Assembly (NCBI GenBank): GCA_023663945.1
Contig: JAMPGL010000038.1
Location: 1 to 36,147 of the forward strand
Origin: Lachnospiraceae bacterium
GTDB taxonomy: Bacteria > Bacillota > Clostridia > Lachnospirales > Lachnospiraceae
Length of the DNA stretch: 36,147 nt
Direction: 5' to 3'
Shown here piece after piece: positions 1 to 36,147 of the stretch. A program made the translations under genes and the position numbers. Every line of letters starts with the position of its first letter. Position 1 is the first letter of the stretch. Below the pieces are notes generated by a model. It was not told the origin of the DNA. It worked only from the letters and a program-made list of their open reading frames with translations, and ran no database searches.

Positions 1-167
1 ACATCTGCTACACATTCCTCTACATCTTGAACAGAAGCAGCATTTATTAAAATTGACGCTGCAATCTTCCAAAGGAGTTTTGAATACTTTCTTACAACAA
101 ATGCCAGCATTTGCTCATCCCGTTTGATAATTGCCGTAATTATTTTTTTGTCATCCAGTATAAACAC
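1..167 (-). CDS. Sigma-70 family (ECF-like) RNA polymerase sigma factor, N-terminal fragment
   Basis: The minus strand is open from a GTG at 167 to the window edge (55 codons). The peptide begins FILDDKKIITAIIKRDEQ and continues through KYSKLLWKIAAS to VQDVEECVADV. This is the start of sigma region 2 in ECF-like factors, where an initial helix is followed by a 'DAEECVNDV' type motif. The rest of the gene is outside the window. GAGGAAAGAG lies directly upstream. GTG is the likely start, but a CTG three codons later is possible. A promoter-like sequence sits at 199-227. The gene probably belongs to the mobile element whose right end is near 2660; that placement is inferred from position only. 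Confidence 0.7.
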   Translation of the reverse strand, partial: MFILDDKKIITAIIKRDEQMLAFVVRKYSKLLWKIAASILINAASVQDVEECVAD

Positions 168-198
168 CTCTTTCCTCAACAGCATATTTAACTGACCA

Positions 199-227
199 GT
201 CATATATATTACGAACAAAACTATCAA
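199..227 (-). promoter_or_regulatory. Predicted sigma-A promoter for the sigma-factor fragment
   Basis: On the minus strand TTGATA (222-227) and TATGAC (199-204) are separated by 17 bases, about 30 bases upstream of the GTG start at 167. Called by eye from consensus only. Confidence 0.5.
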
Positions 228-291
228 AAACACTAACTAAAACCAGAAAAAATTTCGGTTTAATGTGGTAAAGGGAGTTTAGAAAACGGAC

Positions 292-426
292 GCTTGTATG
301 GAGATTTATTTCTACGTCGCCACGCTCTCGCTCACTAAAAAGCACAGCAGTACTAGGTTCGAAAATACCTCACCAAGTACTGGTGCTTTTTAATGGGCTC
401 CTTAAGAAATAAATCTCCATACAAGC
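292..426. repeat. IR-1 unit A: 22-bp stem enclosing a core hairpin
   Basis: Bases 292-313 (GCTTGTATGG...TTTCT) are perfectly complementary to 405-426 (AGAAA...ATACAAGC). Inside, 337-391 forms AAAAAGCAC:GTGCTTTTT, a two-base bulge, CAGTACT:AGTACTG, an A-A mismatch, GGT:ACC and a loop containing TCGAAAAT. The T-run after the stem on both strands makes the core look like a bidirectional intrinsic terminator. Confidence 0.8.
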
Positions 427-621
427 TGTCAGTGAAAAGCGTATCTTTACCAATTGGCACTTCTGCTATAGTCGAATGGTTTACCGTATTGACAGTGTTA
501 CGTTGTGTAGTGCTTAACGGTAATTTATCGGAAAATCACCATACAACGAGGTACTGCCAAAACAGTAAATCATTTCACCATAGCCAAGGTGCCAGTTTGA
601 TTTTGCGTCTTCGGAAACCAA

Positions 622-756
622 ACTCGTATCAGGAATAACTTCTTAAGGAGCCCATTAAAAAGCGCCAGTACTTGGTGAGGTATTTTCGAACCTAGTACTG
701 CTGCGCTTTTTAGTGAACGAGAGTGGGGCGACGTAGAAGTTATTCTTGATATGAGT
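622..756. repeat. IR-1 unit B: inverted copy of unit A with a different but still paired 22-bp stem
   Basis: Bases 622-643 pair with 735-756 over 22 positions, with two G-T (G-U) pairs. The stem differs from unit A except at its inner TTCT/AGAA end. The core hairpin (657-711), read on the minus strand, matches unit A almost base for base, but the outer stem has GCGC:GCGC where A has GCAC:GTGC, a compensatory change. Confidence 0.8.
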
Positions 757-861
757 GGTCGTTTTGATAATACGCCTAATCAAACTAAACCGAAACTTAA
801 CATGCATTCCCCCCAAAAGAACCTCATATATTATCACAAACCTTCAAACGGAAGTAATCCT

Positions 862-1098
862 ATGCAAAAACCAACCCATTACCTTTGGCACAGCGATTTT
901 CCCACCGAATCTGAATACGAAAATACCAAAGCACATTTAACTCAGGAGGGATTCCGGATAGTCACTTTTGCGGAGAGACCTGATGGTCAGCAAATATCCC
1001 CTGCCTTTCAAATGCTCCTCCAAAATCATTTATCCGGCACAGCCTGTCAAATTCAGGCTTCCAAAACTCACTCCTTTCCAAGCGGGGGGCTCCTATGA
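862..1098 (+). CDS. Small protein translationally coupled to the serine recombinase
   Basis: This is a 78-residue ORF beginning MQKPTHYLWHSDF and ending SFPSGGLL. I do not recognise the family. The first ATG of the open frame lies earlier, but the ATG at 862 is preferred because ACGGAAG sits about 7 bases upstream and the earlier part belongs to the inverted repeat. The stop TGA overlaps the recombinase start as ATGA (1095-1098), the usual sign of translational coupling. The sequence is polar, has no membrane segment, and includes FRIVTFAERPDGQQISPAFQ. Its position suggests an accessory factor for integration or excision (recombination directionality or regulation), but that is inferred from context only. 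Confidence 0.6.
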   Translation: MQKPTHYLWHSDFPTESEYENTKAHLTQEGFRIVTFAERPDGQQISPAFQMLLQNHLSGTACQIQASKTHSFPSGGLL

Positions 1099-2660
1099 CT
1101 GCCGGTTATGTCCGTCTATCCCGGGACGATGACAAGCGGAACTATTCTTCCATTGAAAACCAAAAGCTGATAATCCGGCAATATGCTTCTGAGCATCATT
1201 TTATCATTGATGACTGGTATGAAGACGATGGTGTCTCCGGCTATCTTTTTGACCGTCCCGGGTTTAATCAGCTTATGGAAGATTTAAGCGGAGGCATTGA
1301 TACTGTCATAGTGAAAGATTTTTCCCGATTGGGACGGCATAATGCCAAGCTTCTGCTTCTGCTGGACTTTTTTCGGGAGCAAAACCGGCGCCTGATTGTC
1401 ATTGACGACCATTATGATTCTGAAACTTCGGAAGATGATACCATCGGAATCACCAGCTGGTTTAACGAACGTTATGTAAAAGATACCAGCCGGAAAATCC
1501 GTCATGCCATCGGCGCAAAGCAGAAAGAAGGCACCCTGATTACCCCGCCTCCCTTCGGCTATCAGAGAACCAGTTCTGACAAGACATCTCTTGTGGTTGT
1601 TCCAAAGGAAGCGGAATATATCCTCAAAATATATGACCTGTACCTGCAAGGGCTGGGCTGCCGCAAAATTTCTAACTATCTTACCAAGCAGGGGATTCCC
1701 ACGCCCTCCATGCTCCGCCGGGAGCGCGAACTAAAAGAAGGAAAAAACACTTCCCGCCAAGTTGCCCTCAGGTGGTCAGATGGAATGGTCAAGGACATTT
1801 TGTGCAATGATTTCTACACGGGCACCCTCCGCCTGCACAAACGTGCGCGGAACACAATTCACGGCAGGGATATTCGCATTTCCAAAGAGGAGCAATATAT
1901 TTTTGAAAACCACCACCCTCCGATTATTGATAAGATGACCTTTGCGCTTGTACAGGACATAAAAGAAAAACGTATCCGTTCCGGATATAAGGGCAGTCAT
2001 GCAAACCCAAACGGCTTAGAACCTCTGCCTCCCTTTGGAAACTGCCTTTTTTGCAAGGATTGTCACAAAAAGCTGACACTTATCCGCCGTAAAAATTCGC
2101 ATGGTGAACGCAGATACTATATTTGCAGTACCTATAATTCAAAAGGTAAGCGCTATTGTTCCGGTTCTCATCTGATCAAAGAGCAAACGCTGATGAACGA
2201 CCTGATTTATTACCTCGAAACATGCCGAAACACTTTTGCCAAGATGCTGACTTCTTGGAATAACAATGCATTTATCATAAAAACAAAATCTCATTCCGAA
2301 GCCTGCATCGACCTAAAACAGGAAATTGAAGACTTGAAAAGGCAATTTCAAACCCTGCTTACGCAGAAAATCAGGGATTTTGCCCTTTGTCCTGACAGTG
2401 AATCCATTGTCAGGGAAAGCTATGATGTTCTCCAGCAAGACCTGACCATACGCATTACTGCTTTAGAAAAGGAACTGGAAGACCTGAAAAACACAGAATC
2501 TTCCGCAGACGCATCCTCGCCCGCTCCCCTTGATGTTTTGGACAGTATCATGCAAAGTAACCGCTTAACTCACAAAGACATTGAAATTCTTGTTGACAGC
2601 ATTATCGTCGATCGGAATGGTTTCCCCGAAATCCGGCTGAAGCATTACAGCGATACATAA
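1095..2660 (+). CDS. Large serine recombinase (TnpX/TndX type)
   Basis: This 521-residue protein has the three-part layout of large serine recombinases. An N-terminal resolvase domain begins AGYVRLSRDDD, with Ser9 the expected nucleophile, and includes VIVKDFSRLGRH. A recombinase domain follows at about 160-290 (GYQRT..., GCRKISNYL). A zinc-ribbon-like section at about 315-360 has CLFCKDC and YYICSTY...RYC, followed by a coiled coil of about 390-470. Such enzymes excise and integrate conjugative or mobilisable elements through a circular intermediate. GGGGGG lies about 5 bases before the ATG. The stop codon (2658-2660) touches the truncated transporter gene, so the gene sits at the extreme right end of its element, as recombinase genes of Tn5397/Tn4451-like elements do. 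It looks intact. Confidence 0.93.
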   Translation: MTAGYVRLSRDDDKRNYSSIENQKLIIRQYASEHHFIIDDWYEDDGVSGYLFDRPGFNQLMEDLSGGIDTVIVKDFSRLGRHNAKLLLLLDFFREQNRRLIVIDDHYDSETSEDDTIGITSWFNERYVKDTSRKIRHAIGAKQKEGTLITPPPFGYQRTSSDKTSLVVVPKEAEYILKIYDLYLQGLGCRKISNYLTKQGIPTPSMLRRERELKEGKNTSRQVALRWSDGMVKDILCNDFYTGTLRLHKRARNTIHGRDIRISKEEQYIFENHHPPIIDKMTFALVQDIKEKRIRSGYKGSHANPNGLEPLPPFGNCLFCKDCHKKLTLIRRKNSHGERRYYICSTYNSKGKRYCSGSHLIKEQTLMNDLIYYLETCRNTFAKMLTSWNNNAFIIKTKSHSEACIDLKQEIEDLKRQFQTLLTQKIRDFALCPDSESIVRESYDVLQQDLTIRITALEKELEDLKNTESSADASSPAPLDVLDSIMQSNRLTHKDIEILVDSIIVDRNGFPEIRLKHYSDT

Positions 2661-2670
2661 TCGCCGGGCA
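2650..2670. other. Inferred right attachment junction of the recombinase-bearing element
   Basis: The reading frame of the substrate-binding protein can be followed back past its first ATG (2681) through GGT GGT, ACA, CAG, GGG, GCC and ATC to about 2657. This gives IIAGQTGGMPEM, the continuous motif expected in the middle of SsuA/NMT1-like proteins. The recombinase stop lies at 2658-2660. The boundary between element and target must fall within a few bases of this point. The exact crossover dinucleotide cannot be set without the other end. Confidence 0.6.
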
Positions 2671-3250
2671 GACAGGTGGTATGCCCGAGATGGTGTTTGA
2701 ATTTATTTTAGAGAAAAATGGAATTGACCCCAAAACAGACCTGACAATTGATCAAAGTATTGATTTCGGTTCCACCGCAGCGGCATTTTCCGGCGGACAG
2801 GGGGATTTTTCAGTGGAATTTGAACCCCATGCCACCTCTTTAGAATCAAAAGGCGACGGTTACGTGGTTGCTTCCTTAGGCGAAGACTCCGGCTACGTTC
2901 CCTACACGGCTTTCAGCGCCAAAAAAAGTTATCTGGATAAAAATCCTGAACTGATTCAGTCCTTCACAAATGCACTGCAAAAGGGAATGAATTATGTTGC
3001 TTCCCATACTCCGGAAGAAATCGCCAAGGTCATCCAGCCTCAGTTCGAGGAGACTGACCTTGCCACTCTCACCACTATCATCACCCGGTATCATGAACAG
3101 GATACTTGGAAAGAAAACTTGATTTTTGAGGAAGAATCCTTTATGCTCCTTCAAAACATCTTAGAGCAGTCCGGCGAACTCCCCGAGCGTGTTCCCTACG
3201 ACAAATTAGTGACCACACAGTTTGCTCAGAAAGCGGCGGAAAGCAAGTAG
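2661..3250 (+). pseudogene. ABC transporter substrate-binding protein (NMT1/SsuA-like), 3' half only
   Basis: About 195 C-terminal residues remain, starting in-frame at IAGQTGGMPEMVFEFIL. The segment reads GGMPEMVFE, then STAAAFSGGQGDFSVEFEPHATSLE, then GYVPYTAFSAKKSYLDKNPELIQSF and a helical tail ending AAESK. This matches the second lobe of periplasmic-type binding proteins for nitrate/sulfonate/thiamine-precursor-like ligands (lipoproteins in Firmicutes). Full family members are about 320-340 residues. The signal peptide, lipobox and first lobe are missing and replaced by the recombinase gene. The downstream sequence is repeats, not transporter genes, so the permease and ATPase, if present, should lie upstream of the element outside this window. 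It could be restored by precise excision. Confidence 0.85.
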
Positions 3251-3437
3251 TAAAATACCCCACGGCAAGCTGACGAGGCACCAAACCTGCAGCGCGGCAA
3301 GCCACAGGAGTCAAATACCCCGCAGCAAGCTGACAGGGCATCAAACTTGTAACGCAGCAAGCTGCGGGGTATTAGACCCTCGCGGCAGTCGTCAAGGTCA
3401 TGCAAGCATGACTTTGACTCGTTGCTCGCGGGAATAA
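3251..3437 (+). repeat. Palindromic intergenic repeat family IR-2, copy 1
   Basis: A cluster of imperfect palindromes starts at the transporter stop codon. Bases 3309-3437 match the reverse complement of about 19279-19407 with a single mismatch seen. The unit contains an AATACCCCGCAGC...GCTGCGGGGTATT hairpin and a longer imperfect hairpin opening CCCTCGCGGCAGTCG and closing CGTTGCTCGCGGG around GGTCATGCAAGCATGAC. The first part (3251-3308) is a more degenerate version of the same motif. It resembles REP/BIME-type intergenic repeats. Short open frames through it are artefacts. Together with the terminator at 3447 it accounts for the 3251-3551 gap. Confidence 0.8.
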
Positions 3438-3446
3438 ACATGAGAC

Positions 3447-3495
3447 AAAGCCGTCCATTCATGAAAAACAAAATCATGGATGTGACGGCTTTTCT
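3447..3495 (+). terminator. Rho-independent terminator
   Basis: AAAGCCGTC-CAT-t-CATGA pairs with TCATG-g-ATG-t-GACGGCTTT around an A-rich loop and is followed by TTTTCTG. It would end transcription from the truncated transporter gene. Confidence 0.7.
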
Positions 3496-3551
3496 GTAAA
3501 AATTTATTTAGTTCATATTTCGTGATTTCACAAAAGCAATATCCCTTCTCC

Positions 3552-3905
3552 TCACCACCTGAAATGCATCCCCTCCGCGTGAATCAACGCCCAATTCATC
3601 ATTGCCAGAAATATGGAAAAGAAAACCAATACCACAGTCAGTATGATTGCCGGAATATCATAGACCATCTTATTTTGTTCCACAATGTTTCCCTGTTCAT
3701 CCAATACCTCTACATTTTTTTGTCTGCTCCCCAGCAGAACCTCGATTCCAAGCCCAATCAGCACAACCGGCCAAAACCGGAACACAATCGCATAATCAAT
3801 ATCGGGAATAAACTGCTGAAGCAGAAATATAACACCTGTTATCACCAATACGCTCCCGAACGTAACGGTGCCGACCCTGCGGGTTCGGATTGTCTGTTTT
3901 CCCAT
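3552..3905 (-). CDS. Small membrane protein with LiaF-type transmembrane domain
   Basis: This is a 117-residue protein. After MGKQTIRTRRVGTVTFGS come hydrophobic helices at about 15-32, 41-58 and 84-106. The TFGSVLVITGVIFLLQQF and FWPVVLIGLGIEVLLGS segments are typical of the N-terminal membrane domain of LiaI/LiaF-like and DUF5668-like proteins, often found with cell-envelope stress regulators. The C-terminal charged domain of full LiaF is absent. GAGGAGCGG lies upstream of the ATG. It is the last gene of the leftward ECF sigma operon, separated from the previous gene by a tandem repeat array. A role in envelope stress is inferred from this context. Confidence 0.7.
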   Translation of the reverse strand: MGKQTIRTRRVGTVTFGSVLVITGVIFLLQQFIPDIDYAIVFRFWPVVLIGLGIEVLLGSRQKNVEVLDEQGNIVEQNKMVYDIPAIILTVVLVFFSIFLAMMNWALIHAEGMHFRW

Positions 3906-3950
3906 CTGTCTACCGCTCCTCTCCTTTTTATTTCTATTTGCAGACCTTTT

Positions 3951-4107
3951 CCTGTCCTATCCGTTCTCCCTAAAACAATTTTTCCTATTCTGTCCGTTCT
4001 CCCTGAAAACAATTTTTCCTATTCTGTCCGTTCTCCCTGAAAACAATTTTTCCTATTCTGTCCGTTCTCCCTGAAACAATTTTTCCTATTCTGTCCGTTC
4101 TCCCTGC
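3951..4107. repeat. 34-bp tandem repeat, about 4.5 copies
   Basis: The unit begins CTGTCCGTTCTCCCTGAAAA and continues CAATTTTTCCTATT (34 bases). Two central copies are identical, one is 33 bases (one A lost), the first is diverged and the last is partial. It lies between two genes of the same operon and would be transcribed. There are no unique spacers, so it is not a CRISPR. Confidence 0.9.
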
Positions 4108-4115
4108 AGACAATT

Positions 4116-4676
4116 CTACGGTTCCTGATCCTGTGTCTTATTTTCAGAATTTTCCGGCAGTGCAGATTCTTTCCCTTTCAGCATTTTAATCCCTACGACG
4201 ATAATTCCTACGCCGATTACCATGCTTGGAACGTAGTTGCCGATTCTCCACATCATTCTGGGGATAAACTGGCACATTTCCGGCAGCACCGCCCTAAGCA
4301 GATCCTCCATGGAATTCCACAAAAAGCAAATCCCTAAGAAAATCAAAATGCCAGCCACCCATTTATCGTACTTATTTACAATAGATCGGATCCCCGGAAT
4401 CCCTTCCATCCCTAATATATAATCATCCTTTACCTGCGCAAAATCCTCATCGGAAAGCCCTGCCAGATGGTTTGCGTGAAAAAAGCCGTAAAACCATACC
4501 ACCACGCCGACCATGCCAATCGCTCCCTGATTCAGCCAGACGCTCAGCATGATCACAAGGAAGAACAACAGCATCAAGCTGACTCCCGTTTTCATAAATC
4601 CCATGTACATCTCCGCCGCCCCGGGAAGAAGCGAGAAGCAAAAGCTTAAAAATCGGTTCTTTTTCTTAGTTTTCAT
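4116..4676 (-). CDS. Multi-pass membrane protein of the ECF sigma operon
   Basis: This 186-residue protein starts MKTKKKNRFLSF. The ATG at 4676 is chosen over the one 15 bases upstream because the earlier ATG overlaps the GGAGG box. Hydrophobic segments lie at about 8-28, 30-48, 50-66, 110-128 and 150-170. The N-terminal FCFSLLPGAAEMYMGFMKTG motif resembles TM2-domain-like proteins, where a short loop joins two helices. The tail is hydrophilic (KGKESALPENSENKTQDQEP). It lies between an anti-sigma gene and a LiaF-like gene, so it is probably part of a membrane module sensing or responding to envelope conditions. The biochemical function is unknown. Confidence 0.75.
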   Translation of the reverse strand: MKTKKKNRFLSFCFSLLPGAAEMYMGFMKTGVSLMLLFFLVIMLSVWLNQGAIGMVGVVVWFYGFFHANHLAGLSDEDFAQVKDDYILGMEGIPGIRSIVNKYDKWVAGILIFLGICFLWNSMEDLLRAVLPEMCQFIPRMMWRIGNYVPSMVIGVGIIVVGIKMLKGKESALPENSENKTQDQEP

Positions 4677-4708
4677 GATAATTTCCTCCATTTTTTCAAA
4701 TAAATTGT

Positions 4709-5131
4709 TTAACGAAACTTTTCTGTCAGGTCAAACCAGGAATTAATCTCATTGTCAATCAGTCTGGTTCCCTCGTTTAAATAGCTGTTTACATTGTTAC
4801 TGCTGCTTTCAAAATATTTTTGTTCCATAGCCTCCATGCGCTTCTGTTCTGCAAGGAAATCGTCTGTCCGCGCATCGGCTTCCGCCTGAAGGGGAATCAG
4901 CGCCAGCATAATAAGCGCCGCCGCCATGCCTGCTACAATTTTAAGACGATACGTAAACAGTGTAATCGGTTCCGGCTTTGCGCTTTTGTACTCTGGCTGT
5001 GCCTGTTCGGTTTGTTTGGGAAACGCCCTGCTCATGATTTCCTCTTTTAAATGTGCCGGGGCATACAACTCCTGCTCTTCCAGCCGTTCGATTAAAAAGT
5101 TTAACTCTTCATCCGTGGGATAACCTTTCAT
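4709..5131 (-). CDS. Membrane-anchored anti-sigma factor (predicted)
   Basis: This 140-residue protein starts four bases before the end of the sigma gene (ATGA overlap, 5128-5131), a strong sign of coupled translation. The N-terminal about 60 residues are hydrophilic (TDEELNFLIERLEEQELYAPAHLKEEIMSRA). A single transmembrane helix follows (about 64-85, LKIVAGMAAALIMLALIPL), and then an external helical tail ending WFDLTEKFR. A cytosolic helical head, one membrane helix and an outer domain is the usual layout of Firmicute anti-sigma factors. No zinc-binding HxxxCxxC motif is present. It would hold the upstream ECF sigma factor at the membrane; the partner is inferred from gene order. Confidence 0.75.
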   Translation of the reverse strand: MKGYPTDEELNFLIERLEEQELYAPAHLKEEIMSRAFPKQTEQAQPEYKSAKPEPITLFTYRLKIVAGMAAALIMLALIPLQAEADARTDDFLAEQKRMEAMEQKYFESSSNNVNSYLNEGTRLIDNEINSWFDLTEKFR

Positions 5132-5685
5132 ACCGACTCCTCCTTTCCGTAGAACTTTCGCAGCATCTCTCTGGCTCTGTAAATCTGTGTCTGTATCGTT
5201 TTGACATTCTGCCCCAGCCTCATGGCAATCTCCTTTGGGCTCTTCTCCTCCAGATAATACGCCTTTGCCACGGCGTCATACGGCGGTTTGAGCCGGCTGC
5301 AATAGGTTTCCAACTGCCATTTCACTTCCTCCTCAATGCAAATCTCCTCCGGCGACCCCCGCTTTTCCACCGTGGTCTCAAAGAAGCAGGTTTCAAAGAA
5401 GCTATCCTCCGTAGGCACGTTTCTATGGTTTGCGCTTCTTAGATAATCAATGCTTTTGTTGGCGGCAATCCTGCATATCCACGCCTTCTCATTGGCGCCG
5501 TCAAAGGTCTCGTATTTCCGAAATACAGAGAGAAATGTTTCCTGTGTCAAATCTTCAGCGGCGAAGTAGTCTCCGGTCAGTTTATAACAGATGGAAAAAA
5601 CAAGCTTCTCGTAGCTGTCAATCAGCTCTTCCAGTCTGCTTTCCGTGCAGACTGTTATCTTTTCTACCGTACTTATTTTCTCCAC
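5128..5685 (-). CDS. ECF-type RNA polymerase sigma factor
   Basis: This 185-residue protein starts at a GTG (5685) behind GGAAAG. Region 2 spans about 22-85, with LVFSICYKLTGDYFAAEDLTQETFLSVFRKY and KAWICRIAANKSIDYLRS. Region 4 spans about 125-180, with PPYDAVAKAYYLEEKSPKEIA and an HTH helix VKTIQTQIYRAREMLRKFY. It is first in a leftward operon with its presumed anti-sigma factor and two membrane proteins. The intergenic region to the divergent GH9 gene carries promoters for both directions. Target promoters cannot be determined here, but self-activation of the operon is common for this family. Confidence 0.93.
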   Translation of the reverse strand: MEKISTVEKITVCTESRLEELIDSYEKLVFSICYKLTGDYFAAEDLTQETFLSVFRKYETFDGANEKAWICRIAANKSIDYLRSANHRNVPTEDSFFETCFFETTVEKRGSPEEICIEEEVKWQLETYCSRLKPPYDAVAKAYYLEEKSPKEIAMRLGQNVKTIQTQIYRAREMLRKFYGKEESV

Positions 5686-5716
5686 CCCGCTTTCCGTCTG
5701 TTTTCATTTCTCATAT

Positions 5717-5749
5717 ATTATAACGGACCGTCCCGCCGGACATCTTCAA
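5717..5749 (-). promoter_or_regulatory. Possible promoter of the ECF sigma operon
   Basis: A perfect TATAAT (5717-5722) lies about 32 bases upstream of the sigma GTG. The nearest -35-like box (TTGAAG, 5744-5749) is 21 bases away, which is too far. The GC-rich interval (TCCGGCGGGACGGTCCG) could hold an alternative-sigma -35, so the promoter class is uncertain. Confidence 0.35.
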
Positions 5750-5775
5750 AATTTATTAAATTTTTCATTTTTCTT

Positions 5776-5804
5776 TTGACAAAAACATTTTTTCCCTTTA
5801 TAAA
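5776..5804 (+). promoter_or_regulatory. Sigma-A promoter of the GH9 gene
   Basis: TTGACA (5776-5781), a 17-base spacer and TATAAA (5799-5804) lie about 80 bases upstream of the start codon, a near-consensus housekeeping promoter. Confidence 0.75.
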
Positions 5805-5882
5805 AGAATTGCCAACAGCTCTCATGCATTGTATGATTAGGTTATAATTATCGACTACCACTACTACTACGGAGGATTGATT

Positions 5883-7511
5883 ATGGGAATTTATGTAAAC
5901 CAGACAGGATACTTTCCAGATGCGGAAAAATTAGCAGTCTCTACTTTTCCATGTAATTTCCAGCTGATTTGTGCCGATACCCAGCACAGTATTTTCGACG
6001 GCACCACCTCACCTGCAAAAGCGGACGCCAGCGCAGGAGAAGATGTTTATACCATTGATTTTTCCAGTGTCCGCACTCCCGGACGCTACTATATTCTTGC
6101 CGGAAACGGTGAAAAATCACACAGCTTTCAAATTGAGGAGCATGTATATGAGGATTTAAAAAGAAGCCTTATGAAAGCGCTTTATTATCAGAGATGCGGA
6201 TGCGCTCTTACCGGGGAACATGCGGGCGTTTACACACACGAGGCATGTCATACGGCGCCTGCTATCTTTCTTGAAGATTATCTTGCCGGGACTTTGGAAC
6301 CGGAACGCTTTGATATGACCGGCGGCTGGCATGATGCCGGCGATTTCGGGCGGTATACTTCCGCCGGTGCGGCCGCCCTCGGGCATCTTTTGTATGCCTA
6401 TGAGCTTTTTCCTCATAATTTACAGACCAATCTGAATATCCCCGAAAGCGGAAACGCACTGCCCGACCTTTTAAACGAATGTCTCTATGAGCTGAAATGG
6501 ATGCTGAAAATGCAGTCTCCTTCCGGAGGATGCTATCACAAGCTTACCTCTTTTAATCATGCTGATTTTATCATGCCCGAAGAGGATCACGCACAGTTTA
6601 TCATTTATCCGGTTTCTTCTATGGCGACTGCCGATTTTGCCGCCGTGATGGCGTTGGCTTCCCGCATTTACAAGGATTTTCTTCCTGATTTTGCCGGGGA
6701 AGCTCTGGCGGCTTCCAAGCGGGCTTGGGACTGGCTGGAAAAGAATCCCTACACAGGATTTCACAACCCGGAGGGCAGTAATACCGGAGAATATGATGAT
6801 GACTGCGACCTCGATGAACGGCTTTGGGCAAGCGCGGAGCTTCTGCGCACCGACAAGGCGAATGCATCCGATTACCTGAAACGATTGCAGGAATACAGCA
6901 AGGCTCCTCTTAGCAAAACAGATTTTGGCTGGACGGATGTCTCAGGATTTGCCGCTCTCACCATCCTCTTTGACCCTTCCCGCTCCGCCGGAGAGCTTAC
7001 CGAAGAATACCGGAAAATCTTATTTCAGGAGGCGGACAGGCTCTGCGGTCTTCAAGAGACTTCCGGTTATCATCTTGCTATGGCTCCTGAGGACTTTGTG
7101 TGGGGAAGCAACATGGTGGTATGCAACCGCTCCATGCTTTTAATCCTTGCCTCTCTGCTTTCTGAGGGGGAAGCTTCCATGCGCTATCGGACTGCCGCCC
7201 TAAATCAGCTTCACTATCTGCTTGGGCGCAACGCGCTTGACATCAGTTACGTGACAGGCTTTGGCGAAAATGCCTTTAAGAATCCTCACAACCGTCCCAC
7301 CTTTGCGGACGGAATTGACCTTCCCATGCCGGGATGGGTCAGCGGCGGTCCCTTTAAAACCCCCTGCGACCCTGCCGCGGAGGCGGCGATTGCCCCGGGA
7401 AGCGCGCCGATGAAATGTTACGTGGATGACGTGGGAAGCTACTCCACCAACGAGATTACCATTTACTGGAACTCCCCGGCGGTATTTATAACCGCATTCC
7501 TAAATCACTGA
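5883..7511 (+). CDS. Glycoside hydrolase family 9, predicted cytoplasmic
   Basis: This 542-residue protein begins MGIYVNQTGYFPDAEKLA, an N-terminal Ig-like (CelD_N) domain of about 85 residues. A GH9 (alpha/alpha)6-barrel follows. The GGWHDAGDFGRYT motif carries the two aspartates (about D151 and D154) expected to position the nucleophilic water. SYSTNEITIYWNSP near the C-terminus carries the proton-donor glutamate (about E524). The substrate-cleft motif NPHNRP is also present. There is no signal peptide, dockerin or carbohydrate-binding module, so it probably acts inside the cell on imported beta-glucan or cello-oligosaccharides; some intracellular GH9 enzymes act on glucosamine oligomers instead. 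The ATG at 5883 is preferred over the TTG at 5877 because GGAGG ends 7 bases upstream. No transporter is adjacent. Confidence 0.9.
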   Translation: MGIYVNQTGYFPDAEKLAVSTFPCNFQLICADTQHSIFDGTTSPAKADASAGEDVYTIDFSSVRTPGRYYILAGNGEKSHSFQIEEHVYEDLKRSLMKALYYQRCGCALTGEHAGVYTHEACHTAPAIFLEDYLAGTLEPERFDMTGGWHDAGDFGRYTSAGAAALGHLLYAYELFPHNLQTNLNIPESGNALPDLLNECLYELKWMLKMQSPSGGCYHKLTSFNHADFIMPEEDHAQFIIYPVSSMATADFAAVMALASRIYKDFLPDFAGEALAASKRAWDWLEKNPYTGFHNPEGSNTGEYDDDCDLDERLWASAELLRTDKANASDYLKRLQEYSKAPLSKTDFGWTDVSGFAALTILFDPSRSAGELTEEYRKILFQEADRLCGLQETSGYHLAMAPEDFVWGSNMVVCNRSMLLILASLLSEGEASMRYRTAALNQLHYLLGRNALDISYVTGFGENAFKNPHNRPTFADGIDLPMPGWVSGGPFKTPCDPAAEAAIAPGSAPMKCYVDDVGSYSTNEITIYWNSPAVFITAFLNH

Positions 7512-7524
7512 AAACTATGCTGAA

Positions 7525-7599
7525 AAGAAAATTGCTTCGCAGTTATCCTAAGAAAACTGCTTCGCAGTTATCCTAAGAAAACTGCTTCGCAGTTATCTT
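7525..7599. repeat. 25-bp tandem repeat, three copies, each with a small hairpin
   Basis: The unit AAGAAAACTGCTTCGCAGTT plus ATCCT is repeated three times head to tail with one or two changes. Each carries AACTGC-TTC-GCAGTT, so the transcript would fold into three identical small hairpins just after the GH9 stop codon. Confidence 0.9.
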
Positions 7600-7623
7600 G
7601 AAAAATCGCTCCTGCTGCATAAC

Positions 7624-7680
7624 AAAAGGCTGTTGTCCGCGTTTCGCTTATTCCTGCGAAACCGTCAGCAGCCTCTTTTT
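7624..7680 (+). terminator. Intrinsic terminator between convergent genes
   Basis: AAAGGCTGTTG and TTTCGC pair with GCGAAA and CAGCAGCCT, followed by CTTTTT. The minus strand also ends in a T-rich run, so it may serve the convergent Hpt-like gene too. Confidence 0.8.
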
Positions 7681-8050
7681 ATGATTCGATTGCCTTTACT
7701 ATCAGGTCTATCTCTTCCCGGTAGATTTGCAAAAAGGCATCATGCCCCTCTGCCGCCTCCTCGTACCTGCCCGCTTTCAGCGCCTCGTTCCGCTCCGACG
7801 CCGCCTGAAACAGCCGGGCGTCTCCAATGGTCTGGGCTACGTTCTTGATTCCGTGAATCTCTATCTGATACCGCTGGAAATCCTGCTTTTGCATGCACTG
7901 CTCCAGAACGGGAAGCTTTTCCTCTCCCTCTTCGGCAGCGCTTTCCAACACTTCCCTGTATATTTCTTCCGACTCGGCGCAGTAGTGCATGCCCTCATCC
8001 ACCAAGAAGCCGTTACTTTCCAGCGTTTTTAGCATTTTTGTCCTTTCCAT
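7679..8050 (-). CDS. Hpt (histidine phosphotransfer)-like domain protein
   Basis: This is an all-helical protein of about 123 residues. The central YQIEIHGIKNVAQTIGD matches the Hpt core H-x-x-K-x-x-x-x-x-x-G, with the histidine as the likely phosphoacceptor. Downstream helices (RLFQAASERNEALKAGRYE...) fit the four-helix bundle. The likely start is ATG at 8050 (GCAGGAAAAGCGG upstream) or at 8035. Either gives an overlap with the end of the upstream gene, so the two are translated together. No receiver domain or kinase is nearby, so a phosphorelay role is inferred from the motif. Confidence 0.6.
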   Translation of the reverse strand: MERTKMLKTLESNGFLVDEGMHYCAESEEIYREVLESAAEEGEEKLPVLEQCMQKQDFQRYQIEIHGIKNVAQTIGDARLFQAASERNEALKAGRYEEAAEGHDAFLQIYREEIDLIVKAIES

Positions 8051-8672
8051 CCGCTTTTCCTGCCTTTTCCTCTTCTGCAACTGCCGTTCCAAAGCTGTCC
8101 ACCATCTTCTCAATCAGCAGCTTTTTAACATATACATCATAGCTTAACATGCAGATAAATGAAAACATCTGCAAAATTTCCTTATCTTCCTCCGGCGACT
8201 CCAAAAAGGTCTCCTTGGAGGCTTCGAACTTCTTAACAATATCCTCTTTTAAACTGGAAACCTCCTCTTCCTCCAGCCGAAACACTTCCTCGTAGACGGC
8301 TCCCAGATCCAGTTCCCCGCTGGTCTGAAAATAATGCTCTGTAATGGGCTTCAGCAGGGTCTGAATATCATTGATCGAGAGGATTCCCTTATAATAATAA
8401 ATAAATATCAGGAGAATCATATGCTCTTTACTGTACTTCTTCTTGACCGGAGGCGGAAGGAGGTCATTCTTTGCATAATTATTGATCATGGTCTTTGTCA
8501 GAATCTTGCCCTCTCCGGGATACCTTGTGGTATTTTTTAACTTCCGCTCCATAAAGGTGGTCACCTGATCCATGTATAAATCAATGTTGGGAATATCGTC
8601 CAGCTCAATATGCTTAATCCGCCCTAAACTGGCTAAAATACTGTTCAGCAGATCGTCCTTATCTATTGTCAT
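8013..8672 (-). CDS. DUF1836 domain protein
   Basis: This 219-residue protein starts MTIDKDDLLNSIL. The ATG at 8672 is preferred since AAGGAGCG lies upstream and the domain starts right after it. The region about 40-130 (YMDQVTTFMERKLKNTTRY, GKILTKTMINNYAKNDLLPPPVKKKYSKEHMILLIFIYYYKG) is the DUF1836 signature, which looks like a MerR-like winged helix-turn-helix. The C-terminal part is acidic and helical, ending in a low-complexity AEEEKAGKADGKDKNAKNAGK tail. It is probably a DNA-binding regulator of unknown targets. It overlaps the Hpt-like gene and is divergent from the YerC-like gene. Confidence 0.75.
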   Translation of the reverse strand: MTIDKDDLLNSILASLGRIKHIELDDIPNIDLYMDQVTTFMERKLKNTTRYPGEGKILTKTMINNYAKNDLLPPPVKKKYSKEHMILLIFIYYYKGILSINDIQTLLKPITEHYFQTSGELDLGAVYEEVFRLEEEEVSSLKEDIVKKFEASKETFLESPEEDKEILQMFSFICMLSYDVYVKKLLIEKMVDSFGTAVAEEEKAGKADGKDKNAKNAGK

Positions 8673-8789
8673 ACAAGTTTCGCTCCTTATCCTGCCTCTC
8701 CGGCGGTCTTCCTTTATCGGTAAAGACATAACAATAATACTATTATATAGTATTTAAAACTACATGACAAGTATCGTTTCCATAGTTTA

Positions 8790-8817
8790 TTGCTTTACTT
8801 TAAAACTTTAATATGTT
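8790..8817 (+). promoter_or_regulatory. Possible promoter of the YerC-like gene
   Basis: TTGCTT (8790-8795) and TATGTT (8812-8817) are separated by 16 bases. Both boxes are only partial consensus matches. Confidence 0.3.
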
Positions 8818-8860
8818 AAAATTCTACTGTATGAATATCGTTACCGGGAGGTATTTTCCT

Positions 8861-9157
8861 ATGAACAAAAAAATACAGACTGCCGCTGTCGATCATCTTT
8901 TTGAAGCAATTTTATGTCTTAAAAACAAAGAAGAATGCTACAGCTTTTTTGAAGACCTGTGCACGGTCAATGAACTGCTCTCCCTCTCTCAGCGCTGCGA
9001 AGTTGCGTCTATGCTGAGAAACCGCAAAACTTATCTGGAGATTGCCGAAAAGACCGGTGCTTCCACAGCCACCATCAGCCGCGTAAACCGCTCCTTAAAT
9101 TATGGGAACGATGGATATGATATGATTTTTGAACGCCTTGAAAAGACAAACGGATAA
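8861..9157 (+). CDS. YerC/YecD family TrpR-like protein
   Basis: This 98-residue protein starts MNKKIQTAAVDHLF; the ATG at 8861 follows GGGAGG. The sequence LCTVNELLSLSQRCEVASMLRNRKTYLEIAEKTGASTATISRVNRSLNYGNDGY matches the helical TrpR/YerC fold. The helix-turn-helix YLEIAEKTGASTATISRVNR gives DNA binding. The family is widespread in Firmicutes, and members are not generally tryptophan repressors. No trp genes are near. The stop codon lies in a hairpin shared with the convergent gene. Confidence 0.88.
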   Translation: MNKKIQTAAVDHLFEAILCLKNKEECYSFFEDLCTVNELLSLSQRCEVASMLRNRKTYLEIAEKTGASTATISRVNRSLNYGNDGYDMIFERLEKTNG

Positions 9158-9177
9158 TCCTCCCAGATTATCCGTTT
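9148..9177. terminator. Hairpin overlapping the stop codons of two convergent genes
   Basis: AAACGGATAATC (9148-9159) and GATTATCCGTTT (9166-9177) form a perfect 12-bp stem with a 6-base loop. The stops of both flanking genes fall inside it. The following T-runs are short and broken, so termination strength is uncertain. Confidence 0.65.
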
Positions 9178-9878
9178 ATGTCTATCAGCAGCATAGGGTC
9201 AATATACACATCATCTTTCATGATCTGATAGCCTAAATCCTGATTATCCTCTCCTATGGAAAATAGGATATAGCCTTTTCCTAACTGTTCGCCGTTTTTA
9301 ACTAACGCCGTCCCGCCGTTGCGGTACACGGACTGGTAGCCGTTGCCGTGGTCAACGATAATCCTGTTTCCATATTCCTCGTCGGCACTCACGCTGATTA
9401 CCGTTCCGGTTCCGCTGGTCACCACATTTACCCCCTGCTGGGCTGTAAAGATCAGCATCGGGTCTCCCTTGTCCGCCTCCCGCAGGGTCGCTGAACCGCT
9501 TAAGGGAAAACCGTGGGGAATCGCATTCTCAACCATCTCCTGGGAAATGGCATCCTCTGTCGCCACCTTCATGCTCACCGCCTCACTGAGAACGGCCACC
9601 TTGTTTGAGAGGGTAGAGTTCTCTACGGATAACGCCTCGTTCTCATCCGTCAGATTATTAATCTGGATAATCTGATTGACTATTTCTGCCCTTGCATCCT
9701 TTAAAGTAATTCCATCGTAAATAACTTTACAGATTGCGGCCACCGCAACCACAAAAAGGACTGCTGCCGCCAATTCTATAAGCGCCGGACTGATGATGTG
9801 CTGTTTCATGGTTCCGTCCTTCTTTTCAGCCACCAATAACAGCGCATATCTATTTCTTTTCTTAGATTGTTGTTCCAT
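9168..9878 (-). CDS. Membrane-anchored M23-fold protein with degenerate catalytic motifs
   Basis: This 236-residue protein starts MEQQSKKRN. The ATG at 9878 is chosen because GGAGG lies 6 bases upstream and the earlier ATG overlaps it. One transmembrane helix lies at about 28-50 (LIELAAAVLFVVAVAAICKVIYDG), then a coiled coil at about 55-100 (INNLTDENEALSVENSTLSNKV), then an M23/LytM-like beta domain (VVTSGTGTVISV, YGNRIIVDHGNGYQSVY, VKNGEQLGKGYILFSIG). The zinc ligands of active LytM enzymes (HxxxD and HxH) are not seen: the first site reads PMLIFTAQQG and the last SIGEDNQ. Like EnvC or NlpD it may be a non-enzymatic activator or structural factor at the cell wall. Its promoter is divergent from the cold-shock gene. 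Confidence 0.75.
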   Translation of the reverse strand: MEQQSKKRNRYALLLVAEKKDGTMKQHIISPALIELAAAVLFVVAVAAICKVIYDGITLKDARAEIVNQIIQINNLTDENEALSVENSTLSNKVAVLSEAVSMKVATEDAISQEMVENAIPHGFPLSGSATLREADKGDPMLIFTAQQGVNVVTSGTGTVISVSADEEYGNRIIVDHGNGYQSVYRNGGTALVKNGEQLGKGYILFSIGEDNQDLGYQIMKDDVYIDPMLLIDING

Positions 9879-9922
9879 CTTCGCCTCCATTCAGCTCTTT
9901 CTTGAGCCGCTCAATTATCTGT

Positions 9923-9951
9923 ATTTTATCACAAGATGTTAAATAGAACAA
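9923..9951 (-). promoter_or_regulatory. Predicted promoter of the M23-like gene
   Basis: TTGTTC (9946-9951), a 17-base spacer and TAAAAT (9923-9928) with a TGTGA extension lie about 45 bases upstream of the start. Confidence 0.55.
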
Positions 9952-10021
9952 CTTTATTTACTATTTCACATGACTAACCCCCCCTAAAACGAAAAATATT
10001 GAAAATTTCGATATTTTTTTC

Positions 10022-10050
10022 TTTACTTTTAAAATCGACTATGTTATTCT
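10022..10050 (+). promoter_or_regulatory. Predicted promoter of the cold-shock gene
   Basis: TTTACT (10022-10027), a 17-base spacer and TATTCT (10045-10050) would give a 5' leader of roughly 50 bases, which is AT-rich and includes an imperfect CTACAATATTTTGTAAC palindrome. Confidence 0.45.
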
Positions 10051-10109
10051 GAAATTGCTACAATATTTTGTAACGGTAACTAATTACTTAATTTTTGGAG
10101 GTATCTACA

Positions 10110-10310
10110 ATGAACAAAGGTACAGTAAAGTGGTTTAACAACCAAAAAGGGTACGGTTTCATCTCTGATGAATCAGGTAACGATGTTTTCGTGCACTACT
10201 CAGGACTTAACATGGAAGGCTTCAAATCTCTCGAAGAGGGCGCTGCTGTAGAGTTCGAAGTAGTGAATGGAGAAAAGGGACCTCAGGCCGTAAACGTAAC
10301 CAAGTTATAA
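10110..10310 (+). CDS. Cold-shock protein, CspA family
   Basis: This 66-residue single cold-shock domain starts [22 protein letters not shown]-1 (KGYGFI) and RNP-2 (VFVHYS) motifs are intact, followed by [13 protein letters not shown]. It binds single-stranded RNA and DNA as a chaperone. GGAGG lies 8 bases before the ATG; an in-frame TTG upstream is not needed. It is monocistronic, followed by a weak ATCGAACGG/CCG...TTCGAT hairpin and later a strong terminator. The family's RNA-thermometer control in the leader is possible but not shown here. Confidence 0.95.
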
Positions 10311-10442
10311 TCGAACGGTTATAACCCATTGATCCGTAATTCGATGTTCCTTTTCTCAATATAAATGATGTAAATGGGGTAAATATTTTACTTATTATTA
10401 TACTTTATATTGGATTTGCAACGTTGTCTTAACAGATTAAGG

Positions 10443-10492
10443 AAAAAACCTATCTCACGTGAGATTCGTCTCATAGAGATAGGTTCTTTTTT
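10443..10492. terminator. Bidirectional intrinsic terminator between csp and hisA
   Basis: ACCTATCTC and TGAGA pair with TCTCA and GAGATAGGT. A-runs before and T-runs after the stem would give T-tracts on both strands. The hisA stop codon starts right at its edge. Confidence 0.8.
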
Positions 10493-11267
10493 ATCCTTTT
10501 ATATAACTGAGCACCTCATCAAGTGCCATCTTGCCGCCGAACAGATCCAGCGCGCTTCCTATGGTAACGTCAATTCTGCCCTGCCCCAGCTTTTTAAGCT
10601 TTTCCAGATCCTTAAAATCATGGACGCCGCCTGCATAGGTTACCGGTATCCTGCAGATTTTTCCAAGCAATGCCGCAAGCTCCTCCTCGATTCCCTCTGC
10701 TTTTCCCTCCACATCCACTGCATGAATTAAAAATTCATCGCAAAATTCTTCCAATTCCTGCAAAGTCTCTTCATTGATGCAGACATCCGTATATTTCTGC
10801 CACCTGTCAGTAACAATATAATAGAGTTTGTCCCTTTTTTTACAGCTTAAGTCAAGCACCAGATGTTCCTTCCCCACCGCGCTGTACAGCTCCTTCAATT
10901 TGTTCCTTTGAAGATGCCCGTCCGCAAAGATATAAGAAGTGACAATCACATGGGAAGCTCCCGCCCGCACAAAGTCCGCCGCATTGTAAGGAGTAATTCC
11001 GCCGCCTGCCTGAAGTCCGCCCGGATACGCCATAAGCGCCAGCATTGCCTGCTGCTTAGTTTTTGGGTAATATTCGCTTCCCTCCGGGTTTAACAGGATC
11101 ACATGTCCTCCCGGAAGATTTTTTTGGCGGTAAAAATTTGCAAAAAATTCTCCGTCCTGATCCGACACAAAGTTTTCGGAGGCATGATCTCCCTCATCGG
11201 TCAGGCTTCCTCCTACAATCTGTTTCACTTTTCCGTTATGAATATCAATACATGGTCTGAACTTCAT
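10491..11267 (-). CDS. hisA: HisA, ProFAR isomerase (eukaryotic-type)
   Basis: This 258-residue TIM barrel starts MKFRPCIDIHNGKVKQIVGGSL, the opening seen in fungal and plant HisA (yeast HIS6-like), which differs from the common bacterial form. The aspartate of CIDIHNGKVKQ and the one in the second half barrel (HAVDVEGKAEG) are the expected acid/base pair. The phosphate-binding GGG and AGGV motifs are present (LQAGGGITPYNA, VTYAGGVHDF). The enzyme opens the ribose ring of ProFAR in step 4 of histidine synthesis in the cytosol. No other his gene is in the window, so it is an isolated copy; the family is known in scattered Clostridia, consistent with old horizontal transfer. Confidence 0.9.
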   Translation of the reverse strand: MKFRPCIDIHNGKVKQIVGGSLTDEGDHASENFVSDQDGEFFANFYRQKNLPGGHVILLNPEGSEYYPKTKQQAMLALMAYPGGLQAGGGITPYNAADFVRAGASHVIVTSYIFADGHLQRNKLKELYSAVGKEHLVLDLSCKKRDKLYYIVTDRWQKYTDVCINEETLQELEEFCDEFLIHAVDVEGKAEGIEEELAALLGKICRIPVTYAGGVHDFKDLEKLKKLGQGRIDVTIGSALDLFGGKMALDEVLSYIKG

Positions 11268-11406
11268 AGAGCAAATCCTTTCTCAAAAAATTTTGTATAC
11301 TTTTTGATCTTTCGTACATAATAACAAAAGAACTGAATATCATGCAGTTCTGTTATAGTAAACGAGATTATTAATGTCGTTAGCTATAGTTATAAGGAGG
11401 TTCATT

Positions 11407-11946
11407 ATGAAAAAAATGAGAAAACTTATTTCGGTATCTCTCGTCCTTACAATGCTTTGCATTCTTACAGCCTGCGGAACTGACAAGAATAACAATGCAA
11501 ACGACATGGCAGGAGCTGCCGGCAACAACTCAACTACAGATAATGGTACTGCCGGAAACGACACTGCCGATAACGGAACTACCGGAAGCGGCGCTGCTTC
11601 GGGCACAGCCGCCGCAAATAACGGCGGTGCCGGAAATATGGCAGGTGAAGACTCAAACGGCATCACAAGTGGTGACGATACCAATACAGGCGGCGGTGTC
11701 GGAGCCTCAAATGACAATCTGAACGATGCCACTGCCGGAACCGGAAATGATGACGGCTCTATTTTGGATGACGCCGGCAATGCCGTCGGTGATGTGGTAG
11801 ATGATATTGCCAATGGTGTTTCCGATCTCACCGATGACGTACTCGGCGACGGCAATGCAAACGGCACAGGCACTAACGGCACAGGAGTAAGCGGAACAAA
11901 CGGCACGGGCACTAACGGCTCCGGCGCCACAGCATCCGCTAAATAG
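11407..11946 (+). CDS. Low-complexity Asn/Gly/Thr-rich lipoprotein
   Basis: This 179-residue protein starts MKKMRKLISVSLVL behind AAGGAGG (the ATG at 11407; the earlier in-frame ATG has no such site). A type II signal peptide ends in LTACG, giving lipidation at about Cys20. The mature part is dominated by Asn, Gly, Thr, Ala and Asp in NGTAGNDTADNGTTGSG-like stretches. One ordered, amphipathic segment stands out (about 120-150: ILDDAGNAVGDVVDDIANGVSDLTDDVLGDG). It ends in TNGTGVSGTNGTGTNGSG. No enzyme motif is visible. It is likely a surface-tethered, disordered protein; the helix could be a membrane or partner-binding element. Function unknown. Confidence 0.8.
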   Translation: MKKMRKLISVSLVLTMLCILTACGTDKNNNANDMAGAAGNNSTTDNGTAGNDTADNGTTGSGAASGTAAANNGGAGNMAGEDSNGITSGDDTNTGGGVGASNDNLNDATAGTGNDDGSILDDAGNAVGDVVDDIANGVSDLTDDVLGDGNANGTGTNGTGVSGTNGTGTNGSGATASAK

Positions 11947-11980
11947 TTATCAGGCCAAAAAGAAATCTGATTATCGAAAG

Positions 11981-12015
11981 CAAGGAGGCACAGCTTATCT
12001 GTCCTCCTTGTTTTT
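11981..12015 (+). terminator. Intrinsic terminator of the lipoprotein gene
   Basis: CAAGGAGG-CA-CAG pairs with CTG-T-CCTCCTTG, followed by TTTTTG, between the convergent lipoprotein and fbp genes. Confidence 0.85.
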
Positions 12016-12018
12016 GAA

Positions 12019-13980
12019 TCACCTTTCTACGATTATTCCGTCTCTGTACGCCTGCAATAGCCGTTCTAACTGTTTGATGGTCTCTCTTAATTCTCTTCCT
12101 ACATCCGTATCCGCAACCCGTATTCTTGTGGGCGCCATTTCCACCACCGTGGAATCCGAAAAAATATCTGACTCATGCAAAATCGCCGCCTCCGTGGATT
12201 CAAAAGGCTCATGAGCCACCAGACGCATTCCATGGGAACTGGCTACCAGCGTATATCCCGCAATTCCGGTCTTACTCTGATATGCCTTTGAAAAACCGCC
12301 GTCTATGATCAAAAGCTTTCCATCGCACTTAATCGGGGTTTCTCCCTTTTTCAGCTCCACGGGAACATGCCCGTTGATAATATGGGACTTATTGGTATCT
12401 AATCCAAATTCCTCCAAAATACGGTTGATGACATCCTCACGGTCTAACAGGGAATAATAGCTGTTCTTGGTCTCCTTATGGGTTTCCGGTTCACTGATAA
12501 AGTAACGCTCGAAGGTTGCCATCTTATCCTTCCCAAATACCGGAGAATTGGGACCTGCCCAGATATACCAGATATAATCCTGCGCCTTCCGCATTCCTGC
12601 CGGGTCGTTCTTGGCATAATAGCCCTTCCGCGCCATATTGTCCAAGACGTCATAAAGCTCTTTTCCTTTATATTTTTTGCCTTCCACATTCACAGACAAG
12701 AACCTGCCGTTTTTGTCCATGGGAACGCATCCGTGATAAAGCAGGTTGGAATTGTGCACCTTATAAAGGCTTCCCTTGGAAAATAAGAAGCGCACGTGAC
12801 GCTGAAGCTTCTCACATTTTAAAAACGCCTGCCGGATTCTCGCCATCACCTGCTCCTCGTCAGGAGTTAAATTATAAGGATCCTCCGGATCCACCGTGGG
12901 AAAATCCGTATCCCGCATGGCATATTCAATCCCGTCCACCATGACGGTTTTCTTTGCATAATCAATCTTGTCAAGGAGAAGGCGGTCGTTCATCTGAAAT
13001 TCCGGATGCTTCTTAATAAGCTGTCCTTCCAGCTTAAACTGAATGATTGCAATCGCCTTGTGGATCTTCATATCCATGCTCAGGTCTTTGGTGTTGTAGT
13101 CCGTATTATATTTGATTGCAAAAACATCGCAGTTGGTATCCTGATAAGTGTCCAGCGCAAAAGTCGCAAGGGGAATCAGGTTGATTCCATAGCCGTCCTC
13201 TAACGTGTCCAGACTGCCGTATCTTGCCGCAATCCGGAGCACCGTGGCAATACAGGGAAGATGCCCGCAGGCGGCTCCCATCCACACAATATCATGATTT
13301 CCCCACTGAATATCCACGGAATGGTAATTCATCAGGGTGTCCATGATGATATAAGGACCGGGTCCCCTGTCGTAAATATCTCCCACAATATGCAGGTGAT
13401 CCACCACCAGCCTTTGAATCAGATTGCACAGTGCTACAATAAACTCCTGCGCCCTGCCAATCCGGATGATGGTGTGGATAATCTCATTGTAATAGCCTTC
13501 CTTATCCGAAACCTCCGCCTTTTCCGTAATCAGCTCTTCAATAATGTATGCAAAATCCTTGGGCAGCGCCTTACGCACTTTAGAACGGGTATACTTGGAT
13601 GCCACCTTTTTGGTAATCTGCACCAGCCGGTGGAGGGTGATCTTATACCAGTCCTCCACATTATCCTCCTCCTGCAATACAATATCCAGCTTTTCATGCG
13701 GATAATAAATCAGCGTTGCAAGAGACTTCTTATCTTTATTGCTCAGCGTATTTCCAAACTGCTCGTCAATCTGCCTGCGCACGGAACCGGAGCCGTTCTT
13801 TAAAACATGGTTAAACTGCTCATATTCCCCGTGAATGTCGGTAAGAAAGTGCTCCGTCCCTTTGGGCAGGTTTAAAATTGCCTGCAAGTTAATGATCTCC
13901 GTAGATGCCGCCGCAATATTGGGATATTGATTTGCAAGGCTTTTTAAGTATTTCAGTTCCATCAATTCCAGTTCGTTCAT
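12019..13980 (-). CDS. fbp: Fructose-1,6-bisphosphatase, class III
   Basis: This 653-residue protein has the length and layout of the Firmicute class III enzyme. Metallophosphatase motifs are present: FLTDIHGEYEQF (DxH), VGDIYDRGPGP (GDxxDRG) and QWGNHDIVWMG (GNHD), with ligand histidines downstream (IINGHVPVE). It removes the 1-phosphate of fructose-1,6-bisphosphate in gluconeogenesis in the cytosol, using Mn2+. It starts 19 bases after dapB and is the third gene of a dapA-dapB-fbp transcript. The pairing of lysine/cell-wall precursor synthesis with a gluconeogenic enzyme is not an obvious pathway link; both feed peptidoglycan precursor supply. Confidence 0.95.
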   Translation of the reverse strand: MNELELMELKYLKSLANQYPNIAAASTEIINLQAILNLPKGTEHFLTDIHGEYEQFNHVLKNGSGSVRRQIDEQFGNTLSNKDKKSLATLIYYPHEKLDIVLQEEDNVEDWYKITLHRLVQITKKVASKYTRSKVRKALPKDFAYIIEELITEKAEVSDKEGYYNEIIHTIIRIGRAQEFIVALCNLIQRLVVDHLHIVGDIYDRGPGPYIIMDTLMNYHSVDIQWGNHDIVWMGAACGHLPCIATVLRIAARYGSLDTLEDGYGINLIPLATFALDTYQDTNCDVFAIKYNTDYNTKDLSMDMKIHKAIAIIQFKLEGQLIKKHPEFQMNDRLLLDKIDYAKKTVMVDGIEYAMRDTDFPTVDPEDPYNLTPDEEQVMARIRQAFLKCEKLQRHVRFLFSKGSLYKVHNSNLLYHGCVPMDKNGRFLSVNVEGKKYKGKELYDVLDNMARKGYYAKNDPAGMRKAQDYIWYIWAGPNSPVFGKDKMATFERYFISEPETHKETKNSYYSLLDREDVINRILEEFGLDTNKSHIINGHVPVELKKGETPIKCDGKLLIIDGGFSKAYQSKTGIAGYTLVASSHGMRLVAHEPFESTEAAILHESDIFSDSTVVEMAPTRIRVADTDVGRELRETIKQLERLLQAYRDGIIVER

Positions 13981-13999
13981 TCCTGTTCAACCTCTTCCT

Positions 14000-14755
14000 C
14001 TAGCCGATCACATCGCTCATCTGATAAAGCCCCGCCGGTTTTCCTTTTAGAAACTTAGCCGCCTGAACAGCCCCTTTTCCAAAAACCGCCTTGGAATAAG
14101 AAGTATGGGAAAAGGTAATCACCTCATCGGCGCCTGCAAAGATCACATCATGCTCACCCACGATGGTGCCGCCCCTGACAGCCGAAAGCCCGATTTCCGC
14201 TTTGGGACGCTTCTGTCTTCTTCCACTTCTGTCATAGACATATTCGTACTTCTCCTCCAGCGCCTCATTGATGCTGTCGCCTAACGCAAGAGCCGTGCCG
14301 CTTGGCGCATCCACCTTCAGCTTATGATGCTTTTCAACGATTTCCACGTCGAACCCTGCCGGAACCAAAATGGATGCCGCTTCCTTCAAAAGCTTCATCA
14401 GCATATTGATTCCCAGCGACATATTGGCAGACTTTAAAATTGCCACTTCCCTGGAAGCCTCCTCCACCTTCTTTAGCTGCTCTCCGGTAAGACCCGTGGT
14501 GCACAGCACGCAGGGAATCTGCCTGCTGACGCAGTATGTAAGAAGACCATCTGCCGCCTGTGCGGCGCTGAAATCAATCACTACATCCGCCGGAACATCG
14601 CACGCTTCTAGATCCGTAAAAACAGGAAAAGGGTTGTGACCATCGTCATAGGTATCCACTCCTGCCGCTAATTCCACTTCCGCATCTTCCGCAATAAGCC
14701 CGGCAATCGTCTGACCCATTTTGCCGTTGCATCCGTGCATTATCACCTTTACCAT
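14000..14755 (-). CDS. dapB: 4-hydroxy-tetrahydrodipicolinate reductase
   Basis: This 251-residue protein has the nucleotide-binding motif MHGCNGKMGQTI (GxxGxMG), the middle CTTGLT motif, and the catalytic and substrate-binding segment VEKHHKLKVDAPSGTA with the expected HH...K...K. The end FLKGKPAGLYQMSDVIG is typical. It reduces the dapA product with NAD(P)H in the diaminopimelate/lysine pathway. It lies 17 bases after dapA in the same operon. Confidence 0.97.
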   Translation of the reverse strand: MVKVIMHGCNGKMGQTIAGLIAEDAEVELAAGVDTYDDGHNPFPVFTDLEACDVPADVVIDFSAAQAADGLLTYCVSRQIPCVLCTTGLTGEQLKKVEEASREVAILKSANMSLGINMLMKLLKEAASILVPAGFDVEIVEKHHKLKVDAPSGTALALGDSINEALEEKYEYVYDRSGRRQKRPKAEIGLSAVRGGTIVGEHDVIFAGADEVITFSHTSYSKAVFGKGAVQAAKFLKGKPAGLYQMSDVIG

Positions 14756-14772
14756 AACCGAATCCCTCCTGA

Positions 14773-15657
14773 TTATAATAATCCGTACTCTTCCATAGCC
14801 TTTTTCAATTTGGCGGTATTTGCCTCTTCCATGTCGGTAAGGGGCGCCCGCAAAGAGCCGGCCTCCTTGCCCATCAGGTTAAGCGCCATCTTGACGGGAA
14901 TCGGATTTACTTCACAGAATAATGCGTCATATAAAGGAATGGCGCGGAGCTGCTCCGCACAGCTTCCCGCTATATCGCCTGCAAAATATTTTGCGCAGAT
15001 GTCGTGAGTCTGGCGGGGCGCAATATTGGATAATACCGAAATAACGCCCTTTCCGCCTAAAGCAAGGAGCGGAACAATCTGATCGTCGTTGCCGGAATAA
15101 AGATCTACCTTCCCGTCCGCCAAGGACATTAACTTTACTATCTGGCTGATATTTCCGCTTGCTTCCTTGATTCCCACAATATTTTCCACGTCGGTGCACA
15201 GCCTTACAGCGGTCTCCGGCGCAATGTTGCATCCGGTACGGCTGGGCACATTGTAAAGAATGCAGGGTAACTTAACGGAATCGGCAACCGCCTTAAAATG
15301 CGCATAAAGCCCGTTCTGAGTCGCCTTATTGTAGTAGGGCGTAACTAAGAGCAGTCCGTTCACTCCGAACTTTTCCGCCTCTGTGGACAGATAAACCGCA
15401 GTCTCCGTGCAGTTCGATCCGGTTCCTGCCACAACGGGGATTCTGCCTGCCACCTGCTCTGCGCAGAACTTAATCACATCCAGATGCTCCTCGTGGGACA
15501 GCGTCGAGGACTCACCTGTGGTTCCGCACACGATAATCGCATCGGTTCCTCCGTTAATCTGATCCTCAATCAACTCGGCAAATTTCTCATAGTTAACCTC
15601 TCCATTTGCCTTAAACGGTGTGACAATCGCAACACCAGCTCCTGTAAAAATAGCCAT
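14773..15657 (-). CDS. dapA: 4-hydroxy-tetrahydrodipicolinate synthase
   Basis: This 294-residue TIM-barrel aldolase starts MAIFTGAGVAIVTPF; the ATG at 15657 follows GGAGG and the in-frame extension upstream (to 15726) is leader. The GTTGES phosphate-like loop, the LYNVPSRTG tyrosine and the Schiff-base lysine in VGIKEASG are all present. It condenses pyruvate with aspartate semialdehyde at the entry to diaminopimelate and lysine synthesis. The single strong promoter (15763-15791) and the leader hairpin (15695-15728) suggest the operon is controlled at initiation and possibly by attenuation. Confidence 0.97.
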   Translation of the reverse strand: MAIFTGAGVAIVTPFKANGEVNYEKFAELIEDQINGGTDAIIVCGTTGESSTLSHEEHLDVIKFCAEQVAGRIPVVAGTGSNCTETAVYLSTEAEKFGVNGLLLVTPYYNKATQNGLYAHFKAVADSVKLPCILYNVPSRTGCNIAPETAVRLCTDVENIVGIKEASGNISQIVKLMSLADGKVDLYSGNDDQIVPLLALGGKGVISVLSNIAPRQTHDICAKYFAGDIAGSCAEQLRAIPLYDALFCEVNPIPVKMALNLMGKEAGSLRAPLTDMEEANTAKLKKAMEEYGLL

Positions 15658-15694
15658 ATCCTTTCCTCCTTTAAGAAATGCTGACCTTTTGCAC

Positions 15695-15728
15695 AAAAAA
15701 CGATGCACATCCATATTTCTGCGCACCG
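15695..15728 (-). terminator. Terminator-like hairpin in the dapA leader (candidate attenuator)
   Basis: On the minus strand CGGTGCGCA, a 10-base loop and TGTGCATCG form a 9-bp stem with two G-U pairs, immediately followed by TTTTTTG. It lies between the promoter and the dapA ribosome-binding site. Confidence 0.6.
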
Positions 15729-15762
15729 ATTACCGTAAGAATTGTTTCTTCAACATGTAATA

Positions 15763-15791
15763 ATCATAGCACCATACGTTATGGCTGTCAA
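15763..15791 (-). promoter_or_regulatory. Sigma-A promoter of the dapA-dapB-fbp operon
   Basis: A consensus TTGACA (15786-15791), 17-base spacer and TATGAT (15763-15768). The start site should be near 15756, giving a leader of about 100 bases. Confidence 0.8.
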
Positions 15792-15834
15792 CGCATAGAT
15801 GCTATGATTATTGCTTACAATATTGTAAAAAGTG

Positions 15835-16332
15835 CTACCAGCATCTGAATTTCAACGTCTCAATCCGCGAAACTTCATCCGCCAGCATACAGATTTCGTC
15901 ATTGAGGGAGATTCCCGTCATGATAATATCGGTCTCCTCATCCCTTGCATCCAGAAGAGCCTTCAAGTCTTCCACGCTGATAATCCCGTTATCCACAAGC
16001 CCCAAGACCTCATCCAGTATCAGAAGATCACACTCCCCGGTGACCAGCACCTTTTTGGCAAAATTAATGCCGTTTTTAATGTTGATGACCTCCTCATTCT
16101 GCTTCTCTTCCGGCAGTTCAAAAAAGTTCAAATCTGATTTTTCAAAACGGAAAATCTTAATCTCCGGCTCTAATCTATGGAGAAATTCAGAGTCCGCAAG
16201 CCCTTTCTCCTTTAAAAACTGAATAATCACAACACTTTTGCCCTGTGCCGCGGTCATAACAGCCTTTCCCAGCGCGGCCGGCGATTTCCCATGTCCGTCA
16301 CCGCTGTATATATGAATAAGTCCCTGTTTCAT
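15835..16332 (-). CDS. cobO: Corrinoid (cob(I)yrinic acid a,c-diamide) adenosyltransferase
   Basis: This 165-residue protein starts MKQGLIHIYSGDGHGKSPAALG; the ATG at 16332 follows GAGGTGGG and begins just before the P-loop (GDGHGKS). The IIQFLKEKG and LLILDEVLGLVDNGII segments are typical of the CobA/CobO/BtuR family. It transfers the adenosyl group of ATP to Co(I) corrinoid to make coenzyme B12 or its precursor in the cytosol. No other cobalamin gene is near, so salvage is as likely as de novo synthesis. No cobalamin riboswitch is evident in the short leader. Confidence 0.9.
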   Translation of the reverse strand: MKQGLIHIYSGDGHGKSPAALGKAVMTAAQGKSVVIIQFLKEKGLADSEFLHRLEPEIKIFRFEKSDLNFFELPEEKQNEEVINIKNGINFAKKVLVTGECDLLILDEVLGLVDNGIISVEDLKALLDARDEETDIIMTGISLNDEICMLADEVSRIETLKFRCW

Positions 16333-16392
16333 ATCCCACCTCATATGTATTCTGGCAAGCACATTTTCACTTTGTTAGAAAGTACGTTGCTT

Positions 16393-16421
16393 ATCATAAC
16401 ATAGAAGTGTACAAAAATCAA
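16393..16421 (-). promoter_or_regulatory. Predicted promoter of the adenosyltransferase gene
   Basis: TTGATT (16416-16421), 17-base spacer and TATGAT (16393-16398), about 60 bases upstream of the start codon. Confidence 0.6.
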
Positions 16422-16503
16422 CTTTATTTCCTCTGAATCATTATTTCTGATTGAATTACGGTTTCAATCTGGATATTTCCAAATTGGATACTTCCAGATT
16501 GGA

Positions 16504-17142
16504 TTATGATTCCAGATTCTCCATAAGCTCTAACTTGCTGACGGACACCTCATACGCCACTCTTTTTTGCGCATCCTCCTCGGAAATCTTTTTGATGTAT
16601 TCCCGGCTCTGAATCCGCCCCCAGATCTCACATCTGGTTCCCACCGTGAAGCTGCTTGCAAATCTGGCGTTCCTCCCCCAGCAGATGCAGGGTATGTAAT
16701 CGCTCTTCCCGTAAGGTCTGTTTACTGCAAGCAGGAGATCGGCAATCTCTCTTCCCAAAGGAGTCTTGCGGTAGATTGGTTCTTTACAGATATATCCGTC
16801 CAGATAAATCTGATTTGTTTTCGCGCTTTCCGGCGTTTCATCCACAAACTCAATCTCTCTTGCAAAAACAGAAAGCACAAGCCTGTTTTTCCGCTCCTCA
16901 TGCCGGTTATAAGATCGGAACTGTCCCTGAACGGTGATGTTCATCCCCTTATAATTCTCCTCCACGTCAATCAGACGCTCCGACACCATCAGCGGTATAA
17001 TATCGCTGGATTCGCTTAGTCGCGGCACCTTCACGTTGATCATGTAGAATCCCTCTCCGAAAATCTCATGGCTGAACTGAAAATCGCTTACGATTTCTCC
17101 CATGATTACCACTTGGTTGTTTTCAATTACCTTATCTGTCAT
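16504..17142 (-). CDS. Single-stranded-DNA-binding-like protein with two OB-fold-like halves
   Basis: This 212-residue protein starts MTDKVIENNQVVIMGEIVSDFQFSHE behind GGGAG. The first half (about 8-105) has the SSB strand pattern NNQVVIMGEIVSDFQF, FYMINVKVPR, DIIPLMVSER and MNITVQGQFRSYNRH. The second half (about 110-205) repeats it more weakly: TNQIYLDGYICKEPIYRKTPLGREIADLLLAVNRPYGKSDYIPCICWGRNA, GTRCEIWGRIQSREY. The GREIADLLLAVNR...DYIPCICWG stretch is close to classical SSB. Normal SSB has one OB fold and an acidic C-terminal tip (DDDIPF); here there are probably two folds and no such tip. It may be an accessory SSB. It is a single gene, divergent from typA. Confidence 0.75.
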   Translation of the reverse strand: MTDKVIENNQVVIMGEIVSDFQFSHEIFGEGFYMINVKVPRLSESSDIIPLMVSERLIDVEENYKGMNITVQGQFRSYNRHEERKNRLVLSVFAREIEFVDETPESAKTNQIYLDGYICKEPIYRKTPLGREIADLLLAVNRPYGKSDYIPCICWGRNARFASSFTVGTRCEIWGRIQSREYIKKISEEDAQKRVAYEVSVSKLELMENLES

Positions 17143-17292
17143 TTTGGTTCTCCCTTCTTGTTCCTTAAGAATTTTTTCCTAAGATGTTTGGCTCTTACTG
17201 TCCATGTATTACTATTTTATGAGTTCTTTCCTTTCATAGAACATTCATCTACCGCGAAATCCGACTACTTTTTTGTTTCAGGAATTTGCATA

Positions 17293-17322
17293 TTTACAAG
17301 TCCTGCCGTATGGTGCTATACT
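17293..17322 (+). promoter_or_regulatory. Predicted promoter of typA
   Basis: TTTACA (17293-17298), an 18-base spacer and TATACT (17317-17322), about 40 bases upstream of the typA ATG. Confidence 0.6.
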
Positions 17323-17362
17323 TAAACAGTTTGAGAAAAACAGCACTATCCGGAGGCTTATC

Positions 17363-19210
17363 ATGAAACAAAATCGAGAAGATATAAGAAATATAGCAAT
17401 CATAGCCCATGTAGACCACGGCAAAACCACTCTGGTTGACGAGCTTTTAAAGCAAAGCGGCGTTTTCCGGGAAAACCAGGAGGTTGCGGAGCGTGTCATG
17501 GACTCCAACGATATTGAGCGGGAGCGGGGCATCACTATTCTCTCCAAAAATACCGCCGTCACTTATAAGGGAACCAAAATCAACATCATTGACACTCCCG
17601 GACATGCCGACTTCGGCGGCGAGGTGGAGCGTGTCCTGAAAATGGTCAACGGCGTGATTCTGGTGGTGGACGCCTTTGAAGGCGCAATGCCCCAGACTAA
17701 GTTTGTTCTCCGCAAAGCTTTGGAATTAAAGCTCCCCGTCATTGTCTGTGTCAATAAAATTGACCGTCCGGAAGCGCGTCCCGCCGAGGTGGTGGACGAG
17801 GTTCTGGAGCTCTTTTTGGACTTAGAAGCCGACGAGGCACAGCTTGACTGTCCTTTCGTCTTTGCTTCCGCCAAAACGGGAACCGCTTCCCTTGATATGA
17901 ATCAGCCGGGCACCAGCATGGTTCCTCTTTTTGAAACCATTTTGGATTATATTCCAGCTCCATCCGGCGACCCGGAGCTGGGAACCCAAGTGCTTATCAG
18001 CACCATTGATTACAATGAGTATGTGGGACGCATCGGCGTCGGCAAAGTGGACAACGGCGCGGTAAAGGTCAATCAGGAGGTTGTGATTGTAAACCATCAT
18101 GAGCCCGATAAGCAGAAAAAGGTTAAAATCAGCAAACTCTACGAATTTGACGGATTAAACAAGGTGGAAGTATCGGAGGCTCAGATTGGCTCTATCGTGG
18201 CAATCTCCGGCATTTCCGACATTCACATCGGCGATACCTTATGTTCTATAGAAAATCCCGCTCCGATTCCCTTCCAAAAGATTTCGGAGCCCACTATAGC
18301 TATGCATTTTGTAGTCAACGATTCCCCTCTTGCCGGGCAGGAGGGCAGATATGTGACCAGCCGCCACCTGCGCGACCGCTTATTCCGGGAGCTGAATACT
18401 GATGTGTCCCTCCGCGTGGAAGAGACAGATACCACCGAGGCATTCAAGGTATCCGGACGCGGTGAGCTTCACCTTTCCGTGCTGATTGAAAACATGCGCA
18501 GAGAGGGGTACGAATTTGCAGTCAGCAAGGCGGAAGTCCTTTACCGCGCCGATGAAAACGGTAAAAAGCTGGAACCTATGGAGCTCTGCTATATTGATGT
18601 TCCCGATGAGTTCTCCGGCTCCGTCATTGAAAAGCTCAGCCAGCGCAAGGGAGAGCTGCGCAGCATGGGAACCGCCAGCGGAGGCTATACCCGTCTGGAA
18701 TTTTCCATTCCCTCCCGGGGACTGATCGGCTACCGCGGTGAGTTTATGACTGACACCAAGGGAAACGGCATCATGAACAGCATCTTTGACGGTTACGGTC
18801 CGTATAAGGGGGACATCCAATACCGGAAGCAAGGCTCCCTCATTGCCTTTGAGTCCGGCGAAGCAATCACTTACGGGCTCTACAATGCTCAGGAGAGGGG
18901 CACCTTATTCATCGGTCCCGGCGAAAGAGTCTACTCCGGAATGGTGGTCGGTCAAAACGGCAAAGGCGAGGACATTGAGCTGAATGTCTGCAAGAAAAAG
19001 CAGCTCACCAACACCCGTTCCTCCAGCGCCGACGAGGCACTGCGCCTCACGCCTCCCAAAATCCTCAGCTTGGAACAGGCATTAGAATTTATTGATACCG
19101 ATGAGCTTTTGGAAATCACTCCTAAGTCCCTGCGTATCCGTAAAAAGATATTGGATCCTACCATGCGGAAGCGCGCAGCTATGAGAACCGCATCATTAAA
19201 TCATGATTAA
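17363..19210 (+). CDS. typA: Ribosome-associated translational GTPase TypA/BipA
   Basis: This 615-residue protein starts [24 protein letters not shown]. The ATG at 17363 follows CGGAGG; the open frame extends 30 codons further but only through promoter sequence. G motifs are AHVDHGKTT (G1), RERGITI (switch I), [16 protein letters not shown] (G3), [10 protein letters not shown] (G4) and SAKTG (G5). An EF-G-like domain II, domain III and the C-terminal TypA domain follow (GFIG-type [26 protein letters not shown]-type [13 protein letters not shown]). It binds the 70S ribosome and helps large-subunit assembly and stress or cold growth. It stands alone with its own promoter and terminator. Confidence 0.98.
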
Positions 19211-19240
19211 ATTTTAAAAATAAGACTATTGGTAACTGTT

Positions 19241-19280
19241 AAAACCTGCATCCGTTCAAACGCCGGACGCAGGTTTTATT
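19241..19280 (+). terminator. Intrinsic terminator of typA
   Basis: AAAACCTGC-a-TCCG pairs with CGGA-c-GCAGGTTTT, followed by ATT. The palindromic repeat IR-2 starts right after it. Confidence 0.75.
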
Positions 19281-19500
19281 CCCGCGAGCAACGAGTCAAA
19301 GTCATGCTTGCATGACCTTGACGACTGCCGCGAGGGTCTAATACCCCGCAGCTTGCTGCGTTACAAGTTTGATGCCCCGTCAGCTTGCTGCGGGGTATTT
19401 GACTATTTCCGCAAACAACGAGCCAGGCAACGACTTACAGATATTTGACGACTGCCACGAGAGCCGTATACCCTGATGCCTTGCATCGTGGTTGTTGACA
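19279..19500 (-). repeat. Palindromic intergenic repeat family IR-2, copy 2
   Basis: Bases 19279-19407 are the near-exact reverse complement of 3309-3437. A degenerate second hairpin (19408-19500, including ACAACGAGCC and TTTGACGACTGCCACGAG) follows. With the typA terminator it fills the 19211-19565 gap; no gene is seen there. Confidence 0.85.
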
Positions 19501-19565
19501 CACTGTAAAATCTTAAATAATAACGCATGTTATATATCATGATTCTATCGCAAATGCCCCTTCTG

Positions 19566-20915
19566 CTACAGATGCAGAATCAGCGTTGCAATCCTAAAAT
19601 AAATCAAAAGCGACAGTGCATCCACGATGGTTGTGATAAAGGGGCTTGCCATCACTGCCGGATCAAAGCCTATCTTCTTTGCAAGCATGGGAAGCATACA
19701 CCCCACCACCTTGGCAATCAGCACCGCCGAAAGCAGGGTCAGGCAGACCACCGCCGCCACCGTGATAGTCACCCGGTCAAATAACAGTAGTTTGGCAAAG
19801 TTCGCAGCCGCCAGCGTCGCCCCGCACAGGAGTGCCACCCGTATCTCCTTCCACACGACCGCCAGCGCATCCGAAAATTCAATCTCATTGAGAGACAGTC
19901 CGCGGATGATCGTCACGCTTGCCTGTCCGCCGGCGTTCCCTCCGGTGTCCATAAGCATGGGAATGTAGGCGGTAAGAACCACGCAGACGCTCAGCGCGTC
20001 CTCAAAGGAAGTGATAATGCTTCCCGTAAAGGTTGCTGAAATCATCAGAAGCAGAAGCCAGGGGATACGCTTCTTCCATGTTTCCCAGACCCCCATCCTC
20101 ATGTAAGGCTTATCTGACGGTACGATAGCCGCCATCTTTTCCATATCCTCCGTAGCCTCTTCTTGGAGAATATCCACAATATCATCTACCGTGATAATTC
20201 CCACCAGCCGGTTTTCATTGTCCACAACAGGCATAGCAGTAAAGTCGTATTTTTGAAATTGTCTGGCTACCTCTTCCTGATCCATCAGTGTGTTGATGTA
20301 GATCACGTTTTCGTGCATGATCTCGCCAATCACCTCGTCCGGTGAATTAGTCAGCAGATAGCGGAGAGCCACTGTCCCCACCAGCGTTCTCTTGGCATCC
20401 AGCACATAACAAATGTTGATGGTCTCACTGTCCAGCCCAATCTGCCGGATCCTGTCGATGGCATCACGGACAGTCATATTTTCTTTTAAATCCACGTACT
20501 CCACCGTCATAATGCTTCCGGCGGAATCCTCCGGATAGCGGAGCAGGTGGTTAATATCCCTTCTGGTCTCCGGGTTGGCATTGGCAAGCAGCTTTTTGAC
20601 AATATTTGCAGGCATTTCCTCCAAAAGATCCGTTGCATCGTCCGCCATCAGATTGTCGATAATGCCCGCCGCGTCTCTTTCGGACAGACTGGTAATGATG
20701 AACTGCTGACTGTCCACCTCCAGATAGGAAAATACGTCTGCTGCCATGTTTTTGGGTAAAATGCGGAAGATTTTCAGCAAATCCTCCTCTTCCAGTTCCT
20801 CCAGAGCCGCCGCAATATCGGCAGTGTTCATCTCTTCCATCTTCTGGCGGAGCCGGGTGTACTGCTTTGTGTCAAGAAGAACCTTTAATTCTTCAAACTC
20901 CTTGATCTCTTCCAT
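19566..20915 (-). CDS. mgtE: Magnesium transporter MgtE
   Basis: This 449-residue protein has the full MgtE layout. The N-terminal superhelical domain covers about 1-125 (ADIAAALEELEEEDLLKIFRILP, DDATDLLEEMPANIVKKLL). Two CBS domains cover about 130-255 (EDSAGSIMTVEYVDLKENMTVRDAI, FTAMPVVDNENRLVGIITVDDIVDILQEE), followed by the plug helix region. Five membrane helices cover about 280-449, with the pore segment PMLMDTGGNAGGQASV and ending IYFRIATLILHL. It is a Mg2+-gated channel in the cytoplasmic membrane. GGAG precedes the ATG. A short upstream ORF overlaps its start (20885-20998). No M-box riboswitch fits in the leader. Confidence 0.97.
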   Translation of the reverse strand: MEEIKEFEELKVLLDTKQYTRLRQKMEEMNTADIAAALEELEEEDLLKIFRILPKNMAADVFSYLEVDSQQFIITSLSERDAAGIIDNLMADDATDLLEEMPANIVKKLLANANPETRRDINHLLRYPEDSAGSIMTVEYVDLKENMTVRDAIDRIRQIGLDSETINICYVLDAKRTLVGTVALRYLLTNSPDEVIGEIMHENVIYINTLMDQEEVARQFQKYDFTAMPVVDNENRLVGIITVDDIVDILQEEATEDMEKMAAIVPSDKPYMRMGVWETWKKRIPWLLLLMISATFTGSIITSFEDALSVCVVLTAYIPMLMDTGGNAGGQASVTIIRGLSLNEIEFSDALAVVWKEIRVALLCGATLAAANFAKLLLFDRVTITVAAVVCLTLLSAVLIAKVVGCMLPMLAKKIGFDPAVMASPFITTIVDALSLLIYFRIATLILHL

Positions 20916-20998
20916 AGCAATTCTCCTTTATATGTGATTTTTATGCTCCGTTCATGAGGAGGAATGTCTGTATTGCTGACTGCTCTGCTCTTTTTCAT
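20885..20998 (-). CDS. Upstream ORF overlapping the start of mgtE
   Basis: A 37-codon ORF starts at ATG 20998 behind AAGGTGG (about 8 bases away) and stops 31 bases inside mgtE in another frame. The peptide begins MKKSRAVSNTDIPPHERS and then reads through the mgtE ribosome-binding site. It is too short to be sure of. Good ribosome-binding site, overlap and a consecutive Pro-Pro pair suggest a regulatory leader peptide, by analogy with the proline-containing MgtL leader of enterobacterial Mg2+ transporters. No homologue is recognised. Confidence 0.4.
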   Translation of the reverse strand: MKKSRAVSNTDIPPHERSIKITYKGELLWKRSRSLKN

Positions 20999-21062
20999 AA
21001 AAACCACCACCTTTCAGAAAATTGCTTTTCAAAAAATTATTTTAAAAAATATTTGTTCTTTT

Positions 21063-21092
21063 ACTTTAGCCCCGAAAAGCCCTTTTTGTCAA
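21063..21092 (-). promoter_or_regulatory. Predicted promoter of mgtE
   Basis: TTGACA (21087-21092), an 18-base spacer and TAAAGT (21063-21068). The -35 is consensus, the -10 weak. The leader would be about 140 bases and include the upstream ORF. Confidence 0.5.
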
Positions 21093-21120
21093 TAAATTTG
21101 TTTCCGCTTCGTCTGCGTCT

Positions 21121-21240
21121 GTTCATGTCTGCCCGCATCTGCTCATGTCTGTCCGCGTCTGTTCATGTCTGCCCGCGTCTGTTCATGTCTGTCCGCATCT
21201 GTTCATGTCTGTCCGCATCTGTCCATGCCTATTCGCATGC
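21121..21240. repeat. 20-bp tandem repeat, six copies
   Basis: The unit GTTCATGTCTGCCCGCATCT is repeated six times with small changes (GTCC/GCCC, CGC-A/G). The last, most diverged copy runs into the 3' end of the chemotaxis receptor gene and supplies its last codons and stop. There are no spacers. Confidence 0.9.
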
Positions 21241-22728
21241 CTGAAGCTGATTTGCCATTTGGGTTAACTCGTCCGCTTCCTCAATGAGCTGCTGAATAAT
21301 CTTCTCATTTTCCACGCAGGCTGCGTGGGTTGCATTGGTCTGTGAGGCTACCTGCTCAGAGATTGCCGAAATCGTCTGAATACTGTCCGAAATCGCCCGG
21401 TTAGCCTCCTCCAAATCTCCAACCGCATAAGTGAGATGATTGGAATTGCTTTCTATCTCCTTAGCGCTCACAGAAATTTTTTCAAAACTGCGCGCCGTTT
21501 CTCCCACCGTCTCGTTTTGCCGCTTCACCTGTTTGATCATATTTTCAATCATATCCACCACTTTGCCAATCTCATTGGACACATTCCGGATTAGCTCTTC
21601 AATTTTGACCGTGGCGCCCTTGGTCTGGGAGGCAAGGCTGGAAATCTCCGATGCCACCACTGCAAAGCCCCTTCCTGCCTCTCCTGCCCTTGCCGCTTCA
21701 ATAGAAGCATTGAGAGATAACAGGCTGGTCTGGGAAGTAATCTGGTTAATCATCTCAAGGATGGAGAACATCTGCTCCATATGTTCCTTTAACTGCCCTA
21801 ACTCGGACGCTACGTGCGTGTTGGTCTGTTCGGTCTGCGCCACCTGTTCCACCAAATGCTCCACGTACTCATTTCCGGCACTGAGCACTTCTTGGGTTTC
21901 AACCAAATTGCCTGCAATCTGTCCGGAAGCGCCCTTTACATGACTTAGTTTTTCGGAAATCACCTCTGTCTGCGTAAGCTGGTCTTGTACGGCATTTGCG
22001 GTATCTCCGGTTCCGCCGGCTAATTCATTCATGGCGTGTCCGGTACTTTGAATCGCATCGCCCAAAACTGAAATTTTGGCTGAAACCTGACTGATTATCT
22101 GGGTCATTTCCGCCGAAATCTGAAGAACCTTGCCTGTCAGTTCCTGAGAACGGGTTTTCTCCTCCTCAGCGCGGGTAATCTCCGCATGATTCATGCGGAA
22201 GGATACCTTGGCGGTATATCCCAAAAATGCAACGATTGCAATCAACACTGCAAGCTGGATTTCCGCCGATGCAATCTGAGCCGCATCCAGCCCGTTCCTT
22301 TGGCAGAAGACAATCACATGAATGATATTCACGGCAATCACAGCCGCTCCGATTTTCAGATTATACCTCACGTCATTGTAGACCGTAATCGCAATGAGCA
22401 TGGGAATCACATAGGCAAACGCCATCTGATTGTCCGATGTAAACATGATAATCATGTAAACAATCGAATATCCATAGGGAACCAAGTGCTTCACCATCGG
22501 ATGTGTCTTGTTTCTTTTGTAGAAGAACAAAGCAAGCAGCACCGGTCCATACCCCGCCGCTAAAACCACCAAAAGATATGCTGGCGACTTAACCCCAAAA
22601 AGAGTTTCCGCTAAATAAGTTACCGCCAGCACCGTAACCATGATCAGATAACAATTCAGCGCCGTGCGGTTTGCTTTGCCTAAACGTTCTGCATAAATCT
22701 CTTCCTGTCCCTTTTCCCTCTTGTCCAT
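21229..22728 (-). CDS. Methyl-accepting chemotaxis protein with six-helix membrane domain
   Basis: This protein is about 499 residues, starting MDKREKGQEEIYAERLGKANRT (ATG at 22728, GGGGGA upstream; an ATG five codons earlier is possible). Six hydrophobic segments lie at about 25-175 with only short loops, so there is no large external sensor domain. The signalling part is a long coiled coil with the conserved tip EMINQITSQTSLLSLNASIEAARAGEAGRGFAVVASEISSLA. It would relay a membrane-sensed signal to CheA/CheW. No che genes are in the window and there is no HAMP domain. Confidence 0.9.
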   Translation of the reverse strand: MDKREKGQEEIYAERLGKANRTALNCYLIMVTVLAVTYLAETLFGVKSPAYLLVVLAAGYGPVLLALFFYKRNKTHPMVKHLVPYGYSIVYMIIMFTSDNQMAFAYVIPMLIAITVYNDVRYNLKIGAAVIAVNIIHVIVFCQRNGLDAAQIASAEIQLAVLIAIVAFLGYTAKVSFRMNHAEITRAEEEKTRSQELTGKVLQISAEMTQIISQVSAKISVLGDAIQSTGHAMNELAGGTGDTANAVQDQLTQTEVISEKLSHVKGASGQIAGNLVETQEVLSAGNEYVEHLVEQVAQTEQTNTHVASELGQLKEHMEQMFSILEMINQITSQTSLLSLNASIEAARAGEAGRGFAVVASEISSLASQTKGATVKIEELIRNVSNEIGKVVDMIENMIKQVKRQNETVGETARSFEKISVSAKEIESNSNHLTYAVGDLEEANRAISDSIQTISAISEQVASQTNATHAACVENEKIIQQLIEEADELTQMANQLQACE

Positions 22729-22911
22729 TCTGCTGTCCCCCATTCTGTTCGTCTGTTATTCATTTGCCATTTATCTGCTGCCCATTTGCTGCCTATTGTC
22801 TGCTCTGCTTAACTGCCAGCATATCTGCTCTGCATAAATGCTTTAGTTACATGCTCCGGTTACTTTCTTTATTGCTTATTGCCTATTGCTTATTTTGTTT
22901 ACCTGTCTTTC

Positions 22912-23562
22912 TTATCTGCCCATAGGATAGTAGCCCTCTCCGGTTACCGTAATCTGTACGCGCCCTGCGGTTGCCTCTGTCAGTTCCTTTGTAACCGCAG
23001 GAAATCCCTCAGCTGGAATCTGAATGTCAAATTCCACAACATCCGTATAGCGGGACTCCTTGATCTCAATTCCTCTGCTTCCCAGCAAATACTGTAACTT
23101 CCCCGTGTCGGTATATTCCGTCCTGAGAGTAAGCTGCTTTCCATAACACATGGTTGTGATTCCGGCATCCGCAAGCCCCGCCTTAGCCGCCTGCGTATAG
23201 GCACGCACCAGTCCGCCAGTTCCCAAAAGCGTTCCCCCAAAATATCTGGTAACCACTATTACTGCATCCGTAACCTCCGCCCCTAAAAGCACCTCCAAAA
23301 TAGGCTTGCCTGCCGTCCCCGACGGTTCCCCATCGTCGCTGCATCTGGTGATTTCTCTGTTTCTTCCTATTATATATGCTGAGCAGTGATGCCGCGCATC
23401 ATAATACTTCCGGCGCACAGACTCAATAAACGCAGCCACCTCCTCCCCGGAAGTTACCGGCGTCACATCCGCAATAAAGCGGGACCGCTTTTCCTCATAC
23501 TCACCGCTCCCTGCCCTGCACACAATCTTATAATCAGGAAATTCCTGCTTTTTGCTTTCCAT
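22912..23562 (-). CDS. yigZ: YigZ/IMPACT (UPF0029) family protein
   Basis: This 216-residue protein starts MESKKQEFPDYKIVCRAGSGEYEEKRSRFIADVTPV. The ATG at 23562 follows GAGAGG; the open frame upstream lacks similarity. The IMPACT signature HHCSAYIIGRNREITRCSDDGEPSGTAGKPILEVL and TRYFGGTLLGTGGLVRAYTQAA is complete, followed by a ferredoxin-like C-terminal domain. The family is linked to translation or stress control, but its bacterial role is unsettled. It lies upstream of the chemotaxis receptor on the same strand with about 180 AT/CT-rich bases between them. Confidence 0.93.
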   Translation of the reverse strand: MESKKQEFPDYKIVCRAGSGEYEEKRSRFIADVTPVTSGEEVAAFIESVRRKYYDARHHCSAYIIGRNREITRCSDDGEPSGTAGKPILEVLLGAEVTDAVIVVTRYFGGTLLGTGGLVRAYTQAAKAGLADAGITTMCYGKQLTLRTEYTDTGKLQYLLGSRGIEIKESRYTDVVEFDIQIPAEGFPAVTKELTEATAGRVQITVTGEGYYPMGR

Positions 23563-23708
23563 CCGTATCCTCTCCCGGCATCTGCATCTGCAACCAGCGC
23601 CCTCTTTAAGGCGCCGTTCGGGGGAATAACCCCTTATCAAAAGTTTATCATAACCGGGAATAAAAGTGTACCAATTTGTGAACAATTCTTAATAAATCAT
23701 AAAAAAAC

Positions 23709-23737
23709 TTTATTTCACATCTACATTTTGGTATACT
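23709..23737 (+). promoter_or_regulatory. Predicted promoter of the penicillin-binding protein gene
   Basis: TTTATT (23709-23714), a 17-base spacer and TATACT (23732-23737), about 50 bases upstream of the start. Confidence 0.5.
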
Positions 23738-23786
23738 CTATATGTTGTTAACTTGAAATAGAGTTGAATTTTATGGAGGCACATAA

Positions 23787-26504
23787 ATGAATTACACAAA
23801 GAAAGGAATACGAGCCAAGCAGAAAGCCCTGCATGCAAAATCTCCCAAGTTTGGCAAAAAACTGCTTCTTGCCATTTTAAATTTGTCTTTACTTGGCATT
23901 ATTTCTGTAGGCGTTATCGGCATCAGCATGGCATTCGGTATTTTTAAGGGCGTAATCGATACCGCTCCGAGTATTGAAAATGTCAAAGTTACTCCTACCG
24001 GATTTTCAACCTTTGTATACGACTTAGAAGGAAACCAGACGGCAAAACTGATTTCCCAAAACTCAAACCGTATCCCTGTAACGCAGGACATGATCCCCGA
24101 AAATCTGGCTCATGCGTTCGTCGCCATCGAAGATGAGCGTTTTTATGAGCATAACGGAATTGACATTAAAGGAATCTTTCGTGCCGGTTACACAGCTATT
24201 GCTACCGGTTTTAAACGGATGGAAGGCGCCAGCACGATTACCCAGCAGCTTCTGAAAAATAACGTCTTCACCGACTGGACCAGTGAAGACAGCTATGCCG
24301 AAAGCATCAAACGTAAGATTCAGGAGCAGTATCTGGCAATTGAACTGACCAAGTCCATGTCGAAGGATGAGGTTTTATTAAATTACATGAACACTATCAA
24401 CCTTGGTCAGAACACCTTGGGCGTTCAGGCTGCATCCCTGCGCTACTTCAACAAGTCGGTAAGCAGTCTTACTTTGTCGGAATGCGCGGTTATTGCAGGT
24501 ATTACGCAGAATCCTTCCAAATATAATCCGATTTCGCATCCTGATAATAACGCTGACCGCCGGCAAAAGGTTTTAAACCATATGCTGGAACAGGAGTATA
24601 TTACTCAGGCAGAGTATGATGCCGCTATGGCGGACGATGTTTACTCCCGCATTCAGCTTGTCAATGAGGACTCCGAAGATACTCTGGTTAATACATACTT
24701 TGTGGACGCATTAACCGATGACGTTATGAATGACCTATTGGCAGCCGGTTATAATGAGACTCAGGCTTTTACCCTTCTTTACAGCGGCGGTCTGAAAATA
24801 TATTCCACTCAGGATCCTCATATTCAGGCAATCTGTGATGAGGTATTTACCAACGAAGAAAATTATCCTGCGGACACACGCTGGTACTTAAATTATGCAC
24901 TGACTGTCAAAAAGGCAAACGGAGACTTTGAAAATCATAGTACTGAAATGCTCCGGGCTTATTTTAAGGAGCAGAACTCCTCCTACAATCTGATTTATAA
25001 TTCTCAGGAGGAGGCATATGCCGATATTGAGTTGTATCAAAGCGCCGTGCTCTCTCCGGGAGACGAGATTTTTGATGAAAGTGTTTCCCTCACTCCTCAG
25101 CCCCAGGTTTCTCTTACGATTGAGGATCAAAGCACCGGTTATGTAGTTGCCATGGTGGGCGGCAGAGGCACCAAGGAGGGAAGCCGTACTTTAAACCGTG
25201 CTACCGATGCCGTGCGTCAGCCCGGTTCCACCTTTAAGATTGTTGCCGTTTATGCTCCTGCGCTGGACAGCGCCGGTCTTACCCTTGCAACCATGATCAA
25301 CGATGCGCCGTTTAATTATGCAAACGGACGTCCGGTAAATAACTGGTGGGGCTCCGAATACCGCGGCTTAAATTCCCTGCGGATGGGAATCATCCAGTCC
25401 ATGAACGTAGTTACCGTTAAGGCTCTTACCTTAATCTCTCCCCAGCTTGGATATGATTATGTTAAGAACTTTGGATTTACCACCGTTGTTGACCGTGAAG
25501 AAATCGTAGTGAACGGCGAGACACAGATTTATTCTGACATTCAACAGTCGCTTGCCCTCGGCGGTCTGACTCACGGCGTCACCAACGAAGAACTAAATGC
25601 GGCTTACGCATGTATCGCCAACGGCGGAACCTACGTTAAGCCGAAGCTTTATACCAAGGTAGTCGATCATGATGGAAATGTGATTCTGGATAATACCCAG
25701 CCGGAATCCAGACAGGTAATCAAAGAGACTACCGCATGGCTCCTCACAGATGCTATGCAGGATGTTGTTACGCAGGGAACCGGCGGCTCTGTCAACTTTG
25801 GAAATATGGCAATCGCCGGTAAGACAGGTACTACTTCCGATTATAATGACATTTGGTTTTCGGGCTATACTCCATATTATACCGCTACCACCTGGGCGGG
25901 CTACGACAACAACGTCAAGCTCCGCAAGGGCGATGAGCGGAATGTGGCAAAGAAGCTCTGGCGTGCCGTTATGGCGCGTATCCATGAGGATTTGCCCAGC
26001 GCTTCCTTCCAGATGCCTCCAAGCGGTATTGTTCAGGCAACGGTGTGCGCCCGCTCCGGCAAACTGCCTATCGCCGGATTGTGCGACGGAACTCTGAAAT
26101 CTGAGTTTTTTGCGGAGGGAACCGTTCCAACCGAAAGCTGCGACGTCCACTATCAGGGCTCCATCTGCCAGTATACCAATCTGCCTGCAAGCGAGCCTTG
26201 TCCGTTCAAGGTGGAAGGCGTTCTGGAGCTGATGCCTGTCGAAGATCCCGTATTACAGCAGGGCTCTTCCATGATGCAGCAGATAACCAATGAAGACGGA
26301 AGCGTATCTAACGTTGTCGTTCCCGGTCAGACTACAAACACCTGTCCTCACAATTTTGAATTTATGTCTCAGCCTGAAATAGAAGGCATTATTGAACAGC
26401 AGAGAAATGAAATAGCCGCTGCACAGGCAGCAGCCGCAGCCGCGGCGGCACCGCCTCCGGCGGAGCCTGCTCCGATGGATGATAGTAATGGCGGGGCGCA
26501 GTAA
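23787..26504 (+). CDS. Class A penicillin-binding protein (PBP1a type)
   Basis: This 905-residue bifunctional peptidoglycan synthase has a cytoplasmic basic N-terminus and one membrane helix (about 27-52). The GT51 glycosyltransferase follows, with catalytic EDERFYEHNGID (Glu about 115) and GASTITQQLLKN. The transpeptidase has RQPGSTFK (Ser about 481), SMN (about 537) and KTGT (about 679). The C-terminal region has a Cys/Pro-rich stretch (VCARSGKLPIAGLCDG, PASEPCPF) and a final Ala/Pro-rich disordered tail (EIAAAQAAAAAAAAPPPAEPAP). It polymerises and cross-links glycan strands outside the membrane. GGAGG lies before the ATG. It is single, and a miniature IR-1 element starts right after its stop. 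Confidence 0.97.
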   Translation: MNYTKKGIRAKQKALHAKSPKFGKKLLLAILNLSLLGIISVGVIGISMAFGIFKGVIDTAPSIENVKVTPTGFSTFVYDLEGNQTAKLISQNSNRIPVTQDMIPENLAHAFVAIEDERFYEHNGIDIKGIFRAGYTAIATGFKRMEGASTITQQLLKNNVFTDWTSEDSYAESIKRKIQEQYLAIELTKSMSKDEVLLNYMNTINLGQNTLGVQAASLRYFNKSVSSLTLSECAVIAGITQNPSKYNPISHPDNNADRRQKVLNHMLEQEYITQAEYDAAMADDVYSRIQLVNEDSEDTLVNTYFVDALTDDVMNDLLAAGYNETQAFTLLYSGGLKIYSTQDPHIQAICDEVFTNEENYPADTRWYLNYALTVKKANGDFENHSTEMLRAYFKEQNSSYNLIYNSQEEAYADIELYQSAVLSPGDEIFDESVSLTPQPQVSLTIEDQSTGYVVAMVGGRGTKEGSRTLNRATDAVRQPGSTFKIVAVYAPALDSAGLTLATMINDAPFNYANGRPVNNWWGSEYRGLNSLRMGIIQSMNVVTVKALTLISPQLGYDYVKNFGFTTVVDREEIVVNGETQIYSDIQQSLALGGLTHGVTNEELNAAYACIANGGTYVKPKLYTKVVDHDGNVILDNTQPESRQVIKETTAWLLTDAMQDVVTQGTGGSVNFGNMAIAGKTGTTSDYNDIWFSGYTPYYTATTWAGYDNNVKLRKGDERNVAKKLWRAVMARIHEDLPSASFQMPPSGIVQATVCARSGKLPIAGLCDGTLKSEFFAEGTVPTESCDVHYQGSICQYTNLPASEPCPFKVEGVLELMPVEDPVLQQGSSMMQQITNEDGSVSNVVVPGQTTNTCPHNFEFMSQPEIEGIIEQQRNEIAAAQAAAAAAAAPPPAEPAPMDDSNGGAQ

Positions 26505-26508
26505 TTAA

Positions 26509-26734
26509 GTTTCGGTTTAGTTTAATTAGCAAACGTAATACGGTACACTCCGGAGAAAAACAACTTCTACGTCACCACGCTCTCGCTCTCTAAAAGACGT
26601 AGCAGTACTTGGTGAGGTATTTCCGAACCTAGTACTGCTGCGCTTTTTAGTGAACGAGAGTGGGGCAACGTAGAAGTTATTCTTGATACGAGTGGTCGTT
26701 TTGATAATACGCCTAATTGAACTAAAGCCGAAAC
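26509..26734. repeat. Miniature copy of inverted-repeat family IR-1
   Basis: GTTTCGGTTTAGTTTAATTAG (26509-26529) is an almost perfect inverted match to 26713-26734, with one bulge. The right arm (26619-26734) is about 95% identical to 681-796. The left arm follows the outer left arm of the large form (26550-26590 against 310-340). The inner half of each unit is absent. Further stems are AACTTCTACGT:ACGTAGAAGTT and CTCTCG:CGAGAG, then a central AGCAGTACT...AGTACTGCT hairpin flanked by T-runs. It sits exactly between two convergent genes, encodes the last codons of xpt and probably works as a bidirectional terminator. Confidence 0.85.
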
Positions 26735-27300
26735 ACTATCTCTCCCGTCTCAGCATCCATGCTTTCCACAATCGCAAGCGATTCCACGCGGACTCCTTTA
26801 CCGCGGAGCCGCGCCCCGCCCTCCTGAAATCCTTTTTCAATGGCGATTCCCACGCCTTCAATGGAAGCTCCTGCGCTCTCAACCAAGTCAATCAGCCCCT
26901 CTACCGCACATCCGTTAGCTAAGAAGTCATCAATGATCAGCACATGGTCTTCTTTTCCCAGAAACTTCTTGGCAACAATCACATCGTATACTCTCTTATG
27001 GGTAAAGGATTCTATCTTTGTGGTGTACTGCTCCCCGTCCAGATTAATGCTCTGCGACTTCTTGGCAAACACCACCGGAACCTGAAAATATTGCGCCGTA
27101 ATGCAGGCAATCCCAATCCCCGACGCCTCAATCGTCAGTATCTTATTAATCTTATCACTGGGAAAAAGCCTCCGAAATTCCTTTCCCATTTCCTCAAATA
27201 ACTTGACATCCATCTGATGATTCAAAAAACTGTCCACCTTAAGTACATTGCCCGGCTTAACAATTCCATCTCTGCGGATTCTCTCTTCTAAAAGCTGCAC
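26722..27300 (-). CDS. xpt: Xanthine phosphoribosyltransferase
   Basis: This 192-residue protein starts with a GTG at 27300 behind GGAGG. It reads [31 protein letters not shown], then the PRPP-binding motif [14 protein letters not shown], and ends GEIVFRL. It converts xanthine and PRPP to XMP in purine salvage. It is the last gene of an operon with the MATE exporter (36-base gap), so a purine riboswitch directly upstream is excluded. The final VFRL-stop codons lie inside the terminal repeat of the IR-1 element; whether this changed the original end is not known. Confidence 0.95.
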
Positions 27301-27336
27301 GCCGTTATCCTCCTTTGTCTTTCTGAAAATATTGTA

Positions 27337-28725
27337 CTACGATTCCTGTGCCTGTATCAACTTCTTTCTGCTCCACTTACCGGATAAATACCGAATGTAA
27401 GATACCACAAAATTGGCGGCCCAGCCCATCGGCACGGCTATCCAGACAGCCTTGACTCCCCATAGCGGCGCAAAAGCAAAAGCCACGGCTACACGGATGC
27501 TCAAATTAAACAGATTTGCCAGCGTAAAAACCACCACATCACCGGCTCCCCGCAGCACTCCATCCGTGATTGCTTTCAAACCGATAAATACAAAGAAAAA
27601 TGCAATAAAAGATAAATATGCATTTCCCGTCTGAAAAGCCGCCTGACCGCTCCCCTCTTCCAAAAAGGCGTTGATAATCGCTTCATGAAAGATGGTAAGG
27701 ACAAGGCAGATGAGCACGGCAAAAGCCGCCACCATCTTTACCGCCGCTATATGACCCATTTTTACCCGCTCCGGCTTACCTGCTCCAAGATTCTGCGCCG
27801 TGAATGTGGAGACTGCATTTCCGGAAGCAATCATCGGCACAATGCAAATCGATTCAATCCGCATTCCCGCCGTATATCCGGCAAGCACCGAAGAACCGAA
27901 TCCATTGACCACGGACTGCACCAAAAGCATGCCGATAGATACAATGGACTGCTGTAACATGGACGGAATAGCCACCTTTACCATATTTCCCAGCATCCGA
28001 ATATCAAAAAGTGCCTGCCTCGTCAGCTTATTTTCCGTTTGTCCCCCGTTATCGCTCTTTTCCGCATATCCTTTTAAGGTACGCATGAGAATCCCAAAAG
28101 AAATCACCGCCGAAAGCCCCTGTGCAAACACAGTTGCTATTGCCGCTCCTGCAATTCCGTATCCAAATCCTCTCACCAGCGCCAAATCCATCAGGATATT
28201 CAGCAGAGAAGAAAAAATCAAGAGATACAGCGGCGTTCTGGAATTTCCCAGCGCATTAAATATAGAAGAAAGAATATTGTACATAAACAAAAAGGGAAGC
28301 CCCAAAAAGTAAATCCTCAGATAAAGCATAGCATCTGGGAGAATGTTTTCCGGCGTGTTCAGCCCCCTTAAAATCATCCCGGAAAAAGCCAGCCCCGCAA
28401 GACCAAGCAAAATACTGACCGTCAAAAAACTAATCAACGCCGTATATACCGACGTCTTCATCTTGGCATACAGCCCGGCCCCCAGATATTGAGATGTGAT
28501 TACCGAAGCGCCAATCCCGCCTCCTATGGCAATCATGATAAATACCGTTGTCAGCGAATAAGAAGCGCCGATTGCCGCAAGCGCGTCCTCCCCTACAAAC
28601 TGCCCTACGATAATGGAATCTACCGTTGTATAAAACTGCTGAAATAAATTTCCTAAAATCATGGGAAGCGCAAAGAAAAAAAGCGATTTCCCCGGGGAAT
28701 CCGTGAGCATACTGTACTTTTTCAT
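27337..28725 (-). CDS. MATE family efflux transporter
   Basis: This 462-residue protein starts MKKYSMLTDSPGKSLFFFALPMILGNLFQQFYTTVDSIIVGQFVGEDALAAIG, the classic MATE opening. It has about 12 membrane helices in two homologous halves (second half from about 235: FDIRMLGNMVKVAIPSMLQQSIVSIG). It exports drugs or metabolites with Na+ or H+. AGAGGAACAG precedes the ATG. It is the middle gene between a cysteine-peptidase-like gene (18-base gap) and xpt. The operon does not reveal its substrate. Confidence 0.95.
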   Translation of the reverse strand: MKKYSMLTDSPGKSLFFFALPMILGNLFQQFYTTVDSIIVGQFVGEDALAAIGASYSLTTVFIMIAIGGGIGASVITSQYLGAGLYAKMKTSVYTALISFLTVSILLGLAGLAFSGMILRGLNTPENILPDAMLYLRIYFLGLPFLFMYNILSSIFNALGNSRTPLYLLIFSSLLNILMDLALVRGFGYGIAGAAIATVFAQGLSAVISFGILMRTLKGYAEKSDNGGQTENKLTRQALFDIRMLGNMVKVAIPSMLQQSIVSIGMLLVQSVVNGFGSSVLAGYTAGMRIESICIVPMIASGNAVSTFTAQNLGAGKPERVKMGHIAAVKMVAAFAVLICLVLTIFHEAIINAFLEEGSGQAAFQTGNAYLSFIAFFFVFIGLKAITDGVLRGAGDVVVFTLANLFNLSIRVAVAFAFAPLWGVKAVWIAVPMGWAANFVVSYIRYLSGKWSRKKLIQAQES

Positions 28726-28743
28726 AATTTCTGTTCCTCTTTT

Positions 28744-29472
28744 CTATCTGATATATAATATATTCCCTAAGAACGTTCCGAGAAAACAAGTCCTCATCAT
28801 ATTTTCATACTCTTTCCAGTTTACATAATATTTCTTTCCCCAGGAAGAAATCTCAAAGAATGTTTCCCCGCTTTCCGGCTCTTCCATCATTCCCGTAATC
28901 ATTACATAGTGGGCAGAGACGGCAGCCACCTGCCGCATTTTTCCTTTTTCCAGCCGATAAAAAGGCAGCCCGTTCTTTTTATCCTTCTTAAAAAGTATCA
29001 TGGGAATGCATAAAATCACCGGAAAATCCCTTGCCAGCATCTCCTCCGCGCGTCCATACAATTTGGAGGCGCTGATTCCCCATGAGGCTTTCAGATTCCA
29101 TTTTTCCCTTTTGGACAGTCGGTTAAATCTCATTGCAAGCTTCATTCCGCTAATTCCGCTGCGTTTTGATACTCCGCCTAAAAAGTCATAAATGCAATTA
29201 TAATATTCCTTATAACCATTCTCTCCGTTTGTTCGGTTTACATAACTTTGGCTTTCCCTTGTGACTTTTTCCGGGTCTCCGCTTCCCAAATAAAGCAGAA
29301 GGTCGCTAAAAGCAATCACGCCGCATCCCATAGCGTTCTTGCGGTCGTCATATCTTCCGTTTCCTCCTTTGAAAAATCCCTGATCTCCTCCGTAGGTCAG
29401 TTCGCCGGAATTTCTCCGAATCTGAATATAAGGTCTTTTGAGTTTAGGTAATGCAGATAATTCTTTTTCCAT
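28744..29472 (-). CDS. Papain-fold cysteine-peptidase-like protein
   Basis: This protein is about 242 residues, starting MEKELSALPKLKRPYIQ (the ATG at 29472 has GGAG about 5-8 bases upstream). There is no signal peptide or membrane helix. Three spaced motifs fit a papain-like fold: NAMGCGVIAFSDLLLYLG (Cys on a helix), SAHYVMITGM (His), and ISSWGKKYYVNWKEY, which resembles the NSWG strand of papain but with Ser in place of Asn. Middle motifs include MKLAMRFNRLSK. It may be a cytosolic peptidase or transglutaminase-like enzyme, or an inactive relative. It is first in an operon with a MATE exporter and xpt. I do not know a named family for it. Confidence 0.6.
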   Translation of the reverse strand: MEKELSALPKLKRPYIQIRRNSGELTYGGDQGFFKGGNGRYDDRKNAMGCGVIAFSDLLLYLGSGDPEKVTRESQSYVNRTNGENGYKEYYNCIYDFLGGVSKRSGISGMKLAMRFNRLSKREKWNLKASWGISASKLYGRAEEMLARDFPVILCIPMILFKKDKKNGLPFYRLEKGKMRQVAAVSAHYVMITGMMEEPESGETFFEISSWGKKYYVNWKEYENMMRTCFLGTFLGNILYIR

Positions 29473-29525
29473 ATCGTCTCCATCCATTTCTGCTTCCAGT
29501 TAGGCAGACATGCATATGCCATAGA

Positions 29526-29552
29526 AAAATCCCCGATAAAAACCGGGGATTT
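29526..29552 (-). terminator. Terminator of the tRNA-Thr gene
   Basis: On the minus strand ATCCCCG, a T-rich loop and CGGGGAT are followed by TTTTTC, four bases after the tRNA 3' end. Confidence 0.85.
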
Positions 29553-29555
29553 CAA

Positions 29556-29628
29556 AGCTGCTGACGGGAATCGGACCCGTGACCTCCGCACTACCAATGC
29601 GACGCTCTACCGACTGAGCCACAGCAGC
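29556..29628 (-). tRNA. tRNA-Thr (anticodon GGT)
   Basis: The 73-base cloverleaf reads GCTGCTG...CAGCAGC for the acceptor stem with discriminator T. It has a D arm (GCTCAGTCGGTAGAGC), anticodon loop TTGGTAG (anticodon GGT), variable GGTCA and a T arm with GGTCCGATTCC. CCA is not encoded. It reads ACC/ACU codons. Confidence 0.95.
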
Positions 29629-29656
29629 CTGCGATGGCTTCTCACCACCGAAATGT

Positions 29657-29686
29657 ATTGTACCATAGGTAAAAATGCTTTGTCAA
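29657..29686 (-). promoter_or_regulatory. Promoter of the tRNA-Thr gene
   Basis: TTGACA (29681-29686), an 18-base spacer and TACAAT (29657-29662), about 30 bases before the mature tRNA 5' end, so the tRNA is transcribed alone. Confidence 0.75.
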
Positions 29687-29699
29687 CGCTAGAATCAAA

Positions 29700-31715
29700 T
29701 TATTCCTTAGATGAATGCCTCCTCAAAAGCAATATCCCTAAAGTGCTGCACAAAACCCCCGCCAAAACCATAATCAGAGCCTCCATGCCCGACAGCCGGG
29801 CTTTAAGAAGCACCGGGAAGACCTTTTCCATCTGTGCCGGATATTCCATTGATGCCATCGAAATAAGATTGTTGAAAAAGTGCAGAAACATTCCAACATA
29901 AATGCTTCCCGATGCATAACCGATATACGCAAAGCATGCTCCCAGCATAGCGGTTGGCAAAAGCTTGACAAGGCTCATATGAAAGGCTCCAAATATCAGA
30001 GAAGATAATAAAATCCCCCAAAACGCACCATGCCTGTGCCGTAAGCTTCCGCACAGGAAACCGCGGAAAAACAATTCTTCGCCCACAGCAGGCATCACCG
30101 CCGTCACCAGCACAATTAAGAAAAACGGCTGTTTTAAAATATCCTCAAAGGACGTTTCCAGATTCTGCATGCTCTCCGGAAATATCTGTGCCAGTCCGGC
30201 ACTGACAACAAGCATCAGCAGAAACACGCCGGCATACAGCACAATGCCTCCCAAAATGCTTCTGAGCGCCGGGCATCTCAGTGAAAACAATGATTTTACA
30301 TCTGATTTCATATACCAGACGGTAAAAAGAGGCACCGCCAGAATCAAAAGCTGATTGACAACCGTCCCGCCAAAAGGGCTCCGCACCGACACAGCGGTTC
30401 CAAGATACATAATCAGCAAGAACAAAACCACCACGCCAAGCAGAAGGTCTCCCGTCCCCGGAACCGTTCCCTCTTTAATCTCAGAACGCTTTTCAAAAAG
30501 CTTGAAGCTTTGAAAACCGTCGTGAAACAACACATTTTCACTGTCATACATCTTTGCCAAAATCCAGATAATCAAAACGCTGTAACAAAAATTCACTCCG
30601 ATCGTGATTCCTGTAAGCGGAAAACTCATCTGCTGTGCAAGCGCCTGTTTCATCAAAAGAGAGACATTGACAATCGGAAGCAGTGCCGTCTTATAATCCA
30701 GCTGTAGAGACGGAAGCATCGCCGCCATAGATGCAAACATGACCACAAACATAACAGGCGTAATGTAATTATTTGCTTCCTTAAAGCTTTTGGCAAACAC
30801 ACAAAAGCACATGGAAAATGCCGTAATCAAAAGCGCTGTTACAATCACAACCAGCAAGAGCAGGGGAATCCACCCCGCCATCGCCGACAGGTCAAACTGT
30901 AAAATTTCCTCTGATGCCCCGCTGAGCGCACTCCCAAGCAAAAACATCACAGACCCTCCCAGCGAAAGCAGGGAAAGCACCGCCGTCACACAGGCAAACA
31001 GAGAAACGGCAATATATTTACTCATAATCATTTGAAAATTGGTAACCGGCAAAGTGAGCAGCGTTTCCAGCGTTCCCCTCTCCTTTTCTCCGGTGGTCGC
31101 ATCAATCGCTGGGTAAAAGGCTCCCAGCATAATCGTAATCACCAGCATCATCCCAATGCTTCCGCCTATGCTCATTCCGGTGCTTTCCGAGACAGTCACA
31201 CTGTCCTCCGCCTCATAAGTCACCGGATATAAAAAGTCCTGCGTAAGCCCCTTTTCTATCAGCCGCTCCGCCAACAGCTTCTCGCGGTATCTGTCCGCCA
31301 GCTCCTGCAGAGCATTTTCCGTGTAGCTGGAACTTTGGCTGGTAGAGGTATATTCCACGCTGATGTGTCTCCCCTGTTCATCCTCTGCAAAATCTACCCA
31401 AGCATCATAAAAATCCTTCCGCGTTTCCTTCTCACTTTCGTCCATCGCAAGGAAGGTCAGCTGTACATCCAATTCCTCTTTATATTCCTCATAAACCTCA
31501 CGAAAAAGTGATGCTTCCTCCTCATGCTGGCGCGAATATGCCGCCGTATGAGTCCTGTCCTCCTGCGACTGCATTACATAACTTGTGATAAGAACCATGC
31601 CGATCATAATTGTCGGGTAAAGAAGAATAGGAACCGCCACCATGATAATCAGCGTCTTTTTATCCCGCAGAATATCCAAAATTTCCTTTTTAATCAATAT
31701 GCCTATCTTTTTCAT
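29700..31715 (-). CDS. natB: ABC-2 exporter permease fused to a CPBP (CAAX-like) membrane protease
   Basis: This 671-residue protein has a NatB-like permease in residues 1 to about 400: an N-terminal helix (TLIIMVAVPILLYPTIMIGMV), a large external loop (about 50-180) and five further helices beginning with MMLVITIMLGAFYPAID and the TGEKERGTLETLL coupling motif. The C-terminal part (about 430-670) is a CPBP/Abi domain with GEELFFRGFL (EExxxR), FGAFHMS (FxxxH) and HFFNN (HxxxN). This fusion is known among Firmicute NatB-like exporters. The partner ATPase overlaps by 4 bases. The substrate is unknown; Na+ export and peptide or bacteriocin handling are both possible. Confidence 0.9.
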   Translation of the reverse strand: MKKIGILIKKEILDILRDKKTLIIMVAVPILLYPTIMIGMVLITSYVMQSQEDRTHTAAYSRQHEEEASLFREVYEEYKEELDVQLTFLAMDESEKETRKDFYDAWVDFAEDEQGRHISVEYTSTSQSSSYTENALQELADRYREKLLAERLIEKGLTQDFLYPVTYEAEDSVTVSESTGMSIGGSIGMMLVITIMLGAFYPAIDATTGEKERGTLETLLTLPVTNFQMIMSKYIAVSLFACVTAVLSLLSLGGSVMFLLGSALSGASEEILQFDLSAMAGWIPLLLLVVIVTALLITAFSMCFCVFAKSFKEANNYITPVMFVVMFASMAAMLPSLQLDYKTALLPIVNVSLLMKQALAQQMSFPLTGITIGVNFCYSVLIIWILAKMYDSENVLFHDGFQSFKLFEKRSEIKEGTVPGTGDLLLGVVVLFLLIMYLGTAVSVRSPFGGTVVNQLLILAVPLFTVWYMKSDVKSLFSLRCPALRSILGGIVLYAGVFLLMLVVSAGLAQIFPESMQNLETSFEDILKQPFFLIVLVTAVMPAVGEELFFRGFLCGSLRHRHGAFWGILLSSLIFGAFHMSLVKLLPTAMLGACFAYIGYASGSIYVGMFLHFFNNLISMASMEYPAQMEKVFPVLLKARLSGMEALIMVLAGVLCSTLGILLLRRHSSKE

Positions 31716-32503
31716 GACTCCTGCTCCCCCTGTCTGGACTGGCTGACCTCATCAAAAATACTGTGAAACGCATCCCGCAGATTGCCCGTCCCGGTCTGCT
31801 CCATCAAATCAGACGGCGTCCCCTCAGCCACAATGCGCCCCTGACAAATCATATAAATCCGATTGCACAAAGCCTGCGCCTCTTCCAGATAATGCGTGGA
31901 ATAAAGAACCGTCTTTCCCTTTTCCTTCTGCTCCTTCATAAACCGGATAATAGCGTCTGCACTCAAAATATCCAGCCCAAGCGTAGGCTCGTCCAGAATA
32001 TAAAGCTGGGGATCCGCCATCAGGCACCTTGCAATGGAAGCCCTCTGCGTCTGTCCCGTGGACAGCTTCTCAATCCGATTGTCTGCAAACTCTTCCATAT
32101 TTAAGAGATGCAGTATCTCTTCTGCTCTCTCTTTCCGCTCCTTCTTATCATATCCGTACAATTCTCCTAAGAAAAGAAGGTATTCCCGAATGGAAAACCT
32201 TGGATAAAGCTTCGTGTTCCCGGAAAGATACCCGATTTCACTCTTTTTCCTAGTAATCTCCTCAATCAAAGTTCCTTCCGCATCTGTCAGCCTGATTTCT
32301 CCGGATGTAGGCGTCATCAGCATTCCCAGCATACGGAGCAGCGTAGTCTTCCCTGCACCGTTCGGTCCCAGAATCCCCACGATTTCTCCCGGCCGTGCAT
32401 TTAACGACACCTGATTTACCGCCAGAAATTCTTCTTTTTGGGATTTGCGTCCCTGCTTTATCGTCCGCTCAAACTGCTTGCTTAAATTAATTGCTTCAAT
32501 CAT
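31712..32503 (-). CDS. natA: ABC transporter ATP-binding protein (NatA type)
   Basis: This 263-residue ATPase has Walker A GPNGAGKTTLLRML, a Q-loop region (EIGYLSGNTKLYPRFSIREYL), signature LSTGQTQR, Walker B LYILDEPTLGLD and the H-loop (YSTHYLEEA). Its stop overlaps the permease start (ATGA), so the two subunits are made together. LSTGQ for LSGGQ is usual in this subgroup. Two small NTF2-like genes lie upstream on the same strand with a 50-base gap and may share the transcript. Confidence 0.95.
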   Translation of the reverse strand: MIEAINLSKQFERTIKQGRKSQKEEFLAVNQVSLNARPGEIVGILGPNGAGKTTLLRMLGMLMTPTSGEIRLTDAEGTLIEEITRKKSEIGYLSGNTKLYPRFSIREYLLFLGELYGYDKKERKERAEEILHLLNMEEFADNRIEKLSTGQTQRASIARCLMADPQLYILDEPTLGLDILSADAIIRFMKEQKEKGKTVLYSTHYLEEAQALCNRIYMICQGRIVAEGTPSDLMEQTGTGNLRDAFHSIFDEVSQSRQGEQES

Positions 32504-32553
32504 AGTTAAACCCCTTTGATTCTTTTATCATCTCTTTCTTATCTTATCCGCTT

Positions 32554-32970
32554 TTACTGACCGCCCACGTACATGGTTAATCCGCTTTTTTTCTGCCAGC
32601 CGTATCCATAAGCAATTCCACTGTCTTCTCTTATTCTTACCCATTTGTCGCCATCCAGCATCATTAACTGATAAGGAAGAATTGGATTGTAATCAACAAC
32701 CCACTCATTTGCTTCCCGGTCAAAGGAAACCAAAACATCATAGGAAAGCGGGGCTTCCGAGCCAGACGGATTTTCCTTCTGGTACGACTCAATATATATT
32801 TCGGCAATTTCCCTGGCTGTTTGTCCATAACGAACCACCCGCTTACCATGTTCAATCGTATCAAAATGAGGTCTGTCGCAAACCGGCTCTCTCTTGGCGA
32901 CGTAAGTTCCCAATACAATATTCAAAAGCAGGGAAAAACAAACAACAGCTTTCAAAATATTCTTCTTCAT
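32554..32970 (-). CDS. Membrane-anchored NTF2-fold immunity-like protein, copy 2
   Basis: This protein is about 138 residues, starting MKKNILKAVVCFSLLLNIVLGTYVAKREPVCDRPH: a short cytoplasmic end and one hydrophobic anchor. The soluble part (AREIAEIYIESYQ, DVLVSFDREANEWVVDYNP, GDKWVRIREDSGIAYGY) resembles the NTF2-fold immunity proteins paired with polymorphic toxins. The start at 32970 is chosen for AAAGG upstream and the signal-like N-terminus. It is a paralogue of the preceding gene. No toxin gene is visible nearby, so an immunity role is unproven. Confidence 0.6.
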   Translation of the reverse strand: MKKNILKAVVCFSLLLNIVLGTYVAKREPVCDRPHFDTIEHGKRVVRYGQTAREIAEIYIESYQKENPSGSEAPLSYDVLVSFDREANEWVVDYNPILPYQLMMLDGDKWVRIREDSGIAYGYGWQKKSGLTMYVGGQ

Positions 32971-32986
32971 TTCTGCCTTTCCCCTT

Positions 32987-33322
32987 TCATCGAAGGACAC
33001 GAATCTCCCCGCTGTCCTTCCTTATCCGAATCACGATACTCTCATCATTCGGCATTGTATAAATATACTCCCACTCATTGCGAACCTTATCAAAATCCGA
33101 AGCTGTCTCATACTCCTGATTTTCCATAGTAATCAAATCCTGATTGAAGACCGCATCTGCTAAACGCCGCGCCATAACCTCATCCGGTACGCATTCGTCG
33201 CTTTGAATTTCATCCATATGCCGACGTTCACAAACCGGCTTGTCCTTTATTATGGAAATGCACAGCCACACATTCAAAAATGCCGACACAAGCAAAATCA
33301 TGTACCACTTTATCCGCTTCAT
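32987..33322 (-). CDS. Membrane-anchored NTF2-fold immunity-like protein, copy 1
   Basis: This 111-residue protein starts MKRIKWYMILLVSAFLNVWLCISIIKDKPVCERRHMDEIQ (ATG at 33322 behind AGAGGGG; a GTG two codons earlier is possible). It shares with its neighbour the N-terminal anchor, the KxPVCxRxH motif just after it and the C-terminal YETASDFDKVRNEWEYIY...VIRIRKDSGEI. It is shorter than copy 2. The two genes are 16 bases apart with the second start right after the first stop, so they look like a tandem duplication in one transcript. Confidence 0.6.
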   Translation of the reverse strand: MKRIKWYMILLVSAFLNVWLCISIIKDKPVCERRHMDEIQSDECVPDEVMARRLADAVFNQDLITMENQEYETASDFDKVRNEWEYIYTMPNDESIVIRIRKDSGEIRVLR

Positions 33323-33495
33323 TCTCACTTACCCCTCTATTCAATTTGGTTGTTCCGTTATGACCATTCAATTGCGACTACCCACTTCTGCAAACACCGA
33401 AATACCAATTTTTATTGTATTCGATAGAGACCGAAACTTCAACCGGAAAACTGATATTATGCAAAAATTTACTAAAATTATCATCAAATATCTCA

Positions 33496-33525
33496 TTGAC
33501 ATCCATGCGCCAATTTGTCTATAAT
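33496..33525 (+). promoter_or_regulatory. Sigma-A promoter of the AAA ATPase gene
   Basis: TTGACA (33496-33501), an 18-base spacer and TATAAT (33520-33525), both perfect consensus, about 57 bases upstream of the ATG. Confidence 0.75.
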
Positions 33526-33582
33526 AAAATCACATTTTAGTTTAGCCAAGTTTTTATACAGGCATTAAATGGAGAATCTTCT

Positions 33583-34857
33583 ATGACTTATATTAAAAGA
33601 GCTGTTGAAAGCACAATCATAAATATTTCAAAAATGTTTCCAGTACTGCTATTAACTGGTCCCAGACAAGTCGGCAAAACAACCTTATTGCAAAAGTTAG
33701 CAGAAATGCAGCGCGAAGCCGGCATCGAGCGCAAATATGTAACACTAGATGATCCCGATATACGCTATCTGGCAAAACACGACCCCGCCTTATTTCTGCA
33801 AAGATACACTCCGCCGGTATTGATTGATGAAATCCAATATGCAACAGAACTGCTTCCTTATATCAAAATAAGCGTTGACCGTTCCCGGCAAAAAGGGGAC
33901 TTTTGGATTACAGGCTCCCAAGTATTTAGGTTAATGAAAAATGTAAGCGAAAGTCTTGCCGGACGTGTTGGCATAGTAAATTTATTAGGTCTGTCCGATG
34001 CAGAAATATATCAAACACCAAGCGTGCCGTTCTGCACGGATGCCGGACAGCTGATGAACCGCTTATCTGTTACGAAACCGCGCGGACTAAATGAAATTTA
34101 CCAAAGAATTTTCAAAGGCTCTATGCCAGAGCTTTATGCTGATGAAACAATTGACTTAGAAACCTATTACCGTTCCTATGTGGATACTTATCTGTACCGC
34201 GATATTCACGATTTGACACAGGTTGCCGATGAAATGCAATTTTATAACTTTATGACTATTGTCGCCGCACATACTTCCAAGCCTGTTGTATACGAAGAAT
34301 TGGCAAATGCAGCTGGCATAACGGCGCCAACAGCCAAAAAATGGCTGTCCATTTTGGTTTCATCTCATATTGTCGCCCTCATACAGCCATATTACAACAA
34401 TGCCCTAAAGCGTGTTGTAAAGATGCCCCTTCTTCATTTTTTAGATACCGGTCTTGCCGCCTATCTCCTAAAATGGGGAAATCCCGAAGCGCTGGAAAAA
34501 GGCGCTATGTCGGGAGCTTTTTTTGAAAGCTATGTATTTTCAGAAATTTACAAAAGCTATTTAAATGCCGGAAAAGAACCTCCAATCTTCTATTATAGGG
34601 ACAAAGACCAAAAGGAAATTGATTTACTGCTTTTTCAAAACGGCGTGCTATCCCCTATCGAAATTAAAAAGGCTGCTTCGCCCGGGAAATCGGCAGTCAA
34701 AAATTTTCGGGTTCTATCCTCCGTGGAAGCATCAGCCCCCACTGGCAGTCCGGAAGCCTTAAAAGCAGAAATCGGAACGGGAAGCGTTATCTGCATGGCA
34801 AACGACCTGCTTCCCATCGATGAAAAAAACTGGTATGTACCGGTTTGGCTGATTTAA
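33583..34857 (+). CDS. AAA-family ATPase with DUF4143 domain
   Basis: This 424-residue protein has Walker A LLLTGPRQVGKTTLLQKL, Walker B PVLIDEIQYATELLPYIK and sensor WITGSQVF. A winged-helix middle section follows (VYEELANAAGITAPTAKKWLSILVSSHIVALIQPYY). The C-terminal DUF4143 domain reads FYYRDKDQKEIDLLLFQNGVLSPIEIKKA, whose ExDLL...EIK pattern resembles a PD-(D/E)XK nuclease core. These proteins are widespread in anaerobes, often in many copies, and their role is unknown. It is monocistronic with its own promoter and terminator. Confidence 0.92.
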   Translation: MTYIKRAVESTIINISKMFPVLLLTGPRQVGKTTLLQKLAEMQREAGIERKYVTLDDPDIRYLAKHDPALFLQRYTPPVLIDEIQYATELLPYIKISVDRSRQKGDFWITGSQVFRLMKNVSESLAGRVGIVNLLGLSDAEIYQTPSVPFCTDAGQLMNRLSVTKPRGLNEIYQRIFKGSMPELYADETIDLETYYRSYVDTYLYRDIHDLTQVADEMQFYNFMTIVAAHTSKPVVYEELANAAGITAPTAKKWLSILVSSHIVALIQPYYNNALKRVVKMPLLHFLDTGLAAYLLKWGNPEALEKGAMSGAFFESYVFSEIYKSYLNAGKEPPIFYYRDKDQKEIDLLLFQNGVLSPIEIKKAASPGKSAVKNFRVLSSVEASAPTGSPEALKAEIGTGSVICMANDLLPIDEKNWYVPVWLI

Positions 34858-34889
34858 AATTCTTTCAAAAATTACAGTTGTTACCAAAT

Positions 34890-34920
34890 GAGCTCCGCTT
34901 TTTGCGGAGCTTTTCTTCTT
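34890..34920 (+). terminator. Intrinsic terminator of the AAA ATPase gene
   Basis: GAGCTCCGC, TTTTT loop, GCGGAGC and TTTTCTTCTT. The convergent Rpn gene ends inside its T-run. Confidence 0.9.
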
Positions 34921-35794
34921 ATCCTATAGTTAGCGACATATTCATCTTTAGCTTCCCTTCAAACTCCTCAACCGACTCTGCATCTGCCGCCAGCCTTAAC
35001 CATGCACGCAAAGTTTCTGCGTCCTTTTCCCTCATAATAATATCCTTCAATCCTTCATTTACAACGCCACGCTCCGAAAGCAAATCTAAAATTGCCTCTG
35101 CTTTTCCCGCTGTCCGTCCTTCAAGCCTTCCTTCTGTCCGCCCCTCCATGCGCTCATCGGCAAGCCACTCTCTTAATCCCTGACACATATTAACCTTTCC
35201 GCCTTTCTTATGCTTTTCTTTCCGCTTAAACATTGCCTCTTCCTCTCCCACATATGCCGCTACCATATCGTAAGCCTCTTCATCCAGCAGCTGATACGCC
35301 TCATCCCCGTCAAGCAAATCTTGCAGTTTCTTCTTATCCTTGGAAAAACGGATAAAATCAAATACCTGCTTTACATCTGTTTGAAAAATATCGGTGTCCT
35401 TCAGTTTCCGAACCTCCACAACATGAATCCGGTAATTGGATACCTTCTCTTTTAAGCCCTTGGGGATTTCCGCCGCCTGACGTTCATACTCTCCTGCATC
35501 ATAGCACATGACCCGAAGCGCCAGCGCATAGTCAATCTCCTCCTGATTCTCAATTCCAATCATGGCAAAATTCATGCCAAAAGCCGTCTTCCGCATCAGG
35601 TCACGGTACTTTGCCGTTCCCCTTTTCTTTCTTCTCCCAAACCTTCTGCGCCTTTTGAACACTACTTTCGTATCTGCCTCCTGCAAGTCTTCCGCCTTGA
35701 CAAAAGGGAATCCGTCACAACCAATGCCATTAATAATATCGGCATACCGCTCATTGTCGGAAAAGAAAGCATTGCTGATAACATCTCTTTCCAT
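34919..35794 (-). CDS. Rpn-like PD-(D/E)XK nuclease family transposase
   Basis: This 291-residue protein starts MERDVISNAFFSDNERYADIINGIGCDGFPFVKAEDLQEAD; the ATG at 35794 is chosen since GGAGG lies 6 bases upstream. The N-terminal FFSDNERYADIINGI...F segment and the following FAMIGIENQEEIDYALALRVMCYDAGEYERQ match the 'PD-(D/E)XK nuclease family transposase'/Rpn group. The C-terminal RMEGRTEGRLEGRTAGKAEAILDLL stretch is the usual GR/EG-rich linker. Such proteins are multi-copy in Lachnospiraceae; related Rpn proteins promote recombination and some act in phage defence. Its own mobility is unproven: no inverted repeats or target duplication are seen. Confidence 0.85.
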   Translation of the reverse strand: MERDVISNAFFSDNERYADIINGIGCDGFPFVKAEDLQEADTKVVFKRRRRFGRRKKRGTAKYRDLMRKTAFGMNFAMIGIENQEEIDYALALRVMCYDAGEYERQAAEIPKGLKEKVSNYRIHVVEVRKLKDTDIFQTDVKQVFDFIRFSKDKKKLQDLLDGDEAYQLLDEEAYDMVAAYVGEEEAMFKRKEKHKKGGKVNMCQGLREWLADERMEGRTEGRLEGRTAGKAEAILDLLSERGVVNEGLKDIIMREKDAETLRAWLRLAADAESVEEFEGKLKMNMSLTIG

Positions 35795-35985
35795 TCTCAT
35801 CCTCCTGTTTCGCAGGAGTTATAGGAAATCTCCTGCTCTGCTCTGTTCTTATTCCTCTGGTAATTGAAAGCATAGATTTCCTGAAATTATTCGATACTCC
35901 GCGATTATTGTCCTGATAACAACTGCGCGGATAAAGATGGCAAAACGCCTGAATATTAGGTAGAAATATTTTATGCTTTGATATG

Positions 35986-36014
35986 ATAATATCACACGGG
36001 ATAATGATATGCAA
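35986..36014 (-). promoter_or_regulatory. Predicted promoter of the Rpn-like gene
   Basis: TTGCAT (36009-36014), a 17-base spacer and TATTAT (35986-35991). The leader would be about 185 bases. The remaining sequence 35795-36147 is AT-rich and shows no credible gene; short open frames there lack ribosome-binding sites. Confidence 0.5.
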
Positions 36015-36147
36015 GAGGTTTTTGATGGTAGAGCAGAAAAGCTATGGCACACCAAATGTCTGAAACAGCTATTATTGCATATCTGAATGATTGATAATTA
36101 AGTATTATCCTTAAAAAATATTTATATAAAAGAAAAGAGAAACTTTA

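What the first reader, a model, noticed from the sequence alone, without database searches (positions are those of the whole stretch)
253..796. Undescribed-looking 544-bp inverted-repeat element built from two structured units
The sequence shows matching inverted ends (TTTCGGTTTA/TAAACCGAAA), two related units facing each other and a shared short form 26 kb away. No convincing gene lies inside. The layout could fold as outer stem, hairpin A, inner stem, hairpin B, a cross-like shape. I cannot match it to a known insertion sequence, attC site or named RNA. A non-autonomous element mobilised by an enzyme encoded elsewhere, or a large structured RNA, would both fit.
Basis: partly seen in the sequence, partly recalled or inferred. 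Interest (0 to 1): 0.75.

Follow-up and report, generated by a model that had tools for sequence, protein, structure and literature searches.

The report
Lachnospiraceae hairpin elements with RNA-like core
The 543-base palindrome is one of dozens of copies, in this bacterium's genome, of a mobile hairpin element whose roughly 100-base folded core was found in about a third of the sampled genera of its family, so it points to an apparently undescribed family of dispersed, RNA-like mobile elements.

Summary
The element is real, and it is not a pair of curiosities. The stretches I fetched from this genome hold 72 distinct terminal repeats. Three short copies are 98-99% identical over aligned positions and have unrelated flanks, so they moved recently. 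What is conserved is a ~100-nt core, present twice here in opposite orientation (296-421 and 627-752). Across Lachnospiraceae it shows strong compensatory pairing and a GNRA-type hairpin loop in 24 of 24 model-found members. A covariance model finds it in 106 of 299 sampled genomes of the family. In an order-wide sample all 27 positives are in the family; of 5 positives in a phylum-wide sample, one lies outside it (own genome counted in each). No Rfam family matches. In related lineages the core sits inside MITE-like elements: 13 of 20 elements have near-perfect 8-bp target duplications (11 of the 13 with the core by the model) against 0 of 380 control pairs; one empty site was found. No autonomous partner was found, and the window's own genome shows no clear duplication. 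Best reading: non-autonomous palindromic elements moved in trans by DDE-type transposases, with a core that probably acts as folded RNA. Its function and transcription were not shown.

The parts
253..795 (.). Long-form palindromic mobile element (543 bp), two inverted core units and a middle region
   Evidence: paralogues, e.g. 93% identical over query 1-543 at G000:C41:43863-44407
253..262 (+). Left terminal inverted repeat TTTCGGTTTA; flank here AAAAA (33 of 72 own-genome ends have TTAAR)
786..795 (-). Right terminal inverted repeat TAAACCGAAA; flank CTTAA
296..421 (-). Core unit A (model R1, 139.1 bits; this unit was in the training alignment): variable stem P1 plus conserved three-way-junction core
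627..752 (+). Core unit B (model R1, 134.8 bits; also in the training alignment), inverted relative to A
427..620 (.). Middle region between the two units, largely self-paired in the predicted folds
   Evidence: folds
26510..26733 (.). Short form (224 bp): outer halves of two units joined at the loop (my reading); lies between convergent genes
   Evidence: 95% identical over aligned positions to the copy at G000:C28 (L078); 0 of 11 relatives' loci at this place has a model R1 match

Best explanation
This is a non-autonomous, MITE-like palindromic element. Its inverted termini are recognised by a DDE-type transposase supplied from elsewhere, and it carries one or two copies of a conserved ~100-nt core that folds into a three-way-junction hairpin. 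SHOWN: multi-copy dispersal; conserved structure; 8-bp target duplications and one empty site for relatives that carry the same core and have GTAACAGTTCAG ends. INFERRED: that the window's TTTCGGTTTA-ended copies move in a similar way, at TTAA-containing sites; that the core acts as folded RNA made by read-through or internal transcription; that long forms lose their interior by recombination between the two inverted units, giving the ~225-bp short forms that also transpose.
For: 93 matches in the own genome and 72 distinct ends. Three short forms 98-99% identical over aligned positions with unrelated 200-bp flanks. Covariation on 37 units: 95.4% of cells paired against 76.1% in shuffles and 45% or less in slid controls; 352 double changes against 112, 0 of 500 shuffles. 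On 24 model-found units: 93.9% against 62.0%, 349 double changes against 109.5 (this alignment was fitted to the model). GNRA tetraloop in 24 of 24, five different loop sequences, closing pairs changed but still paired in 2. Model R1 in 106 of 299 family genomes; order 27 of 295, all same family; phylum 5 of 398, 4 of them same family; the own genome is one of each count. TSD: 13 of 20 with at least 7 of 8 identical, 0 of 380 mismatched pairs; the model finds the core in 16 of the 20 and in 11 of the 13. Empty site L201 against L184.
Against: No autonomous relative found (the end list was cut off). IS1380 absent from the own genome; IS66 absent from two of the three genomes with GTAACAG ends, and the one copy found has no such end within the 3 kb fetched. 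14 complete own-genome copies show no target-duplication signal (a TTAA duplication common to all copies could not be seen by that test), and TTAA flanks both sides in only 2 of 14, one side in 8, neither in 4. 7 of the 20 tested relatives lack a near-perfect duplication. In some genomes, e.g. the 7 fetched copies of G217, I saw no shared termini and the P1 stems are unrelated, which a plain MITE does not explain. G.U versus A.C counts give no consistent RNA strand.
Confidence: 0.6

Rival explanations
1. Dispersed structured RNA that spreads by a retroposon-like or other RNA/ssDNA route (a bacterial SINE analogue) and secondarily rides in MITEs. The core is the primary unit and the stems or termini are acquired at each site.
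For: Same core inside elements with different ends (GTAACAG, GTTACTTTTCAC, CACGGAAATC, TTTCGG). In G217 the core is 85% identical between copies while the P1 5' arms are 25% identical, yet 109 of 117 P1 cells pair (model-fitted alignment). Structure conserved across genera.
Against: No reverse transcriptase, tail or target-primed signature was looked for. The P1 stems could also be old copies that drifted under pairing constraint.
Confidence: 0.15
2. Single-stranded-DNA hairpin element moved by an HUH enzyme (REP/RAYT or IS200/IS605 style), with TTAA as the flanking target.
For: Palindromic element; TTAAR next to 33 of 72 ends (background 0.3% of positions) but on both sides of only 2 of 14 complete copies; no target-duplication signal in the own genome.
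Against: 8-bp duplications in relatives fit DDE transposition. The tetraloop is GNRA, an RNA preference. No RAYT search was run.
Confidence: 0.1
3. Portable bidirectional transcription terminator or insulator selected for its effect on neighbouring genes.
For: In alignment A1 the P3 stem has A-run/T-run sides. Three terminator-like sites in window 150-900 against 0.4 in shuffles. The 26.5-kb copy occupies the gap between convergent genes where relatives have other sequence.
Against: Only 6 of 24 members in A2 keep a run of four T after P3. Only 5 of 72 sites are convergent (6.9%, background 16.1%), and orientation in tandem sites is 27 same: 26 opposite.
Confidence: 0.1
4. Ordinary decayed MITE whose core is conserved only through recent common ancestry, with palindrome correction mimicking covariation.
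For: Arms outside the core are near-perfect palindromes in many of the copies shown. Palindrome correction could create the P1 covariation.
Against: Correction would also erase the asymmetric loops, the GNRA hairpin and the bulge, which persist in the 24 aligned members from other genera.
Confidence: 0.05

Closest known systems
MITEs (miniature inverted-repeat transposable elements) of bacteria
   Same: Short, no transposase, terminal inverted repeats, many dispersed copies, 8-bp duplications in relatives
   Different: Carries a conserved folded core shared between elements with different ends. No parent transposon found. No clear duplication in the window's genome.
BOX / RUP elements of Streptococcus pneumoniae (recalled, not searched)
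   Same: Modular intergenic repeats with stable secondary structure, thought to be mobilised in trans
   Different: Different host family. No sequence comparison was made here. The core here is found in 105 of 298 sampled genera.
REP/BIME mosaics with RAYT (recalled)
   Same: Mosaic palindromic units, often in inverted pairs, many per genome; another insertion sequence can land in the hairpin loop (L228)
   Different: Much longer units, 8-bp duplications in relatives, GNRA junction core. RAYT not tested.
Rfam structured RNA families
   Same: Covariation, GNRA tetraloop and junction typical of structured RNA
   Different: No match over any unit at gathering scores in the window or 20 related loci. 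In the element only 7 below-gathering matches, 5 of them microRNA families.

Membership tests
MITE | Terminal inverted repeats shared by copies | tested here: met
   72 distinct TTTCGGTTTA-type ends in own-genome stretches
MITE | No transposase gene inside | tested here: met
   Only an 81-aa ORF wholly inside
MITE | Dispersed multi-copy with unrelated flanks | tested here: met
MITE | Target-site duplication | tested here: inconclusive
   Met in relatives with GTAACAG ends, 13 of 20. Not seen in 14 own-genome copies; TTAA on both sides in 2 of 14.
MITE | Autonomous transposon with the same ends | tested here: inconclusive
   None found, but the end lists were partial
IS1380/piggyBac-like (TTAA target) | IS1380 transposase in the genome | tested here: not met
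   no match in own genome (assembly 94% complete)
IS66-derived | IS66 transposase with GTAACAG ends in carrier genomes | tested here: not met
   no match in G037 and G039; the one copy in G038 has no such end within the 3 kb fetched
REP/RAYT | RAYT (Y1) transposase with GTAG-footed hairpins | not tested
   no RAYT search was run
Known Rfam RNA | Score above gathering cut-off | tested here: not met
   no hit over any unit (a glmS in L271 and a T-box in L162 lie elsewhere in those loci)
Structured RNA (generic) | Compensatory base changes beyond controls | tested here: met
Structured RNA (generic) | Transcribed | not testable with these tools
   no RNA-seq available

The most novel reading that the evidence does not exclude
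The ~100-nt core is a new family of mobile structured RNA in Lachnospiraceae. It is the true unit of selection: it moves between, or is captured by, palindromic DNA elements with different termini, is often deployed as an inverted pair, and is kept in locus-specific stems. It would thus be a bacterial analogue of SINE-like RNA parasites riding DNA transposons.
Probability: 0.2. Interest if true: 0.85.

Novelty: new variant of a known kind. Interest (0 to 1): 0.6.

Why it matters
A covarying, GNRA-capped core found in 106 of 299 sampled Lachnospiraceae genomes, not matched by Rfam, and carried by elements that may exceed a hundred copies in one genome (263 termini of one type in a 3.3-Mb genome; of 10 elements tested in that genome the model finds the core in full in 8 and in part in 1), would be a sizeable unannotated component of common gut bacteria. 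It breaks assemblies, and it offers a test case for why a mobile palindrome would conserve an internal folded structure.

Tried and rejected
Rejected. (1) Known RNA: Rfam gathering and relaxed scans gave nothing over the units. (2) IS1380 and IS66 as source. (3) L228 looked like the autonomous form (TIRs 1.84 kb apart), but it is an IS4-family insertion sequence (438-aa transposase) sitting in the apical loop of an element, with its own termini. (4) The 4.25-kb TIR pair in L208 encloses a 1072-aa ORF that I read as a sensor kinase, and two separate elements, not a transposon. (5) Terminator as the conserved function: a run of four T kept in only 6 of 24 A2 members, and context not biased to convergent genes. 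(6) G.U/A.C strand test: inconclusive. (7) A ~957-bp gap in L202 relative to L125 holds an unrelated 318-aa ORF, not a larger element. (8) Single-locus comparison at 26.5 kb shows no element in relatives (0 of 11 loci with a model match) but cannot define a target duplication, because the gap is too diverged. (9) The ortholog of L116 in G039 was not resolved as empty or filled. (10) The pattern hit in a 'Proteobacteria' MAG (L142) gave no model hit, and the two viral contigs holding one 18-base end have no model match; both taken as chance. (11) Paper searches (listings and abstract starts only, no paper read) returned no description of this element; the library lacks most subscription papers.

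Limits. One search scores at most 11 candidates per genome, so copy numbers are lower bounds. Searches do not say how many sampled genomes lie outside the family. Rows of alignment A1 were picked by a pattern that already asks for a G-purine-purine-A loop, so only A2 is cited for the GNRA count; A2 was found with a model built from A1. One search used 113 loci (window and L115-L226) and kept 72 de-duplicated intergenic sites with called genes on both sides, plus 1 inside an ORF; other units were dropped. Genes there are crude ORF calls. One search used 20 elements chosen because both ends match the 14-mer exactly and lie within about 310 bp. One search was given 97 sources (window, L059, L066, L080 and 93 of the 112 pattern loci).

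Full report
OBSERVATION. The ends TTTCGGTTTA (253-262) and TAAACCGAAA (786-795) are present, so the element is 543 bp. Arms 250-425 and 623-798 are 81% complementary, and each holds an internal hairpin unit. The fold is far beyond shuffled sequence: RNA z = -30, DNA z = -22, 0 of 100 shuffles as good in either case. The short form is at 26510-26733.

COPIES. A DNA search of the same genome (G000, 3.74 Mb, 107 contigs) lists 93 matches, with pieces and both strands counted apart. In the own-genome stretches I fetched there are 39 ends of one subterminal type and 33 of a second, i.e. about 36 element equivalents in what was fetched. Many contigs begin inside or beside a copy, so the element breaks the assembly. 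The 14 copies with both ends are 433-598 bp (6 copies; the 598-bp one holds a run of N), 342 bp (1), 217-240 bp (6) and 142 bp (1). They are mosaics: the two subterminal types, several stem types and both loop orientations are combined differently in different copies. The short form reads as the outer halves of two inverted units joined at the loop, which suggests recombination between the units (inference). Three short forms (L074, L075, L079) are 98-99% identical over aligned positions (L079 is about 16 bp longer), while their 200-bp flanks score 15-18 of a possible 400: recent dispersal.

CORE. Within the genus, 22 of 37 genomes, the own one included, match the 544-bp query, mostly only over the ~100-nt core. 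An alignment of 37 units (A1) supports this layout: variable P1; AAGGA/GACG internal loop; P2 (RCC/GGY, with GC to AU double changes); long P3 with a bulge and a tandem G.A near the tip; and P4, a 2-bp hairpin with a GNRA loop. 31 of 42 pairs have changes on both sides; 95.4% of cells pair against 76.1% shuffled and 45% or less when slid. A second set of 24 model-found members from other genera (A2), aligned to the model and therefore biased towards it, gives 93.9% paired and 349 double-changed cells against 109.5. Its P4 loops are GAGA 10, GAAA 5, GCGA 5, GGGA 2 and GGAA 2, i.e. 24 of 24 GNRA, and 2 of 24 have changed closing pairs that still pair. P1 covariation alone could come from palindrome correction, but the conserved unpaired features could not. 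G.U against A.C counts do not name a strand (A1 core 25:13, A2 core 10:13). No Rfam family matches a unit at gathering scores.

DISTRIBUTION. Model R1 at E <= 1e-6, own genome counted in each: 106 of 299 family genomes (105 of 298 genera); 27 of 295 in an order-wide sample, all 27 in the same family; 5 of 398 in a phylum-wide sample, 4 in the family and one (G965, three copies) outside. These calls do not say how many of the negatives lie outside the family. No match at the sensitivity used in viral contigs (exact pattern), plasmids or phages (blastn of the 544-bp element).

MOBILITY IN RELATIVES. In a Robinsoniella MAG and two other Lachnospiraceae MAGs palindromes end in GTAACAGTTCAGCC; G037 alone has 263 such ends. 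Of 20 elements (64-308 bp) with both ends exact, 13 have at least 7 of 8 identical flanking bases, against 0 of 380 mismatched pairs; frames of 7 or 9 bases show no excess of near-perfect matches. The model finds the core in 16 of the 20, and in 11 of the 13 with duplications. That is an 8-bp target duplication, typical of DDE transposases. L184 carries an element with CCTGTTTT on both sides, where the orthologous L201 has one diverged copy (CCTGCTTT) and no element. Elements with other ends also carry the core: GTTACTTTTCAC (L033, duplication ATTATTTG) and CACGGAAATCAATTTTCAG-like ends (L131 AGATAGTGG, L174 CCTTTGACT). Most other elements gave no convincing duplication, partly because their ends could not be set. 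So one core occurs within several terminal families.

MOBILITY IN THE WINDOW'S GENOME. 14 complete copies show no duplication at any offset or length tested, though a TTAA duplication shared by all copies would be invisible to that test. TTAAR precedes 33 of 72 ends, against 0.3% of positions at large, but TTAA flanks both sides in only 2 of 14 complete copies, one side in 8 and neither in 4. The move mechanism here is therefore inferred, not shown. No autonomous partner was found; IS1380 is absent.

PUZZLES. (i) Within near-complete genome G217 seven copies share 85% of the core but only 25% of the P1 5' arm, yet 109 of 117 P1 cells pair: either core insertion into local hairpins or long compensatory drift. 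(ii) All 14 unit pairs whose members lie less than 500 bp apart face the same way (left unit on -, right unit on +), as in the window; overlapping hits on palindromic short forms were left out, and one pair about 590 bp apart in L169 has both units on the same strand instead. These are not all independent (L127 and L170 are orthologous loci, and L127, L165 and L195 come from one MAG). (iii) 7 of 13 Rpn (PF04754) genes in the genome have an element within about 0.5 kb, five of them close paralogues with it about 0.3 kb upstream; one of the 13 is cut by a contig start. These five may be co-duplicated, and only 4 of 205 loci from other genomes show an Rpn homologue, so this is a lead, not a finding.

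CONTEXT AND FUNCTION. 72 intergenic sites: 49 tandem, 18 divergent, 5 convergent, against 262, 61 and 62 background gaps (chi-square p = 0.04, with fewer convergent and more divergent sites); 1 more lies inside an ORF; in tandem sites orientation is 27 same and 26 opposite. I see no sign of a fixed orientation to neighbouring genes. In A1 P3 has A-run/T-run sides like a bidirectional terminator, but 18 of 24 members of A2 lack the T-run, so termination is not what is conserved. My best guess is an RNA-level role tied to the element's own persistence. That step is inference.

VERDICT. A widespread, Lachnospiraceae-centred and apparently undescribed family of MITE-like palindromes with a conserved structured core; it works like known non-autonomous elements but has an unexplained RNA-like heart.

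Noticed in passing
L228 896-2738 (G039:C9): An IS4-family insertion sequence sits in the apical loop of a core-like element, with an ~11-bp duplication GCACTTACGCA; similar insert ends occur in loops of own-genome copies (L097, L111, L112).
   Followed up: partly
L303-L307, L310, L311 (own genome): Rpn-type (PF04754) genes lie within about 0.5 kb of elements in 7 of 13 cases; five close paralogues have it about 0.3 kb upstream.
   Followed up: partly
window 26722-27300 (-): The listed end of the convergent ORF (26722) falls inside the short element's right end; relatives have a different intergenic sequence.
   Followed up: partly
L061 1640-1750; L110 1-50: Other hairpin repeats (e.g. ACCCCGCAGCTTGCTGCG...) adjoin or interrupt element copies in the same genome.
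   Followed up: no
L177 1620-1890: Nested element: one GTAAC-ended palindrome lies inside the terminus of another.
   Followed up: no
L231, L232 (G038:C8): Very short (64-78 bp) GTAACAG-ended palindromes without the core, candidate minimal MITEs.
   Followed up: partly
L193 ~3550-3760: Element with two different terminal types at its two ends (GTAACAGTTCAG on one side, GAAAATTGATTTCC on the other), suggesting terminus exchange.
   Followed up: no
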